Shown: in pieces, positions 1 to 64,000 of the stretch | Layout of the letters: the number at the start of each line of letters is the position of its first letter | Numbering within the stretch: the first letter of the stretch is position 1 | Assembly (NCBI GenBank): GCA_014727915.1 | Contig: WJMO01000006.1 | Location: 1-64,000 of the forward strand | Origin: Candidatus Altarchaeales archaeon | Lineage (GTDB): Archaea > Altiarchaeota > Altiarchaeia > IMC4 > SCGC-AAA252-I15 | Direction of reading: 5' to 3' | DNA: 64,000 bases | Translations under genes and position numbers: made by a program | Notes under the pieces: model-generated | Database searches by the model: none | What the model was told of the DNA's origin: nothing | What the model saw: the letters and a program-made list of their open reading frames with translations, nothing else

Positions 1-473
1 CAACAATAATCAACCACACCCGTACCAGAATCACAATCCAAAAAAGCCCCACCAACCACATCACCACCACAAGAAGACGAACAAACACCCGCACTACCAC
101 CACTCAAACAAAAAGCACCCTCACCCAACGAAGACACACAAGGGTCTGTCGTGGATGCTTGCACGTGGAAGGTCCACGGTTGGGCTTCAGCGGTCGTGTA
201 AGCCCCGCCCATGCCGCTTTGCTGACCGCACCGGACAGCCCACATGTAAGTCCCGTCAGGGACCTCAGACACGGTGAAGGAACTCTGAGCGCCCGGGCTG
301 ACCGCAGCAGACGACATCGTATTGCTCCAACCCCCCGACACATTAGTGAAAAGCTGACAATAGTCGGTCTGAGGGTCCGCCACAACAAACCTGAACTGAA
401 CCGGCACACCCTCCCCCACAACAACAGACGAAAACAACAGCAGAACAACCAGAAGAGAACAGGCAACCCGCAT
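1..473 (-). CDS. Secreted Cys-rich protein, C-terminus outside the window
   Basis: The frame is open from an ATG at 473 to the window edge, giving about 157 residues without a stop. Residues 1-21 form a clear signal peptide (MRVACSLLVVLLLFSSVVVGE). Residues 24-105 look like an Ig or fibronectin type III-like beta domain, with YMWAVRCG and WTFHV strands typical of such folds. After residue 108 the chain becomes rich in Cys, Ser and Gly. I infer an extracellular or cell-surface protein. I do not recognise a specific family. It is followed on the same strand, toward the right, by tRNA-Val and a small VirB2/TrbC-like membrane protein. The right end of the window has the same kind of neighbours. 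Confidence 0.6.
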   Translation of the reverse strand, partial: MRVACSLLVVLLLFSSVVVGEGVPVQFRFVVADPQTDYCQLFTNVSGGWSNTMSSAAVSPGAQSSFTVSEVPDGTYMWAVRCGQQSGMGGAYTTAEAQPWTFHVQASTTDPCVSSLGEGAFCLSGGSAGVCSSSCGGDVVGGAFLDCDSGTGVVDYC

Positions 474-667
474 CAAATGAATAATTGAAAAAACACCCTT
501 AAAAAAGGGATATGTGAGTTGGTGGCCCCGATTCCGCGACTTTTTCAAGTTGCTTACCCATGCCAGTTATTGAAAAGGTTATAGTGCGTGCCAGCGTTAG
601 GTGGCAGCCTTATCATATCAACTTCAGAGGGGGGTAAACGAGCGAAAGCATGCCCCTCCCTGGTGTG

Positions 668-684
668 AACTGACAGTGTCAGTT
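668..684 (-). terminator. Hairpin just 3' of tRNA-Val
   Basis: A perfect 7-bp stem (AACTGAC/GTCAGTT) with an AGT loop starts three bases after the 3' end of tRNA-Val. It may be a trailer structure or help transcription end. There is no T-run after it, so the terminator role is uncertain. Confidence 0.35.
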
Positions 685-686
685 CT

Positions 687-760
687 TGGGCTGGCCCGGA
701 TTCGAACCGGGGATCTTCGCCTCGTAAAGGCGACGTCATAACCGACTAGACTACCAGCCC
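687..760 (-). tRNA. tRNA-Val (anticodon TAC)
   Basis: The minus strand folds as a complete cloverleaf. The acceptor stem is GGGCTGG/CCAGCCC, the T-arm is CCCGG-TTCGAAT-CCGGG, and the anticodon stem TCGCC/GGCGA closes the loop TTTACGA, which gives anticodon TAC. The discriminator base is A, as usual for tRNA-Val. CCA is not encoded. There is no intron. Confidence 0.95.
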
Positions 761-788
761 TATGTGGTTAGATTGATATGGTTATAGA

Positions 789-799
789 CCTATATTTTT
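789..799 (-). promoter_or_regulatory. TATA box candidate for tRNA-Val
   Basis: Read on the minus strand, AAAAATATAGG lies about 30-39 bases before the tRNA 5' end. The spacing fits a transcription start a few bases ahead of the mature tRNA. Confidence 0.4.
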
Positions 800-887
800 G
801 GTGAGTAGGATGAGGTATTATGGGTTTAAATCCTTTTATAGTGAATATTTTTAGGGTGTTCGGTTCTGGGAGTTGGTCGCTGTTTTT

Positions 888-1385
888 TTAGGATATGACT
901 TGGCCAGGTGTGGGTGAGAGCTGCACTACGCCTGTGCCGCCGGGCAGGGGAGTCGCTGGTGGGGAGCCGGTCCCCGACGAGGCTGCTCCAAGCACTTCAC
1001 GGTCTGGCGGGTGTATCAGGTACCTTGCCAATCCGCCCCCGCTCGACGGGGGTGAGTCGCCGAGTAGTTCGCAGTATGATAGTTGTATGTCGAATGGGGG
1101 CTGCGCGGCTATGAGTATGAGAGCTTTGACGCATATGAATCCTACCAGGCCGAATGTGAAGTATTTCTTGCCGAGTATCCGCTGTTTCGCATTGTCCGCG
1201 GCGGTCAGGTAGGTTATTCCGCCTATGAGGAACAGAGCCAGCATAACATAGGGCATTATGTCGTTGACCAGGTTCAGCAGGCAGGATGTGATCTTGATCG
1301 CGTTCTGAAGCGGGTTAGAAGACCAGGCAGTGACCAATACCGCAAGCAAGATCAGGGACACAGCAACCGCAGCCAATCGCTTCAT
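888..1385 (-). CDS. Small VirB2/TrbC-like membrane protein
   Basis: This 165-residue protein has an N-terminal signal sequence (about 1-22) and two hydrophobic helices (about 43-63 and 75-95). Between the helices is the basic, hydrophilic stretch TAADNAKQRILGKK. The layout and the pattern G-x-x-Y/W-x-x-A-D...R...KK...G-x-I-x-V-K/R-A match the other small membrane protein at 63208-63558, so I regard the two as paralogs. The architecture is that of VirB2/TrbC-type pilin-like proteins of type IV secretion systems. After residue 110 there is a long Pro/Gly/Ser-rich tail that the other copy lacks. No secretion ATPase is visible in the window, so the function remains open. The ATG at 1385 follows from the signal peptide. 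Confidence 0.6.
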   Translation of the reverse strand: MKRLAAVAVSLILLAVLVTAWSSNPLQNAIKITSCLLNLVNDIMPYVMLALFLIGGITYLTAADNAKQRILGKKYFTFGLVGFICVKALILIAAQPPFDIQLSYCELLGDSPPSSGGGLARYLIHPPDREVLGAASSGTGSPPATPLPGGTGVVQLSPTPGQVIS

Positions 1386-1444
1386 ACTGTCAAAATATGG
1401 GATTTAAAGGTTTAAAACTAGTAGGATAAGAGCAAACCCAAAGG

Positions 1445-1452
1445 TTTATATA
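1445..1452 (+). promoter_or_regulatory. TATA box of the grpE-dnaK operon
   Basis: TTTATATA preceded by a purine-rich BRE-like AAGG lies 42-49 bases before the grpE ATG. This predicts a transcript with a leader of roughly 15-20 bases. Confidence 0.65.
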
Positions 1453-1493
1453 CAGGCAAACCAATAACTTATCTCAGTTTTTTCCTGGTTGCT

Positions 1494-1976
1494 ATGAAAG
1501 GTAAGAAAAACACAGGTAAACAACCTTCAGCCGGTGATGGGGGAGCCGTAGGAGAGACAGAGGATTATAAGGCGCTTTTGCAGAGGGTTCAGGCCGACTT
1601 TGAGAACTATAGGAAGCGGGTTGACCGTGACCGGGAGGACAGCAGGAGATACGCCAACCAGAAGATAGTGGAGGAGTTCCTGGAGGTCAAGGACAACCTG
1701 GAGAGGGCGCTTGACAACAATGGTGAGTCCGGGTCTGTCGTGGAGGGTGTGAAGCTCACGTTGAAGCAGTTGGACGGGCTCCTGAAGAAGCACGGGGTGG
1801 AGGAAATGAACCCCAGCGGGTGCGCGTTCGACCCCAGGTTCCATGAGGCAGTCCTCGTGGAGGAGGGGGACGTGGATGAGGAGTGCGTTGGCGAGGTGCT
1901 GCAGAAGGGTTATGTGTTGCACGAGCGGGTTGTGAGGCCTGCTAAGGTTAAAATTTTCAAACCAAGGGAGGAGTGA
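1494..1976 (+). CDS. grpE: Nucleotide exchange factor GrpE
   Basis: GrpE (160 aa) is the nucleotide exchange factor and dimeric cofactor of DnaK. A hydrophilic, helical coiled-coil region (about 24-75) precedes the head domain. The head carries the typical NPSGCAFDPRFHEAV segment near residue 106 and the closing beta signature VLQKGYVLHERVVRPAKV near 134-151. Length is normal for a short GrpE. It is the first gene of grpE-dnaK, with a TATA box upstream, and its last codons contain the ribosome binding site for dnaK. Archaea are thought to have obtained this chaperone system from bacteria, so its presence is variable among archaea. No HrcA repressor gene or CIRCE-like inverted repeat is visible upstream. 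Confidence 0.95.
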   Translation: MKGKKNTGKQPSAGDGGAVGETEDYKALLQRVQADFENYRKRVDRDREDSRRYANQKIVEEFLEVKDNLERALDNNGESGSVVEGVKLTLKQLDGLLKKHGVEEMNPSGCAFDPRFHEAVLVEEGDVDEECVGEVLQKGYVLHERVVRPAKVKIFKPREE

Positions 1977-1982
1977 TGAAAA

Positions 1983-3926
1983 ATGGCGAAGATATTGGGT
2001 ATTGATTTGGGAACTACGAACTCATGCATGGCTGTTATGGAAGCGGGTAAGCCGGAGGTCATCTCAAACGCAGAAGGCAACAGGACCACACCATCCATTG
2101 TGGCCTTCACGAAAGAGGATGACCGGCTGGTCGGCCAGGTTGCCAAGAGGCAGGCCATAACGAACCCGGAGAACACGGTGTTCAGCGTGAAGCGTTTCAT
2201 AGGTCGGAAGTTCAAGGACGTTGAGATGGGGGAGATCAAGAAGAGCCTGCCATTCACCATAACCGAGGCCTCCAATGGAGACATACGTATCAAGGTGAAG
2301 GGGAAGGAGTATGCCGCACCCGAGATCTCGGCCATGGTCTTGCAGAAGCTGAAGGCCGACGCGGAGGCCTACCTGGGAGAGACCGTCTCGCAGGCTGTGA
2401 TCACCGTGCCCGCATACTTCAACGACAGCCAACGCCAGGCCACCAAGGACGCGGGTAAGATAGCGGGTTTGGATGTTTTGAGGATAATAAACGAGCCCAC
2501 CGCCGCAGCTCTGGCCTATGGGCTGGACAAGAAGACAGAGGAGAAGATCGCCGTCTACGACCTGGGCGGGGGAACATTCGACATAAGTATATTGGAGGTT
2601 GGCGACGGCGTGTTCGAGGTGAAGTCCACCAACGGCAACACGCACCTCGGAGGGGACGACTTCGACATGAAGGTCATCGACTGGCTAGCAGACGAGTTCA
2701 AGAAGGAGAACGGAGTGGACCTGCGCGATGACAAGATGACCCTGCAGCGTTTGAAGGACGCGGCGGAGAAGGCTAAGATCGAGCTGTCATCGACGACATC
2801 GACGGAGGTCAACCTCCCTTTCATAACCCAGGGTTCGTCGGGTCCGTTGCATTTGAACGTCACACTCTCAAGGTCCAAGTTGGAGCAGCTGACGGGGGAC
2901 CTGGTGGAGAGCACTCTGGAGCCGTGCAGGAAGGCGTTGAAGGACGCGGAGCTTTCGGCTTCGGACATCGACGAGGTCATACTCGTCGGGGGTCAGACCA
3001 GGATGCCAGCGGTCCAGGAGGCGGTGAAGAAGCTGTTCGGCAGGGACCCGCATAAGGGTGTCAACCCCGACGAGGTCGTGGCCGTCGGAGCCGCCATACA
3101 GGCCGGCGTGCTGGGAGGCGAAGTCAAGGACGTGCTGTTGTTGGATGTCACCCCCCTGTCACTGGGCATCGAGACCCTGGGCGGCGTGTTCACACGGTTG
3201 ATAGAGCGCAACACCACCATCCCAACTGAGAAGAAGCAGGTGTTCTCGACGGCGGCGGACAACCAGCCCAGTGTCGAAATCAACGTCCTGCAGGGGGACC
3301 GTGAGATGGCGGCGGACAACAAGAGCCTAGGCAAGTTCACACTGTCAGGCATACCCCCCGCTCCGCGGGGGATACCGCAGATCGAGGTGACCTTCAAGAT
3401 AGATGCGAACGGGATATTGAACGTATCCGCCAAGGACCTCGCGACCGGCAAGCAGCAGGCCATAACCATACAGGCCAAGAGCGGCCTCACAGAAGACGAC
3501 ATCAAGCGCATGCAGAAGGAGGCTGACGAGCACGCCGACGAGGACAAGAAGAGGCGGGAGCGGGCTGAGACCGTGAACGAGGCGGACACGCTCGCGTACT
3601 CTGTGGAGAAGGCTTTGAAGGAGATGGGAGACAAGGTCGACGGCAAACAGAAGGAAGACATAGAGAAGAAGGTGAAGGAGTTGAGGGACAGCCTGGGCAA
3701 AGAGGACCTCGACGACATAAAGAAGAAGTCGGAGGCACTGGCGAAGGACAGCCAGGAACTGTTCTCCAAGATGTACCAGGAGGCCGCGCAGGAATACCAG
3801 AAACAGCAGCAGCACGCCGACCAAGACAAGAAATCCGGCAAAGAAGAGGACAAGAAGGAGGGGAAGGACGAGGATAACGTCGTCGACGCCGAATACAAGG
3901 TGGAAGACGACGGCAAGAAGGGATAG
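1983..3926 (+). CDS. dnaK: Chaperone DnaK (Hsp70)
   Basis: DnaK (647 aa) is the ATP-dependent Hsp70 chaperone. The ATPase domain starts with [15 protein letters not shown] (about 4-18) and contains the phosphate motif [14 protein letters not shown] (about 193-206) and the adenosine motif [11 protein letters not shown] (about 336). The substrate-binding domain begins near residue 385, with the linker [13 protein letters not shown]. The helical lid ends in a charged, Lys/Glu-rich tail close to the usual DnaK end (VVDAEYKV). Length is normal. The start is six bases after the grpE stop, and GGGAGGAG within the end of grpE serves as Shine-Dalgarno site. The gene is GC-rich, in contrast to the AT-rich island that begins after dnaJ. 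Confidence 0.97.
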
Positions 3927-3978
3927 AATCCCCTCCTTCTTCCTTTTTTCTGTGCATATTCATTATTGTGGTTGACAT

Positions 3979-5124
3979 ATGGCTTCCAAGCGAGACTACT
4001 ATGAGGTCCTGGGCGTTGACAAGGGCGCGAGCGAAGCCGAGATAAAGAAGGCCTACCGGAAGCTGGCTAAACAGTATCACCCTGATGTGAACAAGGCCCC
4101 CGAGGCTGAGGAGAAGTTCAAGGAAGTGTCCGAAGCATATGAGGTGCTCACCGACCCCACCAAGCGGGCGAACTACGACCAGTACGGGCATGCGGGCGTG
4201 GACTTCGGAAGCGGCGGGTTCCAGTGGCAGGACTTCAGCCGGTTCGGGGACATAGAGGACCTGTTCTCCGGCGGCGACTTCTTCGGCCGGAACATATTCG
4301 ACCTGTTCTTCGGCTCCGGGATGGGCGGGTTCCAACGGAGGAGCGGAGGCGCCACTAGGGGGACCGACATCAGATACGACATAGAACTCAGCCTCCAGGA
4401 GATCTCAGAGGGGACGGAGAGGAAGCTCAACGTTTCCAGGTATGAGAGGTGCAGCGACTGCAACGGCACCGGCAGCAGCAGCGGGAAGCTCAGCACATGC
4501 CCAGTGTGCAAAGGCCGGGGGCAGGAACGCCGCCAGCAGAAGACCCCCTTCGGATACTTTTCGGTCGTCACCAATTGCAGCAGGTGCGGGGGCCGGGGGA
4601 AGGTCGTGGACAAGCCGTGCAACAGATGCCACGGCGACGGCATAGAGAAGGTCCGGAAGGACATAGAGGTAAAGATACCCGCTGGCATAGCCGACGGAAA
4701 CCACCTCCGCATGCGCGGGGAAGGGAACAGCGGAGTCTTCGGCGGGCCCCGGGGGGACCTGTACGTGGTCATACACGAGAAAGACCATCAGTTCTTCACC
4801 CGCCACGGCGACGACCTCCTATGCGAAGTCCCCATAACCTACACCCAAGCCGTCCTAGGCACGGAGATAGAGGTCCCAACCATAAAGGGGAAGGCAACGT
4901 TGAAGATACCAGGGGGGACCCAGAGCCACACCATATTCAGGCTCAAAGGCCAGGGCATACCCCACCTCCGCGGAGGCGGCAAAGGCGACCAACACGTCCG
5001 CGTGACCATCGAAGTGCCCAAGAAACTCAAGAAAAACCAGAGGGAAATCATAGAAAAGCTCGCCGAAATCGAGGACAAGCCAGGCAAAAGCATAATCGAC
5101 AGATTCAAAGACGCCTTCACATGA
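3979..5124 (+). CDS. dnaJ: Co-chaperone DnaJ (Hsp40)
   Basis: DnaJ (381 aa) stimulates the DnaK ATPase and delivers substrates. It is a full type I protein. The J domain is at 6-70 with HPD at 34-36, followed by a Gly/Phe-rich linker (about 70-120). Four zinc-binding CxxCxGxG repeats lie at about 155-222 ([32 protein letters not shown]). The C-terminal peptide-binding domain ends at the normal place. A 52-base gap separates it from dnaK. That gap holds a pyrimidine-rich stretch (CCTTTTTTCT at about 3940) that could end part of the dnaK transcript, so dnaJ may also have its own weak promoter. Confidence 0.96.
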
Positions 5125-5173
5125 ACGAGACTCCCTTTTATTTAACCTTATGATAAGAGACTAACAACCGGAG

Positions 5174-5773
5174 ATGGTCGCTGTAAAATCCAGAGACGGA
5201 GCATATGTGATAATCATATTACTGCTAATCAGTTTTCTATGGTTGTTGAACAGTATCGGGAGCAGTGGGTGGAAGGGAGGGAGTGTGCAAGAGAATACCC
5301 CCGATGAACCGGAGGAACTGGATGTTGTCAGGGTTACAGTGGATGAAAAAGGGGAGATAATAGATGAAACAGATTTTATAGTGAACAATTCATTATTGGA
5401 AAAATACATCGTGGATACAGGTCTTCCTAAGGGCGTTAGAATCAAACCATATGTATCTGTCCTAGATATTAAGGGTGTTGATTTCTTAAATTATGAGTAT
5501 GTAGTCGACGACTACGTTTATCATTTACTGGTTTATTATGGGGGAGACAGATACAAGGAGGTAATAGAATCCGAGATGGATATAGCAGAAAGAGACGATA
5601 CTGGGAAAATTATTAAATCAAAGAATATGCACATAGAACCTCCTTCTTATTTCTGGTCAAATGATGGGAGGATACTCGTCGTTTATTCGGTTAATGACTC
5701 GGAACATCTAGAAATGCTGAAGGATTTCTTCATCGCCAAATTCCCGCCAACAGAGCCGCTGGATTTACAATAG
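5174..5773 (+). CDS. Membrane-anchored protein of unknown function, paralog of 18408-19037
   Basis: This 199-residue protein has one N-terminal membrane helix (about 11-27, IIILLLISFLWLLNSIG) and a hydrophilic domain predicted outside the membrane. I do not recognise a family. It is clearly related to the protein at 18408-19037. Both share the order anchor, acidic linker, LLExY-x-x-D/T-x-LP-x-G-x-R, a middle beta-rich part, and a closing F-x-W...D-x-I-L-x-x-Y-S...D...LK...PTE segment. The two copies bracket the AT-rich island and its glycosyltransferase flank. The gene is AT-rich, unlike dnaJ before it. TTTTATTTAA at about 5135-5144 could be its TATA box. Convergent with the UbiA gene. Confidence 0.6.
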   Translation: MVAVKSRDGAYVIIILLLISFLWLLNSIGSSGWKGGSVQENTPDEPEELDVVRVTVDEKGEIIDETDFIVNNSLLEKYIVDTGLPKGVRIKPYVSVLDIKGVDFLNYEYVVDDYVYHLLVYYGGDRYKEVIESEMDIAERDDTGKIIKSKNMHIEPPSYFWSNDGRILVVYSVNDSEHLEMLKDFFIAKFPPTEPLDLQ

Positions 5774-5794
5774 AGACTGGACTATGCAATAGAT

Positions 5795-6601
5795 TCATAG
5801 GATGTATAGTACGATCATTCCGTAAAAGATCGCAATAATCCTGTAAATTGACCTTAACTTTCTATTTTGGATTTGGTCCCGAGTAATTGGGGGCACATAA
5901 TGCATCAGGGCAAAGCAGAGCAAGTAGGTCACTGCTGTGAAAACCCATGTTATTTTTGAAACAAAAGGCAGGATTGTTGCTATGACAAGGGTCAAGAAAA
6001 ATGATGAGAACACTATCATCTTGAGTAGGTTTAGGGGCAATGAATTTGCAGTCGTCTTGAAACCATTTTTTTCATCGTATTCCAGGTCTTTGAGTTCCTG
6101 AACCAGTTGAAAGGGAACGATTAAAAAGAAAATCAAAGAGGACATTCCAACCACGCCATAGTCAATGGCGCCACCACCAGTGAATATCCCAACAAGGAAT
6201 AGCACAGTAAACAATGAGGAATTAAGGGATAATTCAACTATTGGAACAGTCTTCATGTATAAAGGCGGGCCAGAGTATAGGATGCTGAATATAGTACCAA
6301 TAACTAACACCAGAAACAAACCCTTGGATATGATAAAAGATAAGGACAGAGCAGCCAAGATGGGTAAAAACACGGAAAACAGGGGCAAAAAGGGAATTTT
6401 CTTCCGTATGAATCTCTCAAAGACCAAATTTGAAGAATAACCAAAGGCAAGATATAATGAGGATATTATCGTGCACGAAAATAGCGGCACAATATCGAAT
6501 ATTTTTCCCGTATATGCAAGGCCAAAAAGGCCCAAACCCAGTAGGTGGGTCCAGTCTCCAGCTCTATAGAATCCTAGGATTCTCCTGACATAACCTAACA
6601 T
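5795..6601 (-). CDS. UbiA-type prenyltransferase with degenerate first Asp motif
   Basis: This 268-residue integral membrane protein has about eight or nine hydrophobic helices. It has two UbiA family hallmarks: YSGPPLYMK (109-117, the family's YSxPPxxxK loop) and the second Asp-rich motif D172-L-E-Y-D176-E-K-N-G-F-K-T. UbiA enzymes move prenyl chains onto aromatic rings, or onto geranylgeranylglyceryl phosphate in archaeal lipid synthesis. The first metal-binding motif, normally NDxxDxxxD, reads N58-L-V-F-E62-R-F-I-R66. Asn and one acidic residue remain and the other Asp residues are absent. It may therefore use an unusual substrate or be less active. The context of lipid-type radical SAM enzymes suggests an isoprenoid or membrane-lipid substrate (inference). 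Confidence 0.75.
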   Translation of the reverse strand: MLGYVRRILGFYRAGDWTHLLGLGLFGLAYTGKIFDIVPLFSCTIISSLYLAFGYSSNLVFERFIRKKIPFLPLFSVFLPILAALSLSFIISKGLFLVLVIGTIFSILYSGPPLYMKTVPIVELSLNSSLFTVLFLVGIFTGGGAIDYGVVGMSSLIFFLIVPFQLVQELKDLEYDEKNGFKTTANSLPLNLLKMIVFSSFFLTLVIATILPFVSKITWVFTAVTYLLCFALMHYVPPITRDQIQNRKLRSIYRIIAIFYGMIVLYIL

Positions 6602-6680
6602 CTTGCCTTAGAGAGTAGATTCACTAGTTTGCTAAAATAATACTGAATTACACGCCTAAAATTGAAAGACTGTGGAAAGA

Positions 6681-8348
6681 TCAAAGGCATGCTTCTTTTT
6701 CAAGGTATTTTGTCCGCAGCCAATTTGAGATCTCGAAGGGCATGTATTCTCTAAGACGCTTCAGCCAACCGAGTTTATGCTTGTACAGCATATACTCAAT
6801 ATTATCCTTTGTTAGCAGAGCCTGTTTACTGTATTCTATGAAAAGAAGCTCCGACTCCTTTCGGGATAGTGAGTCCCTAGTATAAGTCACCACACCAGGT
6901 ATGTACGACCTGCCCATCGTATAATACTCCCAAATCCCTTTGTCAAATTCACAAGTGCTTAAAACTTCAAAACCATGCTTAATCGGATCATATGCTATGT
7001 CAGCCCGTATACCAACATTAATCAACTCAAGGGCCATATAATCATATAGGTTCCGGACTTCACTGACCTTAGGTATATTCGAGAGTTCATATTCGATTCC
7101 ATATCCAGGATATCCGACCATGTAAGTTGTTGTAACAGCCATACCCTTCTCCCGGCAGTATTTGAGTATCCGCTTAACATAATCTATCGTCTGCCCCTTC
7201 TGAATATCATCGATAACTTCCTGGTCGAGAGACTCAAGGCCGAATTTCGGCCTTCTGAAACCGGAATCATACAGAAGATCGATCAGTTCTTCATCTGTCT
7301 GGGGTAATCGCATGAACCCGCCCCAGTCGATTTTCAGTCCAGAGTCAATTATCAGCTGGCAAAGTTTTTTAAGCGCTGAAGGATCGCCGTTTAATAAGCT
7401 GTCCCCGGATAAAAACCGGTTAATACCGTATTTCTTCGAGTTTAGAGTTAGTTCATCCAGGACTTTTTCAGGTTCCCGAACCCTGAAGGATTTGAAGAAT
7501 CTGCGTTCATCACAGAACTTGCATCCACCAATGCACCCCCGCGAGATATGAAATGATAGATGACTATATCGGCGCATGTCAATACCTTCAAAGTCGGGAT
7601 AAGGCAAGTCATCGAGGTTTATTGGCTCTCTCGGCCCGGGGGAAAAAATTTCACCATCCCTAATACTTGATGTTCCACGTATGTCTGTGGGGAATGTACC
7701 GCCTTCAATTCCATTGACTATCTCAACAATTGAGTCCTCCCCCTCCCCATACACGATATAGTCCACGTTCTCGAACAGGAAATCCCTATATTTTGAGAAA
7801 ACACCCGACTTTTTGAGGGAATCACGTATGGAGTTGTGAAGAAAATTCATCGGGTAAAATACGCCAATCAACAATTCAGTTACAGGACCCCCCAGTATTA
7901 TCTTGGCTTTCTTGTTGTTCTCCTTTATCGCCTGTGCCAGGTATAATATTATCCCAACCGACTGTGACTGAACTCCAAACCCGATCACATCAGAATCAGA
8001 CAATCTGTCAGCAACAATATTGCATTCGCCCAGTATCGTATTAACCTCTTTTGGAAAGCGAATATGAATGCTTTCCCCGCCTCGATCAACAAAACCAAGC
8101 TCCTGGGCAAATAGTTCGCCGGAAATTAACTCAACCCACTCAAGATATTTTGGAATACCCAGGAGGGGTGATTTCTCCCCAAAATAATCCATAGATAGTA
8201 TGCTATCATATATCAGCTGCTCTTGCCTCTCGAATAATTGTATGGTTGAAGTATGACCTGCATGCTTCAAAGATGCATTAATATAACCAAGGCCAAGGGG
8301 GGTAACGCTGTAGGCCATGGGATTCAAACAAGTGAGCCTGACGTCCAT
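6681..8348 (-). CDS. B12-binding-type radical SAM protein
   Basis: This 555-residue protein has an N-terminal cobalamin-binding-like Rossmann domain. It opens with NPMAYSVTPLGLGYINASLK and continues with DVIGFGVQSQSV and ILGGPVTELL; the classical DxHxxG histidine motif is not present, as in many of this class. A radical SAM TIM barrel follows, with the cluster motif C272-IGG-C276-KF-C279, then a C-terminal helical extension. Enzymes with this architecture methylate unactivated carbons, form rings or cyclise lipids. GrsA and GrsB, which put cyclopentane rings in archaeal tetraethers, belong to the same broad class. The substrate cannot be read from sequence. It lies between the UbiA gene (same strand, 79 bases apart) and the first Tes-like gene, which diverges from it across 57 bases. 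Confidence 0.8.
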   Translation of the reverse strand: MDVRLTCLNPMAYSVTPLGLGYINASLKHAGHTSTIQLFERQEQLIYDSILSMDYFGEKSPLLGIPKYLEWVELISGELFAQELGFVDRGGESIHIRFPKEVNTILGECNIVADRLSDSDVIGFGVQSQSVGIILYLAQAIKENNKKAKIILGGPVTELLIGVFYPMNFLHNSIRDSLKKSGVFSKYRDFLFENVDYIVYGEGEDSIVEIVNGIEGGTFPTDIRGTSSIRDGEIFSPGPREPINLDDLPYPDFEGIDMRRYSHLSFHISRGCIGGCKFCDERRFFKSFRVREPEKVLDELTLNSKKYGINRFLSGDSLLNGDPSALKKLCQLIIDSGLKIDWGGFMRLPQTDEELIDLLYDSGFRRPKFGLESLDQEVIDDIQKGQTIDYVKRILKYCREKGMAVTTTYMVGYPGYGIEYELSNIPKVSEVRNLYDYMALELINVGIRADIAYDPIKHGFEVLSTCEFDKGIWEYYTMGRSYIPGVVTYTRDSLSRKESELLFIEYSKQALLTKDNIEYMLYKHKLGWLKRLREYMPFEISNWLRTKYLEKEACL

Positions 8349-8405
8349 CGTTGAATATTGGAGATAACATTAGATATAGGATATTAAGGTAAATGGGATG
8401 TATTT

Positions 8406-9779
8406 ATGATGAATAGTCTACTATCTGGGAAAATGGTTGGGGGAATCAAACAGATTAAAACTGAAAGCCTGTGTCCAACATGCTTGAAAAAGACGGATGC
8501 AGTGGTGATTGAAGAGGATGACGGGATGATTATCAGGATAACGTGTCCAATCCACGGCACAGTAGATAACCCGCACCTATTCCATGACCCTGAGATCTAC
8601 ACGTCTATGAGGGCTCTTATGGCTGCCAGAGACGATAAATGGGTTCCAGATGCCGCGTTCCATGATGTTATAAACAGATGCAACATGAATTGCCCTCAAT
8701 GTTTTATCCCAAAAGTGCAAAGTCCAGAGACTAAACCAACAATAGGCCAGTTAGAGTCCGAAGCCAAAAGCCATAAAGGGTCCATCATCTATTTATTCGG
8801 TGGTGAACCCACCATGCAAGAGGATTTGACCGAGATCATAGAGTTATTCTCAAAGAGGGGGTATGAGACCTCGTTTTTCACAAACGGGTTGAAAATGGCA
8901 GATATTGAATATGCCGAAAAAATTTCAAGAACAAAACCGATGGTTGTATTATCGATTGACACACAGGATCAGAAACAAGGGCTTGAGATATACGGTGCAG
9001 ACGTTCTTCATGAAAAAATATTCGCTTTAGATAACATTATAAGTTTGAATCTCCCGGTGTTCTTGAACGTTGTGCTAAGAAAAGGCTTGAATGAAAACCA
9101 AATCCAGAAGTTCATTGAACTTTTGAAATCCAAGGATGGGAAGGTGAGGGGAATTTCCTTCTCAGGTTATTGGAATCCATCCGGCACAAAACAGGACGAT
9201 ATTGTCCCGGTTAAAGAGGTCATAGAAAAGATAAAACAGGAGATAGACTGCTCACTTGAGGATTTTATTGACTGCACACTATTCGGGCTATACTTCAGCC
9301 AGTTAATCAGGAAAATCACAGATAGTGGAGGAAGGAGGATATCAGCATGCTATCTCAGGCTATATCTTGTACATTACCACAGCAGACTGACACCGTTAAA
9401 CAGGTATATCAACCTGCCCAAGCTCAATGAAAAATTAAGACAGATATATGATAACTTCCAGGGCACGTTTTTCTCAAGGCATAAGGCAGTGATAGCCACT
9501 GCCATTGCATTTTCCATGAGCATAAAAAAGACAAGCTTCATAGGCATCATAATAAAAAATATCCGCTACTGCACCCCAATAGCTTTTAGTAATCGGCACC
9601 CTGCCACAATGTTGATCCCACGCACATCATCAATAGTAATCACAAGATACTTCGACCTGTCAAATGTTGACCTGGAGTTCATACCATATTGCAGCCTGGG
9701 GGCAATAGAGGAGGGAGGGGTTATGCCTTTTTGTCTGAGGGAGATTATGCGCTCTGCAAAAAGAAGTAGGGAGGGGTAA
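8406..9779 (+). CDS. Tes-like radical SAM protein, paralog A
   Basis: This 457-residue protein is one of four adjacent paralogs. An N-terminal metal-binding knot, C23-PT-C26 with C47-PIH-G, is followed by the radical SAM cluster motif C92-NMN-C96-PQ-C99 and the SAM-binding GGEPT at 132-136. A C-terminal part holds further Cys (C315, C429, C443) and a hydrophobic segment (about 360-385). This order matches the tetraether lipid synthase family (COG1964, M. jannaschii MJ0619). Paralogs B, C and D have a second Cys four residues after the one equivalent to C315; here it is Leu319, so an auxiliary iron-sulfur cluster may be lost or altered. ATGs at 8406 and 8409 are both possible starts, and another in frame at 8433 cannot be excluded. 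Confidence 0.8.
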   Translation: MMNSLLSGKMVGGIKQIKTESLCPTCLKKTDAVVIEEDDGMIIRITCPIHGTVDNPHLFHDPEIYTSMRALMAARDDKWVPDAAFHDVINRCNMNCPQCFIPKVQSPETKPTIGQLESEAKSHKGSIIYLFGGEPTMQEDLTEIIELFSKRGYETSFFTNGLKMADIEYAEKISRTKPMVVLSIDTQDQKQGLEIYGADVLHEKIFALDNIISLNLPVFLNVVLRKGLNENQIQKFIELLKSKDGKVRGISFSGYWNPSGTKQDDIVPVKEVIEKIKQEIDCSLEDFIDCTLFGLYFSQLIRKITDSGGRRISACYLRLYLVHYHSRLTPLNRYINLPKLNEKLRQIYDNFQGTFFSRHKAVIATAIAFSMSIKKTSFIGIIIKNIRYCTPIAFSNRHPATMLIPRTSSIVITRYFDLSNVDLEFIPYCSLGAIEEGGVMPFCLREIMRSAKRSREG

Positions 9780-9799
9780 TACCTGCTGGAACCCATGAC

Positions 9800-11134
9800 C
9801 TACCTAGGACTTATATAGTGCCATCTTTTCATGTCTTCAATACAATACCCGGCTTTGCCTTTTTTCACTTCCCGACATATGTTACAGGTACTCGAGAACT
9901 CAAAATCGACATTTGAAGGGTCCATATATCGTTCGACTGTGATTCCAAAAATATTCTTTGTCGTAGATGTTGAAAGCGGATAGTTATGCCTTAAGTCGTT
10001 TATTAGATTTGGGAGAAGCAGTAGACAGAACATCCTGAAGTCCGGGTTAGAGATGAAAGAACGGACGATTAGAGAGTAGGGAAACCATAGAAAAAATGTG
10101 AGAATCATGCTGTGAGAAGACTTCAATTTGGATCTTAGAAAATCCAGATTTTTAATCAATTCATTCAGATCAATCATCCTGGAGATAGGAACCAGCCTAC
10201 CCCCCCTAACCCAAAAATAGCATCTTAGCTCACATCTAGGCGTTCTTATCCCGCCTTTCCCGGTAATTAAGCGCAGTATCTCGAATGTTCTGTTGCTGAA
10301 GAGAGTGCACCCAAGTATATCCTCCAAAGTTATGTCAGTTGACTCGCTAACCAAATCGACTATGCCATTCTGTAGTATTATCTCCTTTTGTTTTCCCTCA
10401 AGATCCCAAAGAACCTTAAAATTAACAAGCCTCAACCAACCGCTATTTTTTGACCCGTATTCAATAGCTTTAGACACCTGATCCTCGTTAACGCCCTTGA
10501 AAACAATCAAGGATAGCATCGTTGGCATGCCTGAAGCAGCTAGGTTCTCCAGGGCCTTCAGCTTGGAATCTAAGACATCACAGCCATAAAGGCTTAGAGA
10601 TTGCCCACGGTCAAAGCTTAGGAACGAAAGGATTACAAGGTTTAAACCCGCTTCTTTAAGTTCACCCGCATAACCTGGTTCGGAAAATCGTATCCCGTTA
10701 GTGAATATCGCCACCCGCTTACCCTGACCCCTCAATCGCGTTATGATTTCCGGGAGGTCTTCCCGTATCGTGGGCTCACCACCACATAAATAAACCAGCG
10801 ATCCTTTGAAATCCTTGCTCAAATCCAAAATCTCATCTACAGTGAGTTCACCACCGTTCCGAAAACTCTTCGGGACAGCGCAAAACGGACAATCCATGTT
10901 GCAATCCATTGTGACTTTAAGCACTTGCCCGTCAGGGAACACATCATCATCCGTTATCATGTTTTCAGACAGAGCAGCGTATAGTCTGGGGTCCTCGAAG
11001 AAATGGAGCGTTTTGAACGACCCATGTTCTGGACACTCCTGAGAGATGTACATTTTACCGCCCTCATTAAACACTTCTGCCGCCACCCGTTCAAAGCAGA
11101 CAGGACACAAGCTCTCGGTTTTCCTTGAATCCAT
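9800..11134 (-). CDS. Tes-like radical SAM protein, paralog B
   Basis: This 444-residue protein is the only one of the four paralogs on the minus strand. The N-terminal knot is C10-PV-C13 with C34-PEH-G, and the radical SAM motif is C78-NMD-C82-PF-C85. GGEPT follows, then the auxiliary Cys pair in PRCELRC and the C-terminal pair in STCNIC...GYC. A long hydrophobic stretch (MILTFFLWFPYSLIV and on to MFCLLLLPNL) suggests contact with membrane lipid. The start is the ATG at 11134, since the codon just before it is only a GTG and MDSRKTESLCPVC aligns with the other paralogs. It is divergent from paralog C, with 83 bases between the start codons. Reaction unknown; radical chemistry on a lipid or isoprenoid is inferred from the family. 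Confidence 0.8.
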   Translation of the reverse strand: MDSRKTESLCPVCFERVAAEVFNEGGKMYISQECPEHGSFKTLHFFEDPRLYAALSENMITDDDVFPDGQVLKVTMDCNMDCPFCAVPKSFRNGGELTVDEILDLSKDFKGSLVYLCGGEPTIREDLPEIITRLRGQGKRVAIFTNGIRFSEPGYAGELKEAGLNLVILSFLSFDRGQSLSLYGCDVLDSKLKALENLAASGMPTMLSLIVFKGVNEDQVSKAIEYGSKNSGWLRLVNFKVLWDLEGKQKEIILQNGIVDLVSESTDITLEDILGCTLFSNRTFEILRLITGKGGIRTPRCELRCYFWVRGGRLVPISRMIDLNELIKNLDFLRSKLKSSHSMILTFFLWFPYSLIVRSFISNPDFRMFCLLLLPNLINDLRHNYPLSTSTTKNIFGITVERYMDPSNVDFEFSSTCNICREVKKGKAGYCIEDMKRWHYISPR

Positions 11135-11188
11135 CACATTATAGTATTAGAGAGGATACTAATAGTGTAAAAGAAGAAGAGGACAGGG

Positions 11189-11198
11189 TTATAAATTA
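11189..11198 (+). promoter_or_regulatory. TATA box of Tes-like paralogs C and D
   Basis: TTATAAATTA is centred about 25 bases before the ATG at 11218. This predicts a leaderless transcript that covers paralogs C and D, whose reading frames are coupled. Confidence 0.6.
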
Positions 11199-11217
11199 AG
11201 GAGTATATTGGATAAAC

Positions 11218-12567
11218 ATGATCGGGGGAAAGCAGTCTGGGATGAATAAAACGACTAGTCTTTGCCCCGTTTGCCTGGATATTGTGAGTGCTGAGGTCTT
11301 CGAAAAAGACGGTAAGATGACGATGTCCAAGGAATGCAAAATACACGGAGTATTCGAGTCGACACATTTCTGGGAGGACCCCACCATATACAATTTCATG
11401 AAGGAACTGATAGGAGATTCAGAATGTGGAAACCCAGATGGCCTACTGGTAGATGTTAACTGCGAATGCAACATGAACTGCCCATATTGTTGGGTTTCAG
11501 ACCATGCGAAAACTGTGAAACAGACCACGATGGAAGAACTCAAATCGATCATAAGTGTATTCCAAGGATCCTCTATTTACCTGAGCGGCGGAGAACCAAC
11601 CTGTAGAGCAGACCTTCCGGAAATGGTGAAAACAATCAGAGATAACGGTAAGGAACCTGTAATATTCACCAATGGGCTCAAGTTCTCCAACGTGGACTAC
11701 GCATTGTCCATCAAGGAGGCTGGAGCAGGCATGATAATCTTCAACTTCAACAGTTTTGACCGGCGTCAATGTATCAAACTATACGGGGATGACATTTATG
11801 ACATGAAATTCAAAGGATTGAATAACGTCCTCGACATGGGCATACCAGTTTACCTGTATGTGATCCTGAAAAAGGGAGTTAATGAGGACCAGATCAACAG
11901 CGTGCTTGACTTTGCCACTGAACGGAGCCAATACTTGCGGGTTATAGATTTTCAGACCATCTGGGATATCAAGAATGGAGCTGGTGGGGAAGTGCTCACC
12001 CAAACCGGGATTTTAGACCTCTTGAAATCTGAGAGGGGCATTCTATTAGAGGATTTCCTGCAGTCCACTGCCTTCAGCCACTATTTTTTTGAAATATACA
12101 GGAAGGTCTTGGGGAGGGGTGGAAGAAGGTCGCCCAGGTGTGAGCTAAGATGCTATCTTGTGGCTGCAAACAAGTCATTAACGCCCATAACAAAGGTACT
12201 AGACATGGAAAAGCTCAACTACAAGTTGAAACTGTTGAACAGTAGATTAGACAGGTCCGGGCTGCCAAAGATGATTACTTTCTTATTAGGCTTCCCCTAT
12301 GTTTTCCTCATAGGAGAGTTCATAATGAAAAATGAGTTCAGACGCATTGTCATATCAAATGTGCGGAATACCATTACCTCCCTGTTTCAGAAGAAAAGGT
12401 TCCCTGCCTATTCGGCAACTGACATAGTAAGCATCATGCTGGGAAGATTCCATGATAGATTCAACGTAGACCTTGACTTCACAAAAACCTGTACCTTCCA
12501 TGCGGTTTGTAGAGATGGCAAACACGAGTCATTTTGCACGAGAGAGATTATGAGGTCTGGGAAATAA
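11218..12567 (+). CDS. Tes-like radical SAM protein, paralog C
   Basis: This 449-residue protein has the knot C16-PV-C19 with C40-KIH-G, the radical SAM motif C84-NMN-C88-PY-C91, and GGEPT. The auxiliary pair lies in PRCELRCYLV and the C-terminal cluster region reads KTCTFHAVC...SFC. A hydrophobic segment (MITFLLGFPYVFLIGEFIM, about 358-376) lies between the two auxiliary regions, as in B. It is the member most like a complete Tes-type protein by Cys content. The TATA box 25 bases upstream supports the ATG at 11218 over a second ATG 24 bases later. The stop overlaps the start of paralog D (TAATG), which implies coupled translation and perhaps a joint function. Confidence 0.82.
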   Translation: MIGGKQSGMNKTTSLCPVCLDIVSAEVFEKDGKMTMSKECKIHGVFESTHFWEDPTIYNFMKELIGDSECGNPDGLLVDVNCECNMNCPYCWVSDHAKTVKQTTMEELKSIISVFQGSSIYLSGGEPTCRADLPEMVKTIRDNGKEPVIFTNGLKFSNVDYALSIKEAGAGMIIFNFNSFDRRQCIKLYGDDIYDMKFKGLNNVLDMGIPVYLYVILKKGVNEDQINSVLDFATERSQYLRVIDFQTIWDIKNGAGGEVLTQTGILDLLKSERGILLEDFLQSTAFSHYFFEIYRKVLGRGGRRSPRCELRCYLVAANKSLTPITKVLDMEKLNYKLKLLNSRLDRSGLPKMITFLLGFPYVFLIGEFIMKNEFRRIVISNVRNTITSLFQKKRFPAYSATDIVSIMLGRFHDRFNVDLDFTKTCTFHAVCRDGKHESFCTREIMRSGK

Positions 12568-13892
12568 TGGATGAAATCAGGTATAAGACCGAAAGCTTAT
12601 GCCCCATTTGCCTCAGGAAGCTGGAGGCTGAAGTCTACGTGAAAGACGGGACTGTAATCGTGTCAAGAGAATGCGAGGAACATGGGGAATTTGACTGCCT
12701 TCACGCATGGGATGACCCTGAAATATTCAAGAGATTCATGGATATCTCACATAAGCTTGTTGAGAACAGATTCAACGACCTCACAATCGATGTCACAGAC
12801 AGATGCAACATGCGATGTCCATTCTGTTTTAATACGGCAAAGGACGAACCAAGCTTGGATCGCATAATCGAAAAAGCGAAGGCATGGGAGAACGGAAATA
12901 TCGTCCTCTACGGCGGGGAACCAACCATGAGAGACGACCTGCCGGAACTGATAACAGAACTTAAGAGTATGGGATTCGGGGTGATACTGCTCTCAAACGG
13001 ATTGAGGATAGATGAAAAATTAGCAGACAAGCTTGACAACAGCAGATTAGATGGCATAGTTTTACAATTTGATTCCGTGGATGATGACATAAATGAGCGG
13101 ATGAGGGGTATGAGAGTGCTTGAACGAAAGCTGAACGCGATTGAATCCCTAAAAGATGGGAGGATTTGGCTCTCACTTTTTGTGGTGATTATGAAGGACA
13201 CGAATGAAGACCAGATACCAGACATCATAAATCTCGCATGCAAGGAATCCGAGCTGGTTAGGACGGTTTTATTCGCTCCGGTATCGCCAGAGGGAATTGA
13301 GGGGTCTGAGAGAGGACACATCAGGAACAGGGCAATATTCGATAAGATAGGGGAAGCCGGGATTACAAAAGATGATTTCATGGAAAACAGTGAGTTTGAC
13401 ATATCATTAACGAAGTTCCTCTCAAAGATGGGCATCAGAAGGAAGAGCATAACCCTATGTGAAGCATTATGCTATGTCTACCGAGTAAAAGACCATTTCA
13501 TACCATTGAATCATTTGGTGGATTTAAAAGCCATAACGAATGCATTAGATGAGAGCGACTCTGCTATGTCGCTTGCCATAAAATTGTTGAAGTATAATGT
13601 GAAGGCCGATTTACGGCTTCTGCCGGCGATAATGAGAGTATCCGCTAGAATCATGAGAACCCTGGTCTTCAGGGTAAAGTTTGACGACAACATCCCCGGC
13701 ATGGTAGGCATACTAGTCAATCCGACACAGACCAGATATAATGCAGACTACAATTTCATAAGAACATGCAACCTATACTCGGACACCAGAGAGGGGATAA
13801 CCACATACTGTGAGAACAACATATTCTCGACCGGCAAGAAGAACAGTGAAAAACTAGAGAAGAGCCATTTTTACCAGATGAAGACAGGATAA
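12567..13892 (+). CDS. Tes-like radical SAM protein, paralog D
   Basis: This 441-residue protein starts at the ATG that overlaps the stop of paralog C (TAATG). A longer reading would need a TTG inside paralog C and adds residues without matches in the paralogs. The knot is C12-PI-C15 with C36-EEH-G, and the radical SAM motif is C80-NMR-C84-PF-C87, followed by GGEPT. The auxiliary pair reads TLCEALC, and the C-terminal pair is in RTCNLYS...TTYC. This is the most divergent of the four. Its segment between the auxiliary regions is less hydrophobic and more amphipathic (about residues 340-380) than in B and C. It probably acts on a related but different substrate, or pairs with paralog C (inference). 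Confidence 0.8.
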   Translation: MDEIRYKTESLCPICLRKLEAEVYVKDGTVIVSRECEEHGEFDCLHAWDDPEIFKRFMDISHKLVENRFNDLTIDVTDRCNMRCPFCFNTAKDEPSLDRIIEKAKAWENGNIVLYGGEPTMRDDLPELITELKSMGFGVILLSNGLRIDEKLADKLDNSRLDGIVLQFDSVDDDINERMRGMRVLERKLNAIESLKDGRIWLSLFVVIMKDTNEDQIPDIINLACKESELVRTVLFAPVSPEGIEGSERGHIRNRAIFDKIGEAGITKDDFMENSEFDISLTKFLSKMGIRRKSITLCEALCYVYRVKDHFIPLNHLVDLKAITNALDESDSAMSLAIKLLKYNVKADLRLLPAIMRVSARIMRTLVFRVKFDDNIPGMVGILVNPTQTRYNADYNFIRTCNLYSDTREGITTYCENNIFSTGKKNSEKLEKSHFYQMKTG

Positions 13893-13946
13893 AACAGGGA
13901 TAAAATCGTGAGAAACGTAGATTATTAATGAAGTTCATACTTTATT

Positions 13947-16340
13947 ATGTATTTTTTCCGAGACAGCAACGAGTTGAGGATATTCCTTTCCGCATTCGTA
14001 ATATACTTATTCTTCATACATTGGACAGGATGGAACGAGAACTCAAGATTAGATCTGAGCAGGAGTATCGTCGAGGAAGGCAGGTTACATATCGACACCT
14101 ATGCCTCGAATACAGGTGATCGGGCATATTACAATGGCCACTATTACAGCGATAAACCACCGGGACTATCGATAGTCTCTACTCCAGCATATCTCATATT
14201 AGATTCAATCCCCAGACCCAAAAACTATGAGGATGAAGGAAATAGCGGGGAGATAATACTATTGAAAGACGAGACAGGGTCGCCCACTGTTACTTCAGAT
14301 ATTGAACCGGGCAAAAAAACACGCTTGTCGACCATAATCCTTACAATCCTCGCATCATCATTGCCTGCAGCGTCTAACGTTATCTTACTTTTCAGGATAC
14401 TCGGCAAATTTGTCCAAAATGAGAGGATACGGAGTTTAGTTGTTTTAACATATGGCCTGGGAACCCTGGCCTTCCCATACGCACTGATGTTCCTCCCGTA
14501 CAGCATAGGCATATTCATCACATTATTAGCCTTTAGCATGGGGTGGAAAGGGGACGTATCCCCCGTAAAAGGTTGCATCATTGGTCTACTGTTATCAGTG
14601 ACGTTGAGCTTTGATTATATTTTTTTCCCGATAATCATCCCGTCAACCATATACCTATTTTCCAGGATGGGCAAAGCAAAGAAGTGTTATATCCTTGGTT
14701 TGATAACAGGATTATTGCCCATAATAGCATACAATTACCTGATATTCGGACAATTAACCTTCTTTTATAAACACATGGACAGTGATGTTTGGGTATGGGA
14801 TAACCCGGCATTGGAAGAGGGAGCGCTTCCAGTAACCAACCTCTGGATTCCCATCCAAGTATTATTCTACCCGTACAGGGGACTATTCTTCTACTATCCT
14901 GTTTTATTATTTTCGGTTGTGGGGTTGGCCCGTATGAGAAAGAGATTCAGAGGTGAATTCCATATGATAACATCGATGTTCCTCTTGATCTTGGGTGTTT
15001 ATTCAACCATGCTGTATACATGGCATGGGCATATGTTCGGGCCCAGGTATTTCACACCATTAATGCCGTTTCTTATGATACCTACCGCATATGCACTATC
15101 AGAAAAGAATAAAAGAATATTCTTATTGTTGATGTTCACTTCGATATCAGTGAACATACTTGGTTTGCAGAATTTTGAGAATATTATCACAGACGATTTC
15201 AGACAGGTTTCAGCAGAACACGTTTACTCTCTGAAAGGTTTCACATACAATCCTTTATTTGACCACTATCTCCCATTAACCGCGGATAACGGTCCGAGGA
15301 GCAGGCTTTTCGAAAACATCATAGAATATGGCGGACAGTTTGACATCCGTGACATCCCCTATTCTAAGGGCGTGCTCAGCTCCCCCTATCTCCGCAGAGA
15401 GTACATTCCAGTAGCCACAATACCGGGAATGGGTTTCTTCGTTCTGAGGGTGGAATTCCTATGCCTTATACCCTTAACCGTGATATTGGCGCTCATCTGG
15501 AGGAAGGAACTATCCAGACATCTTACGAGAGATAAGTCCCTAATAGTCCTGGCCGTAGTAACCCTGGTATTTCTACTTGCCTTCGTGAGGGTCAAAGACT
15601 CCCTGTTCACCAACGGATGGTATCCGAAGGAAGGGGGTGAAAACGGGTTTTTCAGATTCACCGGGGAAGAAGCAGAGGTGCTTGTCTATAACACAGGAGG
15701 AATGAACAGGATAAACATCATGTTACAAGCTTGGAGCCCGCAGAAGGGCAGAGACCTAGAGATACTCCTGAACAATGAACTGCTTGGAACATACAATATC
15801 TTACCCCAGGGTTCAACGGTTGGAACAACACTTATAAAACTCAAACCGGGAACGAACAAGTTCACTCTTAGATCAACCAGTGGATGCGACAACCCCCCCG
15901 AAGTCATGGCAAACGGAAAGACGATGATATGCTACAGCTTCGGGTTCAGCAACATAAGCTTCAAAAGACAGGACAACCCACTTTTTAGGGAGAACTGGTA
16001 CATGGAGGAAGAGGACGAACATGGGACATTCAAGTTCATGAGCCAGAACGCAACACTAAACATGCGCTCAACAGCTGGAGAAGCTGTTGAGTTGGCTTTC
16101 ACATCCTTCAGCTTTCACAAAAAGAGAGAACTACATGTGTATGTGAACGGCGAGGACATTGGAACAATCGAGAATGATGGTGGGGGATACAGTATGAACA
16201 GGTTCAAAGCACACCTCACAGAGGGTGATAATGAGATCCTCTTCCATTCAGTCCCCGGGTGCGACATACCTTCGGAGGTTGGGGAGTGGGATGACACGCG
16301 GTGCCTGAGCTTCGGGTTCAGGGACATAAAGATTGAGTAA
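13947..16340 (+). CDS. GT-C family membrane glycosyltransferase with two C-terminal beta-sandwich modules
   Basis: This 797-residue protein begins with about ten or more membrane helices. The first extracytoplasmic loop carries YYNGHYYSDKPPG (about 66-78), which has the acidic/KPPG pattern seen in archaeal relatives of protein mannosyltransferases and ArnT. Such enzymes move sugars from polyprenyl phosphates on the outer face of the membrane. From about residue 555 two similar beta-rich modules follow. Each opens with a WY-x-x-E...F-x-F-x-x-x-x-A motif, contains a V-N-G/N-N-E turn, and ends with a Cys pair and SFGF. They resemble carbohydrate-binding jelly-roll domains. The same type of module stands at the N-terminus of the GT-C protein at 46904. 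This is the last large gene of the AT-rich island. Confidence 0.75.
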   Translation: MYFFRDSNELRIFLSAFVIYLFFIHWTGWNENSRLDLSRSIVEEGRLHIDTYASNTGDRAYYNGHYYSDKPPGLSIVSTPAYLILDSIPRPKNYEDEGNSGEIILLKDETGSPTVTSDIEPGKKTRLSTIILTILASSLPAASNVILLFRILGKFVQNERIRSLVVLTYGLGTLAFPYALMFLPYSIGIFITLLAFSMGWKGDVSPVKGCIIGLLLSVTLSFDYIFFPIIIPSTIYLFSRMGKAKKCYILGLITGLLPIIAYNYLIFGQLTFFYKHMDSDVWVWDNPALEEGALPVTNLWIPIQVLFYPYRGLFFYYPVLLFSVVGLARMRKRFRGEFHMITSMFLLILGVYSTMLYTWHGHMFGPRYFTPLMPFLMIPTAYALSEKNKRIFLLLMFTSISVNILGLQNFENIITDDFRQVSAEHVYSLKGFTYNPLFDHYLPLTADNGPRSRLFENIIEYGGQFDIRDIPYSKGVLSSPYLRREYIPVATIPGMGFFVLRVEFLCLIPLTVILALIWRKELSRHLTRDKSLIVLAVVTLVFLLAFVRVKDSLFTNGWYPKEGGENGFFRFTGEEAEVLVYNTGGMNRINIMLQAWSPQKGRDLEILLNNELLGTYNILPQGSTVGTTLIKLKPGTNKFTLRSTSGCDNPPEVMANGKTMICYSFGFSNISFKRQDNPLFRENWYMEEEDEHGTFKFMSQNATLNMRSTAGEAVELAFTSFSFHKKRELHVYVNGEDIGTIENDGGGYSMNRFKAHLTEGDNEILFHSVPGCDIPSEVGEWDDTRCLSFGFRDIKIE

Positions 16341-16342
16341 AA

Positions 16343-17026
16343 CTATTTTTTCTCTGCTTTGATGAAGGTCTGGGCTCCGAAGAGAAGCCATAGGAATCTG
16401 AGTTTCAGGTATATTCTCATTAGGAGGGGGGATTGGGGGAGTGTGCTCTGGGTCGTGTATGGTAGGAAACGGTCTATCGACTCTGTGACCGTGTAACCTT
16501 GGGTTTCCAGCAGGTCTTTGAGGGCTCGGTCGTCCAGTGGTGTTATGTGGTCGAAGAACATCCAGTAGTCCTGTGAGCAGAACCTGATGTTGGGCTGCAG
16601 TATCAGCAGGGAGCCTCCCGGCCTGAGCAGCCTCTTAGCCTCCAGCAGGGCTTTCACTATCTCGTCCCGGGTGAGGTGCTCGAGGACGTTGCTGATGAAC
16701 ACGACATCGACCGAGCCGCCATCCAAATCCCTGATGTCGGAAGCCTTGGAATGCAAGAACTCAACGTCGTCGGACAGGTGCTGCCTGGACCGCTCATCCT
16801 TGTCGACGGCGATCTTCCGGCGGGCGGTTATGTTGTTTATGAACGCGCCAGCCCCTGAGCCGACGTCCAACACCGTGGAATCGGCAGGCACATATCCCTG
16901 GAGGAAGTCCCTGCATAGAACCTTCCAGATCCCATGCTTTGACTGGAAGTTATGGTCGCAGGACAACCCAGCAACATCATCAGCCATCCTCATTCTTACT
17001 ATATATTTTCCAGATAAAAAATCCAT
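16343..17026 (-). CDS. Class I SAM-dependent methyltransferase
   Basis: A protein of up to 227 residues with a Rossmann methyltransferase core. Motif I is VLDVGSGAGAF, the acidic end of beta 2 is DKDERS, and motif IV is DVVFISNVLEHL. LLRPGGSLLILQPN follows, as in Methyltransf_11 proteins. The substrate is unknown. Placement between two GT-C glycosyltransferases suggests sugar or glycolipid methylation (inference). The ATG at 17026 would leave only nine bases to the divergent neighbour, so the ATGs at 16993 or 16987 are also plausible starts. It is convergent with, and two bases from, the preceding glycosyltransferase gene. Composition is GC-richer than the island. Confidence 0.8.
   Translation of the reverse strand: MDFLSGKYIVRMRMADDVAGLSCDHNFQSKHGIWKVLCRDFLQGYVPADSTVLDVGSGAGAFINNITARRKIAVDKDERSRQHLSDDVEFLHSKASDIRDLDGGSVDVVFISNVLEHLTRDEIVKALLEAKRLLRPGGSLLILQPNIRFCSQDYWMFFDHITPLDDRALKDLLETQGYTVTESIDRFLPYTTQSTLPQSPLLMRIYLKLRFLWLLFGAQTFIKAEKK
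17000..17008 (+). promoter_or_regulatory. TATA box for the GT-C gene at 17036
   Basis: TATATATTT is centred about 32 bases before the ATG at 17036, consistent with a very short leader. GGAG directly before the ATG is too close to act as a Shine-Dalgarno site. Confidence 0.5.
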
Positions 17027-17035
17027 TAGTAGGAG

Positions 17036-18424
17036 ATGAAAAAAGGGTTTAACACAGTCAGATGGTTGAGTGCGGCAATGGCCGTCCTGTTCATCTTAGA
17101 GGTCCTGTTCTTCCACCAGCTCGTATACTCGGAGGCTGAGCAGCTGGGAGAGGGGGACAGAGAGTTCCTTGATGAGATGTCCATAATGTACGGGTTCCCG
17201 GTTGACGGAATATACCACGTGGACGAACCCTACTGGATGCACGGAACATACGCCTACCAACTCCTGTTCAAGGAGAAGAGCCTGCTACACCGGGACTGGC
17301 AGCACCCCCACATGCTAGACCAGCCGCAACTGTCAAGGTTGATACTTGGATTGGGGCTGGATCTCAGGGGAGGGGATGTAGGGGAGAGCATAGCAGGACT
17401 AATGAACTGGAAGAGCATCGCATACCATAACTTCTGGGTGAAGAACGGCATCGAAAACAAGGAGAGGGACTATGAGATAGTGTTGGACAGGGAGTTGGAG
17501 GAATACATGGGATACCTCATGGGACTGTCTGGCGGCGGGAAAATGACATCGTTCACCCGGAGGGACTACCGGATCGCGCGGGAAACCGCCTATTTCTTCG
17601 CGGTACTCTCCGCCCTGACAATCATGGCCATAAGCTACAGAGTATACCCCCACCCGCTGACGTCGATTATCGCAGGCCAGGTTTTCCTAGCCAACGGGGT
17701 CGCCGTGCCCGCATTCGAACGGGTTCTGTCCGAGAGCATATGCACTTTCTTCACCCTAACAACACTGGCCTTGGTTATGAAACTGGGCGAATCCAGGAGT
17801 AAGAGAAAATGGGCTTTCTTGGCTGGGGTCTCGCTGGGCATGGCCTTGAGCACCAAGTTCACGACAGCCTACATGATACCCGTAGCTGCGGTGGCGCTGC
17901 TCCTGGACAGGAAGACCGAGAAGAGAGAGTTGGTGGGAGCCGCCACTATACTGGCCCTATCAGCGACCATATCATTCCTGTTGTTGAACCCTTCATTGTA
18001 CCCTGACCCTGTGGGTAACACGGCCTGGATGGTGAGCCACAGGGCTAAGATGATGGGCATACAATCGGGGGTGCAGCCCGAAGCAATAAGGACGCTGGAT
18101 GAGAGGGTTCGGCTGATAATCGGTAAGGGCGTGCTCATGGACAGCAGCGAATCAATGACCATCCAGGGAATGCACATCATACTGTTCATATGGGGTTTGA
18201 GACACATTTACGCGAAAGCCAGGGTTGAATTTGCGTCGGGGCGCATGGGCAGGCACGCGGTCGCATCCCTGTTCATAGCATCGACCTTCATCGTTGTGGG
18301 AGCCAGCATACACATGGACTGGCAGAGATACTATATCCCGTTCATGCTATGCTCCGTAATAGCGTTCTCAGCGGGGCTTGGGCAGGCGATAAAGGACGTA
18401 TTTGAAGATGGAAAACGAGGATAG
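17036..18424 (+). CDS. GT-C family membrane glycosyltransferase
   Basis: This 462-residue integral membrane protein has an N-terminal helix (about 8-28). A large first loop contains DEPYWMHGTYAYQLLF and DQPQLSRLILG, followed by about eight helices. The acidic D-E-P-x-W-x-x-G motif in loop 1 is the usual catalytic signature of protein O-mannosyltransferase-like GT-C enzymes. The likely donor is a polyprenyl-phosphate sugar. A polyprenyl-phosphate sugar synthase-like GT2 is encoded at 48980-49678. The end overlaps the start of the membrane-anchored protein at 18408 by 17 bases, so the two are probably translated together. Confidence 0.75.
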   Translation: MKKGFNTVRWLSAAMAVLFILEVLFFHQLVYSEAEQLGEGDREFLDEMSIMYGFPVDGIYHVDEPYWMHGTYAYQLLFKEKSLLHRDWQHPHMLDQPQLSRLILGLGLDLRGGDVGESIAGLMNWKSIAYHNFWVKNGIENKERDYEIVLDRELEEYMGYLMGLSGGGKMTSFTRRDYRIARETAYFFAVLSALTIMAISYRVYPHPLTSIIAGQVFLANGVAVPAFERVLSESICTFFTLTTLALVMKLGESRSKRKWAFLAGVSLGMALSTKFTTAYMIPVAAVALLLDRKTEKRELVGAATILALSATISFLLLNPSLYPDPVGNTAWMVSHRAKMMGIQSGVQPEAIRTLDERVRLIIGKGVLMDSSESMTIQGMHIILFIWGLRHIYAKARVEFASGRMGRHAVASLFIASTFIVVGASIHMDWQRYYIPFMLCSVIAFSAGLGQAIKDVFEDGKRG

Positions 18425-19037
18425 TGAATGTAAGATGGGGGACTATGAGGTCAGGCTAAGCCCTGACAGGCCAAAGAGGGGGTTGGTGATCGTCGCAGCG
18501 CTGGCATTGGCCATCGCAGTGTGGGGCGTCCACAACCACATTTACAAGATCCCGGAGGGGGAGCGGCCAGATTTCGCATCCCCTGGAATGACCGTGGTGG
18601 AGCAGTACAACTACGACGGCGGGCGGCTAGAGTCCAAGTCATACAGGGAGGTCAGCACCTCGCTCCTCGAGTCATACTTCAGGACGGACGACCTCCCCCA
18701 GGGATTCCGCCAGGTGAAGGAGTTCATCGAGGTGAGGTACGGGGTCGAGAGCATAGTATCGGAGTTCGACAAAGACGGAAGAGCATACTTTTTCTCGGTG
18801 CAGGAGTCGAGCAAGGGATACAGGAACAACATAAGGATAGGATACGATATAGCCTCAAGCGAGCATGGAGACAGCGTACTATTGTTGAGGTCTAAGGACG
18901 GGGGTGAAACATCCTTCCTCTGGACGCATGAGGACAAGATACTAAGGCTGTATTCTAAGGAGGACACCATAGACCTGGTAGTGCTGAAAGAGCACATGGT
19001 AGAAGAGCACCAGCCAACAGAGAGCACCAGCATATGA
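18408..19037 (+). CDS. Membrane-anchored protein of unknown function, paralog of 5174-5773
   Basis: This 209-residue protein starts at the ATG at 18408 (an in-frame TTG lies six bases before it). After a short basic N-terminus there is one membrane helix (about 26-42). The remaining domain matches the protein at 5174-5773 in order and motifs, for example LLESYFRTDDLPQGFR against LLEKYIVDTGLPKGVR. A closing FLWTHEDKILRLYS...LK...PTE matches the end of the other copy. I do not recognise a known family. It overlaps the GT-C gene before it and is GC-rich, while the other copy is AT-rich, so the duplication is old or one copy arrived with the island. Confidence 0.6.
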   Translation: MENEDSECKMGDYEVRLSPDRPKRGLVIVAALALAIAVWGVHNHIYKIPEGERPDFASPGMTVVEQYNYDGGRLESKSYREVSTSLLESYFRTDDLPQGFRQVKEFIEVRYGVESIVSEFDKDGRAYFFSVQESSKGYRNNIRIGYDIASSEHGDSVLLLRSKDGGETSFLWTHEDKILRLYSKEDTIDLVVLKEHMVEEHQPTESTSI

Positions 19038-19087
19038 CCGGAGGATATCCCGGTTTTTGTATGAACTATTTCGAAAAACGCCCGAAC

Positions 19088-19095
19088 TATTTAAG
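19088..19095 (+). promoter_or_regulatory. TATA box of the sugar-kinase gene
   Basis: TATTTAAG is centred about 26 bases before the ATG at 19117, which predicts a leaderless transcript and favours this ATG over the TTG six bases earlier. Confidence 0.6.
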
Positions 19096-19116
19096 AACAG
19101 ACTCGGATAGTTGAAC

Positions 19117-20142
19117 ATGGACCGGGTCATGGTCTGCGGGTCCGCCACCATCGACATGTTCCTGGACGTGGAGTCAGGTTCTGTGAGCATGCACGCGGGA
19201 GGGTTCGAGACCGACCTCATATGCTTCAGCTCGGGCAGCAAGGTCCAGATCAAGGAGTTGAAGACCCGGATCGGCGGCGGGGGCGTGAACACCGCAGTGG
19301 ACCTGTCCAGGCTGGGGAACAGAGCATCCTACCTGGGAAAGATAGGAGGCGGGCACAACGGGAAGAAGATACGGACGGCGCTGAAGAAGGAGAAGGTAGA
19401 TTTCATAGGAACAAGGGAGTCAAGGGAGGAGTCTGGATTCAGCATAATAGTCAAGAGCGAGGACGGAGACCGGACCATACTCACCTACAAGGGCGCCAAC
19501 AACGGCCTCAAGTGGGGGGACTTCAAGAAAACCGAGCTTAAGGGGGCTGACTGGTTCTACTTCGCTTCCATGGTCGGAGAGTCCTACAAGACCGTCGAAC
19601 AGCTCAGCCAATGGGCGGTGAAGAACAGGAAGAGGATACTCTTCAACCCCTCAAGCTACGTGGTCAGACGGGGCCTCAAGTACATCAGGAAGGTCATGTC
19701 CGTCTCGGACATCTTCGTCGTCAACATGGAGGAGGCTCAGATAACCCTGGGGCTGCCCCCTAACGCGGCCCAGCTCCCGGAGGCGGAGGTGGACAGCATA
19801 CTTAAAAGGCTGCACAAGATCGGGCCCAAGATAGTCGCCATAACAAACGGGGACAAGAGGGCGTACGTCTACGACGGCAGGCACAAGTACACTGCCCTGC
19901 CCTACCCTGCCAAGACCGTGGACACCGCAGGGGCGGGAGACTCGTTCAGCAGCGGATTCCTATCTGCCTACATGAGGGGCGAGGACGTGGAGCGCGCCCT
20001 TAACACGGGCCTCGCATGCGCCCACAGCGTAGTAAACTCGCCTGAGACCTGGCTGCAATTGAGGAGCATGAAGGAGGCGGAGGCCGTCTCCGACGCTTTC
20101 AACAGTAGAGGGCATACTGTGACCAGGCAGCGCCTGATGTGA
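19117..20142 (+). CDS. PfkB-family carbohydrate or nucleoside kinase
   Basis: This 341-residue ribokinase-fold protein has the N-terminal substrate-binding signature GGGGVNTAVDLSRLG (about 50-64) and the anion-hole and catalytic motif DTAGAGDSFSSGF (about 268-280), where the second Asp is the catalytic base. ATP is the usual phosphate donor of the family. Members phosphorylate sugars, sugar phosphates or nucleosides, and the sequence does not tell which. As first gene of a cluster with FBPase, phosphofructokinase and FBP aldolase, a hexose, pentose or sugar-phosphate substrate is likely (inference). The start is set by the TATA box. Confidence 0.85.
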   Translation: MDRVMVCGSATIDMFLDVESGSVSMHAGGFETDLICFSSGSKVQIKELKTRIGGGGVNTAVDLSRLGNRASYLGKIGGGHNGKKIRTALKKEKVDFIGTRESREESGFSIIVKSEDGDRTILTYKGANNGLKWGDFKKTELKGADWFYFASMVGESYKTVEQLSQWAVKNRKRILFNPSSYVVRRGLKYIRKVMSVSDIFVVNMEEAQITLGLPPNAAQLPEAEVDSILKRLHKIGPKIVAITNGDKRAYVYDGRHKYTALPYPAKTVDTAGAGDSFSSGFLSAYMRGEDVERALNTGLACAHSVVNSPETWLQLRSMKEAEAVSDAFNSRGHTVTRQRLM

Positions 20143-20201
20143 ACGCTTAAAAAACCCTCCCGGGTAATAGTATTTTCCAAGTAAACATTGGGGTTTTTGG
20201 A

Positions 20202-21134
20202 ATGGAAGAGGACGTTTTACTCGAGGGTTTTCTGAAGGAGAAGGGCGTTGACGAAGGTTTGGTGGATTTGATATCCGAGGTTGCATCACTTGCGGTACCC
20301 ATAAGGAAGGAGTTCCCGCACAGGACAGGGAAGGCCGGGACCAAGAACAAGTACGGGGAGGAGCAGGTTGCACTGGACGTCTGGGTCAACGACTTCCTCA
20401 CGAAGAAGCTCCTGGATACAGGGGCTGTTAAGACGGTCGTGAGCGAGGAACTGCCCGAGCCGGTTCACAGCAAGGACAAGACAGGCAAGTACACCGTTTC
20501 ACTGGACCCGCTTGACGGGTCCTCAAATGTTAAGTCGAACAACATGTTCGGAACCATCGTGGGAGTTTACAAGAAGGACCTCCCAGGCAAGGGGAGGGAC
20601 CAGGTTGCAGCCTTCTACAAGCTCTACGGGCCCAGCACCACCATCGTCCTGACCACCGGCGACGGAGTGCACGAGTTCGTCAAAGCCCGGAAGGGACACA
20701 GCAACTTCATACTATTGAGGGAGGACGTGGAATTCCCAGAACCGAAGATATACGGGGTCGGCGGCAACCCCGACAAGTGGATACCAGAGTTCGAGGTGTT
20801 CGTCAGGCTTTTGAGGGACAGGGGATTGAAGCTCCGCTACGGAGGAAGCTTCGTGGGCGACTTCAACCAGGTATTGCACCACGGCGGCTTCTTCGGATAC
20901 CCTGCGCTCATGGGCAAGCCCAAGGGCAAGCTACGGCTGGTCTTTGAGGGCTGCCCGATGGCGTTTATAGCCAAGGAGGCGGGGGGCTCGTCATCCTGCG
21001 GGAGCAAGAGCCTCCTGGACATCGAGGCACGGGACATCGACGAGCGGGTGCCTATCTACATAGGCAACGAGGACCTGATAGAGAGTTTGGAGGAGATATT
21101 CGAGGCGTGCAAGGAGGCGCGCGAATACTATTGA
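20202..21134 (+). CDS. fbp: Class I fructose-1,6-bisphosphatase
   Basis: This 310-residue protein hydrolyses fructose 1,6-bisphosphate to fructose 6-phosphate in gluconeogenesis. The metal-binding signature D102-P-L-D105-G-S-S-N and the acidic pair E82/E83 are present. KLRLVFEGCPMAFIAKEAGG (split here as KLRLVFEG and CPMAFIAKEAGG) matches the FBPase class I substrate-loop region rather than inositol monophosphatase. Many archaea instead use the bifunctional FBP aldolase/phosphatase, so a class I enzyme is notable. Its stop overlaps the start of the following phosphofructokinase gene (TGATG). Two enzymes of opposite direction are thus made from one transcript, which needs regulation or a reversible PPi enzyme. 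Confidence 0.9.
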   Translation: MEEDVLLEGFLKEKGVDEGLVDLISEVASLAVPIRKEFPHRTGKAGTKNKYGEEQVALDVWVNDFLTKKLLDTGAVKTVVSEELPEPVHSKDKTGKYTVSLDPLDGSSNVKSNNMFGTIVGVYKKDLPGKGRDQVAAFYKLYGPSTTIVLTTGDGVHEFVKARKGHSNFILLREDVEFPEPKIYGVGGNPDKWIPEFEVFVRLLRDRGLKLRYGGSFVGDFNQVLHHGGFFGYPALMGKPKGKLRLVFEGCPMAFIAKEAGGSSSCGSKSLLDIEARDIDERVPIYIGNEDLIESLEEIFEACKEAREYY

Positions 21135-22162
21135 TGAAGATGAAAGTCGGCATATTGACTGGCGGCGGCGACTGCCCGGGACTCAACGCAGCCATAAGGG
21201 CTGTTGTGCGGAAGGGGATGAAAGACTATGGGATGGAATTCGTCGGAGTCCGCGACGGATGGAAGGGCATGATAGAAGCGGAGTACTTCAAGATCGACAG
21301 GAACATCGTCTCAGGACTGCTTGTGAGGGGTGGCACCATGCTCGGAAGCTCTAGGACGAACCCGATGAAGATGGATGATGGCATCGACAAGGTCAAATCC
21401 GGCTTCGAGAAGATGGGACTGGACGCGTTGATCGCTATAGGGGGGGACGACACATTGGGTGTTGCTGCTAAGATGGCCGAGGCAGGGTTGAAGGTCATCG
21501 GCATACCCAAGACCATAGACAACGACCTTCTGGGAACAGAGCGGACCATCGGGTTCAACACCGCGTTGACGGTCGTGGTGGACGCGATCGACAGGTTGCA
21601 CACAACGGCGGAAAGCCACCACCGGGTGATGATACTGGAGGTGATGGGCCGGCACGCGGGCTGGATAGCGGTGATGGGCGGCATCGCAGGCGGAGCGGAC
21701 CTCATACTCATACCTGAAAAGCCGTTCAAACTGGATGATGTGTGCGACGTGATAAGGAAACGCCACGAGACCAGGAGCTTCACCATCGTCGTCGTCGCGG
21801 AGGGCGCGGTCCCGGAGGGCGGCAGCGAGGTGCTTTCGAGGGGAGAGAAGGACTCTTTCGGCCACGTGGCATTGGGGGGCATAGGCGAATGGCTGAGGAA
21901 GGAGATCAAGGAAAAGCTCGGATTCGACACGAGGGCCACCAAGCTGGGTCATGTCCAAAGGGGCGGCACGCCAACGGTCGCGGACCGGCTGCTTGCAACA
22001 AGGTTCGGGGTTAAGGCCTGCGAGCTCGCGGGCAAAAGCGAGTTCGGCGTGATGGTGGCATTGAAAGGCGACGAGATCGTGCCGGTGCCTCTGTCGGAGG
22101 CCGTGAAAGACAGGGTAGTCGACGACGAATGGTATGGGCTGGCGGAGACGTTCTTCGGGTGA
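21134..22162 (+). CDS. pfp: 6-phosphofructokinase, probably PPi-dependent
   Basis: This 342-residue PfkA-family enzyme phosphorylates fructose 6-phosphate. Motifs are GILTGGGDCPGLNAAIR at the N-terminus, GGDD at 103-106, and PKTIDND at 125-131 with the catalytic Asp residues. The positions equal to 104 and 124 of the E. coli enzyme are Asp and Lys. This combination marks pyrophosphate-dependent enzymes, while ATP enzymes have Gly and Gly. The PPi reaction is reversible. The start is the ATG overlapping the FBPase stop (TGATG). A longer GTG reading inside fbp is unlikely. Confidence 0.88.
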   Translation: MKMKVGILTGGGDCPGLNAAIRAVVRKGMKDYGMEFVGVRDGWKGMIEAEYFKIDRNIVSGLLVRGGTMLGSSRTNPMKMDDGIDKVKSGFEKMGLDALIAIGGDDTLGVAAKMAEAGLKVIGIPKTIDNDLLGTERTIGFNTALTVVVDAIDRLHTTAESHHRVMILEVMGRHAGWIAVMGGIAGGADLILIPEKPFKLDDVCDVIRKRHETRSFTIVVVAEGAVPEGGSEVLSRGEKDSFGHVALGGIGEWLRKEIKEKLGFDTRATKLGHVQRGGTPTVADRLLATRFGVKACELAGKSEFGVMVALKGDEIVPVPLSEAVKDRVVDDEWYGLAETFFG

Positions 22163-22169
22163 ATCAAAG

Positions 22170-23357
22170 ATGGATTTGACAGAAAGTCTTGAGGGCATAG
22201 TACCCGACCCAATCAGGTATTGGGTCAGGGTCTGCAAGGACGCGGGAGCAGTCAATATGTTCACCATCGGCGTCCCGGACCCCATTCCAACTGAGGTCCT
22301 TGAGGTCTATGCTAAGGCGGTCTATGACCAGGAGATGAAGGGAGCAACCGGATATCCGCCCTTCGTCGGCGAGGAGGAGTTCAAGAAGAGTATCATAGAC
22401 ATGGAGGGTAACTTCGGGGCGGAACTTGCCGACGACGACGTTAACAGGATGTACGTCACCGTCGGCGCATCCCAGGGGCTGCAGTTCATATTCTCCATAT
22501 TCAAGCCTGGGAGCGAGGTTCTGGTCAACACCCCCGCGTGGGGGACCATACACAACATGATAGCCCACTCGGGGAACGTCGGAGTCCCAGCCCCCCTGTT
22601 CGAGGAGGGAAGGTTCGTCGTTGAGAACGCGGAGAAGGCACTGACGGAGAAGACCCAGGCAGTGTATGTCAACTTCCCGGCGAACCCCAGCGGGGAATTG
22701 GTGGCGGAGTCGGAGATAAAGAAGATGTGCGGGTGGGCGGTCGCCGAGAACCTGCAGATAGTAAGCGACGAACCCTACAAGTACACCATATTCGACCGCA
22801 AGAAGACACCCTATAAGTCTCCCGTTTCCTTCGGCTCGGACATCAACGCCAACGTCAGCCTGCTGTCGTCGTTCTCGAAGATCGTGAAACCCGACGTCAG
22901 GATGGGATTCATAAGGGTCTCCCCGAGCATAATGGCCGCGCATGAGATGGTGGGGTTCTACTTCAGGAACCTGAGCGCCGGCGCGTCCAGGGGGCTTCAG
23001 GCAGGGCTGAGGGCGATGATAGATGGCGACCCGAAGCTAGGCTTCCTTAAGTCTGTCGTGGAAGGCTACAGGGTCAAAAGCGAACTGACACAGAAGCGCC
23101 TGGGAGAGTGGGGGTGCGAGTTCCCCTACAAGCCGGCCGGGACTTATATGCTGTTCCCAACCACCCCCGACGGGAGCGACGCGGAAGAATGGGTGAAGAA
23201 GACCGCCACGGAGAAGAAATGCGGGTTCATACCCGGCACGTCATTCGGCGGAAGCTACCCCGGCTTCGAACACCTGAAAAAACACTTCAGAATGGGAGTC
23301 GGCGGCGGGCTCACACTCGAAAAGCTCGAAACCGTGCTGGACGAGCTAGTGGGTTGA
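22170..23357 (+). CDS. Class I/II PLP-dependent aminotransferase
   Basis: This 395-residue fold type I aminotransferase has the large-domain elements VGASQGLQFIF, NFPANPSGELV (the N-P-x-G substrate motif), and SDEPYKYTIFD (Asp contacting the PLP nitrogen). SSFSKIVKPDVRMGF holds the Schiff-base lysine, and a C-terminal Arg in HFRMGVGGG binds the carboxylate. The amino donor and acceptor are not clear. It starts seven bases after the phosphofructokinase stop. An in-frame ATG at 22134 would overlap the upstream gene by 29 bases and is less likely. Position in a glycolytic cluster could mean an alanine or aspartate aminotransferase linked to pyruvate or oxaloacetate (inference). Confidence 0.8.
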   Translation: MDLTESLEGIVPDPIRYWVRVCKDAGAVNMFTIGVPDPIPTEVLEVYAKAVYDQEMKGATGYPPFVGEEEFKKSIIDMEGNFGAELADDDVNRMYVTVGASQGLQFIFSIFKPGSEVLVNTPAWGTIHNMIAHSGNVGVPAPLFEEGRFVVENAEKALTEKTQAVYVNFPANPSGELVAESEIKKMCGWAVAENLQIVSDEPYKYTIFDRKKTPYKSPVSFGSDINANVSLLSSFSKIVKPDVRMGFIRVSPSIMAAHEMVGFYFRNLSAGASRGLQAGLRAMIDGDPKLGFLKSVVEGYRVKSELTQKRLGEWGCEFPYKPAGTYMLFPTTPDGSDAEEWVKKTATEKKCGFIPGTSFGGSYPGFEHLKKHFRMGVGGGLTLEKLETVLDELVG

Positions 23358-23386
23358 AGGCCGGGTATATCCCTGGCTGAGCCCCC

Positions 23387-23393
23387 TTTTATA
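23387..23393 (+). promoter_or_regulatory. TATA box of the aldolase gene
   Basis: TTTTATA after a C-rich stretch is centred about 28 bases before the ATG at 23418, predicting a leaderless transcript separate from the upstream genes. Confidence 0.6.
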
Positions 23394-23417
23394 CTCGTTT
23401 TCATATTTTTTGCTACA

Positions 23418-24536
23418 ATGGACTTTACTAAGCCTGTTCAAGGTCAGGATATGGTCAACGCTTTGGCTGGGGAGAAGTGTATCGTCATGGCTGCCAACAT
23501 CAGGGTAACGCACAGCGCCCGGGGCATTATGATGGCTGCGAAGGAGTTGGACGCTGCGGTGATGTTCGAGATCGCCAAGTCAGAGATCGGGTATACGGCG
23601 CAGCCTCCCAAGGCCTTCTACGACATGATAGTGAAGACCGCGGAGGAGCTGGAGTTCAACCAGCCTTATGTGATACACGGAGACCACATAACCATCAAGG
23701 AGAACACAGCCGAGGCCGTTGGCGCGGGGGAGCAGCTGATAAAGGACGAGATCGCAGCCGGGTTCACCTCGTTCGCGATCGACGCGAGCCACAACTTCAA
23801 CATCGAAGGGAAGACCGTGGCGGAGCAGCTGGCGGACAACATCGAGATCACCACGAAGCTAGCCGCCCTAATACCCGAGACGGCCGGATTGGAGGTGGAG
23901 GTCGGCGAGGTGGGGAAGGTCGACCCGAAGACGGGCGAGAAAGCCCTCACAAGCGTCGAGGAGGCTGAGACGTTCATAAAGGCCATAAGGGACGCCGGGT
24001 TCAGCCCCAACCTATTGGCTACGAACAACGGAACCACCCACGGGAACATCTACGACAAGGAAGGCAACATCGTGGAGCAGGTGGGCATCGACATAGACCG
24101 CACCAAGGCAATCGCGGATGCTATCGCAGCACATGGCGTGTACGTGGCACAGCACGGGATAACCGGCACCCCATTGAACCTCATGCACCTGCTCATCGAC
24201 GCAGGAGTGTTCAAGGGCAACGTGGGCACCAACTGGCAGAACATCGCGTTGGATACGATGCCCTCCGACCTCGTTAAGAGCATGGAGGAGTGGACGCTCA
24301 CAAGCAAGCACGCCGAGAAGATGAAGGCCAAGAAGCCCGGGATAAGCGAGAAGGAGCTCATCGGCAAGAACATAAAGCACAGCATCAAAGAGTTCAAAGA
24401 GGAGATAGACTCCCTCCCAGCAGAGGATGTTGAGAAGATAGACGAGGCGAGCAAGAAGAGCGCCATAGGTTTCTTCAAGGCTTTCAACGCCCAGGGAACG
24501 GCGGGCAAGGTGAAGGCGTTCATCGAAGGCAAGTGA
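23418..24536 (+). CDS. fba: Class II fructose-bisphosphate aldolase
   Basis: This 372-residue zinc-dependent aldolase cleaves fructose 1,6-bisphosphate to glyceraldehyde 3-phosphate and dihydroxyacetone phosphate. The class II motif H87-G-D89-H90 supplies the catalytic Asp and a zinc ligand. VEVGEVG (about 155-161) provides another ligand, QHGITGTP holds the later His, and KGNVGTNWQ is the phosphate-binding part. The chain has a long charged C-terminal tail. With FBPase and PPi-PFK upstream, it completes the fructose-bisphosphate part of glycolysis and gluconeogenesis. Class II aldolase is unusual among archaea, which mostly use archaeal class I enzymes or FBPA/P. The stop overlaps the next gene (TGATG). 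Confidence 0.9.
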   Translation: MDFTKPVQGQDMVNALAGEKCIVMAANIRVTHSARGIMMAAKELDAAVMFEIAKSEIGYTAQPPKAFYDMIVKTAEELEFNQPYVIHGDHITIKENTAEAVGAGEQLIKDEIAAGFTSFAIDASHNFNIEGKTVAEQLADNIEITTKLAALIPETAGLEVEVGEVGKVDPKTGEKALTSVEEAETFIKAIRDAGFSPNLLATNNGTTHGNIYDKEGNIVEQVGIDIDRTKAIADAIAAHGVYVAQHGITGTPLNLMHLLIDAGVFKGNVGTNWQNIALDTMPSDLVKSMEEWTLTSKHAEKMKAKKPGISEKELIGKNIKHSIKEFKEEIDSLPAEDVEKIDEASKKSAIGFFKAFNAQGTAGKVKAFIEGK

Positions 24537-25153
24537 TGACCTGCGTTAGCTTCGCCCTGTTGGACAAGGCAGATGACGGGATGGAGAGGAGGATCGGGGA
24601 GAACAAGCTCCTCCAAGACCACCTCATAGGCCGGGAGGGTTCGGATTTCCTGCTGGCCACGAGCGAAGAAACTGTAATGTTCGAGGGTGTGAAAACCCTG
24701 CAGATGAGATTGGACGAGCGGAAGAGCGAGGACCTGACCATCATCGTCTCAGAAGGTGATGTCGACTATAGCATGCACTCATACCACGCATACGCCGACC
24801 CCTTCAACACCCCCGGGCTGGTGGAAGACCACCGCATAGGTGACGGCTTCATCTTCAAGGCGGATAGGACATATGACAGCCCCGAGGACAACCTGAGGCT
24901 CCTGAGGGCCATAAAGTCAGGGGAAAAGGTCAGGGGGGTATACCGAAAGGACGGCATCGTATCCGCTCTGATGGACTCCAGGACCTTCATGGCACGCACG
25001 GGGCCGTTCCACCCCACAGTCGAAGACCTGCTTAAACCCTTCAAGGCAAGGGGCAAAGGCGGTGTTAAAGCCCATTTGATAGCATTTAACGTGAAAAAGG
25101 GAAAGATAACGGTTGACAACACCTTCAAACCCAAGACCGTGAAGGTCAGGTGA
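24536..25153 (+). CDS. Unknown protein translationally coupled to the aldolase
   Basis: This soluble 205-residue protein has no signal peptide or membrane helix. I recognise no family. Its ATG overlaps the aldolase stop (TGATG), so the two are made together. Conserved-looking segments are EGDVDYSMHSYHAYADPFNTP near residues 79-99, rich in Asp and His, and GPFHPTVEDLLKPF near 160. The Asp/His content could bind a metal, but that is only a guess. It may act in sugar phosphate metabolism given the strict coupling (inference). Confidence 0.65.
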   Translation: MTCVSFALLDKADDGMERRIGENKLLQDHLIGREGSDFLLATSEETVMFEGVKTLQMRLDERKSEDLTIIVSEGDVDYSMHSYHAYADPFNTPGLVEDHRIGDGFIFKADRTYDSPEDNLRLLRAIKSGEKVRGVYRKDGIVSALMDSRTFMARTGPFHPTVEDLLKPFKARGKGGVKAHLIAFNVKKGKITVDNTFKPKTVKVR

Positions 25154-25158
25154 GATAC

Positions 25159-25833
25159 ATGAAGTATGCTTTGGTTTTTTTGTTGGTCCTTGCCTCTGCT
25201 GGTTGCATCAGACAAGGTGGCGGGGGGAGCCCTACCACCACATTGGGTGAGCCTGCTCCGACGACTCCCACGGTTGAGATGGTGTCCGACACCACCGCGA
25301 CCACTTCGACCACCTTGGAGGAGGTTGAGGAACCCGACCCGACCACCACAACGTTGAGGGTTGACGCCAGCAACCTCTCAGCCTGCATGGGGGTGTCAGA
25401 CCTTCCGAGCAGGGACGAGTGCCTGTACCAGCTGGCCGCCAGGACCAAGAACACCGAGGTCTGCGGGAGGATAGACGACAGTAATAAGGGGCTGAAGTGC
25501 AGGGCTATGCTGGAGAACGACCCCGGGTTATGCAAGAGGGTGGATGTGTTGGAGGACCGGGACTGGTGCTACCGCATGATGGCGTTCAAGTGGAATGACA
25601 TAGGATACTGTGACATGATACGAACTCAGCAGATAAAGGACAAGTGCGCCTTCGACTACGTGAAGGACAAGAAGCCGGACCCTTACAGGTGCTTCCAGAT
25701 GATCGACGCGCGGCTGAGGGACGAGTGCATCCTCCTCCATGTGGGATTGGACAGGATAAACCCGAGGCTGTGCCATCTGATAACGGACCCTGAGCTGGAA
25801 TTGGAGTGCAACCAGACATACATACACGGCTAA
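25159..25833 (+). CDS. Cys-repeat lipoprotein
   Basis: This 224-residue lipoprotein has a signal peptide ending in the lipobox ASAGC (Cys about 16). A Thr/Pro-rich linker (to about residue 70) follows, then a domain in which Cys recurs every 10 to 20 residues. The recurring pattern is R-D-x-C-x-x-x-x-A...C-x-x-I...C. At least four copies can be traced. The linker with TTTT runs is typical of archaeal surface proteins. The protein is probably anchored outside the cell membrane. The ATG at 25159 begins directly with the signal peptide. The gene starts five bases after the previous stop and its end overlaps the convergent neighbour by four bases. Confidence 0.7.
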   Translation: MKYALVFLLVLASAGCIRQGGGGSPTTTLGEPAPTTPTVEMVSDTTATTSTTLEEVEEPDPTTTTLRVDASNLSACMGVSDLPSRDECLYQLAARTKNTEVCGRIDDSNKGLKCRAMLENDPGLCKRVDVLEDRDWCYRMMAFKWNDIGYCDMIRTQQIKDKCAFDYVKDKKPDPYRCFQMIDARLRDECILLHVGLDRINPRLCHLITDPELELECNQTYIHG

Positions 25834-26768
25834 CGAGCCTCAAACCATCTTATGAAAGCGTATTCTCCTGCTAGGAATCCTGTGAACAATAATGCTAGGC
25901 CACTGGCGTTAACCGCATCCGCAACGCCCGCAACAGATGGGGCGAAGATGAACAGGGCATGTGCTGTGACATATATTTGAAGCGCATGACGCCCGAAGAC
26001 TGCCAACAATGCAGAGGACCGGGAAGAACGCTCCAGCAGCAGGAGCAGGTAGGTCATCGAAGCCAGGGCGAAGAACAAGTACGGCGGAGAGTTCACGGAA
26101 AAGGAGAGGGGATAAAAGAGTAGCAGCAAAAGAGAAGACAAGAGTAGAGCATGGGCAGCGTATGCCAGCCTGCCGCTGAAGACATACAGTCCATGAGAGT
26201 ACAAACCCATCCCCAAACCGACCATGAAGTATACCATCGACTCCCCAAGCGGATACTCGCCCGATGCCATGATCCAATCCAACAAGCAATGGGGGTTGGC
26301 CTCAAGCCATGGACTGGCCAGGGAATACAACACCAGAACAGCCAAGGTGAGAGGGTAAGCGAACCTGCTCCCGCTGACATAGACCAGCGAAACCAGGAGT
26401 ATCGAAAACCCGATTGTATGCAGAACGTTCAGGTGGGAGAGTCCAACAGACCTCAGGAAGTTCACAATGAAGCCCAAAAACATCAGATACATCACACGCC
26501 GTAGCACATGCCCGAGAAACCCTGTCTTGCCGGAGGAGGGTATCCTCTTCCTCCCGGACAGGTATAGGGAGTATCCGGCGACCGTGAAGAACAAAGGCGC
26601 CGCAAGCCGTGATACCAGCAGAGAATAGGCACATGAAAGCCCGCATGCGCCCTGGGAGAGCAGGGGAGAGACGCTGCCGTCACCTAGAAAATGCACGAGC
26701 ATCAGCAGGACAGCCAAGCCCCTCAGAGAATCCACCAAAAGGATCCTGTCCCGTGAACCCCCTCCCAT
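25830..26768 (-). CDS. Acyltransferase-like multipass membrane protein
   Basis: This 312-residue protein has about nine or ten membrane helices. The N-terminus RILLVDSLRGLAVLLMLVHF carries the D-x-x-R-G-L-A signature shared by DUF1624 (heparan-alpha-glucosaminide N-acetyltransferase-like) and acyltransferase 3 families, in which the first helix has a conserved Asp/Arg and a His. These proteins transfer acyl groups across the membrane to sugars. The substrate here is unknown. I place the start at the ATG at 26768 rather than an in-frame GTG 18 bases earlier. Confidence 0.7.
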   Translation of the reverse strand: MGGGSRDRILLVDSLRGLAVLLMLVHFLGDGSVSPLLSQGACGLSCAYSLLVSRLAAPLFFTVAGYSLYLSGRKRIPSSGKTGFLGHVLRRVMYLMFLGFIVNFLRSVGLSHLNVLHTIGFSILLVSLVYVSGSRFAYPLTLAVLVLYSLASPWLEANPHCLLDWIMASGEYPLGESMVYFMVGLGMGLYSHGLYVFSGRLAYAAHALLLSSLLLLLFYPLSFSVNSPPYLFFALASMTYLLLLLERSSRSSALLAVFGRHALQIYVTAHALFIFAPSVAGVADAVNASGLALLFTGFLAGEYAFIRWFEAR

Positions 26769-26864
26769 AGCAGATACTGTGAACACACGATTATATGCGG
26801 AAAATACAGTTTTCCAATGCTCTAGCCGGTTTTTTAATCTACTCTAGGAACAGGAGTTTATTGG

Positions 26865-27995
26865 ATGGACATCGTAGAGAAGGTTAGGGTCCTGGGTGAC
26901 GCTGGGAAATGGGACACATGCGCGAGCACCGCCTCCCCGAGGAAGGAGATTGGCGGAGATAGGATAGGGAACGCCGCCGCGGGCGGCATATGCCACAGCT
27001 TCACAGAGGACGGCAGGTGCGTCTCCCTCTTCAAGACACTGTACACGAACAAGTGCAGCATGGACTGCCGGTACTGCCAGAACAGCACCCACTGCCCTGA
27101 CAGGACCCACGTGGAATACGACCCCGAAGAGCTTGCCAAAGTCTTCATGCACTTATACACGGGCAACTACGTGGAAGGCCTGTTCCTCTCATCGGGGATA
27201 GCAGGGGACCCGGACACGACAACCGAGAAGATGCTCGAAGCAGCCCACCTCGTCAGGGACAGGTACAACTTCCGCGGATACCTCCACTTCAAGATACTCC
27301 CAGGGACGAACAGGGATTATGTGAAGCAGGCGGGCGGGATATCGGACCGGCTGTCCATAAACCTGGAAGCCCCAGGAAGATCCAGGCTGTCGGAGATAAG
27401 CCAGGTGAAGGACTACAACAACGACATACTCCGGCGGCAGCGTTGGATCAAGAAGGTCAAACCACCGTCCGGGCAGACGACACAGTTGGTTGTGGGAGGG
27501 TCGGGGGAGACGGACCGGGAGATACTGGAAACCGCAGACTGGGAGTACCGTAAGGTCGACTTGAAGAGGGTCTACTACAGCGCCTTCACACCCATCGAAA
27601 AGACGCCCCTTGAAGGCTCGGACAGGACGCCGTTGGAGCGGGAGCACCGGCTATACAACGTGGACTTCATGCTAAGGAGATACAACATACCCTTGAAGGA
27701 GTTCAAAGAGGTCATGGTAGACGACAACCTGCCCAACGGGGACCCGAAGCTCCACCTGGCCCGCAACTACTTCGACAGACCAGTAGACGTGAACACCGCA
27801 ACATATGACGAGCTCATACGCGTGCCGGGGATAGGTCCGAGGAGCGTCCAGCGGATAATGGACATACGAGGCAGGAAAGCGGTTATAAGCAAGCGCAGCC
27901 AGCTGAAGTCCATCGGGGTGGTGTTGAAGCGCGCGGAACCGTTCCTCAGCATAAGCGGTCACAGCCAGAAGAGGATGATAGAATGGGTGACGTGA
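26865..27995 (+). CDS. Radical SAM protein with C-terminal helix-hairpin-helix, putative DNA modification or repair
   Basis: This 376-residue protein has the radical SAM motif C64-SMD-C68-RY-C71 and a barrel with LFLSSGI and ILPGTN strands. At about 307-335 is a DNA-binding helix-hairpin-helix (VDVNTATYDELIRVPGIGPR). This architecture equals the family described as putative DNA modification/repair radical SAM protein (TIGR03916), which occurs next to a DUF4130/UDG-like partner. That partner follows here and overlaps by 13 bases. The chemistry is not known experimentally. A Shine-Dalgarno site AGGAG lies eight bases before the ATG. Confidence 0.85.
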   Translation: MDIVEKVRVLGDAGKWDTCASTASPRKEIGGDRIGNAAAGGICHSFTEDGRCVSLFKTLYTNKCSMDCRYCQNSTHCPDRTHVEYDPEELAKVFMHLYTGNYVEGLFLSSGIAGDPDTTTEKMLEAAHLVRDRYNFRGYLHFKILPGTNRDYVKQAGGISDRLSINLEAPGRSRLSEISQVKDYNNDILRRQRWIKKVKPPSGQTTQLVVGGSGETDREILETADWEYRKVDLKRVYYSAFTPIEKTPLEGSDRTPLEREHRLYNVDFMLRRYNIPLKEFKEVMVDDNLPNGDPKLHLARNYFDRPVDVNTATYDELIRVPGIGPRSVQRIMDIRGRKAVISKRSQLKSIGVVLKRAEPFLSISGHSQKRMIEWVT

Positions 27996-28576
27996 GAGAA
28001 CGGTTCGACCTTGTGGACCGGCATAGGAGATACGACCGCCGACTGTATGAGAAAGTGATGTCCCAGGACCCCCGGCTGGTATTGAACTACGCGACGCCAG
28101 AGGCCAAGAGACTCTACAGGATGCAACGGAACGTCCTATGCAGCCTCCACCTTAAGAAGGGGTTCATGCGACTGGAACGATCCAAACATGGCATACTATA
28201 CGCTAAGACAAGGTTGGAGCACCGAGTCGCAGACCTCCTACTGTCACACTTCCACAACAGGTTCCCCACCTTCCACATCGCGATAGAGGACGGGAGCATG
28301 ACATATGCCATCAGCCCCAGCGGCAGGATGACAGAGCACACCCTGCCCGTCGAGGAGGTTGTCAGGCGGTTGGAATCTAAGCTGCCAGTCGACCCACTGT
28401 TAGAGGGTCTTGAATTCGACGGCCGCCTCTGGGAGGGATTCTACGACTCACAGTACATCAGCGAACGCAGGAACATCAAACTCATGAACAAGATGATGCC
28501 GTTGAAGCACCGGGACAAGAACGCCATGGAAACACGCAAGGCAAAAGGAGGCCATAGAATAACAGACTACATCTGA
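27983..28576 (+). CDS. DUF4130 protein, partner of the radical SAM DNA-metabolism protein
   Basis: This 197-residue protein has the DUF4130 pattern (TIGR03915 type). It has R-M-x-R-x-V near residue 48, a KKGFMRLER strand, LLSHFHNRFPTFHIAIED, and the closing LWEGFYDSQYISERRNIKLMNKMMP (here split at ISERRN/IKLMNKMMP). In bacteria this domain is often fused to, or beside, a uracil-DNA glycosylase. Here it stands alone, with no glycosylase gene in the window. The 13-base overlap with the radical SAM gene indicates a functional pair acting on DNA (established as a genomic link, not as a reaction). Confidence 0.82.
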   Translation: MGDVRERFDLVDRHRRYDRRLYEKVMSQDPRLVLNYATPEAKRLYRMQRNVLCSLHLKKGFMRLERSKHGILYAKTRLEHRVADLLLSHFHNRFPTFHIAIEDGSMTYAISPSGRMTEHTLPVEEVVRRLESKLPVDPLLEGLEFDGRLWEGFYDSQYISERRNIKLMNKMMPLKHRDKNAMETRKAKGGHRITDYI

Positions 28577-28959
28577 CCAACCACGCTGACCCACACCTTC
28601 CGTTTCCTGGGTCCGTCGAATTCGCACAGGAATATCCTCTGCCAGGCGCCCAGTTTCAGCATGCCCCCCGCGACCAATACCGTTGAGCTGCAGCCTAATA
28701 GGCTGGACTTCACATGGGCAGGGCTGTTACCCTCCGAGTGCTCGAAGCCGACATCCTTCACTATGTCGCCAAGACTTTTGATCATGTCGGCTTGGACGTC
28801 CGGGTCGGCGCCCTCGTTAACCGTGACTGCGGCGGTGGTGTGCGGGCAGTAGATGACGCACAACCCATCCTTGACTCCCGACTTGGAGACCATCTCCTGC
28901 ACCTCAGAGGTTATGTCAACCAACCCCTCCTTTGAACCTGTCTTGGCCTGGAACTCCAT
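28567..28959 (-). CDS. YjbQ/UPF0047 family protein
   Basis: This 130-residue protein has the UPF0047 signatures DGLCVIYCPHTTAAVTVNE (Cys/His-rich core), AHVKSSLLG and GAWQRIFLCEFDGPR. Family members are small trimeric enzymes. Some show weak thiamin phosphate synthase activity, but the physiological role is unsettled. The ATG at 28959 is used; an in-frame TTG three codons earlier is less likely. The gene ends inside the end of the convergent DUF4130 gene (10-base overlap). Confidence 0.88.
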   Translation of the reverse strand: MEFQAKTGSKEGLVDITSEVQEMVSKSGVKDGLCVIYCPHTTAAVTVNEGADPDVQADMIKSLGDIVKDVGFEHSEGNSPAHVKSSLLGCSSTVLVAGGMLKLGAWQRIFLCEFDGPRKRKVWVSVVGQM

Positions 28960-28986
28960 AGGAACCAATTAGGGCAGACAAGGTAT

Positions 28987-30873
28987 TTAATCGTCAAGCC
29001 ACGCCAGGGCGCGTGAAACGGGGAAGTAAAGTGCAACCGTAAGCAGGACATCCAGGAGGCGGATCCTGTTCATCACATGGGGGAGGCACTCGAACTCCTC
29101 GGGCATATCGCAGCTGCGCATCTGAAAAGGCAGGTTGTTCATCCTCATGACATCAGCGACCGAAAGATAGGGGTTCTTGCCCTTGCTGCAGAAGTAGTCA
29201 TGGCGGATGTTGTAGTATTCGGTCATGTTAGAGAGCATCAAGGCACAGTCCCGAGAATCCCGGAACAACAGCGAAGTATGATGCCTTCCCTCCCCTATGT
29301 AGTAGAAGTCGGGGGCGAACACCACGCAGAAGTTCTCGGACAGGTATTCGGGGATCTGGAATGTGATCCTCGCCACACTCGTCCATGTGGGAGGGCCGAC
29401 CACGATCATCGAATACTTCCCGGAGAGTATGTCGTTCTTGATGACCTTCTCCTCAGGAGTCAAAGGCTCCTCATATGCGCGGGCATAGTCGACCGTCAGG
29501 TTCAGCCTCTCCCTCAGGTTCGGAGTCCACAGCGGGTCCTCGTAGCTGGGGAACCCCCTGCTGCCAGAGGGGATTATGACTACCTGGCCGGGGTCAACGG
29601 AGACATCGTACCTTTCGAACGGCAGGAGCTCCGGGTCTGCCGTCTCGGTCAGGACTAGCCCATCCTGTGGGGGGACGAACCTGAAGGCGTATTCAACATC
29701 CTCGCGCAATTCCTTGCACCCCATGTAAGTGTCCCACCTCGTCAAGGTGACGAATGGGCTGCTCGAAACCGCGATCGGGCTGCCAGGCAGCTCAACGCTG
29801 TATATGGAGGGATAGACGAGGGTTACCAGGAATAACAGGGAGAATATCCTCCTTGATCTCTTCCACACGACCATATACGAAGCCACGAGGAAAGGATATG
29901 CTGGGAGCATGTAATGGGAGCCTATCCGAAGGCCGCCATAGTGGAGGATGAACAGGAGTCCGTAGGCCACAAGCGAAAACTGAGTCATCACATAGACGAT
30001 CGTGTCCCTCCCGAAAAAGCCCTTCAAAAGGCAGTAGGAAAGCAGAAGCACAACAGTCACTCCAGCCACCACATCGATCATCCGAAGGGAGATCAACTTG
30101 CCCAAACCCCACATGAGGTCGGAGCTCACCAGCATCTGATGCCCTGAGACCACATAGTCGAACATGTTAGGATAGACGCCTGAAAGCATGAGATACGAGA
30201 ACACGACGGTGGAAAGGGAGATCCCAGGTTCCAGGAACGCCCCGGGACCACCGCGAAAAACAAGCTTCGACTCCAGCCCAGGACGCCGAACAAACTCAAA
30301 GCCCTCCAATGCCATGAAGAGGGCTATGGCTATCAGGACAGGCAATAGGGTGGTCATCTTCGTGAAGACCGCGAGGGAGAACAGAAACCCTGAGGGCAGA
30401 CCCCTGAACCTCCGCCTGCCATGGTATAGGAGGTAAACCCCGCATATGTAAAAGCAGGTGGCGAGCGTGGACGTGACGAAGGACATGAACCTGTATACCA
30501 TCAGCAGGTAGAGGAGCGTGTAGAGGAAGTCGTGGCTGACCCCACGCCGGGAGAGCATGTCACGCACCAGCACGTAGATGACAACATTAGCGGCGACCGT
30601 CATCAGGGAGAGGAAGTAGAGGAGATGGCCGCTACCTAGCAGGTTGGAGACAGCGTAGCCTATGTAGTATATCACCGGACCCTGGGCACAGTAGGGCTGA
30701 CCACCGTATAATGTCCCTTCTCCGATGTAGTCCACACAGACCCAGTAGCCGCCGCCGCCGACCGTGTAATCGGATATGATCCTGGGCATGAAATACCAGG
30801 TCAGGGACAAAGCCATGGAAACCAGCAGACCCAACGCCAGAATCTGGCGCCTACCACCCAAAAACACCCTCAT
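28987..30873 (-). CDS. GT-C family membrane glycosyltransferase
   Basis: This 628-residue protein has about ten to twelve membrane helices in its first 400 residues, followed by a soluble C-terminal domain of about 200 residues and a last hydrophobic helix. Loop 1 holds Y-I-G-E-G-T-L-Y-G-G-Q-P-Y-C and GPVIYYIGYAVSNLLG, the layout of polyprenyl-phosphate-dependent GT-C enzymes. The acceptor is unknown. Possible roles are protein or lipid glycosylation on the outer membrane face. The ATG is supported by a TATA box 26 bases upstream. Confidence 0.72.
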   Translation of the reverse strand: MRVFLGGRRQILALGLLVSMALSLTWYFMPRIISDYTVGGGGYWVCVDYIGEGTLYGGQPYCAQGPVIYYIGYAVSNLLGSGHLLYFLSLMTVAANVVIYVLVRDMLSRRGVSHDFLYTLLYLLMVYRFMSFVTSTLATCFYICGVYLLYHGRRRFRGLPSGFLFSLAVFTKMTTLLPVLIAIALFMALEGFEFVRRPGLESKLVFRGGPGAFLEPGISLSTVVFSYLMLSGVYPNMFDYVVSGHQMLVSSDLMWGLGKLISLRMIDVVAGVTVVLLLSYCLLKGFFGRDTIVYVMTQFSLVAYGLLFILHYGGLRIGSHYMLPAYPFLVASYMVVWKRSRRIFSLLFLVTLVYPSIYSVELPGSPIAVSSSPFVTLTRWDTYMGCKELREDVEYAFRFVPPQDGLVLTETADPELLPFERYDVSVDPGQVVIIPSGSRGFPSYEDPLWTPNLRERLNLTVDYARAYEEPLTPEEKVIKNDILSGKYSMIVVGPPTWTSVARITFQIPEYLSENFCVVFAPDFYYIGEGRHHTSLLFRDSRDCALMLSNMTEYYNIRHDYFCSKGKNPYLSVADVMRMNNLPFQMRSCDMPEEFECLPHVMNRIRLLDVLLTVALYFPVSRALAWLDD

Positions 30874-30894
30874 AAGAGAAGAATATGTGAAAAG

Positions 30895-30904
30895 TTTTAT
30901 ATTA
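30895..30904 (-). promoter_or_regulatory. TATA box of the GT-C gene at 28987-30873
   Basis: On the minus strand TAATATAAAA is centred about 26 bases before the ATG at 30873. It is back to back with the plus-strand TATA box at 30915. Confidence 0.55.
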
Positions 30905-30914
30905 AGCTAACCCC

Positions 30915-30922
30915 TATATATT
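30915..30922 (+). promoter_or_regulatory. TATA box of a candidate RNA gene
   Basis: TATATATT after CCCC is centred about 26-28 bases before 30944-30946, where a GC-rich folded segment starts. No protein-coding start follows at a suitable distance. Confidence 0.5.
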
Positions 30923-30943
30923 CCAGGAAAAAAGACATTGCTG

Positions 30944-31106
30944 GTCCCACGCAGCTGAGAGCATGCTCTCAGAAACGCGCAGAGAGCCCTGCTCTCATAC
31001 GCGTGGCTCAGCCTCAACGTCTCTCTCCGTTTACAAGCGGGACGAATGAAGGGATCTGCTGGCGCATATCCCCCTTATGCACCACCACGGTGGGAAGACA
31101 TTTTTT
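30944..31106 (+). ncRNA. Candidate structured RNA upstream of tRNA-Ile
   Basis: The segment has its own TATA box and ends in a T6 run at 31101-31106. Its first 60 bases fold tightly. An outer stem CCACGC (30947-30952) pairs with GCGTGG (31001-31006). It encloses a perfect 18-base palindrome (30955-30972, CTGAGAG...CTCTCAG) and a second hairpin GAGAGC-CCT-GCTCTC (30982-30996). The rest is less clear and ends with CCACCACGGTGG. No coding frame is convincing. I do not recognise SRP RNA, RNase P RNA or 5S rRNA in it. It could also be a long leader of tRNA-Ile. Confidence 0.4.
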
Positions 31107-31111
31107 AAATT

Positions 31112-31186
31112 GGTCCCATGGCTCAGCCTGGTTAGAGCGTTCGACTGATAATCGAAAGGTCTCGAGTTCAAATCTCGATGGGACCA
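31112..31186 (+). tRNA. tRNA-Ile (anticodon GAT)
   Basis: This is a complete cloverleaf. The acceptor stem is GGTCCCA/TGGGACC, the anticodon stem TTCGA/TCGAA closes loop CTGATAA (anticodon GAT), and the T-arm loop is TTCAAAT. The discriminator base is A. CCA is not encoded. No intron is present. Confidence 0.93.
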
Positions 31187-31375
31187 AAAGCCCATAATAG
31201 ATGGCCTATTTGTTCCAGCATGAGAAGAAAGCCGAAGGCTTTCGGAATCTCGATGGGACCGCAGGAAAACTCAGGTCCCGAGTTCAAAGGCTCTTGGCGC
31301 GCCGAAAGAGGCGGAGCCTCTTCCGAGCGTCTCAAGGGGAGCACATATTATTTTTTTTCCTGTACTCAAGCCAAA
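31187..31375 (+). other. Structured non-coding stretch with copies of tRNA-Ile 3' parts
   Basis: No gene is visible here. The 15 bases AATCTCGATGGGACC at 31246-31260 repeat the tRNA 3' end (31171-31185) exactly. GGTCCCGAGTTCAAA at 31274-31288 matches the tRNA T-arm segment at 31158-31172 in 14 of 15 positions, but the order of the two parts is reversed. The two parts pair with each other (GGGACC/GGTCCC plus CTCG/CGAG). Further hairpins are AAAGCCGAAGGCTTT (about 31228-31242) and AAGAGGC-GGA-GCCTCTT (about 31304-31320). A T8 run at about 31351-31359 may end transcription. This could be a tRNA trailer, a small guide-like RNA, or a scar of recombination at the tRNA. Confidence 0.4.
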
Positions 31376-31415
31376 ATAGTATTCTTTTTATAGTATTCAC
31401 ATATTCTATTTGGCT

Positions 31416-31502
31416 ATGGATTCCCGCTGGACTAGGGAAGCGGCTGCCGCATTTGTCGTTTTTTCGCTGGCCCTATTCCTAAAGATTGTTCTAAACCCGT
31501 GA
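31416..31502 (+). CDS. Possible 28-residue single-helix membrane peptide
   Basis: ATG to TGA encodes MDSRWTREAAAAFVVF followed by SLALFLKIVLNP, one predicted membrane helix after a short charged start. TTTTTATAG (31385-31393) is centred about 27 bases before the ATG, like the leaderless promoters of other genes here. I know no family. Chance occurrence cannot be ruled out at this size. Confidence 0.3.
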   Translation: MDSRWTREAAAAFVVFSLALFLKIVLNP

Positions 31503-31531
31503 ATAAAGGTTTCACATGGGAAATCGAAAGA

Positions 31532-31539
31532 TTTATATA
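31532..31539 (+). promoter_or_regulatory. tfe: TATA box of tfe
   Basis: TTTATATA is centred about 28 bases before the ATG at 31564. This places the TFE start at 31564 instead of an in-frame ATG at 31516, which would lie upstream of the TATA box. Confidence 0.65.
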
Positions 31540-31563
31540 CTAGTGTTGCTTTATTATTGGGTC

Positions 31564-32052
31564 ATGGCCAAGGGAATTGACGTGAAGGACGGCGCATTGT
31601 GCGAGGCTTTAGGAGAGGACAGCGCCGAGATCATAAGGGTAATAGACGCCCCCATGGAGGACAAGGACATAAGCAGGGAGTTGGACTTTGAGACCTCCAG
31701 GGTTAGGTCGTGCCTTAACGAATTGCTCGTGAAGAACCTGGTGCAGTTGAACAGGAAAAGGCTGGACACAGGCTACTGCCATTACAGGTGGGTTCGGCGC
31801 GAAGACAAGATAAGGGAATACGTTGACACATACGTGAGCAAGAGGATAAAGAAGTTGAACGGCATGCTACCGGACTCTGAGGACATTGTTTTCGAATGCG
31901 GTTGCAGCCGGATCGACTACGGCAGGGCGATAGACCAGGGCTTCAGCTGCCCGGACTGCGGTAAGACATTGAAGCAGATAAGCTCCGGAAAGGGAAGCCG
32001 GAAGATAAAGTCCGAGCTGAAGAGGCTTGAATCGCTCAGGAACGCCTCATAG
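31564..32052 (+). CDS. tfe: Transcription factor E (TFE, TFIIE alpha homolog)
   Basis: This 162-residue protein has an N-terminal winged-helix domain (about 1-85) and a zinc ribbon with C112, C114, C129 and C132 (ECGCSR...SCPDCG). A basic helical tail follows. TFE binds RNA polymerase with TBP and TFB and helps open the promoter. Length and domain order fit archaeal TFE. The first zinc pair is C-x-C, shorter than the usual C-x-x-C. Its last codons overlap by six bases with the convergent rnp2 gene. Confidence 0.88.
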   Translation: MAKGIDVKDGALCEALGEDSAEIIRVIDAPMEDKDISRELDFETSRVRSCLNELLVKNLVQLNRKRLDTGYCHYRWVRREDKIREYVDTYVSKRIKKLNGMLPDSEDIVFECGCSRIDYGRAIDQGFSCPDCGKTLKQISSGKGSRKIKSELKRLESLRNAS

Positions 32053-32379
32053 GATCTCCCTTGCTTTTCTCAAAGTTCCCGACGTCTTAACCGTGTTGAT
32101 GATGGCCTTCTGCCGTCTTATCTCCTTCACAACAGCCATGCTGGACTTCAGCACGTCCACGCTGGAGTGGTTAACCTTCAATATCCCGCGCTTCTTCTCA
32201 GGGTCGTAGTCCATGACCCACATCGACGTCCTGGAGGCTCCGAGCTCGCCGTGCAGGCGTAGCAGAGAACCCCAGACAGCGTCGACAACAGACTTCCTGT
32301 CGGGTTTGGAATCGGAAATTACCTCGAACACTATGTACCTGTTTCTCTCTCTCAATGTCGGCTTCAGCGGTTTGGGCAT
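32047..32379 (-). CDS. rnp2: RNase P protein subunit Rnp2 (Pop5)
   Basis: This 110-residue protein begins with the Pop5 signature PTLRERNRYIVFEVISD (about 7-23). It continues with a conserved alpha/beta core including WGSLLRLHGELGAS and KRGILKVNHSSVDVLKSSM. Rnp2 pairs with Rnp3 (Rpp30) to bind the catalytic domain of RNase P RNA and mature tRNA 5' ends. Length is typical for archaea. It lies three bases after the lipoprotein gene on the same strand, so both may share a transcript. Confidence 0.9.
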   Translation of the reverse strand: MPKPLKPTLRERNRYIVFEVISDSKPDRKSVVDAVWGSLLRLHGELGASRTSMWVMDYDPEKKRGILKVNHSSVDVLKSSMAVVKEIRRQKAIINTVKTSGTLRKAREIL

Positions 32380-32382
32380 CTT

Positions 32383-33360
32383 TCAGTTCAGGTAAACGTA
32401 GAATAGGCTGTAACCTCCGTTTATGAAGTGGCTGCGGTCGAAGAAGCCGCCTATCACAAGCCCATGATCCGGGGCGTAGGTCAGCTTACCCTCCCGGACC
32501 TCGGTCTTGTGGGGAACCTCCCATGTGGGCCCGACTATCTGCACGCGGGCGCCGTTGTCAATCCTGTTCAGCATGCGTATCGTGTACCCATTGTATGTTC
32601 GTTCGCACATCTCACTGCCCAATTGCGTGCAAGACAACCCGCCTATTGTGAGCAGAGAGGCCTGCTCCGGTATGGAGTAGAGGTCCTCCTTGTTTATCTT
32701 CATGTAGATGGTCGGCTGGTCCGGGGCGTCGTCGTAGTCTATCACCTTGAACCGCAGGTAGTCGACGAAGCTCTCGCCGGTCGAGAGGGGCCTCCGGTCC
32801 TCTATGCCATCCGGGGTTTCGATCTCAACATAGTATTTCAGCTGGTCTCCAGTGCCGGTCTTCTCGTCCAAGCGGAACTTGTATCCAGTGGTCTTGAACT
32901 CCCTCCAAGCGCCCTTGAGCTTGAAAACCTCGCACTCGTCCGAGCACGGCCCCCCGCAGTCGATGTATTCCTCGCCCTGGTTCCGGACGCCGTCAGCGCA
33001 TGAGGCCGCAGCCAATGTGGTGGTGGGAGCGAGGGTAGTGGGGGTCAAGGTCGTGGTGGGAGAGATCGTGGAGGGCGCGGACCCGGGTGTGGTAGGCGTG
33101 GACGTTAGGGTTGTCGCAGTTGCCGCGACCGTCGGGTTAGTTGGCGCCATTGTCGTTGCAGGCGTCTCCTGGCTGTCGCATATGCTGTTGTCGTTCCGGT
33201 CCAGGCAACATTCACTCCCAACCTGGATGTAAGGCGGGGTACAGTATTCTCCGTCATCGCCGTCGGACGACCCCATGCCGGGAAGGCCGCCTCCGCAGCA
33301 GATGCAACCAGACAACATCCCAAAAAGTGCTAAAACAATGATTAAACGCATGAGAATCAT
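32383..33360 (-). CDS. Secreted lipoprotein with Thr/Pro-rich linker
   Basis: This protein of about 325 residues has a lipoprotein signal peptide ending MLSGC. Two short Cys-containing patches follow (ICCGGG, then a segment CCLDRNDNSICDSQE). A Thr/Ala/Pro-rich linker spans about 65-115, and a Cys-rich bridge CADG...YIDCGGPCSDEC leads to a beta-rich C-terminal domain of about 190 residues. The DRNDNSICD pattern resembles short calcium-binding or type III dockerin-like loops of surface proteins. I recognise no enzyme. ATGs at 33366, 33360 and 33351 are possible. A minus-strand TATA-like ATATTTTAAA at 33381-33390 favours 33360. rnp2 follows after three bases. Confidence 0.62.
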   Translation of the reverse strand: MILMRLIIVLALFGMLSGCICCGGGLPGMGSSDGDDGEYCTPPYIQVGSECCLDRNDNSICDSQETPATTMAPTNPTVAATATTLTSTPTTPGSAPSTISPTTTLTPTTLAPTTTLAAASCADGVRNQGEEYIDCGGPCSDECEVFKLKGAWREFKTTGYKFRLDEKTGTGDQLKYYVEIETPDGIEDRRPLSTGESFVDYLRFKVIDYDDAPDQPTIYMKINKEDLYSIPEQASLLTIGGLSCTQLGSEMCERTYNGYTIRMLNRIDNGARVQIVGPTWEVPHKTEVREGKLTYAPDHGLVIGGFFDRSHFINGGYSLFYVYLN

Positions 33361-33407
33361 ATACATATGGAAGTTCCGGCTTTAAAATATGAGTTGGGGG
33401 ATTCGTA

Positions 33408-33414
33408 TTTATAT
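33408..33414 (+). promoter_or_regulatory. TATA box of the cytosine deaminase-like gene
   Basis: TTTATAT is centred about 31 bases before the ATG at 33442 and supports that start. An ATG at 33367 would be upstream of it and abuts the divergent lipoprotein ATG in a CATATG. Confidence 0.5.
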
Positions 33415-33441
33415 GGTGGACTACATAATATTGGTTTTAGG

Positions 33442-34683
33442 ATGGTTGGAGTGCCTGGCGGAAAACTACTCATAAAAAACGCAGCAACCCCCCATTCCCG
33501 GTCTACAACGGACATACTCGTGGAAGACGGGGCGATATCAGCCGTGGGAACCCTTGAGGGCGAGGGAATGGACGTCGGAGGCAGGCTTGTAATGCCCGGA
33601 TTCGTGAACGTTCACACCCACCTGGACAAGGCGGACCTGCTTTCGAAGATGAGCCCCGACCAGTACGGGAAGTCCCTGGAGGAGAACCGGGAGCTACTGA
33701 AAGCCTTAAAGAAAAACTATAGGGTGGAGGAGATAAGAGAGCGAGCTGGAAGGGTGATAGACGAGTTCATCGCCAACGGCGTGACAGCCATCAGAACACA
33801 GGTGGACGTCGACGCAACCGGCGGTCTGAAGCCCTTGGAAGCATTGACCCAGCTCAGGGATGCTTCAAGAGCGGAGCTTCAAATCTGCGCGTTCCCCCAG
33901 GAGGGTGTTCTGAGGGAGGATTGCCTGGGCCGTGTAGAGGACGCCCTGAAGTCCGGCGCGGACCTTCTGGGAGGCCTTCCCCTGGTGGAGAAGACGCGGG
34001 AGGAGCAGCTGCAGCACATCGAAGTTCTATGCGAGCTGGCCGTTAAACACGATGTGGACCTGGAGGTGCAGGTTGACGAGAGCAACAACCCCGAGGACTT
34101 CCTATTGCCGGTGCTCGCGGAGAAGACGATAGAGTATGGGCTGCAGGGCAGGGTTAGCGCGACACACTGCATCTCGCTCTCCGCAGTCGATGATAAGATC
34201 GCGCAGGAGACTATCAGGCTGGTCAAGGAGGCCATGATGAACGTGATAGTCACTCCCAGCGCCAACATGATAACCAGGTTCGACACGGCAGACGACGTTC
34301 ACAGCAGGGCAAGCAACAGCATAACACGAGTGAAGGAGCTGTTAGCGGCGGGAGTGAACGTGGCTGTTGGGACGGACAACATACGCGACATATTCTACCC
34401 TTTGGGGAACTGCAGCATGCTAAGGGAGTTGCATGTGCTCGCATCAGCCACGAGGATGACTGGGGAGGAGGATCCCGTGAGGCTGCTGGGCATGGGCTCA
34501 GCCAATGGGGCGAGCATAATGGGCTTGAACTACGGGCTGGAGAAGGGATGCACTGGGGACCTGATAGTCTTGAACGCCAGGAACGCGAGGGAAGCTCTAA
34601 ACACGACGCCTGTGATACCATATGTAATAAAGGGAGGGCATGTCGTTTGCGAATCAGTTCATGAGGTGGAACATGGAGGATAA
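33442..34683 (+). CDS. Cytosine deaminase-like amidohydrolase
   Basis: This 413-residue metal-dependent hydrolase has N-terminal beta strands followed by the metal motif VNVHTHLDKAD (the H-x-H-L-D-K form is characteristic of the CodA-like branch). EVQVDESNNPEDF, SATHCISLS (third His) and AVGTDNIRDIFYPLG (catalytic Asp) follow. The substrate is probably a cyclic amidine or amide such as cytosine or a triazine- or pterin-like ring; the exact one is open. The end overlaps the next hydrolase gene by 11 bases. The pair may act in sequence. Confidence 0.78.
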   Translation: MVGVPGGKLLIKNAATPHSRSTTDILVEDGAISAVGTLEGEGMDVGGRLVMPGFVNVHTHLDKADLLSKMSPDQYGKSLEENRELLKALKKNYRVEEIRERAGRVIDEFIANGVTAIRTQVDVDATGGLKPLEALTQLRDASRAELQICAFPQEGVLREDCLGRVEDALKSGADLLGGLPLVEKTREEQLQHIEVLCELAVKHDVDLEVQVDESNNPEDFLLPVLAEKTIEYGLQGRVSATHCISLSAVDDKIAQETIRLVKEAMMNVIVTPSANMITRFDTADDVHSRASNSITRVKELLAAGVNVAVGTDNIRDIFYPLGNCSMLRELHVLASATRMTGEEDPVRLLGMGSANGASIMGLNYGLEKGCTGDLIVLNARNAREALNTTPVIPYVIKGGHVVCESVHEVEHGG

Positions 34684-35581
34684 GGGATTGGACAGTCTTT
34701 TGAAGGAATCATATGACCTGCACTTCCACATAGGCCCGGACATACTGCCAAGGAAGCACACGGTAGAAGACCTTGTGAAGGCCGAAGAGGGCAGGATAAA
34801 GGGCATCGCGTTGAAGAGCCATAGCTTCCCAACCATAGCCTTGATAAACGGGATAGAGGACCATATGGGGCTTGACCTCGTTGGTTCGGTAACGTTGAAC
34901 TATTTCATGGGCGGCTTCAACGAGTCGGCCATATACGCCAGCTCTGTGATGAGCCGTGACCTGCCCATAATCGTCTGGTTCCCCACCGTGCATGCCGAGA
35001 ACCATCTGATACAGAACAAGAGCGACTATGAGATACCCCCGGAGTGGGTGAAGGACCCGTCGTTCAAGCCGAGGCCCAAGACAGACCTGAAGGCCATAAA
35101 GGTGACGAACTGGGCGGGTAAGCTGATAAGGAAGGCCAACAACTGCCTTAACACGATGGCTGAGAACGAGTGCATACTCGCGACAGGCCACGTATCCTGG
35201 AGGGAGGCGGAGCGCCTCGCCGAGGAGGCGTTGGACAGGGGCATCACCACGATAATCACACACCCCATGCAGAGGGATATCGCGATGCCCTTGGAGAAGC
35301 AGGTCGAGTTGGCAGGTAAGGGAGCGTATATCGAATACTGTTACATCATGTACCTGGACCGGGACAACCCCGGGGACTACCCAGTGGAGGAGCAGGTGAA
35401 TGCCGTAGAGGAGATAGGAACAGACAATGTGGTCCTGACCTCGGATGCTGGGCAGAACAAGAACCCCGGCGCCAGCCAGAGCATGAGAGATTTTGTGAAA
35501 CTGCTCGGGGATAAGGGCCTGGGGGAGAAGGACTTCAGGAGGATGATAGTGGAAAACCCCAGGAAGATACTGGGGTTGTGA
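34673..35581 (+). CDS. DUF6282-like metal-dependent hydrolase
   Basis: This 302-residue TIM-barrel protein has the N-terminal metal motif YDLHFHIGPD (H-x-H). Later elements are ALKSHSF, IVWFPTVHAENH, ATGHVSW, ITHPMQ and VVLTSDAGQNKNP, each with metal ligand candidates His or Asp. The pattern is that of small amidohydrolase-fold proteins classed as DUF6282. No substrate is known for the group. It overlaps the cytosine deaminase-like gene, so a two-step pathway is possible. An earlier in-frame ATG at 34640 would lengthen the overlap to 44 bases; the ATG at 34673 begins just before the conserved part. Confidence 0.65.
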   Translation: MEDKGLDSLLKESYDLHFHIGPDILPRKHTVEDLVKAEEGRIKGIALKSHSFPTIALINGIEDHMGLDLVGSVTLNYFMGGFNESAIYASSVMSRDLPIIVWFPTVHAENHLIQNKSDYEIPPEWVKDPSFKPRPKTDLKAIKVTNWAGKLIRKANNCLNTMAENECILATGHVSWREAERLAEEALDRGITTIITHPMQRDIAMPLEKQVELAGKGAYIEYCYIMYLDRDNPGDYPVEEQVNAVEEIGTDNVVLTSDAGQNKNPGASQSMRDFVKLLGDKGLGEKDFRRMIVENPRKILGL

Positions 35582-35625
35582 AAACACGGGAAAGACAGGC
35601 AAACACTTGGCTTTCCTTAGTTATT

Positions 35626-36099
35626 CTACTGCTTGAATGTTTCACGCCTTCTGAGGACATCCTCGAGCACCTCAACGTCACCGTAGCTCAGCATGACCTT
35701 GGAATCAGAGGTCGTGGGCATGGTAGCCGCCCTTTCCATCCCCGGGTTGGCTGCCCTCTTTTCCTCGTAGCTGGAGGACTTCAACCTCCCGAACTCCTCC
35801 GCTGCGAGAGCGAGTATCGCAGCGTTGGAACCGGTGGATTCAAGATAGCCTATGGTCCTACCCGCGAGTTCCCGCCCTCCAGAACCCATTCCCTCGAGCT
35901 TGCCCGGATCGAGGAGAGTATCCTGTGAAAGCACGTATTTTGTATAAGGATGTGAGACGCCATGGACGATGCAGTCGGTTGCCGCAGCCTTCAGACCAGG
36001 CGACATCCTGACCTTGGATGCTTCTACCTCCTGGGGGTCTGGCAGCGTCTGCAGGGTTACGAGCCTGTGTGGTGGAACACCAGCGGTTTTGTTATTCAC
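35626..36099 (-). CDS. Unknown soluble protein
   Basis: This 157-residue protein starts with a GTG at 36099. I recognise no family. It has no signal peptide or membrane helix. A central Gly/Ala-rich stretch, GRTIGYLESTGSNAAILALAAEEF near residues 78-101, looks helical and is followed by a charged tail. A TATA-like TTTATACTC on the minus strand, about 28 bases before the GTG, supports this start. It follows pyrF on the same strand but has its own promoter candidate inside the end of pyrF. Confidence 0.5.
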   Translation of the reverse strand: MNNKTAGVPPHRLVTLQTLPDPQEVEASKVRMSPGLKAAATDCIVHGVSHPYTKYVLSQDTLLDPGKLEGMGSGGRELAGRTIGYLESTGSNAAILALAAEEFGRLKSSSYEEKRAANPGMERAATMPTTSDSKVMLSYGDVEVLEDVLRRRETFKQ

Positions 36100-36138
36100 T
36101 GTATAGGATATAAGGCAAGCCAGAGTATAAAATGGAAA

Positions 36139-36933
36139 CTATCTGACCTGCATTCGTTCGTTGTACTGTTGAGCCGCCCTCCCGGGGTTGTCGTTGTAGA
36201 TTATGTTCCTGCCGACGTTTATGATTATGTTCTTGCCCGCGTTCTGGAGTATCTTCTTAGCGTCCCCCCCCTGGCTGCCGACGCCTGGGAAGAGCATTAT
36301 AGTGTCATCGCCGACTGACTTCCTTATCTTCTGTATGTCAACCTCCCGTATGTGGGACGTGGCTCCCACAACGACGCCGTCGGACCGCGCGGACTTTACG
36401 TCCTCGGCGACCCTTACGAACAATGGCGTCTGGTTGAACCTGGTCTTCTTCTGGAAGCCCTCAGCCTCCGGGTTGCTCATGAGGTCCAACACGATGATGC
36501 CCAGCTCACGGTGGTGTGCCATGTCAGTAGCCTCCCTTATGTTGCCCGCGTAGGGGCTGAAGGTGATCGCATCGAATCCGCACTTCTGAGCCCAGTAGAA
36601 CGCGCTGTCGTTTGTTGACCCGATGTCCCCCAGTTTATGGTCGAGTATGGACAGAAGCCCATAGCTGTGTATCAGCTGGTTCAGGCTCTCCAGCTTGTTA
36701 TAGCTCAATGCGAAGAGCATATACTGTGAGTTAATCTTCACTGCACAGCAGTTCTCCTGGACAGAATCCACTACTTCCATGCTGAACTGCATCAGCACAT
36801 CGCCGAGGTCGCCCGGGTACTGTTTCTTGATGACATCAGACCTCCGCTGATCGGGCAGCGCAGGATCCAATCCAACGCACAATACGCTGCTCTTCTCATC
36901 CCTCGCCCTAACATACTCGTCTATGAAACCCAT
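36139..36933 (-). CDS. pyrF: Orotidine 5'-phosphate decarboxylase
   Basis: This 264-residue enzyme makes UMP from OMP, the last step of pyrimidine synthesis. Conserved elements are CVGLDPALP at the N-terminus, CCAVKINSQYM (substrate Lys), the catalytic D-x-K-x-x-D motif in ILDHKLGDIGSTN, VGATSH, and FPGVGSQGGD with the phosphate-binding Gly. The longer length and the LDHKLGDIG form fit the group 2 OMPDC branch rather than the short archaeal form. The ATG at 36933 is used; a GTG three codons earlier is less likely. It belongs to pyrD-pyrK-pyrF on the minus strand. Confidence 0.92.
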   Translation of the reverse strand: MGFIDEYVRARDEKSSVLCVGLDPALPDQRRSDVIKKQYPGDLGDVLMQFSMEVVDSVQENCCAVKINSQYMLFALSYNKLESLNQLIHSYGLLSILDHKLGDIGSTNDSAFYWAQKCGFDAITFSPYAGNIREATDMAHHRELGIIVLDLMSNPEAEGFQKKTRFNQTPLFVRVAEDVKSARSDGVVVGATSHIREVDIQKIRKSVGDDTIMLFPGVGSQGGDAKKILQNAGKNIIINVGRNIIYNDNPGRAAQQYNERMQVR

Positions 36934-36987
36934 AATCGCCACATCCTCTTATATCCAATATGATTCAGGTTTAGTAAAGTTATGGTT

Positions 36988-37761
36988 TCAGCATCCACCT
37001 TCGAACCTCCTCTTGGACCCTGAAGCATCCCTCGAATAAACCCCGAATTCGGTGTCCTTAAGCTCCGAACCCCTGAAGACCGGGCCTTCCTTGCAGACGC
37101 GCATACCAGCAAGCGAGCAGGAACCACATATGCCGATCCCGCACTTCATGTACCTCTCAAGCGACAGCTGACATGGGACTCCCTCACTGGCGCACAGGTC
37201 CATGACCTTCTTCATCATCACCTCGGGGCCGCAGGCATACACGCAGCTGAAACGCTCGGCATCAAGTAGGGATGCCAACAGCCGGTCCGGGAAAGACTTC
37301 TCCCCTGCGGACCCGTCATCCGTCGCAATGCGAACCTGGAAACCACTTTCTCTGAACTCGTCCGCGAACAGCAGCTCATCCTCCGTCCTGGCCGATACTA
37401 TGGCATGGCCCTTCAGCTTGTCCTTCAGCGGCCTCAGCGGGGCTACCCCGCAGCCTCCCCCTACGAGGCAGACGTTCCCAGCCACATACTCGAAGCCCCT
37501 GCCATAGGGGCCCCTGAAACCGACAGAATCCCCCCTGCCAAGCATGAAAAGATGAGAAGTGAACGTGCCCACCTTCTTGACCGTGACTGCGACCTTACCG
37601 GACACGTTGCTGAAACTCATGGGCTTCTCGTTCACGCCCGGGATCCACAGCATGCAGAACTGGCCCGGCTTTGCATCGACCTCCACGTCCAATGTGAAGG
37701 TCCGGTGCATGCCTGAGTGGATCTCAACGTCCAGGATCCCGACCATCTCAGGCCTATCCAT
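36988..37761 (-). CDS. pyrK: Dihydroorotate dehydrogenase electron transfer subunit
   Basis: This 257-residue flavoprotein passes electrons from DHODH type 1B to NAD+. It has an FAD-binding beta barrel with KPGQFCMLWIPG and EKPMSFSN, an NAD domain with CLVGGGCGVAPLRPL, and a C-terminal 2Fe-2S cluster with Cys in KCGIGICGSCSLAGMRVC. The ATG at 37761 overlaps the last eight bases of pyrD (ATGGATAG), so the two subunits are translationally coupled. Confidence 0.92.
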   Translation of the reverse strand: MDRPEMVGILDVEIHSGMHRTFTLDVEVDAKPGQFCMLWIPGVNEKPMSFSNVSGKVAVTVKKVGTFTSHLFMLGRGDSVGFRGPYGRGFEYVAGNVCLVGGGCGVAPLRPLKDKLKGHAIVSARTEDELLFADEFRESGFQVRIATDDGSAGEKSFPDRLLASLLDAERFSCVYACGPEVMMKKVMDLCASEGVPCQLSLERYMKCGIGICGSCSLAGMRVCKEGPVFRGSELKDTEFGVYSRDASGSKRRFEGGC

Positions 37762-38674
37762 GGGCCACCCCGACAAGTTCTCTGAGCTTCTGGACTCCAC
37801 GGCGTTTCATGAACTCCTCAATCTCCCTGCTGACCTCCCGGAAGACGTTAAGGCCTTGGTAGTATACGCCAGTGCCTATCCCAACAGCTGACGCGCCGGC
37901 CATTATCATCTCGACCGCGTCCAAGCCCTTAGCAACCCCACCTGTCCCTATCACCGGGACCTTGCCGCGTGTGGCCTCGTAGACGTCGTAGACGCACCTG
38001 ACCGCGATGGGCTTGACTATGGGACCGCTCATACCCCCGACTTTGAAGTCCAACACTGGCTTGCCAGATTTTGTCTCTATGACCATCCCCGGGCCGAGGG
38101 AGTTGCCCATGTTCAACGCCTTGGCCCCGGCCTTCACCGCTGACTTCGCGATCTCCCCCAGGTCCAGGGAGTTGGGAGACATCTTAACTATGACGGGCAG
38201 CTTCGCCTTGCTGCACACCCTTTTGGTGATCTCGAACGTAGCTTCTGGAGTTCCCTGGCCGGCGAGCAATCCTAGGCCTGGAGTGTGCGGGCATGAGAGG
38301 GCAAGCTCTATCGCGGAGAACTCCAGGGCGGACATCTCCTCCGCCAGGTAGGTGAATCCCTCCGCATCCTCTGCGACTATGCTGGCTATCACAGGCACTC
38401 CGACCGACGATACCGCGGCGAACTCCAGCTTCGCATTCTCCAACCCCATGTTGCAGTATCCGATCGCGTTCAGGAAGCCGCCCTCAACCTCCACCACTGT
38501 CGGGTTGGGGTGTCCGGATTTCGGGTCCTTGGATATTGACTTTATCGTTACAGCGCCGGCGCCGGAGTCGGCGACCTTCTTCAAAGAGGCCTTGTCGGAG
38601 CCCATTATCCCCGAAGCCAGGATTGTGGGGTTCTTAAGGCGGATTCCAGCCAGTTCCACGGAAAGGTCGGCCAT
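37754..38674 (-). CDS. pyrD: Dihydroorotate dehydrogenase catalytic subunit, class 1B
   Basis: This 306-residue FMN enzyme oxidises dihydroorotate to orotate. Motifs are NPTILASGIMGS, GAVTIKSISKDP, GNPTV-like HPNPTVVEVEGG, and IELALSCPHTPG with the active-site Cys of class 1B. VIVKMSPN and VPVIGTGGVAKGLDAVEMIMAGASAVGIGT bind FMN (strings split at GLDA). The ATG at 38674 is chosen because a palindromic TATA element is centred 28 bases upstream; an ATG at 38692 is too close to it. It overlaps pyrK. Confidence 0.92.
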   Translation of the reverse strand: MADLSVELAGIRLKNPTILASGIMGSDKASLKKVADSGAGAVTIKSISKDPKSGHPNPTVVEVEGGFLNAIGYCNMGLENAKLEFAAVSSVGVPVIASIVAEDAEGFTYLAEEMSALEFSAIELALSCPHTPGLGLLAGQGTPEATFEITKRVCSKAKLPVIVKMSPNSLDLGEIAKSAVKAGAKALNMGNSLGPGMVIETKSGKPVLDFKVGGMSGPIVKPIAVRCVYDVYEATRGKVPVIGTGGVAKGLDAVEMIMAGASAVGIGTGVYYQGLNVFREVSREIEEFMKRRGVQKLRELVGVAHG

Positions 38675-38695
38675 GCTGTAACCTATTACCATAGG

Positions 38696-38707
38696 ATTAA
38701 TATTAAT
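38696..38707. promoter_or_regulatory. Shared palindromic TATA element for pyrD and serA
   Basis: ATTAATATTAAT is a perfect 12-base palindrome. Its centre is 25-26 bases before the serA ATG (38727) on the plus strand and 27-28 bases before the pyrD ATG (38674) on the minus strand. One TATA element could therefore set leaderless starts in both directions. Confidence 0.55.
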
Positions 38708-38726
38708 GGATTCCAAATATTCCCCC

Positions 38727-39644
38727 ATGAAACCTAAGATACTGGCAGCCAGCAAGATCCACGATATCGCATTGGACAAGGCGAGGGAGTTCGCTGACGT
38801 GGACTTGAAGACGGACCTCAGCGAGGAGGAGCTGATAGGGATAATAGGAGAATACGACGCTATAATAGTGAGGAGCAAGCCGACGGTCACGCGGGCGATG
38901 ATAGAGGCAGGCGGCAGGCTGAAGGCCATAGGCCGAGCGGGGGTTGGATTGGACAACGTGGACCGGGAAGCCGCTAAGGAGAAGGGCATCGAGGTCGTCA
39001 ACTCCCCGGAGGCTTCGACCATCAGCGTCGCCGAGCACGCGATAGGTTTGATGCTGGCGTTGGCGAGGAAGGTGCCCCAGGCGGACAATCACGTTCGCGG
39101 CGGGGGATGGGACAGGAAGAGCTTCCTAGGCAACGAGTTATACGGCAAGAACTTGGGTTTGATAGGCTTCGGCCGTATAGGAAGGGAGGTCGCCATGAGA
39201 GCGAGAGCGCTCGGCATGGAGATATTGACCTACGACCCTGCCATCACATCCGAGGACGCCCGCGAATACAACGCCAGATGCTGCATGAACATGGATGAGC
39301 TGCTAGAGGACTCGGATGTTATAAGCCTCCACGTTCCCGCGATACCCGAGACAAAGGACTTGATAAACGCTGAGACGCTCAAGAAGATGAAGCCCTCGGC
39401 GTTCCTGGTGAACACGTCAAGGGGTCATGCGGTTGACGAGGACGCGCTCTACGATGCTCTGAAGAACGGTGAGATCGCGGCAGCCGCATTGGACGTGTAC
39501 AAGAGCGAGCCACCGGAGGGCACCAAGCTGGTCGAGTTGGGGAATATTATCCTTGTACCTCACCTTGGAGCCAACACCGACGAGGCGCAGATAAACGCGG
39601 GCACGGTTGTGGTCGAGAAGATAAGGAAGATACTTACAGGTTAG
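38727..39644 (+). CDS. serA: D-3-phosphoglycerate dehydrogenase-like 2-hydroxyacid dehydrogenase
   Basis: This 305-residue NAD-dependent enzyme of the short SerA type lacks the C-terminal ACT domain. It has RAGVGLDNVD, the NAD-binding GLIGFGRIGREVA, LHVPAIPETKDLIN, LVNTSRGHAVDE (catalytic Arg region) and the His/Glu-containing VPHLGANTDEAQ. It likely begins serine synthesis by oxidising 3-phosphoglycerate. In a SepRS organism phosphoserine is also the precursor for Sep-tRNA-Cys (link inferred). The ATG at 38727 fits the TATA element better than the one at 38706. DP1 follows after one base. Confidence 0.85.
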   Translation: MKPKILAASKIHDIALDKAREFADVDLKTDLSEEELIGIIGEYDAIIVRSKPTVTRAMIEAGGRLKAIGRAGVGLDNVDREAAKEKGIEVVNSPEASTISVAEHAIGLMLALARKVPQADNHVRGGGWDRKSFLGNELYGKNLGLIGFGRIGREVAMRARALGMEILTYDPAITSEDAREYNARCCMNMDELLEDSDVISLHVPAIPETKDLINAETLKKMKPSAFLVNTSRGHAVDEDALYDALKNGEIAAAALDVYKSEPPEGTKLVELGNIILVPHLGANTDEAQINAGTVVVEKIRKILTG

Positions 39645-39645
39645 G

Positions 39646-41166
39646 ATGAGCGGGGACGTTGGGGTTGACAAAAAAGACGTCAGCCGTAAGGCTGCTGAAC
39701 ACGGGCTCATACTGAGCTCTGTCGCCCTTGACAGGATACTGGAACTTGGGCTGGACTACGACGATATTCTGAAAGACGCCAAAGAAGCAGGCGAGTGGTT
39801 CATCAGCCCGGAGTACATCGACTCCCTGATAGTGGAGGATAAGGAGAGAACATGCGAACCATCCGCGTCCGAAGATAGGGTTGAGGTTGTGAAGACGCGG
39901 AAGCCGGCAGCCTGCGACATAGAATCGCGTCTTAAGATAAGGGAGGACAGCGACGTCACGGGCAAGAGCACGTGCTCAGCCCAGTTGGAAGACTTCACAG
40001 CATACTTCAACACCAGGTATGAGAACATCAGGGGCGTGATCCAGGAGAGGGTGGAGTACAAGACCCCCCTCACATTGGAAGACCTGAGAAGCAAGAAAGC
40101 GGGAGACAGGGGGCGTATCATCTGCATCGTCAACGAACGGCGGGAGAGCAGCAAAGGCTACAAGTTCCTGGAGGTCGAGGACCAGACGGGAGAGGCCACC
40201 GTGCTGATATCAGGCAACGACGAGAGGCTTGCCGCAGCCTACGAACGCATACTACCAGACGAGGTGATAGGCGTCGAGGGGGTTTTGAAGGGCGACCTGT
40301 TCATAGCCTCCGACATAACCCAACCGGACATACCCTTGAACCACCCCCGCCGCTACGCTGACGAGGAGGTCTACGCAGCCTTCATATCGGACATACACGT
40401 GGGAAGCTACCTCTTCCTGGAGAGGGAGTTCCAGAGCTTCATCGACTGGCTGAACGGAAGAGGGAACCGCAGGGACGTTTCAGAGAAGGTCAAGTACCTC
40501 TTCGTCGCCGGCGACCTGGTGGACGGCATAGGCATATACCCCGAGCAGGAGAAGGAGCTCACCATACCAGACATCAGCAAACAGTACGAGTTTCTCGGAA
40601 TACTGTTGGAAGAGGTCCCAGACCACATAGAGGTCGTGTTGGGGATGGGAAACCACGACGCGGTGAGGAACGCCGAGCCCCAACCGATGGTGGGCAGGGA
40701 GGTGGCGGAATCATTGCATGAGCTGCCTAACGTCAGGGTTACAGGGAACCCTGTGAGGTTCCAGGCGCACGGGGTCGAGTTCCTAATGTACCATGGCACC
40801 TCATTGGACACGATAATAGGCAATCTCTCGGGCTGCACTTACAGCAGGCCCGAGACCGCTATGATAGAATACCTGAAGAGGCGGCATCTAGTGCCCACAT
40901 ATGGGAAGGACAGCATATCCCCTGAGAACAAAGATTACCTCTTCATCGGGGACGTCCCGGACGTCTTTCACTGCGGGCACGTCCACACCAACGGTTACAG
41001 CCTGTACCGCGGCGTCAACGTCATAAACTCAGGGACCTGGCAGGCCAAGACCGAATACCAGGAGAGGCTAGGCCACCAGCCCACACCCGCCCTGGTCCCG
41101 GTCATGAACCTCCAGAACCACGAGGTCAGCATGTTGGATTTCAGCGGAAATGGACGAAAACGTTAG
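39646..41166 (+). CDS. polB: DNA polymerase D small subunit DP1
   Basis: This 506-residue protein is the proofreading exonuclease subunit of the archaeal replicative polymerase PolD. An N-terminal helical region and a variable linker precede an OB fold (about 150-235). The Mre11-like phosphoesterase domain follows, with SDIHVGSYLF, GDLVDGIGIYP, GMGNHDAVR and CGHVHTNG supplying metal ligands. All catalytic motifs are intact, so exonuclease activity is expected. It is cotranscribed with serA before it and DP2 after it, overlapping DP2 by 17 bases. Confidence 0.95.
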   Translation: MSGDVGVDKKDVSRKAAEHGLILSSVALDRILELGLDYDDILKDAKEAGEWFISPEYIDSLIVEDKERTCEPSASEDRVEVVKTRKPAACDIESRLKIREDSDVTGKSTCSAQLEDFTAYFNTRYENIRGVIQERVEYKTPLTLEDLRSKKAGDRGRIICIVNERRESSKGYKFLEVEDQTGEATVLISGNDERLAAAYERILPDEVIGVEGVLKGDLFIASDITQPDIPLNHPRRYADEEVYAAFISDIHVGSYLFLEREFQSFIDWLNGRGNRRDVSEKVKYLFVAGDLVDGIGIYPEQEKELTIPDISKQYEFLGILLEEVPDHIEVVLGMGNHDAVRNAEPQPMVGREVAESLHELPNVRVTGNPVRFQAHGVEFLMYHGTSLDTIIGNLSGCTYSRPETAMIEYLKRRHLVPTYGKDSISPENKDYLFIGDVPDVFHCGHVHTNGYSLYRGVNVINSGTWQAKTEYQERLGHQPTPALVPVMNLQNHEVSMLDFSGNGRKR

Positions 41167-44100
41167 GCGATACCAGGAGTCCCTGAGGGACGCCATTGAC
41201 AGGATATACAGTGTGGGAGCTGCTGCGAGGGAGAAGAGCCTAGACCCCCGGCGTGAGGTCGAGGCCATGCCCGCGGGAGACCTGGCCGCTAGGGTTGAGG
41301 GACTGGTGGGCCCGGAGGGCATAGCAGATAAGATCCGGAGCCTGGGTAGGGATAACCTGTCTGATATCGTCGACTTCATATTGGAGGCGAAATCCGGGGA
41401 GGACCGGGAAGCTCAGATAGAGCAGGCGCTGAGGACCTCCCTCGCCATATTGACGGAGGGTGTTGTGGCGGCCCCCATCGAGGGCATATCAGGGGTCAAG
41501 GTGAGGGAGAACCCTGACGGGAGCGAGTACCTTAGCATATACTTCGCAGGGCCCATAAGGAGCGCTGGGGGGACTGCCCAGGGCCTTGCATGCCTGGTCG
41601 GCGATTACATAAGGACCAAGATCGGGTTGCTGGGTTACCGGCCCACCGGGGACGAGGTGGAACGCTATGTTGAGGAGATTAAGCTGTATGACGAGCGGGC
41701 CAGCAGGCTGCAGTACATGCCAAGCGAGGACGAGATACGGAAGATAGTCAGCAAACTGGCGGTGTGCGTGGACGGGGACCCGACCGAGGTCTTTGAGGTG
41801 GCCATACACAGGGACCTGAAGAGGGTGGACTCCAACAGGATACGTGGGGGCATGTGCCTTGTCATAGCAGAGGGCCTGGCTCAGAAGAGCCTGAAGGTCA
41901 TGCGCCACGCGGATAAGCTGGGATTGGACTGGAGCTGGCTGGGAGAGCTGAAGAAGAACGCCACCACCTCCGATGAGCACAAGCCTAAGGCAAAGTTCAT
42001 GGACGAGGTCGTGGGTGGCAGGCCAATATTCTCGGCTCCCTCTGCAAAGGGGGGTTTCAGGCTGAGGTACGGGCACAGCAGGTGCAATGGGATAGCGGGC
42101 AAGTCAATGCACCCCGCTACTCTGATACTATTGGACGATTTCATAGCAACCGGCACGCAGGTCAAGGTTGAGAAGCCTGGCAAGGGATGTATCGTGACGG
42201 AATGCGACACCATAGACGGCCCTGTGGTGCTGCTGGAGGACGGTTCGGTCCGACGGGTAGAATCCAGGAGTGAAGCCTACGAGATGAAGGACAGGGTTAA
42301 GGAGATAATGTTCCTCGGGGACATACTCGTCTCATATGGGGATTTCCTTCAGACCAACACCAAGCTCATACCCTCAGGGTATGTGGAGGAGTGGTGGAGC
42401 GGAGAGTCGGGAGTCAACGAGGTCCCAAGCCCGGATGATGCTGTGAGGATATCCATGGAGGGGAACATACCATTGCATCCCAGGTACACCTACCACTGGT
42501 GCGACATAAGGGCTTCGCAGCTGAAGACCCTCGTTGACTGGCTGGCAACGGGGGAGCTGGACGGTAGCCTCAGCGTTGATAACAATGATCAGACTGCTAA
42601 GAGGGTTTTGGAGGAGCTTGGAGTCCCCCATGAGGTCCGAGAGGGCAAGGTGGTGATAGATGAAGCTGCTCCGCTGATGGTGCAGCTAGGGCTTGAAGGA
42701 CTGGACCGCAGAGGTTTTGACAAGGCCCTCACATCGCTTGATGAGGGGTCCAGCGGATACGACCTCGTCTGCAAGGCATGCAAGGTTCCTGTGAGGAAGA
42801 AGGTCGGGTCTTACATCGGCTGCAGGATGGGCCGGCCCGAGAAGGCTCGGGAGCGTAAGATGCAGCCTGCAGTTCATGGACTCTTCCCTATAGGCAACGC
42901 TGGGGGGAGGGAGCGAAGCATAAACGCGGCGGTGGAGAGGAACAGGGTGGAGGTGGAGGTGTCACAGTTCGTCTGCCCCCAATGCAGGAGGAGGATGATG
43001 CATCCCTTCTGCAGGGACTGCAATGCCAAAGCCGTTGGGGTCAGGTTCTGCAGGCTCTGCGGATACGCAGGGGATATGGAGACATGCCCGAAATGCAATG
43101 TGCACACGAGGCAGTACTCGAAGACCCATGTGGAGCTGAAGTCCCTGTGGGATGAGGCCATACGGAAGGTGGGGAAGTCCACGACCGTCAAGGGGGTCAT
43201 GGGCATGATATCCGAGAGCAAGATACCAGAGCCCGTGGAGAAGGGCCTGTTAAGGGCTTTGAACGGGATATACGTGTTCAAGGACGGGACCAGCAGGTTC
43301 GACGCGACTGACGCGCCGCTCACGCACTTCAGACCAGCGGAGATAGGGATGACCGTTGAGGGGATACGGGAACTCGGGTACGTCCGGGACTGGAAGGGTG
43401 AGGAGCTCGTCTCAGACGGGCAGGTGGTCGAGTTGATGGCCCAGGACATAATAGTCTCGGAATACTGCGGAACATACCTCGTGAGGATAGCGAAGTTCGT
43501 GGATGAGCTGCTGAGGAAATTCTACGGAATGGAAGCGTTCTACAACGTAGACGCCAGGGAGGAGATGATAGGCCACCTGGTTGCTGGCCTGGCGCCGCAC
43601 ACGTCAGCCGCGGTTGTGGGAAGGATAATAGGCTACACTAAGGCTAACGTATGCTATGCTCACCCGTTCTGGCACGCAGCCAAGAGGCGGAACTGCGACG
43701 GCGACGAGGACAGCATCATGCTTTTGTTGGACGTGCTGTTGAACTTCAGCAGGAGCTACCTACCCCAGAAACGCGGCGGTAAGATGGACGCGCCCCTCGT
43801 TGTGACCACCATAATGGACCCGCGCGAGATAGACGACGAAGCCCATAAGATGGAGATAGTCACAGAATATGGGAAGGAGTTCTACCTGAAGACGCTCGAG
43901 GAGGTGAACCCCTCCGACGTGGACGTTAAGGTAGTGCAGAGGGTACTGGACGAAAACCCCTTCGAGAGCATAGGCTTCACCCACGACACATCGGATGTTA
44001 CCGGCCCGGTTACCAGCAGCAGGTACGTAACCTTGAAGACGATGCATGAGAAGATGGAGGCACAGCTGGCGGTCGCTGAGAAGATTAGGGCCATAGACGA

Positions 44101-44437
44101 GAAGGAGGTCGCTGAGATCGTCATCAACAGCCATTTCCTAAGGGATACCTACGGGAACCTGAGGGCGTTCAGCAGGCAGCGTTTCAGGTGCGTGAAATGC
44201 AACGAGAACTACAGGAGGGTTCCTTTGGCGGGGAAGTGCAAGAAATGCGGCGGCAGGCTGTTGCTGACCGTCAGCGCAGGTAACATAACGAAGTATCTTA
44301 GGATGAGCATGGACATGGCAGAGAAGTACCAGCTGTCGGAATATCTGAAATCCAGGCTACGACTCTTGGAGAAGGACGTGGAGTCGCTGACCGTGAACGA
44401 CCTGGAGAAGCAGGTCAGCCTCGCGGACTTCATGTGA
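41150..44437 (+). CDS. polC: DNA polymerase D large subunit DP2
   Basis: This 1095-residue protein is the catalytic subunit of PolD, specific to archaea. Early conserved parts include SIYFAGPIRSAGGTAQGL. Zinc-binding Cys clusters lie near residues 540-660 (CKACKVPV, CPQCRRRM, CRLCGYAGD, CPKCNVH). The catalytic region has N-C-D-G-D-E-D-S followed by LLLDVLLNFSRSYLPQ and the Lys-rich KRGGKMDAPLV, and a last zinc element (CVKCNENY...CKKCGG) lies near the C-terminus. The length equals intein-free homologs and the catalytic motif is uninterrupted, so no intein is present. Confidence 0.96.
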   Translation: MDENVRRYQESLRDAIDRIYSVGAAAREKSLDPRREVEAMPAGDLAARVEGLVGPEGIADKIRSLGRDNLSDIVDFILEAKSGEDREAQIEQALRTSLAILTEGVVAAPIEGISGVKVRENPDGSEYLSIYFAGPIRSAGGTAQGLACLVGDYIRTKIGLLGYRPTGDEVERYVEEIKLYDERASRLQYMPSEDEIRKIVSKLAVCVDGDPTEVFEVAIHRDLKRVDSNRIRGGMCLVIAEGLAQKSLKVMRHADKLGLDWSWLGELKKNATTSDEHKPKAKFMDEVVGGRPIFSAPSAKGGFRLRYGHSRCNGIAGKSMHPATLILLDDFIATGTQVKVEKPGKGCIVTECDTIDGPVVLLEDGSVRRVESRSEAYEMKDRVKEIMFLGDILVSYGDFLQTNTKLIPSGYVEEWWSGESGVNEVPSPDDAVRISMEGNIPLHPRYTYHWCDIRASQLKTLVDWLATGELDGSLSVDNNDQTAKRVLEELGVPHEVREGKVVIDEAAPLMVQLGLEGLDRRGFDKALTSLDEGSSGYDLVCKACKVPVRKKVGSYIGCRMGRPEKARERKMQPAVHGLFPIGNAGGRERSINAAVERNRVEVEVSQFVCPQCRRRMMHPFCRDCNAKAVGVRFCRLCGYAGDMETCPKCNVHTRQYSKTHVELKSLWDEAIRKVGKSTTVKGVMGMISESKIPEPVEKGLLRALNGIYVFKDGTSRFDATDAPLTHFRPAEIGMTVEGIRELGYVRDWKGEELVSDGQVVELMAQDIIVSEYCGTYLVRIAKFVDELLRKFYGMEAFYNVDAREEMIGHLVAGLAPHTSAAVVGRIIGYTKANVCYAHPFWHAAKRRNCDGDEDSIMLLLDVLLNFSRSYLPQKRGGKMDAPLVVTTIMDPREIDDEAHKMEIVTEYGKEFYLKTLEEVNPSDVDVKVVQRVLDENPFESIGFTHDTSDVTGPVTSSRYVTLKTMHEKMEAQLAVAEKIRAIDEKEVAEIVINSHFLRDTYGNLRAFSRQRFRCVKCNENYRRVPLAGKCKKCGGRLLLTVSAGNITKYLRMSMDMAEKYQLSEYLKSRLRLLEKDVESLTVNDLEKQVSLADFM

Positions 44438-44443
44438 AAACGC

Positions 44444-44926
44444 CTATTTCCGGGACTCTACCTCCAAGAACACCCTGGTCCTCGCCTCTCTCGATTCAGG
44501 GTCTTGCTCGTTCCTGGCTGTGACGTCGATGGTGTACCTGCCCTCGAGTATGCCAGGCTTTGTCTTGACCTTAAACGATGTCTTCCTCGTTCCCTGAGGG
44601 CCTATGGGTATGCTCATGCTACGGTAGGATTGGGTGTAGGATTCCTCGAAGTATATGTCGTCGTCGTTCGCATTCCCTTCGACGACCAATGTGGCCTTCT
44701 CATCGGATTCGACATTCTTCAGCTCTATCTGCAGGGTAGTGGAACCGCCAGGCGGTATCTTCGCAGGGTCTGCCTTCACCTTCAAGCCGACGCCGCCGGT
44801 GACCCTGAACCCAGAGGGCATTGACGTGAAGAGCAGGGCCGCGACCGCTACCAAGAGCAGAACTGCTATGACAGACCTCCACCGTATCCTGTAAACTATA
44901 GACCTTATCCTCGTTATGCCTGACAT
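44444..44926 (-). CDS. Membrane-anchored Ig-like domain protein
   Basis: This 160-residue protein has a basic N-terminus and one membrane helix (about 18-35, SVIAVLLLVAVAALLFTS). About 120 residues of beta-rich sequence follow, with the pattern PPGGSTTLQIELKN and GRYTIDVTARNE typical of CARDB or other Ig-like extracellular domains. I infer an outward-facing domain. The partner is unknown. It is convergent with DP2 and divergent from mtnP. Confidence 0.62.
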   Translation of the reverse strand: MSGITRIRSIVYRIRWRSVIAVLLLVAVAALLFTSMPSGFRVTGGVGLKVKADPAKIPPGGSTTLQIELKNVESDEKATLVVEGNANDDDIYFEESYTQSYRSMSIPIGPQGTRKTSFKVKTKPGILEGRYTIDVTARNEQDPESREARTRVFLEVESRK

Positions 44927-44964
44927 CTCTTTTTAACTATCGTCAAGAATAAATAAAAGAACGG

Positions 44965-45654
44965 GTGAATGATGTGATAGGGTTGATTGGAGGCACTCTC
45001 CTGCCTGAAACAAGATTGCTCGGCGAATGCGAGGAAAGGAGCGTGGATACACCCTATGGCGGGGTTGATCTGCTGGCCGGCCCTGATGCCGCGTTCATAA
45101 ACAGGCACCGCGGGGATGTGCCGCCGCACAGGGTAAACCACAGGGCCAACATATGGGCGCTCAAGAGCCTGACTGACACTGTCATAGGCGTTGGTTCTGC
45201 TGGAAGCTTGAAGGCGGGTCTGACACCTCCCGTGATAATAGTGCCCTCTGACTACATCGAATTGGAGCCGGTGACATTCTACGACGAGGAGATAAAGCAT
45301 GTCACCCCCGGCTTCGACGAAGACCTTCGGAACTCAATATTGAGGGTGGCTGGAGAAAACGGCATAAAGGTCCAGGGGGGAGTGTATTACCAGACAAGGG
45401 GCCCGAGGTTGGAGACGAAGGCGGAGATAAGGATGATGGCAGACTACGCGGACATCGTCGGCATGACCATAGGCTCGGAGGCGACGCTCGCACGGGAGGC
45501 GGGTCTGAAGTATGCTGCCATATGCTGCGCGGACAACTTCGCCCATGGGATAGCGGATGAGAAGCTCGACTTCGAGGCGGTGAAGGAGATATCAAGGAAG
45601 AACAGCATCTTGGTCGAGGAGCTTCTAGCAGAGGTTTTGGAGGAGCTACGTTGA
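44965..45654 (+). CDS. mtnP: MTA/MTI phosphorylase family nucleoside phosphorylase
   Basis: This 229-residue member of purine nucleoside phosphorylase family 2 has IGLIGGTLLP at the phosphate loop and NRHRGDVPPHRVNHRAN, the usual MTAP RH-x-x-x-H-x-P-x-x-V-N/NYRANI pattern. VIGVGSAGSLK, YYQTRGPRLETKAEI and VGMTIGSEATLARE follow. It cleaves 5'-methylthio- or 5'-deoxy-nucleosides with phosphate. It is shorter than the usual 250-270 residues. The start is a GTG at 44965 or 44974. Its stop overlaps the TTG start of the deaminase gene, so the two act in one salvage pathway. Confidence 0.88.
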   Translation: MNDVIGLIGGTLLPETRLLGECEERSVDTPYGGVDLLAGPDAAFINRHRGDVPPHRVNHRANIWALKSLTDTVIGVGSAGSLKAGLTPPVIIVPSDYIELEPVTFYDEEIKHVTPGFDEDLRNSILRVAGENGIKVQGGVYYQTRGPRLETKAEIRMMADYADIVGMTIGSEATLAREAGLKYAAICCADNFAHGIADEKLDFEAVKEISRKNSILVEELLAEVLEELR

Positions 45655-46898
45655 GTGTATTGATAAAGGACGTGCTGTTGGACGGGGAGGAGACCAGCAT
45701 ATACGTCGAGGAGAACACCATCAGAGGTATCGGATCTGACGCCGAAGCTGACAGGACCGTGGACGGGAGGGGTAAGGCCGCGATACCGGGTATGGTGAAC
45801 ACCCACACACACGCGGCCATGACCCTGTTCAGGGGATACGCGGACGACCTGCGCCTGCAGGAGTGGCTCCAGGAGCACATATGGCCCGCGGAAGCTAAGC
45901 TGACCGAAGAGGACGTTTACTGGGGCACCAGGCTCGCGTGCCTGGAGATGGTCAAGACGGGCACCACCTGCTTCAACGACATGTACTGGCATCTTAAAGG
46001 CGCTGTCAAGGCGGTGGAGGACTCGGGCATAAGGGGTGTGCTGAACAGCGTGTTCATAGACAAGTTCAACAAGGAAGACGCGAAGAAGCAGAGAAAACAG
46101 GCCGAGAAGGAGATGAAGGATGTCAAAGCATGTTCCAGGGTCACGCTGGCCCTCGGACCCCATGCGATCTACACGGTGACAGAGGAGAGCCTACAGTGGG
46201 CCAGAGAATACTCGGACAAGCACGATGTGCTGGTCCACTTCCACCTGAGCGAGACCGCCAAGGAGGTCGAGGACTGCAAGGAGGAGACTGGTATGCGTCC
46301 GGTCGAATACTTGGACAGCATAGGATTCCTGGGCCCCAACCTCGTATGCGCCCACTGCGTCTGGCTGGACGACAGGGAGATACGGTTGATGGGTGAGAGC
46401 GGCGTGAAGGTCTCCCACTGCCCCACATCCAACATGAAGCTCTCCGTCGGCGAAGCACTCGACTATGAGAAGCTGAAGCATGCCGGAGTCTGCGTGTCTC
46501 TCGGCACAGACGGATGCGCCAGCAACAACACCCTGGACATGTTCGAATCGATGAAGAACGCCGCCCTCCTTCAGAAGATATGGTACGGAGACCCCACCCG
46601 CCTGCCCGCTGGCGAAGCCTTCCGGATGGGCACCTCAGAGGGGGCGAAGGCACTGAAGTTGGACACTGGAGCGATAGAGGAGGGAAGGCTCGCGGACATA
46701 GTGCTCGTGGACTTGAAAAGGCCCGAGCTCACACCACACCACAACCTGGTATCGGACCTCGTGTACAGCGCCAGCGGAGGGTGCGTTGACACCGTAATCT
46801 GCGACGGAGAGGTGATAATGGAGAACGGGAGGGTGGATGGTGAGGAGGAGGTCATGGAGAAGGCAGAGGAGATAGTGGGCGACCTGTTTTCGAGGTAG
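45651..46898 (+). CDS. dadD: 5'-deoxyadenosine / MTA / SAH deaminase
   Basis: This 415-residue amidohydrolase of the MtaD/DadD group has the metal motif MVNTHTHAAMTLFRGYADD (about 46-64). VHFHLSET, CAHCVWLDD and SLGTDGCASNNTLDMF supply His and Asp ligands, with the usual N-terminal and C-terminal beta strands. In methanogens such an enzyme deaminates 5'-deoxyadenosine made by radical SAM enzymes, as well as MTA and SAH. The start is a TTG overlapping the mtnP stop (TTGA), preceded by GGAGGAG at a good distance. Confidence 0.87.
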   Translation: MSVLIKDVLLDGEETSIYVEENTIRGIGSDAEADRTVDGRGKAAIPGMVNTHTHAAMTLFRGYADDLRLQEWLQEHIWPAEAKLTEEDVYWGTRLACLEMVKTGTTCFNDMYWHLKGAVKAVEDSGIRGVLNSVFIDKFNKEDAKKQRKQAEKEMKDVKACSRVTLALGPHAIYTVTEESLQWAREYSDKHDVLVHFHLSETAKEVEDCKEETGMRPVEYLDSIGFLGPNLVCAHCVWLDDREIRLMGESGVKVSHCPTSNMKLSVGEALDYEKLKHAGVCVSLGTDGCASNNTLDMFESMKNAALLQKIWYGDPTRLPAGEAFRMGTSEGAKALKLDTGAIEEGRLADIVLVDLKRPELTPHHNLVSDLVYSASGGCVDTVICDGEVIMENGRVDGEEEVMEKAEEIVGDLFSR

Positions 46899-46903
46899 GT
46901 TGG

Positions 46904-48988
46904 ATGGCATCCGAGGAGAACATAGCTAGGATAATATATGCCCTCCCCGTTGTCGTCTTCGCCCTGTTCCTGATACATTTCATAAGATGTGACGAGTACC
47001 CGAACCACCTCGAGCTCGGAGACGTGCGACTGGCAGACTCCATCGACATGGGCGACTTTTTATCTGAGAAGTGGCACAGCTACTGGAACCCTGAAAAGGG
47101 CGCAGGCAACATTCGTTCATGGACGTTGGACAGCAGGATAAACGACAGGGTGAGCGAGGACGAATGCCGGTCGCGGAACCAACATGAGAAGTTCATGATG
47201 AGCACCGTCCGGGGGAGGGACCACATCCTCGTCGTCAGGATGTACAAGGGAGACAACAGGACCTCCGTGTCCGTTAACGGCGAACCTTTAGGCCTTCTCG
47301 AATATCCTGAAAACCAGGACCTGCAGGGGTGGAGATACCAGACCGCGGTTATACCGGGGGAGAGGGTGGTAGGGGATGATATAAGCATATGGTTGGACAG
47401 CGAGAGCACCGACACCCTCGTGAACACATGCCATGTAATGCTATACACCAGCTCAACGGCTGGTGAGAGGATGTCTTTGGCTTTTCTCAAGGCTCTTGCC
47501 TGCACCACAGTGGTTTCGGCTGCCGCATATGTTATCTGCACCCTCTACTCTAGGAGGAATATCACCCTCATGATATTCATCCTGGGGCTCATACCGCCGA
47601 TTATCTACTCATACTATGTGATGGACGCCCAGACACACGTCCCCGACAACATCTCCATACTTTTCCAGTCCCGGGTTTTCGCATCCGGCAGGCTCTATGG
47701 GAGGGCGCCGGAGATGCCGGAGTTCTTCGGCTTCAAGTTCGCTGTGATGGAGGAGGGCAGGTGGTACAGCAGGTACGAGCCGGGGCACGCCCTCACCCTC
47801 CTACCAGGTGTAGTGGCGGGGGTTCCCTGGGCGGTCAATCCACTGTTGGGGGCTTTGACCATGGTTGTGACATACTTGGCAGGCAAGCACATGTTCGATG
47901 ATAGGACAGGATACTATGCCGCGATGTTGGGTGTGGCGTCGCCGCTTTACATATACTTAGCTGGCTCTTTCTTCAGGCATGTTCCAGCAACTCTCTATCT
48001 CTCAGCCTTCCTATTGTCATATTTCCTGGGTGAAAAACGAGGACAGCCGAGATACTATCTCATGTCTGCAGTCTTCCTGGGCATGGCCTTGACAACGCGT
48101 TTCGGGGCTTCCCTGGCATACGCACTCCCGGTAATAGCATACCACACAAAAATGGCGGCTGGAGAATCCAGGTTGAGGGACGTGTCCAAGTGGATGTTGC
48201 TGATCCTGTTGGGGTTCATGGCTGGGTTGTCCGCCTACAACATGGTCCTGTCCGGTGATGCGGGCACTCTCATATTCAACACCGCAGAGAGAGGGGACAG
48301 CATAGGCTTCGGCCCTGAAAAAGGTTCCTGGCCCATGTATGGCGGAACAGGGCACACTCCCTCAAAGGGCATCTTCAACGTCTTATTGAACCTGGAGAGG
48401 ATGAACGATAGGTTCCTAGGATGGCCTGTGCTGATATTCGGCGCTGTGCTTTTCCTGGGTTACAAGAAGGACAGGTGGGACTGGATGATAGCCTCGATAA
48501 TAGCCACATACGTCCTAAGCCAGATGATTTACTGGGCCAACGGAGACACCCCGAACCCGAGATACTTCTTCGAGATAACCCCCCTGGCGCTGTTGCTGAT
48601 CGCGAGGGGAATACGGGGTGTGAGCAGAGGGGAAACGCTATTCGTGGCCTTCCTGATTTTGACTGTTGTGAGCTCGTTCGCGGAGCTTGGGCAGACTCTT
48701 GACGGTTACCTCCCGAGGGATGAGTCCTACTCTGACCTAAAGAGGATGATCGACCACGAGGTAGAGGACAACTCGGTGGTGTTCATCAGAGGCTACAATC
48801 ACGTCTACTTCGCATACTTGAACGCGCCATCCGCAGACGGTAGGATAGTCTACCCCAGGTGGGTCAGCAGGAGTGGGAACCGAAAACTCATGATAAGCCA
48901 TTACCCCGGGAGGAGATGCTACGTCTTTGAGAAGTCCGATGAGATAGAGCCGATATTGTCATCTTGTGACTTCATGCCCTCATCCTAG
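46904..48988 (+). CDS. GT-C glycosyltransferase with N-terminal beta-sandwich module
   Basis: This 694-residue membrane protein has a first helix near 9-26. An extracytoplasmic jelly-roll-like module (about 35-195) follows, ending in a second helix. From about 235 the GT-C core follows, with SRVFASGRLYGRAPEMP and WYSRYEPGHALTLLPG as loop 1, and about ten helices. The inserted module has the S-V-N-G-E-P-L-G turn and W-R-Y-Q-T strand seen in the C-terminal modules of the GT-C protein at 13947. The module has thus been moved from one end to the other. It starts five bases after dadD. Confidence 0.72.
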   Translation: MASEENIARIIYALPVVVFALFLIHFIRCDEYPNHLELGDVRLADSIDMGDFLSEKWHSYWNPEKGAGNIRSWTLDSRINDRVSEDECRSRNQHEKFMMSTVRGRDHILVVRMYKGDNRTSVSVNGEPLGLLEYPENQDLQGWRYQTAVIPGERVVGDDISIWLDSESTDTLVNTCHVMLYTSSTAGERMSLAFLKALACTTVVSAAAYVICTLYSRRNITLMIFILGLIPPIIYSYYVMDAQTHVPDNISILFQSRVFASGRLYGRAPEMPEFFGFKFAVMEEGRWYSRYEPGHALTLLPGVVAGVPWAVNPLLGALTMVVTYLAGKHMFDDRTGYYAAMLGVASPLYIYLAGSFFRHVPATLYLSAFLLSYFLGEKRGQPRYYLMSAVFLGMALTTRFGASLAYALPVIAYHTKMAAGESRLRDVSKWMLLILLGFMAGLSAYNMVLSGDAGTLIFNTAERGDSIGFGPEKGSWPMYGGTGHTPSKGIFNVLLNLERMNDRFLGWPVLIFGAVLFLGYKKDRWDWMIASIIATYVLSQMIYWANGDTPNPRYFFEITPLALLLIARGIRGVSRGETLFVAFLILTVVSSFAELGQTLDGYLPRDESYSDLKRMIDHEVEDNSVVFIRGYNHVYFAYLNAPSADGRIVYPRWVSRSGNRKLMISHYPGRRCYVFEKSDEIEPILSSCDFMPSS

Positions 48989-49678
48989 GAGTCGCCATCT
49001 GACAACCTTCAGCGCGTAGACCACGCCGGTGACCACCAACATAGCCCTTCTAGTGTATGAGAGCTTTGTCTTGCCTATGCGGGGCCTGAAGTCCGTGTCA
49101 ACCTCCTCGACCTCCAAACCCGACATGTAGGCGGTGGAAAGCCAGTCATAACACCAGGAGAAACCGTTTTCGGTGAGTTTTGGCAGCATCTTCTCGACTG
49201 AGTCGCGGGTGAAACCCCAGTATCCCGTGAGCGCATCGCGTATCTGCCATCCCATCACCACGGAGAGGATGGCCTGTATCGTCTTCTTCACGAGTATGGT
49301 GGGCCAGCCGAGGACCTGCTTCTGCTTCTTGAAATCCCGCACGCCCAACGCCACGTCCGCGCCTGACTCTAGCCTTGAGAGCATCTTCGGAAGGTCGGGC
49401 GGGCTGTCCGTGTAGTCTGAGTCCATCTGGAACATGTAATCATAGCCATGCTCCAGGAAGTACTCCATGCCCGTTTTCAAACCGCTGCCCTGGCCACGGC
49501 CGTATTTGGCTTCCAGGACCTTCCAACCCAGTTCTTTGGCAACCTCGACAGTCCTGTCGGTGCTGTAGCTGTCGACGACGAGAACGTCGAATCCGCCGGG
49601 TATCTCGGGAGCTAGCTTGACTAGGGCTGCTTCCTCGTTTAGGGTCGGAAGCACGAGCAGCGACTTCGCTCCGTCCAT
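48980..49678 (-). CDS. GT2 family polyprenyl-phosphate sugar synthase-like glycosyltransferase
   Basis: This 232-residue GT-A fold enzyme has LLVLPTLNEEAAL at the nucleotide site, VDSYSTDRT, the DxD motif in MFQMDSDYTDSPPDL, and RDALTGYWGFTRD near the acceptor site. It resembles dolichol-phosphate mannose synthases, which charge polyprenyl phosphate with a sugar from a nucleotide donor. One hydrophobic segment near the C-terminus could bind the membrane. It would supply the lipid-linked donor for the four GT-C enzymes in this window (inference). It is convergent with the GT-C gene, overlapping nine bases. Confidence 0.82.
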   Translation of the reverse strand: MDGAKSLLVLPTLNEEAALVKLAPEIPGGFDVLVVDSYSTDRTVEVAKELGWKVLEAKYGRGQGSGLKTGMEYFLEHGYDYMFQMDSDYTDSPPDLPKMLSRLESGADVALGVRDFKKQKQVLGWPTILVKKTIQAILSVVMGWQIRDALTGYWGFTRDSVEKMLPKLTENGFSWCYDWLSTAYMSGLEVEEVDTDFRPRIGKTKLSYTRRAMLVVTGVVYALKVVRWRLLG

Positions 49679-49737
49679 GAAATGATTGTGAAGTCTATCA
49701 TTATAACTTTAAACGCAGACTACCATGTTTAAGGGAT

Positions 49738-50301
49738 ATGCTGGAACTGCTTCGTAAGTCCCTGGAAGATGCGCCGGTTATGAGGAGGGGCGAGTACAAT
49801 TATTTCATACATCCTCTGACGGACAGCATACCACCCATAGAGCCAGGGCTTGTCAGGGAGGTGTGTGAGGCGATAGAGAGACGCGCCGACCTGGACGTGG
49901 ACTATATCGTCACCATGGAAGCCATGGGCATCCACATCTCGGCTGTGCTTTCCCAGATGACCGGCCTGCCATTGAACATAGTGAGGAAGCGTTCCTACGG
50001 CCTCCCCGGGGAGGTGGTGTTGGACCAGAGCACCGGCTACAGCAGGGGCGAGATGTACCTGAACTCCGTGAGGAAGGGGGACATCGTCACGGTCGTGGAT
50101 GCGGTCATAAGCACGGGGGGTACGTTGAAGGCCGTCCTATCCGGTCTCCGGAGAGCGGGGGCGATAGTAAAGGACGTGATATGCGTGATAGAGAGGGGGG
50201 ACGGCCTCAGGGGCGTTGAGGAGTGCACCGGGTTCACCGTGAAGACGCTGGCTAAGATAGAGGTTGGTGAAAAAGTGGATATCGTCAGGGTCTTGGATTA
50301 A
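49738..50301 (+). CDS. hpt: Archaeal hypoxanthine/purine phosphoribosyltransferase
   Basis: This 187-residue enzyme of purine salvage has the PRPP-binding motif VTVVDAVISTGGTLKAV (about 118-134). The archaeal HPRT start NYFIHPLTDSIPPIEPGLVREV (split at SIPP/IEPG) is also present. IVTMEAMGIHISAVLSQMTGLP forms the flexible part of the type I PRT fold. It converts hypoxanthine or a related purine with PRPP to the nucleotide. This could complete the salvage started by dadD and mtnP, which release hypoxanthine. A TTTAAA element about 28 bases before the ATG supports the start. Confidence 0.88.
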   Translation: MLELLRKSLEDAPVMRRGEYNYFIHPLTDSIPPIEPGLVREVCEAIERRADLDVDYIVTMEAMGIHISAVLSQMTGLPLNIVRKRSYGLPGEVVLDQSTGYSRGEMYLNSVRKGDIVTVVDAVISTGGTLKAVLSGLRRAGAIVKDVICVIERGDGLRGVEECTGFTVKTLAKIEVGEKVDIVRVLD

Positions 50302-50327
50302 AAAACGAGTATTACAGATTAGTTACG

Positions 50328-50609
50328 ATGGCGACGGTGATAGAGGCGGGTCAGAGGCAGACGTCATCAGAGATAGCGCAGGCAGCCCAGCTGATCCAGG
50401 AGACATCACGAGTTGAAACAGCGCACAACGTGCCTATAATAAAGGACAACCTGGCCATAACAACCATATTGAAGTCGAACAACCGGGTTAGCAGGTGGTT
50501 GGACCGGTGCTTCCTGGCCACTGGAAGCCTGAGCAAGAGGACGTTCGGGAGCATAGGAAGGGTATCAACCGTGTTGAACGGGCTTTCCAGGATGGTGAGA
50601 GGTCTTTAG
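50328..50609 (+). CDS. Unknown small protein, operon with the next gene
   Basis: This 93-residue protein has no recognised family. It begins with a helix-prone, Gln/Ala-rich region (EIAQAAQLIQETSRVE) and ends with a basic amphipathic part (SKRTFGSIGRVSTVLN). No signal peptide or strong membrane helix is present. The stop TAG is directly followed by the ATG of the next gene, so they form one unit. Confidence 0.5.
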   Translation: MATVIEAGQRQTSSEIAQAAQLIQETSRVETAHNVPIIKDNLAITTILKSNNRVSRWLDRCFLATGSLSKRTFGSIGRVSTVLNGLSRMVRGL

Positions 50610-51584
50610 ATGGACGAACCGACCGACCGATCGCTTAAGATACAGGGCCTGACAAGGGAGGAGTATGACTCCCTCAGCGACGAGGGCAAGTCCGTGATAG
50701 CAGGCAGGAGCCGCAGGCTGGGCGAGTACTATAACATAACATTGGCTGCGGAGCTGTTGAACGCCATACTAGACGAGGACCCCTCAAGGAATTCTTTCAT
50801 ATCCGAGGCGCTGGAGGGAAGGCACCCCAGCTTCGAGGAGACCGTAAGGGACATCATCAGAGACTACATGGACGCCAACGTCAACTCGTCCATCAAAGAC
50901 TACTACAAGATAAAGTACTCTGGACAGGACATAATGTCACAGCACCAGAGGGCCTCAGCAGGGTCGGAAGCCGAGGACATCATAGGAGGTGCAGGGGAAA
51001 CACGCCCGCCATCGGCGGAGACCGCGCCATCCCAGCCCCATAGTGACCCAGAACCCGAGGTAACAACACCAATAGCTTCTGACCCGGCACAGGCCACACC
51101 AGCACCCTCTAACGCGACACCTGCCACGCCGACATCATCCCCTGAAAAAACGACAGACAAGGCACCAACTTCGGACTCGCCTATTCCGCCTCCCCCACAC
51201 GAATCTCCAACGCCCAGCGCAACAACTGAGCCAGACCATCCGCTCTCAACAGAGCCTTCACAGACAACGCCACCTGCAACAGTTGATGCAGCAGGTGAAT
51301 CCGCGCCATCTGACAGCATTTACCCCGAGGACCGCCGGAGGAACATCGCCTCCATACTCGCTGCCAGGGAGGGAAGGGACAGCGAGAGCGTATTGAAGAC
51401 AGAGGAGGATGTGATTGACAGGATCATGGCCGTCACTGACGAGAACAGAAACCTTGGCCTCCGGGACGAGGACGTCTGCAGAGCCTGCGAGGAGATGATA
51501 AAGGACACCGACATCGAATTCTTTATGGAGGCGCTGATGCCAGGCCAACGGCAGGAACTGATAAGAAGAGCCCAGAAGAAGTGA
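50610..51584 (+). CDS. Unknown protein with long Pro/Thr/Ser-rich linker
   Basis: This 324-residue protein has a helical N-terminal domain (about 1-105) and a helical C-terminal domain (about 235-324). They are joined by about 130 residues made mainly of Pro, Thr, Ser, Ala and Glu. There is no signal peptide or membrane helix, so the linker is probably cytoplasmic and disordered. It begins with no gap after the 93-residue protein. I know no family. Confidence 0.55.
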   Translation: MDEPTDRSLKIQGLTREEYDSLSDEGKSVIAGRSRRLGEYYNITLAAELLNAILDEDPSRNSFISEALEGRHPSFEETVRDIIRDYMDANVNSSIKDYYKIKYSGQDIMSQHQRASAGSEAEDIIGGAGETRPPSAETAPSQPHSDPEPEVTTPIASDPAQATPAPSNATPATPTSSPEKTTDKAPTSDSPIPPPPHESPTPSATTEPDHPLSTEPSQTTPPATVDAAGESAPSDSIYPEDRRRNIASILAAREGRDSESVLKTEEDVIDRIMAVTDENRNLGLRDEDVCRACEEMIKDTDIEFFMEALMPGQRQELIRRAQKK

Positions 51585-51645
51585 ATATTGTTTATGGCCG
51601 GTGGGTTTTTTAAAGAAGTGGGAGTCATTGGATAATGGTGGTCTG

Positions 51646-52269
51646 ATGGATGAGGGTAGCAGAAGCCTTCTGGAACTGATCAAGAGGCGTAGGAGTTGCA
51701 GGTTCTTCGACAGCTCCAAGAGGGTGACCAAGCGGGATCTGATGGCCATACTTGAGGCTGGGAGGTGGGCCCCTTCAGCGAGGAACCTGCAACCGCTGGA
51801 GTTCATAATAGTCAAGGACAACCAAGGACGTGACCGGCTATCCGAGTTCTCACGGCAGAAGCACCCCAGCGAATCCCCGGTTTCCGTCGTAGTGGTCGGA
51901 GACCTCAAGAGGGCGAAGGACGTGGGAGACATATCACCCCATGACACCACCACCCACCTGCGAGGAATGAAGACTTTCATGTTCATGGACGCCGCGGCTT
52001 CCATACAGAACATGCTGCTGATGGCAGAGTCGCTCGGATACAACACACTGTGGATCTCATCCTTCGACGAGGAAGCCTTAGAGGATTTTCTCGGCCTCCC
52101 TGACAGGTTCATGCCAGTCGCGATAATATGCATTGGAAAAACGAGGAAGGAGATACAGGTCCCCCCCAAGAGAACCCTAGGAAAGAGGGTCCATCAGGGG
52201 TCATGGAGTCCGCGGCATCAGGATGAATCACATATAGGCTTCTCCAAGAAGATAAACGTCAAGTTCTGA
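51646..52269 (+). CDS. Nitroreductase family FMN oxidoreductase
   Basis: This 207-residue protein has the nitroreductase start LLELIKRRRSCRFFDSSKRV (R-x-S-x-R FMN contact) and ILEAGRWAPSARNLQPLEFI, split here at NLQP. DAAASIQNMLLMAESLGYNTLWIS and the C-terminal Gly-Lys/Arg region follow. Such enzymes use FMN and NAD(P)H; substrates vary widely. The ATG at 51646 follows a TATA-like TTTTTTAAAG by about 35 bases; the region before it is not part of the fold. Confidence 0.85.
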   Translation: MDEGSRSLLELIKRRRSCRFFDSSKRVTKRDLMAILEAGRWAPSARNLQPLEFIIVKDNQGRDRLSEFSRQKHPSESPVSVVVVGDLKRAKDVGDISPHDTTTHLRGMKTFMFMDAAASIQNMLLMAESLGYNTLWISSFDEEALEDFLGLPDRFMPVAIICIGKTRKEIQVPPKRTLGKRVHQGSWSPRHQDESHIGFSKKINVKF

Positions 52270-52299
52270 AAGATATAATCACGATACCAATGCGACAAG

Positions 52300-52320
52300 T
52301 ATTTAAATAGTCATGACTAT
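52300..52320 (+). promoter_or_regulatory. TATA box and palindromic operator of the winged-helix gene
   Basis: TATTTAAAT (from 52300) is the TATA box, about 28 bases before the ATG at 52333. It runs into ATAGTCATGACTAT (52307-52320), a perfect 14-base palindrome between the TATA box and the expected transcription start. A dimeric repressor bound there would block initiation. The gene itself encodes a winged-helix protein, so autoregulation is likely. Confidence 0.5.
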
Positions 52321-52332
52321 ATCATAATCGTC

Positions 52333-52749
52333 ATGGAAGGCAAGGGGGTTGGTTACGGACATGAGTTCGAAGAGCTCATAGGCGAGATATCCCAATCCAT
52401 CCAGAAGAACGACCCAGTGACGATAGGCTTCATGCTATACCAGATAGCAGAGGAGCGAAGGAAGACCAACCTGATAATACGAGACCTGAACGCCAAATTC
52501 GACCTCCTAGTGGAGAAAATAGACAACATAGAGGGCAGAACGTCAAACCATGAGACGGGACTCTCCGAAAGGGACCAGGAGGTATTGGACTACGTCAGGA
52601 GAAAAGACAGGATAAGCGCGGAAGAGCTGCAGAAGAAATTCAAATACAAGGGAAAGAACGCCGCCAGCGCCAGGCTCTCAAAGCTGTTCCACGACGGCAA
52701 GCTCGAGAAGGAGTACGCCGGGAGGAAAGTATACTACAAGCTCAGGTAA
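52333..52749 (+). CDS. Winged-helix transcription regulator
   Basis: This 138-residue protein has an N-terminal helical and probably coiled-coil part (about 10-75) for dimerisation. A C-terminal winged-helix domain (about 78-138) follows, with LSERDQEVLDYVRRKDRISAEELQKKFKY (split after RRKD) and ASARLSKLFHDGKLEKEYAGRKVYYKL (split at DGKLE). The wing and recognition helix are basic. It probably binds DNA as a dimer, perhaps its own promoter palindrome. Target genes are unknown. Confidence 0.72.
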   Translation: MEGKGVGYGHEFEELIGEISQSIQKNDPVTIGFMLYQIAEERRKTNLIIRDLNAKFDLLVEKIDNIEGRTSNHETGLSERDQEVLDYVRRKDRISAEELQKKFKYKGKNAASARLSKLFHDGKLEKEYAGRKVYYKLR

Positions 52750-52777
52750 AGCTTATTACATCACCCCAACCACCCCC

Positions 52778-52806
52778 CCACCCCCCGCTGAAAAAGCGGG
52801 GGGTGG
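52778..52806. repeat. Strong hairpin repeat, copy 1
   Basis: A perfect 12-bp stem CCACCCCCCGCT/AGCGGGGGGTGG closes the loop GAAAA. It is followed by ATCC and preceded by CCAACCACCCCC. The same unit occurs at 52949-52977. It is 29 bases after the regulator stop. Confidence 0.8.
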
Positions 52807-52948
52807 ATCCAACTCACCAAAAAAAAAACACGCACATCACTCCAAAAAAAAAGAAGATAGTGGGATGCAGACCACCACCACCCGTATTATAGGGATGCGG
52901 GTGGGTCACAATCACATCGCCTAGATGTGGTAATTCAGCCAACCACCC
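52807..52948. other. Non-coding stretch between the hairpin copies
   Basis: No gene is visible. It contains two A-runs of about nine to ten bases and an imperfect hairpin CCACCCG...CGGGTGG (about 52874-52898) with a TATTATAG loop segment. The A-runs read as T-runs on the minus strand could stop transcription coming from the gene at 53042-53677. Confidence 0.4.
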
Positions 52949-52977
52949 CCACCCCCCGCTGAAAAAGCGGGGGGTGG
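52949..52977. repeat. Strong hairpin repeat, copy 2
   Basis: This is identical in stem and loop to copy 1, again followed by ATCC and preceded by CCAACCACCCC. The repeated unit including flanks is about 45 bases, with 171 bases between equal positions. It is 64 bases past the stop of the minus-strand gene at 53042. Confidence 0.8.
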
Positions 52978-53041
52978 ATCCGGTTGAAACATGTCCTAAG
53001 AGAGAAAACGGATAAGCCAGCAGAGCACAGTAAACTGCGAC

Positions 53042-53677
53042 CTATTTCAGCCCGTGACCATCCTGTGAACGGTCAATTTTCGTCCTGGCCTGTTCCGTAT
53101 ACGGACCGGGTTCTTCACCTGACCTATCAGTCCTCCGGCCACCACGACTTCCAGGCCTTCCCCGGCTGCGATTTAGAAGGTCGCCGAGGTTCTCCTCGAA
53201 ATCAGCAGGCGTGTATTCCCTGCCACCTCGTATCTCACTCCACTTCAGCCGGGCCTGATCCTCGAACCACCCCCTATAATCTGGCCCTCCCCGAGGTCCG
53301 ACAGTATAGTTGGGCCCGGCAACATCCAATCCCCTCTTCATCGCATCGGCAGGGTCGGATGTCAGCAACGCAGCGGACAGAACCCACCCAGGGTCGGCCT
53401 CACCGGACTTGCCAGCACTCGCAACAACCTTATCCAACAGTGGGTCCTGGCCTGCCCTATGGGATGTCAGCTTGTTGCCCCAGTAGAGGTTCTGATATAA
53501 CTGGGTCGCTTGTTCAGCCAGTTCCGGGATTGCCTCCTGAACCTCGGCAGGCGAGACCCGTCCGCTCAACGCTCTCAACCTCAGCCGATGTACCTTATCC
53601 CTTTCAAGAATCTCCCCCGGAGGGACAGCAGCATCCTGAATGACGGGAAGATTAGGATGATGTATCTGTTTAACCAT
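53042..53677 (-). CDS. Unknown hydrophilic protein
   Basis: This 211-residue protein has no recognised family. It is rich in Arg, Gly, Asp and Pro, with a helical middle part (SPAEVQEAIPELAEQATQLY) and a basic, Gly/Arg-rich C-terminal tail (RSRGRPGSRGGRRTDRSG) that could bind nucleic acid. No signal peptide is present. An open frame on the other strand covers most of the same bases. The minus-strand reading has the more normal composition and uses an ATG next to an AT-rich TTTTAATTAAT. It stands beside the hairpin repeats. Confidence 0.45.
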   Translation of the reverse strand: MVKQIHHPNLPVIQDAAVPPGEILERDKVHRLRLRALSGRVSPAEVQEAIPELAEQATQLYQNLYWGNKLTSHRAGQDPLLDKVVASAGKSGEADPGWVLSAALLTSDPADAMKRGLDVAGPNYTVGPRGGPDYRGWFEDQARLKWSEIRGGREYTPADFEENLGDLLNRSRGRPGSRGGRRTDRSGEEPGPYTEQARTKIDRSQDGHGLK

Positions 53678-53712
53678 ATTAATTAAAACTGGGAAGGAAG
53701 GGTTTATTAGCT

Positions 53713-54663
53713 TCAGCCGAGGATGTTGTCTATGAACCAGCTCCTGTCGAATTCCCGGAGGTCCTCGTATTTCTGCCCCACGCCCACGTAGATTAGGGGC
53801 TTGTGGGTTGAGTGGACTATCGACAGGGCACCACCGCCTTTCACGTCCGCATCCATCTTCGACAGAACCGCAGCTTCGAATCCCACCTCGTCGTTGAAGG
53901 TCTTCGCCTGCTCGACCGCATCGTTGCCGGCGAGGGCGTCGCCGATGAACAGCTTCATGTCCGGCTGGTTCACACGTATGATCTTCTTCAATTCGTCCAT
54001 TAGATTGGTCTTGCTCTGCATCCTACCCGCCGTATCGGCCAATACGACGTCTATGTTCCTCGCCCTGGCATGCTCGACGGCATCGTATATGACCGCCGCA
54101 GAGTCAGCTCCCCTCTGGTGGGATATGACATTCACTCCTATGTTCTGGGCGTGCTGTTGCAGCTGCTCTATCGCACCCGCACGGAAGGTGTCACCGGCGG
54201 CGAACACAACGGAGAACCCGTTGTCCAACAGCAGCTTCGCCATCTTGGCCATAGTCGTGGTCTTCCCCGTGCCGTTCACGCCCAGGAATAGGACCTTATA
54301 AGGCCGGGGGCCATCGCGGACCGAATCGAGGAATGTGACCTCGCGTTCTGGAGTCAACGACTCCTCCAGCACATCACGTATGCAAGAGCGTATATCATCT
54401 GATATCCCGCGGCCGGACACTTCAAGCCCGACCAGCTTCTCCTTCAAGGACTCGACTATGTGCTCCGCGGTCTCGACCGCCACGTCGGATTGCATGAGAT
54501 CCATCTGAAGCTGCCATAGTGTGTCCTCAACGTCTGCTTCGCCGAGCCTGGCCTTACCGGTGACTGCAGCCTTAACCTTCGTGGAGGCTGTTATCTTGGG
54601 CTCCGCCTTCTCCTTCACATCACCCATGAAAAAATTGAGCTTCTGCTTCAGTGAATCGAACAT
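53713..54663 (-). CDS. ftsY: Signal recognition particle receptor FtsY
   Basis: This 316-residue GTPase docks SRP-ribosome complexes at the membrane. An N domain (about 20-95) precedes the G domain with the P-loop GVNGTGKTTTMAK, DTFRAGAIEQLQQHA, DTAGRM, and SKMDADVKGGGALSI (the T/SKxD specificity motif is present as SKMD). The terminal GVGQKYEDLREFD matches FtsY rather than SRP54, and no M domain is present. It is the third gene of rpiA-pfdA-ftsY, seven bases after pfdA. Confidence 0.95.
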   Translation of the reverse strand: MFDSLKQKLNFFMGDVKEKAEPKITASTKVKAAVTGKARLGEADVEDTLWQLQMDLMQSDVAVETAEHIVESLKEKLVGLEVSGRGISDDIRSCIRDVLEESLTPEREVTFLDSVRDGPRPYKVLFLGVNGTGKTTTMAKMAKLLLDNGFSVVFAAGDTFRAGAIEQLQQHAQNIGVNVISHQRGADSAAVIYDAVEHARARNIDVVLADTAGRMQSKTNLMDELKKIIRVNQPDMKLFIGDALAGNDAVEQAKTFNDEVGFEAAVLSKMDADVKGGGALSIVHSTHKPLIYVGVGQKYEDLREFDRSWFIDNILG

Positions 54664-54670
54664 TTTGACG

Positions 54671-55084
54671 TCAGTGGCTGTGCTGGCCCATCATCGCCTC
54701 GGCCTGGGTGTTCAGTTCGCCCATCCGGACGGCCATCTCGCCCATGGTCTTGTTGAGCTGCTGCAAAGACTGGGTCAGGTGCTTCCGCCGGCCCTCCAAT
54801 GTCACGATCGCATCGGGGAGTTTTTTCTCCACCGAATATCCGGCGCCTATGTCGACCAGCACGCTCTCAGTGTCCTTCAACGAGGCCGTGATGTAGGAGC
54901 CGGCGCCGAAGGGCACCAGGACCTCAGAGCCTGTCTTCTGGCTTTCAAGCGACTTCAAAGCCTCTACCGTGGAGGTCAGCTCCAGTATGGCCGACTCTAT
55001 CATCTGCCCCTGCTTCCCGAGCTGGTCAAGCTGCCTCTTGCCGGTCTCCAACTGCATCAGAGTGTTCCTTAGCTCTTCGTCCAT
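54671..55084 (-). CDS. pfdA: Prefoldin alpha subunit
   Basis: This 137-residue protein has two long coiled-coil helices (about 1-45 and 90-130) that flank a beta hairpin segment with VLVPFGAGSYITASL and VLVDIGAGYSVEK. This is the alpha-class prefoldin pattern. Prefoldin hands unfolded proteins to the thermosome. The ATG at 55084 lies two bases after the rpiA stop; a GTG two codons earlier would overlap it. Confidence 0.92.
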   Translation of the reverse strand: MDEELRNTLMQLETGKRQLDQLGKQGQMIESAILELTSTVEALKSLESQKTGSEVLVPFGAGSYITASLKDTESVLVDIGAGYSVEKKLPDAIVTLEGRRKHLTQSLQQLNKTMGEMAVRMGELNTQAEAMMGQHSH

Positions 55085-55086
55085 CT

Positions 55087-55794
55087 TCACATGTACTGGG
55101 CCTTGCCCTTCTTGGATATTATCACGCGTTCAGGCTGGCGCACTGCGAATATGCCGTTCTCGACCACGCCCGCGATGTTGTTGAGCTCCGTCTCCAGCTG
55201 GAGGGGGTCGGAGAAGTCCAATCCTGTGACGTCAAGTATTATGTTGCCGTTGTCTGTCGTGAACTTCTTGCGCTCCACCACCTTGCCGCCAAGCTCCTCA
55301 AGCTCCGAGGTCACGAAAGCCTTTGCAAAAGGCAAGACCTCGACGGGCAGGGGGAACTTCCCCAGCTTTGCTACCGCCTTGGATTCGTCCACTATGCATA
55401 CGAACTCGGTCGAAGCCGAAGCGACCACCTTCTCCCGGGTCAACGCTCCGCCGCCGCCCTTTATGAGATTGTAGGTCCGGTCCACCTCGTCGGCTCCGTC
55501 CACGTACAGGTCAATGAGGCCTCCGCCCATGTCGCCGGCCTTCTTGAATCCCATCTTGGCGACCTCGTCGAGTGTGGTTACCTTAAGCCCTGATTTCTTG
55601 GCCAGGTCCTCGCTCGCCTTGGAAGATGGCACGACCAAGCCGGGAAACTTCTTCCGCCCCAGCTCCTCTATGAAGTATTTGACCGTCGAACCGGTCCCCA
55701 GACCCAGCTTCATCCCGCCCTTGACTTCCCTGACAGCCATGAGCGCAGCAGCCTTCTTGTCCGCCTCCTGGGATTTGCCCTTAGACTTGGCCAT
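55087..55794 (-). CDS. rpiA: Ribose-5-phosphate isomerase A
   Basis: This 235-residue enzyme converts ribulose 5-phosphate and ribose 5-phosphate. It has the substrate loop GLGTGSTVKYFIEEL, the catalytic DGADEVDRTYNLIKGGGGALTREK (split at NLIK), and VDESKAVAKLG, KFPLPVEVLPFA and DNGNIILDV. A basic extension of about 15 residues at the N-terminus is unusual but short. TTTTTATAC on the minus strand about 35 bases upstream is a promoter candidate for rpiA-pfdA-ftsY. Confidence 0.93.
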   Translation of the reverse strand: MAKSKGKSQEADKKAAALMAVREVKGGMKLGLGTGSTVKYFIEELGRKKFPGLVVPSSKASEDLAKKSGLKVTTLDEVAKMGFKKAGDMGGGLIDLYVDGADEVDRTYNLIKGGGGALTREKVVASASTEFVCIVDESKAVAKLGKFPLPVEVLPFAKAFVTSELEELGGKVVERKKFTTDNGNIILDVTGLDFSDPLQLETELNNIAGVVENGIFAVRQPERVIISKKGKAQYM

Positions 55795-55869
55795 TTTCAA
55801 GTTAAATGAATAAAGTAGGAGAGTATAAAAATGAGGCGCCAGACCAGTGAAAAACAGAAAGGAAAAAAG

Positions 55870-55913
55870 TATAGAATATTATTAAAAAATTAAAAATAAT
55901 TTAAACTTTTTTA
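55870..55913 (-). terminator. T-rich terminator candidate of thrS
   Basis: Just past the thrS stop the minus strand reads through AT-only sequence with TTATTTTTAATTTTTTAAT and a further T-run. This fits archaeal T-rich termination. Confidence 0.45.
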
Positions 55914-55921
55914 GATTGCAG

Positions 55922-57793
55922 TCACCCTGTGAATGTGGGCCTTTCGGAGAGCAGGCGCGACAGGGGTATCTTCCGGTAGGGCATGTTCTTGGATTTCTCC
56001 TTGACCTCAACTGCCACGACCTCGGCTACGACGGTATTCTGCTCCTTCTCCCCCCGCACCCTCACGGAGACCTTCCCGGATTCCATCTCCTTCTCGCCTA
56101 CGACTATTATGTAAGGTATCCACTCGCGCTCGGCCTGCCGTATCTTCTTGCCCATGGACTCGTTCCTGTCGTCCACGTCCACGCGGATCCTCTCCTTCTC
56201 GAACCGATCCGCCAGTTGGACCGCATAGTCTATGAACTTCTCGGACAAGGGTATCACCCTGATCTGCGTAGGGCACAGCCACATGGGCAGCACGGGAGTG
56301 CCCCCGGATTCCTTCATCATATGGGCCTTCTCCAACAGCGCGTATATCACCCTCTCTATGGCGCCGCTGGGCGAGCAGTGGAGGATTATGGGGTTCTTTA
56401 GGCTCCCATCCTTGTCCGCGAACTTTATGTCATAGCGTTCTCCGTTCTCCACGTCTATCTGGTCCGTCGACAGCGCCGAGGCCTTGTCCAATGCGTCGAC
56501 GAAGTTGAACTCGTACTTGAGTATGAAGTAGAACACCCGCTCATCCCACATCTCGATAAGGGCGGGTTTGCCGAAGTCCTTCACAAGCTCGGTGACGAAC
56601 TCCCGGTTGCTGTCATAGAATCCCCTGGTAACGCGCACCGCAAGCTCGACGTCATCCCTCTCAAGGCCAACCCCCTCGAGGGTCTCCACGCTCAATCTGA
56701 ACCTTCTCTTGTACTCTTTCATCGCCTGGACTAGGTCGGTGCATAGGGCGTGTACGTCCGGCATGGTGAAAGCCCTCAGCCGCCTCAGCCCTGTAAGCTC
56801 TCCGCTCTTCTCCCGCCTGAACGCGTAGCGTGCCAGCTCGTAGAGGCGGAGGGGCAGGCTCCGGTAGCTAAGGGTGGCGTCGTGAGCCATGAGGAACTGG
56901 CCGAAACACGCGGCAAAACGCATGAAATAACGTTTTTCGTCGGATTCTAGCACGTACTGGCGGGCTGGGAACCTGTCCAGGTACTTCTTCAGGGTGGGGT
57001 GCTCGAAGTCGTACATCAGCGGCGTCTCAACCTCCACGCCCCCGTAGTCGAGTATCTTCTCCGTCACATACTGCTCCAGCAGCGCCTTTATCATCCGCCC
57101 CTTCGGGTAGTATCTGAAGTTCCCAGGGTCGCTGGCAGGCTCGTAGTCCACCAGCTCCAGCCTGCGCATCAACTCAATATGGGGTGGTGCCTTCTCGACC
57201 GCGCGTGACTTGGCCTTCTCGTAGGCTGCGAACTTCTTCAGGTTCTCGCATCCCTTGTATTCGAAGCCTTCGATGTCGTGGAGTACCCCGTCCGGCGTCA
57301 TTATGTGCCAGTGGCTGTCGATCTTGTCCTCCTTAGCCAAAGCCTGGGATTCCCCACCTTCATCTTTGCCACCGTCGCCCGGGACTATCGTCCTTGAAAG
57401 CTCGCTCAGCGGATGTCCCTTGCACTTCAACTCGAAGCTCTTGTACCATCCGAACGGAGCCTTCAACGCATTGTACTTGGAACTTATCTTCTCATATGAG
57501 TCGTCCAACACCTTCCGGGCTACGGAGAGCGAGCCCAGGTCGCTGGACAGGTGAGCGTAGGGGTATACGACGATGTTCCCGGCCTTCACCTGCGCCGCCA
57601 TCTTGTCCACGACCGTCACCAGCTCGTCAACAACGAAATCCGGGTCCTTCTCGTCCGGCTTCTCAACGGCCATGAAGCAGACTATGCAATCCTCAAGCCT
57701 TCCTCCCTTCTCGGTTATCTCCTCCGGCTGCTTCACAGCCTTCTTCTGCGCCTCGAACTCTATGTAGTCGCAGTGCAACAGCAGAACGCGCAT
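55922..57793 (-). CDS. thrS: Threonyl-tRNA synthetase, archaeal type
   Basis: This 623-residue class II synthetase has the archaeal N-terminal editing domain (about 1-145), related to D-aminoacyl-tRNA deacylase and beginning MRVLLLHCDYIEFEA. The catalytic core has motif 2 RLYELARYAFRREKSGEL with LRRLRAFTMPDVHALC. The zinc triad is Cys in MRFAACFGQF, His in MPDVHALC and His in ILHCSPSGAIER. An anticodon-binding domain (from about 510) follows. The start is the ATG at 57793, supported by a minus-strand TATA box 24 bases upstream; a longer open frame to 58120 is antisense to the GNAT gene. Confidence 0.95.
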   Translation of the reverse strand: MRVLLLHCDYIEFEAQKKAVKQPEEITEKGGRLEDCIVCFMAVEKPDEKDPDFVVDELVTVVDKMAAQVKAGNIVVYPYAHLSSDLGSLSVARKVLDDSYEKISSKYNALKAPFGWYKSFELKCKGHPLSELSRTIVPGDGGKDEGGESQALAKEDKIDSHWHIMTPDGVLHDIEGFEYKGCENLKKFAAYEKAKSRAVEKAPPHIELMRRLELVDYEPASDPGNFRYYPKGRMIKALLEQYVTEKILDYGGVEVETPLMYDFEHPTLKKYLDRFPARQYVLESDEKRYFMRFAACFGQFLMAHDATLSYRSLPLRLYELARYAFRREKSGELTGLRRLRAFTMPDVHALCTDLVQAMKEYKRRFRLSVETLEGVGLERDDVELAVRVTRGFYDSNREFVTELVKDFGKPALIEMWDERVFYFILKYEFNFVDALDKASALSTDQIDVENGERYDIKFADKDGSLKNPIILHCSPSGAIERVIYALLEKAHMMKESGGTPVLPMWLCPTQIRVIPLSEKFIDYAVQLADRFEKERIRVDVDDRNESMGKKIRQAEREWIPYIIVVGEKEMESGKVSVRVRGEKEQNTVVAEVVAVEVKEKSKNMPYRKIPLSRLLSERPTFTG

Positions 57794-57820
57794 GGTATAT
57801 AGAATGGAAAAACCATATAA
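57794..57820. promoter_or_regulatory. Overlapping divergent promoters of thrS and the GNAT gene
   Basis: GGTATATAG (57794-57802) is about 29 bases before the plus-strand ATG at 57828. TTATATGG on the minus strand (57813-57820) is about 24 bases before the thrS ATG at 57793. Each TATA box lies within the other gene's start region, so the two initiations may exclude each other. Confidence 0.55.
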
Positions 57821-57827
57821 TAACCGT

Positions 57828-58346
57828 ATGAGCGCTTTGAAGACGCGTGATAGACGCGAGGGACCGCTGAGCAGGCTCATGGACCTTGTGGCCCCAGGCT
57901 CCCAGAAGGAGGTTGAATGGGTTTTCTCAGACTCCGACGGCAATGTGACAGGGAGCGTCCCCGACGACCGGGCAAGAGAGGTGGGTCCAGGATACTCCGG
58001 GGAGCTGAGATATTTCATAGATGGAAAGCGGTTAGAAGCGGATTTCATAGGCACCAGCGATGGCAGGACCCTCGCACGCAGGGGTTTCAGGTCGGCAGAG
58101 GCGAGGACAAGAGGGTTCATGAACCTGATGCACGCCGCGGAAGACCAGGCAAGACAGCACGGTTGCAGTCAGGTGACCTTGGACACCAGAGCATTCACGG
58201 AACACCCCAAGCTCATGGAAAGGCTGGGTTACAAGCCCTTGGACGACCGGGAGCGGGAATTGCACCGTGAGGAATCAGCCGGCCAGACCATCGAGGAAAG
58301 GAGGGGAGTCGGGTCGTGGGTCAGGTACGTCAAGAAACTCGATTGA
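57828..58346 (+). CDS. GNAT-like acetyltransferase
   Basis: This 172-residue protein has a C-terminal half with the GNAT layout. RTRGFMNLMHAAEDQARQHG is the helix after the acetyl-CoA loop, SQVTLDTRAF is strand 5, and HPKLMERLGYKPL is the usual end with the active-site-near Tyr. The pyrophosphate loop R/Q-x-x-G-x-G/A is weak (RSAEARTRG). The acyl acceptor is unknown. The start is set by the TATA box. The next gene begins two bases after its stop. Confidence 0.6.
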   Translation: MSALKTRDRREGPLSRLMDLVAPGSQKEVEWVFSDSDGNVTGSVPDDRAREVGPGYSGELRYFIDGKRLEADFIGTSDGRTLARRGFRSAEARTRGFMNLMHAAEDQARQHGCSQVTLDTRAFTEHPKLMERLGYKPLDDRERELHREESAGQTIEERRGVGSWVRYVKKLD

Positions 58347-58348
58347 AC

Positions 58349-58855
58349 ATGGACTCTAAGGAGCGCAGTGAGCTGGAGGCGCGTTTGAGGGAGGAGTTTG
58401 AAAGGCTGAACAGGGAGAGGTTCGACAACTCCATCGAGGATTACAAGCTCAGGTTCAGCAAATCTTCCGTGAGGACCCACGGTTCCATAAACCTGGAGAC
58501 CAAGACCATCAGGATATCCTATCCCATGTATGAGCAGCACGGTTGGGAGATGGTCGCCCAAACCCTGTTGCATGAGATGACCCACGCGCTCATACACCAG
58601 CAGGGAGGCCACGCGAGGCACACGAAGAGGTTCTGGAACGAATTCGAGAAGAGAGGAGGGGTGAGGGACAGGATAGACGTGAAGCCAACCGCACCCTACG
58701 TGTACGCCTGCCCCACCTGCCAGCAGGAGATAGAGAGGATCAGGCCTATGAAAAGGCCCTGGCTGTACTCTTGCATAAGATGCGACAGGAACTACAACCC
58801 AAAACACAGGCTATACCTGAAAAGGGAGAAGGGACAGATAAAACTAGAATGCTAG
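58349..58855 (+). CDS. SprT-like zinc metalloprotease
   Basis: This 168-residue protein has the zinc motif H-E-M-T-H-A in LLHEMTHALIHQ with a third His in GGHARHTKRFW. A zinc ribbon with Cys in CPTCQ and CIRCD closes the chain. It matches the SprT/Spartan protease core, which in eukaryotes digests DNA-protein crosslinks. Archaeal forms are uncharacterised. The ATG at 58349 lies directly after the GNAT stop, so they share a transcript. It overlaps the convergent pentein gene by four bases. Confidence 0.82.
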   Translation: MDSKERSELEARLREEFERLNRERFDNSIEDYKLRFSKSSVRTHGSINLETKTIRISYPMYEQHGWEMVAQTLLHEMTHALIHQQGGHARHTKRFWNEFEKRGGVRDRIDVKPTAPYVYACPTCQQEIERIRPMKRPWLYSCIRCDRNYNPKHRLYLKREKGQIKLEC

Positions 58856-60201
58856 GGCAGACGCTCGTCGAACCTGCCACGCCTCAAAACCACGGTCAAG
58901 CACCTCTCAGAACCGCCTGCGCAAACGTACTCCTCAAAGCCGTCCACTGGCCTGACCGAGTAACCCAGCTTCCCGTATACGTCATGGGCTGCCATGTCAA
59001 GTGTCCTGAGAGAGTAGGTTGGCGTCCAGACGTTCCTCACATGAGCTCCATCGCCTCCTATGTAGTTCTCCTGCAGGACGTTGTTGTAGGTTACGGCCAT
59101 GTTGGTCTGCCCTCTCTCCGGCAGGGGCAGGTAGGGTATCCACCGGACGTCATGCCCACGCTCGCGCATCATATCAGGGTAGTCTTCTATCATCCCATGC
59201 AGTCCAGGCACACCCTCCACCAGGTCAGCCCAGTAGTCGACTGACATCGCCTCCCTATCATCCGCCTTTACCTGGGGCATTATGTGGAATGAGAAGTACT
59301 GCTTCTCGCTCTTCGGCAGGGACCTAAGCAAGCGGGCGCCCCATAGCGGGTTGCCCACAACTAGGATGTTGTCCCTGGGTTCCCCGTCGACATACGTCGG
59401 ACCCAGCGGCGTCGCCCACATGTCGATGTGCTCAGGGTACAAAGACCTCACATCGCCTGAATCGCGTTCAGGATAGGGCGGTTCGATTATCTCGACGGGT
59501 TTGCCGGCGGCGGCCGACATCCGCTCGACAGCGTTTTCGGGGGTGACATCCATGAGCCCGACAATGTCGGGCGAGCACAGCACCTTCTTGTCGGTGGCGA
59601 CCGCGAAACCCCCCGGACTCAGAAGGCTATACTCGTCCATCAGCCTGAAGAACCTGCCATCATCGTTGATGACCCTCCGGACGAAACGCGGGCTGGATAG
59701 CGTCGTTGGCACACCAGCAGTATGTGACCCGCTCTGATACATCGTCAGAAGGTCCCTCATCCACTCATGGTGTGTAGGGTTGGCTGCGCCCTCGGTAGAG
59801 GTTATTGTGACCGGCCTGTCAGCCAATCCAACGTCATGCAATTCCTGCCTCAACCCCTTAGCCTCCGCATCGTCATAAGCCAGTATCTTGAACCTCACAG
59901 ACGGCCCCATCTGACCCATCAGGGAGAATATCACCCGCTTGGTATCATGGTCGTGGTTCACCATGCACACCTCCGCTATCCTACCGTGTGTGTCGCTCAT
60001 CATGCGAAAGCCCTTTGAGTCCAGTTCAAAGGGGAGCACAAGCTGGTTTTGGGACGGGCGGGCGACCCTGTGGCGCGTGTCATCCGACATGGAGTCATCA
60101 ACGGCGGGCCTGCCGTGGCAGAGGGCATCATCGACAGCAGGCCTCCCGGAGCATGCCATGGAGCGAACAGCCTTCGTCCTTTTGGTCCTGTCCACGGCCA
60201 T
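58852..60201 (-). CDS. Pentein-fold guanidino-modifying enzyme (deiminase or amidinotransferase-like)
   Basis: This 449-residue protein has a C-terminal part that fits the guanidino-group modifying superfamily (arginine and agmatine deiminases, amidinotransferases). The catalytic His and Asp are in YPEHIDMWATPLG (H-I-D form). An LGYSVRPVDGFEEYV strand leads to A-G-G-S-E-R-C-L-T, with the nucleophilic Cys in the expected G-G-x-x-x-C-x-T setting. The exact substrate is unknown. Residues 19-37 contain an imperfect tandem repeat (GRPAVDDALCH then GRPAVDDSM), also visible in the DNA. A minus-strand TTATATCG 26 bases before the ATG supports this start over the ATG at 60090. Confidence 0.6.
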   Translation of the reverse strand: MAVDRTKRTKAVRSMACSGRPAVDDALCHGRPAVDDSMSDDTRHRVARPSQNQLVLPFELDSKGFRMMSDTHGRIAEVCMVNHDHDTKRVIFSLMGQMGPSVRFKILAYDDAEAKGLRQELHDVGLADRPVTITSTEGAANPTHHEWMRDLLTMYQSGSHTAGVPTTLSSPRFVRRVINDDGRFFRLMDEYSLLSPGGFAVATDKKVLCSPDIVGLMDVTPENAVERMSAAAGKPVEIIEPPYPERDSGDVRSLYPEHIDMWATPLGPTYVDGEPRDNILVVGNPLWGARLLRSLPKSEKQYFSFHIMPQVKADDREAMSVDYWADLVEGVPGLHGMIEDYPDMMRERGHDVRWIPYLPLPERGQTNMAVTYNNVLQENYIGGDGAHVRNVWTPTYSLRTLDMAAHDVYGKLGYSVRPVDGFEEYVCAGGSERCLTVVLRRGRFDERLP

Positions 60202-60273
60202 GTTAAGGATTAGGAGCAGTGACGATATAAGCTTCCTGAAGGTTTTTTTACTGCTAACGTAAATGTTAAGAGG

Positions 60274-61083
60274 GTGAAGCTGATACTATACTCCCAGGAG
60301 GACCTGGCAGGCTCGAACATAGCGCGCATCCTCGTCAACAGCCACGGGTTCTCAGAGTCCGGGGAATACTATTACGGCTCTCCCATACACAAGAAGAAGG
60401 ATGTGCTGTTGATAGGCACCCACACTTCCGTCCGGGACCTGGTTGAAATACCCTTCGACCCTGAAGTCTGCCTGGTCGCGTCCAGGCACAGGTCCGACAG
60501 CGGGAAGCCCACGCTCACATGCCATGCCACGGGAAACTATGGGAGGGCAGACCTTGGAGGGAGGGAGAACACTCTGCAGTTGACCCACGCCCACTACCTC
60601 AGGGAGGCCCTGCTCATGCTGAAGGATAGGAAGAGGGAATACGATCTCGGATACGACGTCACATTGGAGGTTACACACCACGGCCCCACCGGGCTTCCCT
60701 TCCCGCTCCTGTTCGTGGAGGTGGGCAGCTCCGCCGTGGAATGGAGCAGCCTCGAAGCATGCAACGCCGTGTCAGAGACCATATACGACCTCATGTTCAG
60801 CAGCTTCGAGGCCAAGACCCCGGCAATAGGGTTTGGAGGCCCACATTACGCTCCGAACTTCACATTAGCAACCAGGAAATACGCGATAGGCCACATAATG
60901 CCCAAGCACGCAATGGAATCCCTGACCAAGACCATGGTGGAGGAGATGATAGAGAAGACCCTGCCTAGGGCGGAGCTTGCCATAATAGACTGGAAGGGTT
61001 TGAGGAGCAAGGAGAGGAACAGGCTCGTTGAGCTTCTGGACGAGCTGGGGGTCAGCTGGATAAAAACGAGCGATGCAAAGTGA
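60274..61083 (+). CDS. dtdA: D-aminoacyl-tRNA deacylase (archaeal DTD2)
   Basis: This 269-residue enzyme frees tRNA from D-amino acids. Family elements are LILYSQEDLAGSNIAR at the N-terminus, ASRHRSDSGKPTLTCHATGN, EVTHHGPTGLPFPLLFVEVGSS and IGFGGPHYAPNFT, with many conserved His. It is found in archaea and plants. The start is GTG at 60274. The stop overlaps the GTG start of the PLD-like gene. Confidence 0.93.
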   Translation: MKLILYSQEDLAGSNIARILVNSHGFSESGEYYYGSPIHKKKDVLLIGTHTSVRDLVEIPFDPEVCLVASRHRSDSGKPTLTCHATGNYGRADLGGRENTLQLTHAHYLREALLMLKDRKREYDLGYDVTLEVTHHGPTGLPFPLLFVEVGSSAVEWSSLEACNAVSETIYDLMFSSFEAKTPAIGFGGPHYAPNFTLATRKYAIGHIMPKHAMESLTKTMVEEMIEKTLPRAELAIIDWKGLRSKERNRLVELLDELGVSWIKTSDAK

Positions 61084-61649
61084 AAGGGCGCGCTGGATTC
61101 AAAACGGGAGCCCTCGCGGGGGTCATCATAGGCGTGTTGTTGGGTGTTTTGACGTATCAGGCAGGCGTCGGTTACGCGTGCCCCTCGAGGAACTGCGTCG
61201 GCTCGGCCGAGGTCACGCCCGTGGCCGACAGGGAGTACTTCCAGGCTGCAAGGGATGTGCTGGCCGGCGCGGAGGAGACCATACACATAGTCTCCTTCGA
61301 GGTGAAATACTACAGGTCATACCCGGATAGCCTGCAGAACCAGCTGGTCCGGGAGCTCATATACGCCCGGGAGAGGGGCGTGGAAGTAAGGGTTATCGTG
61401 GACGAGTTCAGCGAAAGCGACAACGCCTACGACCTGCTGAAGGCCAATGGAGTGGATATCAGGCATGACGGGAAGGAGACCACAACCCATTGCAAGCTGA
61501 TAATTGTAGACGGGAAGGTGGTTTTGCTGGGCTCCACCAACCTGAGCTACTACGGTTTGGAGAAGAACCACGAGGCGAACGTGAAGATAGTCGACAGGAG
61601 AACCGCGGAATACTATGAGGAATACTTCAGACAACTGTGGGGGGAATAG
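61080..61649 (+). CDS. Membrane-anchored phospholipase D-like protein
   Basis: This 189-residue protein has an N-terminal membrane helix or signal anchor (about 10-29) and one PLD domain with the HKD motif THCKLIIVDGKVVLLGSTN and the downstream NHEANVKIVD. One HKD motif means it probably works as a dimer, as in Nuc-type endonucleases. It could cleave nucleic acid or phospholipid outside the cell. It overlaps dtdA (GTGA), with a GTG start. Confidence 0.8.
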   Translation: MKGRAGFKTGALAGVIIGVLLGVLTYQAGVGYACPSRNCVGSAEVTPVADREYFQAARDVLAGAEETIHIVSFEVKYYRSYPDSLQNQLVRELIYARERGVEVRVIVDEFSESDNAYDLLKANGVDIRHDGKETTTHCKLIIVDGKVVLLGSTNLSYYGLEKNHEANVKIVDRRTAEYYEEYFRQLWGE

Positions 61650-61654
61650 CAGGG

Positions 61655-63202
61655 TTAGCAGACCTTGTACTCGGCTGCCGTGAACACCGGGCCTTTAACG
61701 CTTATCCTCTTGTTGTTGGATTCTATGAACCTCCGCGCCTTTGACGAAACTCTGATGTTAACGTCCGAGGGGCCCTTTGCCATCTTGGCCTGTATGAAGC
61801 CCATTGTCTCGCCCGCTTGTACCTGGTTCTCTATCTCATATGCGATGTAGGCTGCGACGGCATCTAGGAATGTGAAATCCGCCTTAACCCCCTTCTCTAC
61901 CACTTCGCTCACGTCCGCCTTCAGTTTACTGGTGTCCTCTGGCAGGCCGTAGACGCTGCCGTCGTGCACGTAAAGCCTGTTCAAGGCGGCGGGACCGAGT
62001 AGCATGCTGTTCTCCTCGCGTTCGACCGCGTTCACCACCACCTTCTTCCCGGATATCATGCCCTCAAAGGCCTTATGCGAGCAGGGGGACTTGTCGGTCG
62101 CATATTCCGTGTAGGTCTTCTTCAGCGACTCGGCCAGTGACCTGCCTGCCTCGGTAGCAGGGGAAGCTGATATGGATATCTCGCCCGCGAGTTCCCTGTC
62201 CGACAGATGGACTGTGCTGTAGAACTGGGGGTAGAGCAGCTCGCGTATGTCGCTGACCTTGTCCTTGACCATGAGTATGCGCTCCAGGCCGAAGCCCAGG
62301 TTGAACACGTTGTATTCTATGTCGTATTGGGCGAGGGATACGGGGGAGTACATGCCTATGTCCGCGACCTCTATGTCGCCGGAGTAGACCTCGTATTCCG
62401 TGTCAGGGGCGTAGTAGTTTGAGGTGGCCTTCTTCAGCTCGAACCGGACGTCCCCGAAGTCCAGGGTGTTCAGTATCTTCTTGGTCATGTCCATGCCGGA
62501 CTGCAAGCTTATGTCCTCGTCCATTATAACGCAGCTGCCACCATAGTGGGCTCTGAGATGTGATGAATCGACCTTCTGCTCCCTCCTGAACCTCAACCCG
62601 ACGCTGAACAGCTTCAACGGCATATCGTCCTGCATGGCAGACAATGTGGGGAACCATGCGGCGGTCATGTGGGACCTGAGGGTAGTCTTGCCGCATACGG
62701 GTTTGATGTTCTTGAACTCCGGGAACAGGTCGAGTATCTTGGCGGCCTGGTCGGTGGTCAGCTTGAACCTCCGGACCATCTCCTCCAGAACGTCGTCTCC
62801 CTCTATGCTGCCCTCACGGTATTCCCTGAACAATGCCTTCAAGCCGTCGGGTTTGACTTCCGCTATCGAGCTGACCTCGGATATCTTGTCCTTCCCCAGG
62901 CCTATGTCCGGGCGGGTCAGGCCTCCCAGGTAGTAGCAGCGGTCGAGTATGACGGGAGCTTCAGGACCGTACTGCCTGTAGACGTCCTCCTCAGGTATGA
63001 AAAGCTGGTTCTCTACCTCGTCGAATCCAAGGTCCAAGAAGGCCTTCCGCACCTTCTGGGCGAGTTCGTGAAGTGGATGGGCTCTGCCCTTGCCTGACGT
63101 GTAATCGCCTCCCTTGGAGGGTATGAGAGCTGCTGTCTCAAGCCATGCTCTGCGGTAGTCTTCCTTGGCCTGGGCCCTTATCTTCCTGGGGTCGAGTTTC
63201 AT
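61655..63202 (-). CDS. sepS: O-phosphoseryl-tRNA(Cys) synthetase SepRS
   Basis: This 515-residue class II synthetase charges tRNA-Cys with phosphoserine, which SepCysS later turns into Cys-tRNA. It has the SepRS start KLDPRKIRAQAKEDYRRAW, FLDLGFDEVENQLF, YGPEAPVILDRCYYLGGLTRPD (split at RCYY), TLRSHMTAAWFPTLSAM, the motif 2 region RFRREQKVDSSHLRAHYGGS, and NLGFGLERILM as motif 3. PheRS alpha was considered, but these motifs and the absence of a PheRS beta gene point to SepRS. No SepCysS gene is in the window. The ATG at 63202 starts the conserved part, five bases after the preceding gene's stop. Confidence 0.9.
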   Translation of the reverse strand: MKLDPRKIRAQAKEDYRRAWLETAALIPSKGGDYTSGKGRAHPLHELAQKVRKAFLDLGFDEVENQLFIPEEDVYRQYGPEAPVILDRCYYLGGLTRPDIGLGKDKISEVSSIAEVKPDGLKALFREYREGSIEGDDVLEEMVRRFKLTTDQAAKILDLFPEFKNIKPVCGKTTLRSHMTAAWFPTLSAMQDDMPLKLFSVGLRFRREQKVDSSHLRAHYGGSCVIMDEDISLQSGMDMTKKILNTLDFGDVRFELKKATSNYYAPDTEYEVYSGDIEVADIGMYSPVSLAQYDIEYNVFNLGFGLERILMVKDKVSDIRELLYPQFYSTVHLSDRELAGEISISASPATEAGRSLAESLKKTYTEYATDKSPCSHKAFEGMISGKKVVVNAVEREENSMLLGPAALNRLYVHDGSVYGLPEDTSKLKADVSEVVEKGVKADFTFLDAVAAYIAYEIENQVQAGETMGFIQAKMAKGPSDVNIRVSSKARRFIESNNKRISVKGPVFTAAEYKVC

Positions 63203-63207
63203 TTCAG

Positions 63208-63558
63208 CTAGCACCATACGCCCGGGTCGCATTGGAAGTCCCCGCATCCGCTGGGACCGGCGCACAAAGCAGAGGAGGAGGTGTCACAGTATAGGCGAAG
63301 AAGGCTGCAAGCCGCCCTCACCAGTATCAGGCCTATCAGCACGTAGATCATGCCCTTCTTAGCGTCCGCCCTCTCGTTGGGGCTGTCTGCGATTATCCAT
63401 TTTATCCCTAGTATTACCAGCATGATCCAACCCAGCGCGTAGGCGACGGATTTCATGGAGGTTATCCATGCGACTATGTCGGAGGTGGCCGCGGACGCCG
63501 ACAGGGAGGCTATGTTAACCATGAAGAAGAAAATCGATATCCTGGAAATGCGCTTCAT
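63208..63558 (-). CDS. Small VirB2/TrbC-like membrane protein
   Basis: This 116-residue protein has a signal peptide (about 1-24) and two membrane helices (about 36-57 and 70-90) around the loop ADSPNERADAKKG. A Cys-rich tail (LYCDTSS...CAGPSGCGDFQCDPGVWC) follows. It shares layout and motif pattern with the protein at 888-1385. VirB2/TrbC-type pilin-like architecture. CTTTTATTC on the minus strand about 30 bases upstream is its likely TATA box. sepS follows after five bases, an odd pairing that may be chance. Confidence 0.62.
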   Translation of the reverse strand: MKRISRISIFFFMVNIASLSASAATSDIVAWITSMKSVAYALGWIMLVILGIKWIIADSPNERADAKKGMIYVLIGLILVRAACSLLRLYCDTSSSALCAGPSGCGDFQCDPGVWC

Positions 63559-63591
63559 TTTGTGAAATATAGGTCCTGGGAGAATAAAAGC

Positions 63592-64000
63592 CTAGGTAGT
63601 GCAATGGCTCCTGCAGTAGTCTGCGAAAGGCGCCACTGGGGCGCTGTCATCCTTGTAGTCGCAGCCGGTGCCGAAGGTGGTCGGACAGCAGTTGTTGTTC
63701 GGCCCGGCGTCGTCTATGCATATGCAATACCTTATCACAGAGCCGGTGTACCAGTAGAATGCCCGGCAGTGGGTGAGGTAGTAGGATATTGGCGGCAGTC
63801 CGTTCACCCATACGTCGCAGCCCCCATGCCTGCAGCACTGCCACGGGTCCATTGTGGTGCAGGTGGTCGAGGAGGTGAGGGTGGTTGTTGTTACAGTGGT
63901 CGTAGTTGGAGCATTGCACCCTGGGAAGCAGTACATCGCGTAGTCGCAGTTGATTCCCGGAACCGCTGTCTGGACGTTGTCGCAGTATAGCTGCAGCATC
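63592..64000 (-). CDS. Cys-rich secreted protein, N-terminus outside the window
   Basis: The frame is open to the window edge, so the start lies beyond it. The visible 136 residues contain about 20 Cys and a Thr-rich linker (TTTTVTTTTLTSSTTCTTM), which is typical of archaeal surface proteins. No enzyme family is recognised. It precedes the VirB2/TrbC-like gene on the same strand. Confidence 0.55.
   Translation of the reverse strand, partial: MLQLYCDNVQTAVPGINCDYAMYCFPGCNAPTTTTVTTTTLTSSTTCTTMDPWQCCRHGGCDVWVNGLPPISYYLTHCRAFYWYTGSVIRYCICIDDAGPNNNCCPTTFGTGCDYKDDSAPVAPFADYCRSHCTT

Follow-up and report, generated by a model that had tools for sequence, protein, structure and literature searches.

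In a Candidatus Altarchaeales archaeon we have found what is, judged on sequence, a third branch, as yet without a name, of the Tes/TrsS radical SAM family (COG1964, 'HMPTM'), represented by four adjacent paralogues that are not tetraether lipid synthases (Tes). These four form the core of a laterally acquired island in the window (the whole 64,000-nucleotide stretch of DNA analysed), and in the reading that we favour, to which we give a little short of an even chance, their sequences and predicted folds would make them modifiers of the lipid moiety in a glycolipid or lipid-linked glycan.

The first-pass annotation had described a six-gene cluster at 5795-13892, and all six genes are present where it placed them: a UbiA-like gene (5795-6601, minus strand), a gene for a 555-aa B12-type radical SAM protein (6681-8348, minus), and the four Tes-like paralogues, numbered here 1 (8406-9779, plus, 457 aa), 2 (9800-11137, minus, 445 aa), 3 (11218-12567, plus, 449 aa) and 4 (12534-13892, plus, 452 aa). 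With the alternative start codon at 12567, an ATG that shares letters with the stop of paralogue 3 (TAATG), the last would be 441 aa long. The low-GC island spans 11.2 kb (5174-16340) and also takes in a boundary gene at 5174-5773 (plus; GC 0.398, GC3 0.42), whose 199-aa product has one N-terminal membrane segment and is a paralogue of that of 18402-19037 (30% over 132 aa, E 6e-12), as well as a membrane glycosyltransferase-like gene at 13947-16340 (plus; GC3 0.53). GC3 is 0.42-0.55 inside the island versus 0.70-0.82 outside, and this low GC marks it as laterally acquired. Immediately beyond it lie a SAM methyltransferase gene of host GC (16343-17026, minus; PF08241, 52 bits; GC3 0.70) and a gene for a PMT/ArnT-like membrane glycosyltransferase (17036-18424, plus; PF02366, 34.7 bits). 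The 536-kb contig carries host-like genes to either side of the island, which is therefore no binning artefact; the island's genes are on both strands, so it is not one operon.

The four paralogues share the CPxC...CxxHG, CNMxCPxC and GGEPT motifs and the C-terminal cysteines that had been noticed at first pass in these 441-457-residue proteins. They match the rubredoxin-like knot PF23545 at 42-61 bits (cut-off 27) and PF04055 at 65-90 bits, with the CX3CX2C motif in place (C98/C102/C105 conserved). Aligned to Methanocaldococcus jannaschii Tes, all keep the rubredoxin-like site C9-C12-C33-H36 and three cysteines, C338, C455 and C470, which conservation assigns to the C-cluster. Their pairwise identity of about 26-40% makes them true homologues rather than chance resemblances. 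The N-terminal [4Fe-4S] domain, whose cluster is bound in Tes by C73, C77, C80 and a His, is missing as a whole segment from all four, as it is from the branch members that we found in a sister genus of the same family (genome G002) and in one bacterial MAG (contig L056); nearly all aligned Tes have it, the exceptions being L018 and the bacterial L067. The column of Met439 holds T/E/G/N and that of Tyr459 A/R/A/S. Both residues are fully conserved across 1000 archaeal Tes (PMC9433317) and kept by nearly all canonical Tes in our alignment, and Tes variants Y459F/L and M439A retain activity (PMC9433317). The branch has a signature of its own, CExxCY, for which paralogue 1 reads CYLRLY; in the other three a possible fourth cysteine in this motif (its second Cys, C312 in paralogue 3) may replace Met439 as a cluster ligand. 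The two proteins with hydrophobic segments mentioned at first pass are paralogues 2 and 3 (9800-11137 and 11218-12567), where the hydrophobic stretch falls in the bridging helices.

Profile searches and structure prediction, which the first-pass annotation had suggested as checks on the Tes layout it saw here, upheld the likeness and set a limit to it. Tes (NF045702) is the best NCBIfam match of all four paralogues, at 128-178 bits against a curated cut-off of 450, which no locus in the genome exceeds; TrsS (NF045646) comes close behind at 126-175 bits and does not reach its cut-off of 490. Tes is by far the top match in PDB sequence and fold searches. The two paralogues that were modelled (paralogue 3, pLDDT 87 and pTM 0.89; paralogue 4, pLDDT 83) adopt the Tes fold at TM 0.81-0.82, next best about 0.4, including the bridging helices, which are weakly predicted in paralogue 4. 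In the tree, the paralogues form with the G002 and bacterial MAG proteins a clade outside both Tes and TrsS (support 99/98), and the AU test rejects (p-AU 0.0007) a tree in which branch members are made to group with M. jannaschii Tes and the Tes of two genomes from the same family. That result and the missing residues rule out a simple duplication of Tes. When two bacterial Tes are included, the branch and Tes together make up one side of a 95/86 split. Since those two nest inside Tes, an AU test that left them out and constrained the branch to group with only the archaeal Tes (p 0.0045) was set aside; the five archaeal copies of the branch may or may not group to the exclusion of its bacterial ones (p-AU 0.09). 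The proteins themselves fall outside Tes, given the scores below cut-off, the separate clade and the absence of Tes-defining residues.

It is tempting to see in the paralogues the tetraether synthases of this organism, which would have evolved fast, replaced Tes and gone on making GDGT or macrocyclic archaeol. The branch occurs in 2 of the 394 archaeal genomes sampled, neither of which has a canonical Tes, while 12 of 31 searched genomes do, and the fold is that of Tes. We nevertheless think this quite unlikely. All four lack the N-cluster domain along with Met439 and Tyr459, the branch is also found in a bacterial MAG, and one reaction would not need four copies. The absence of Tes itself proves little, because in 17 of the 31 genomes both Tes and the branch are missing, and the two archaeal MAGs that carry the branch are 91% and 70% complete. 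The near-equal TrsS scores raise another possibility, that the paralogues act on a peptide, a pterin or some other small molecule unrelated to lipids, as TrsS may; the Tes protein MJ0619 has itself been reported as a pterin methyltransferase. This too seems improbable with a bridging-helix fold and hydrophobic stretches that are Tes-like, and with membrane glycosyltransferase and UbiA-like genes as neighbours.

These neighbours deserve a closer look. The UbiA-like protein belongs to its family (PF01040 at 40.9 bits, over the Pfam cut-off of 34.2) and retains the second Asp motif (DxxxD) as DLEYDEKNGFKTT, but its first Asp motif (NDxxDxxxD) is lost: it reads NLVFERFIR where the other UbiA of the genome, which resembles DGGGP synthase, has NDYFDYDID in the alignment. 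The G002 orthologue has lost this motif as well. The protein may therefore not be an active prenyltransferase. The radical SAM match of the B12-type protein is strong (PF04055, 71 bits), and its B12-binding match falls just below the cut-off (PF02310, 31.6 bits against 32.1). It resembles BchE, HpnJ and RiPP C-methyltransferases with no close family, its best NCBIfam match being BchE at 106 bits, far under the BchE cut-off. At the other end of the island, 13947-16340 encodes a multi-spanning membrane protein of 797 aa with a repeated C-terminal extramembrane domain, distantly like the putative glycosyltransferases LA_3751/LA_3752 (NF047440, 43.9 bits; cut-off of 200 not reached). Among 41 genomes searched its homologues are confined to its own genome and G002, one weak match aside. 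The degenerate UbiA motif, together with low GC and long branches, could mean that the transferred genes are now decaying or non-functional. This is very improbable: all frames, those of the four paralogues included, are intact, and none of the four has lost a radical SAM, rubredoxin or C-cluster cysteine.

Part of this neighbourhood recurs elsewhere. In G002, a glycosyltransferase gene is followed directly by a Tes-like gene and then by a B12-radical SAM gene, and a second copy of the glycosyltransferase adjoins AMP-ligase-like and B12-radical SAM genes. The UbiA orthologue is followed there by a homologue of 17036-18424 (33% identity), and another UbiA-like gene overlaps a B12-radical SAM gene. 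Contig L056 carries one UbiA-like, two Tes-like and one B12-radical SAM gene. A UbiA-like gene stands alongside the branch in three genomes. The B12-radical SAM proteins of the different loci share no more than about 22-31% identity and are not orthologous, and no specific one is conserved. The co-occurrence expected at first pass is thus borne out in part: the Tes-like gene with the glycosyltransferase beside it, and likewise the special UbiA, recur in a single sister genus, and UbiA, Tes-like and B12-radical SAM genes come together in one bacterial MAG, the last being non-orthologous. With two archaeal genomes, of which G002 is fragmented (320 contigs), and one bacterial MAG, the linkage rests on few cases. 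L056, with a GC of 0.40 slightly under that of ten other contigs of its bin (0.41-0.46), is likely of bacterial origin; another bacterial contig, L092, probably represents the version of L056 in a different strain rather than a second locus. Viral contigs scanned for the branch gave only distant partial matches (26-28%), and plasmid matches proved to be TrsS-like proteins beside methyltransferases. The first-pass annotation knew of no description of such a locus, and our literature search found none.

Where radical SAM enzymes are encoded in glycan loci, their substrates are often sugars. A serious rival to a lipid substrate is that these enzymes dehydrate, epimerise, decarboxylate or methylate the sugars of a surface glycan, as would suit the protein of 13947-16340, the glycosyltransferase-like protein of 17036-18424, the glycosyltransferase-4-like gene and CapK/PaaK-like AMP ligase carried by related loci of G002, and the presence of the sugar- and nucleoside-acting BlsE and DesII lower among the fold matches. 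We give it a real but limited chance, as the match with Tes covers the whole fold, bridging and C-terminal domains included (TM 0.8), whereas sugar enzymes match the radical SAM core only (about 0.4), and the UbiA-like gene accompanies the branch in three genomes.

If the lipid part is modified, as we favour, each Tes-like enzyme would generate a 5'-deoxyadenosyl radical that abstracts hydrogen at an unactivated carbon within a long hydrophobic chain. The substrate radical would then be parked on the C-terminal cluster, as in Tes, where the C-cluster holds it through a C-S bond (PMC9433317), and the parked carbon would be joined to a second carbon, or sulfur be left behind; without Met439 and Tyr459 the branch need not carry out C-C coupling. 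Acting in succession or as alternatives, the four paralogues and the B12-radical SAM protein could alter one lipid-linked molecule, to which the neighbouring membrane glycosyltransferase would attach a sugar or whose sugar it would use; the product would be a glycolipid, or a lipid-linked surface glycan, whose lipid part has been altered. As its first catalytic Asp motif is lost, the UbiA-like protein may bind or carry the isoprenoid. A bolder proposal, and a doubtful one, is that an archaeal family and a bacterium share a mobile gene set for a novel class of isoprenoid glycolipid, modified by radical chemistry (cross-linked, sulfur-bearing or branched) through a third Tes-type branch with no N-terminal cluster and an all-cysteine C-terminal cluster.

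Tes relies on an Fe-S cluster to couple two sp3 carbons, both of them unactivated, and a branch that keeps the reaction centre without the N-terminal cluster domain or the labile Met offers a natural experiment on which parts of Tes are required. The presence of four neighbouring copies suggests a pathway. Surveys of 'Tes homologues' with loose e-value and identity limits (20-30%), of the kind already in print, could mistake the branch for evidence of tetraether lipids; the residues kept or lost (N-cluster, Met439, Tyr459) would tell them apart.

Among known systems, Gms (GMGT synthase) is likewise a radical SAM enzyme that makes C-C bonds on archaeal lipids, but it belongs to the SPASM-domain proteins, has six helices at its N-terminus and falls in another subgroup than Tes (PMC11186832), and its description there suggests to us that it lacks a rubredoxin-like site. 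With the B12-type lipid enzymes (GrsA/GrsB, HpnJ, ladderane), the protein of 6681-8348 shares the radical SAM core, and its B12-binding match is weak; the ladderane (TIGR04072) and HpnJ models score 82 and 59 bits on it, both far under their cut-offs. The UbiA-like protein has the membrane fold and second Asp motif of UbiA prenyltransferases and, like its G002 orthologue, differs in the first. TrsS, a radical SAM (seleno)protein, has the family and the rubredoxin-like N-terminus in common with the paralogues and scores near Tes, but in the alignment TrsS-like proteins retain the N-cluster and, for the most part, Met439 and Q268, the first two of which the paralogues lack, and the plasmid-borne ones adjoin a methyltransferase. 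From Tes itself (GDGT-MAS, MJ0619, PDB 7TOL/7TOM) the paralogues differ not only in the N-terminal domain, Met439, Tyr459, score and clade, but also in lacking the FQPVS-type 268-275 loop and in standing as four copies within one island; what they share with it is the C9/C12/C33/H36 site, the CX3CX2C and GGEPT motifs, C338/C455/C470 and, in the two modelled, the fold.

The six genes that the first-pass annotation had placed at 5795-13892 are borne out: a UbiA-like gene (5795..6601, minus strand), a B12-type radical SAM gene (6681..8348, minus) and four radical SAM genes resembling tetraether lipid synthase (Tes), here paralogues 1 to 4 (8406..9779, plus; 9800..11137, minus; 11218..12567, plus; 12534..13892, plus). 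PF04055 and the rubredoxin-like PF23545 score above cut-off in all four paralogues, whose pairwise identity is about 26-40%; paralogue 4 may alternatively start at the ATG at 12567, overlapping the stop of paralogue 3 as TAATG. The whole source genome (1.81 Mb, 90.6% complete) yielded no further full-length member of their branch. The six genes lie in an 11.2-kb low-GC stretch together with those for a 199-aa membrane-anchored protein (5174..5773, plus) and a 797-aa membrane glycosyltransferase-like protein (13947..16340, plus). GC3 is 0.42-0.55 for genes 5174 to 16340 and 0.70-0.82 for the flanking genes, GrpE-DnaK-DnaJ on one side and those from 16343 on the other. Since both flanks are located on one 536-kb contig, the island is not a binning error. 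Within its first 464 kb this contig (C3 of the source genome) has two more low-GC stretches, about 114-124 kb and about 188-200 kb, with large secreted or surface-protein-like frames; low GC is therefore a mark of acquired or surface-related DNA generally, not of the Tes-like locus alone. The membrane-anchored protein has a likewise membrane-anchored paralogue at 18402-19037 (30% over 132 aa), beyond the island and on the other side of the Tes-like genes.

Judged by their sequences, the four paralogues are not Tes. The Tes-like layout noted at first stands insofar as the Tes model is the best profile for all four and the cofactor sites are kept, but scores are far below the Tes cut-off (128-178 bits versus 450) and Tes residues are missing. 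The model of TrsS, another near branch, comes a close second (126-175 bits versus a cut-off of 490). The profile search found no locus of the source genome above the Tes cut-off, which was passed in 12 of the 31 searched genomes. Within one order canonical Tes is patchy, exceeding the cut-off in 10 of 28 relatives, none of which has the new branch. We aligned the paralogues with Tes of Methanocaldococcus jannaschii (Mj Tes), Tes of relatives and TrsS-like proteins, taking metal ligands from PMC9433317. All four retain the rubredoxin-like site, the cysteines of the radical SAM cluster and the three of the C-cluster; none has the N-cluster segment (C73, C77, C80), Met439 or Tyr459. The 268-275 loop is altered, with Q at column 268 only in paralogue 3, and a CExxCY signature starts at the first C-cluster cysteine in the branch, paralogue 1 excepted. 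The same pattern of kept and lost residues is seen in G002, a genome of a sister genus, and in the full-length protein of a bacterial MAG contig (L056). AlphaFold models of paralogue 3 (pLDDT 87, pTM 0.89) and paralogue 4 (pLDDT 83, pTM 0.85; weak at 344-376) match Tes along the length of the models with TM 0.82 and 0.81, the next different enzymes lying near 0.4; their input alignments included Tes relatives, which biases them towards this fold, and sequence alone supports it (E 1e-37).

The paralogues form a clade with the G002 and bacterial proteins (support 99/98), in a near three-way fork of Tes, TrsS and the new branch. Tes is separated with support of only 60/89, so that an origin deep within Tes is possible. 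A tree test rejected placing the branch together with Mj Tes and Tes proteins from two genomes of the same family. Long branches leave the detailed branching order of the clade uncertain; the best tree nests the bacterial sequences among archaeal ones, which would mean that the copies predate transfer, a nesting that is not significant (p-AU 0.09). The branch occurs in two of 394 archaeal genomes, the source genome with four copies and G002, from the same family, with one full copy and one cut by a contig end; across these genomes a wide score gap separates full-length members from canonical Tes. Around the bacterial carrier, it was found in one of 386 genomes, namely the carrier itself.

Co-occurrence of the neighbours in related genomes had been proposed as a check. 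It is seen for the glycosyltransferase/Tes-like pair and the UbiA orthologue in G002, but not for the B12-radical SAM proteins, which are not orthologous among the source, G002 and bacterial loci. G002 has a homologue of the 797-aa protein (39%) with a Tes-like gene (41% to paralogue 3) immediately after it and, next in line on the opposite strand, a B12-radical SAM gene; a second copy of the glycosyltransferase lies beside genes for an AMP ligase of the CapK/PaaK type and for a B12-radical SAM protein. Beyond these two genomes the glycosyltransferase gave one weak match among 41 genomes. Only G002 has a clear orthologue of the window UbiA (36%, Asp motif I likewise lost); it adjoins a homologue of window gene 17036-18424. 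On that contig (L198, contig 166; 520-7263) the UbiA orthologue, together with a membrane glycosyltransferase gene, comes after genes resembling, by eye, those of methanofuran biosynthesis, and three others of this fragmented genome (L199, L202, L203) carry several more clusters of radical SAM, B12-radical SAM, UbiA-like and glycosyltransferase genes. The bacterial contig encodes a UbiA-like protein distantly related to that of the window, a full and a short Tes-like protein, a class IV aminotransferase and a B12-radical SAM protein; its probable strain variant (L092) keeps this order over the portion covered. From the linkage to glycosyltransferase and UbiA genes we infer that the product would be a lipid-linked sugar or glycolipid. 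That the branch enzymes modify sugars is a serious rival to this lipid reading, although we consider it rather unlikely.

Tes generates a 5'-deoxyadenosyl radical, abstracts H from a terminal phytanyl carbon, traps the resulting radical at a C-terminal-cluster sulfur and, after a second abstraction, forms the C-C bond (PMC9433317). For the branch enzymes, the analysis establishes the cofactor residues and a predicted fold; they may perform the first half of this reaction on a long hydrophobic chain, with a C-C, C-S or other outcome. Loss of Met439 and Tyr459 is compatible with C-C coupling, since the Tes variants M439A and Y459F/L are still active (PMC9433317).

Short radical SAM proteins whose rubredoxin-like CPxC...CPxHG knot immediately precedes CNMACP are encoded on two IMG/VR phage contigs (L132, about 4911-6005; L133, about 4878-6038), surrounded by virion or tail-like genes. 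Plasmids of Halorarius, Mycolicibacterium, Salinirubellus and Haloarcula (L111-L114) each carry a TrsS-like radical SAM gene followed by a methyltransferase, mostly close to thioredoxin, disulfide-oxidoreductase or peroxiredoxin-type genes, neighbours that hint at a redox-linked role for the TrsS-like branch.

Neither this branch nor a locus with four copies was found described in the papers open to search, which took in few subscription articles or preprints. According to published surveys, many archaea and bacteria possess homologues of Tes, with at most two per methanogen genome (PMC8941075), and homologues of unknown role had already been noted (PMC9433317). Gms differs from the branch in being a SPASM-type enzyme (PMC11186832).
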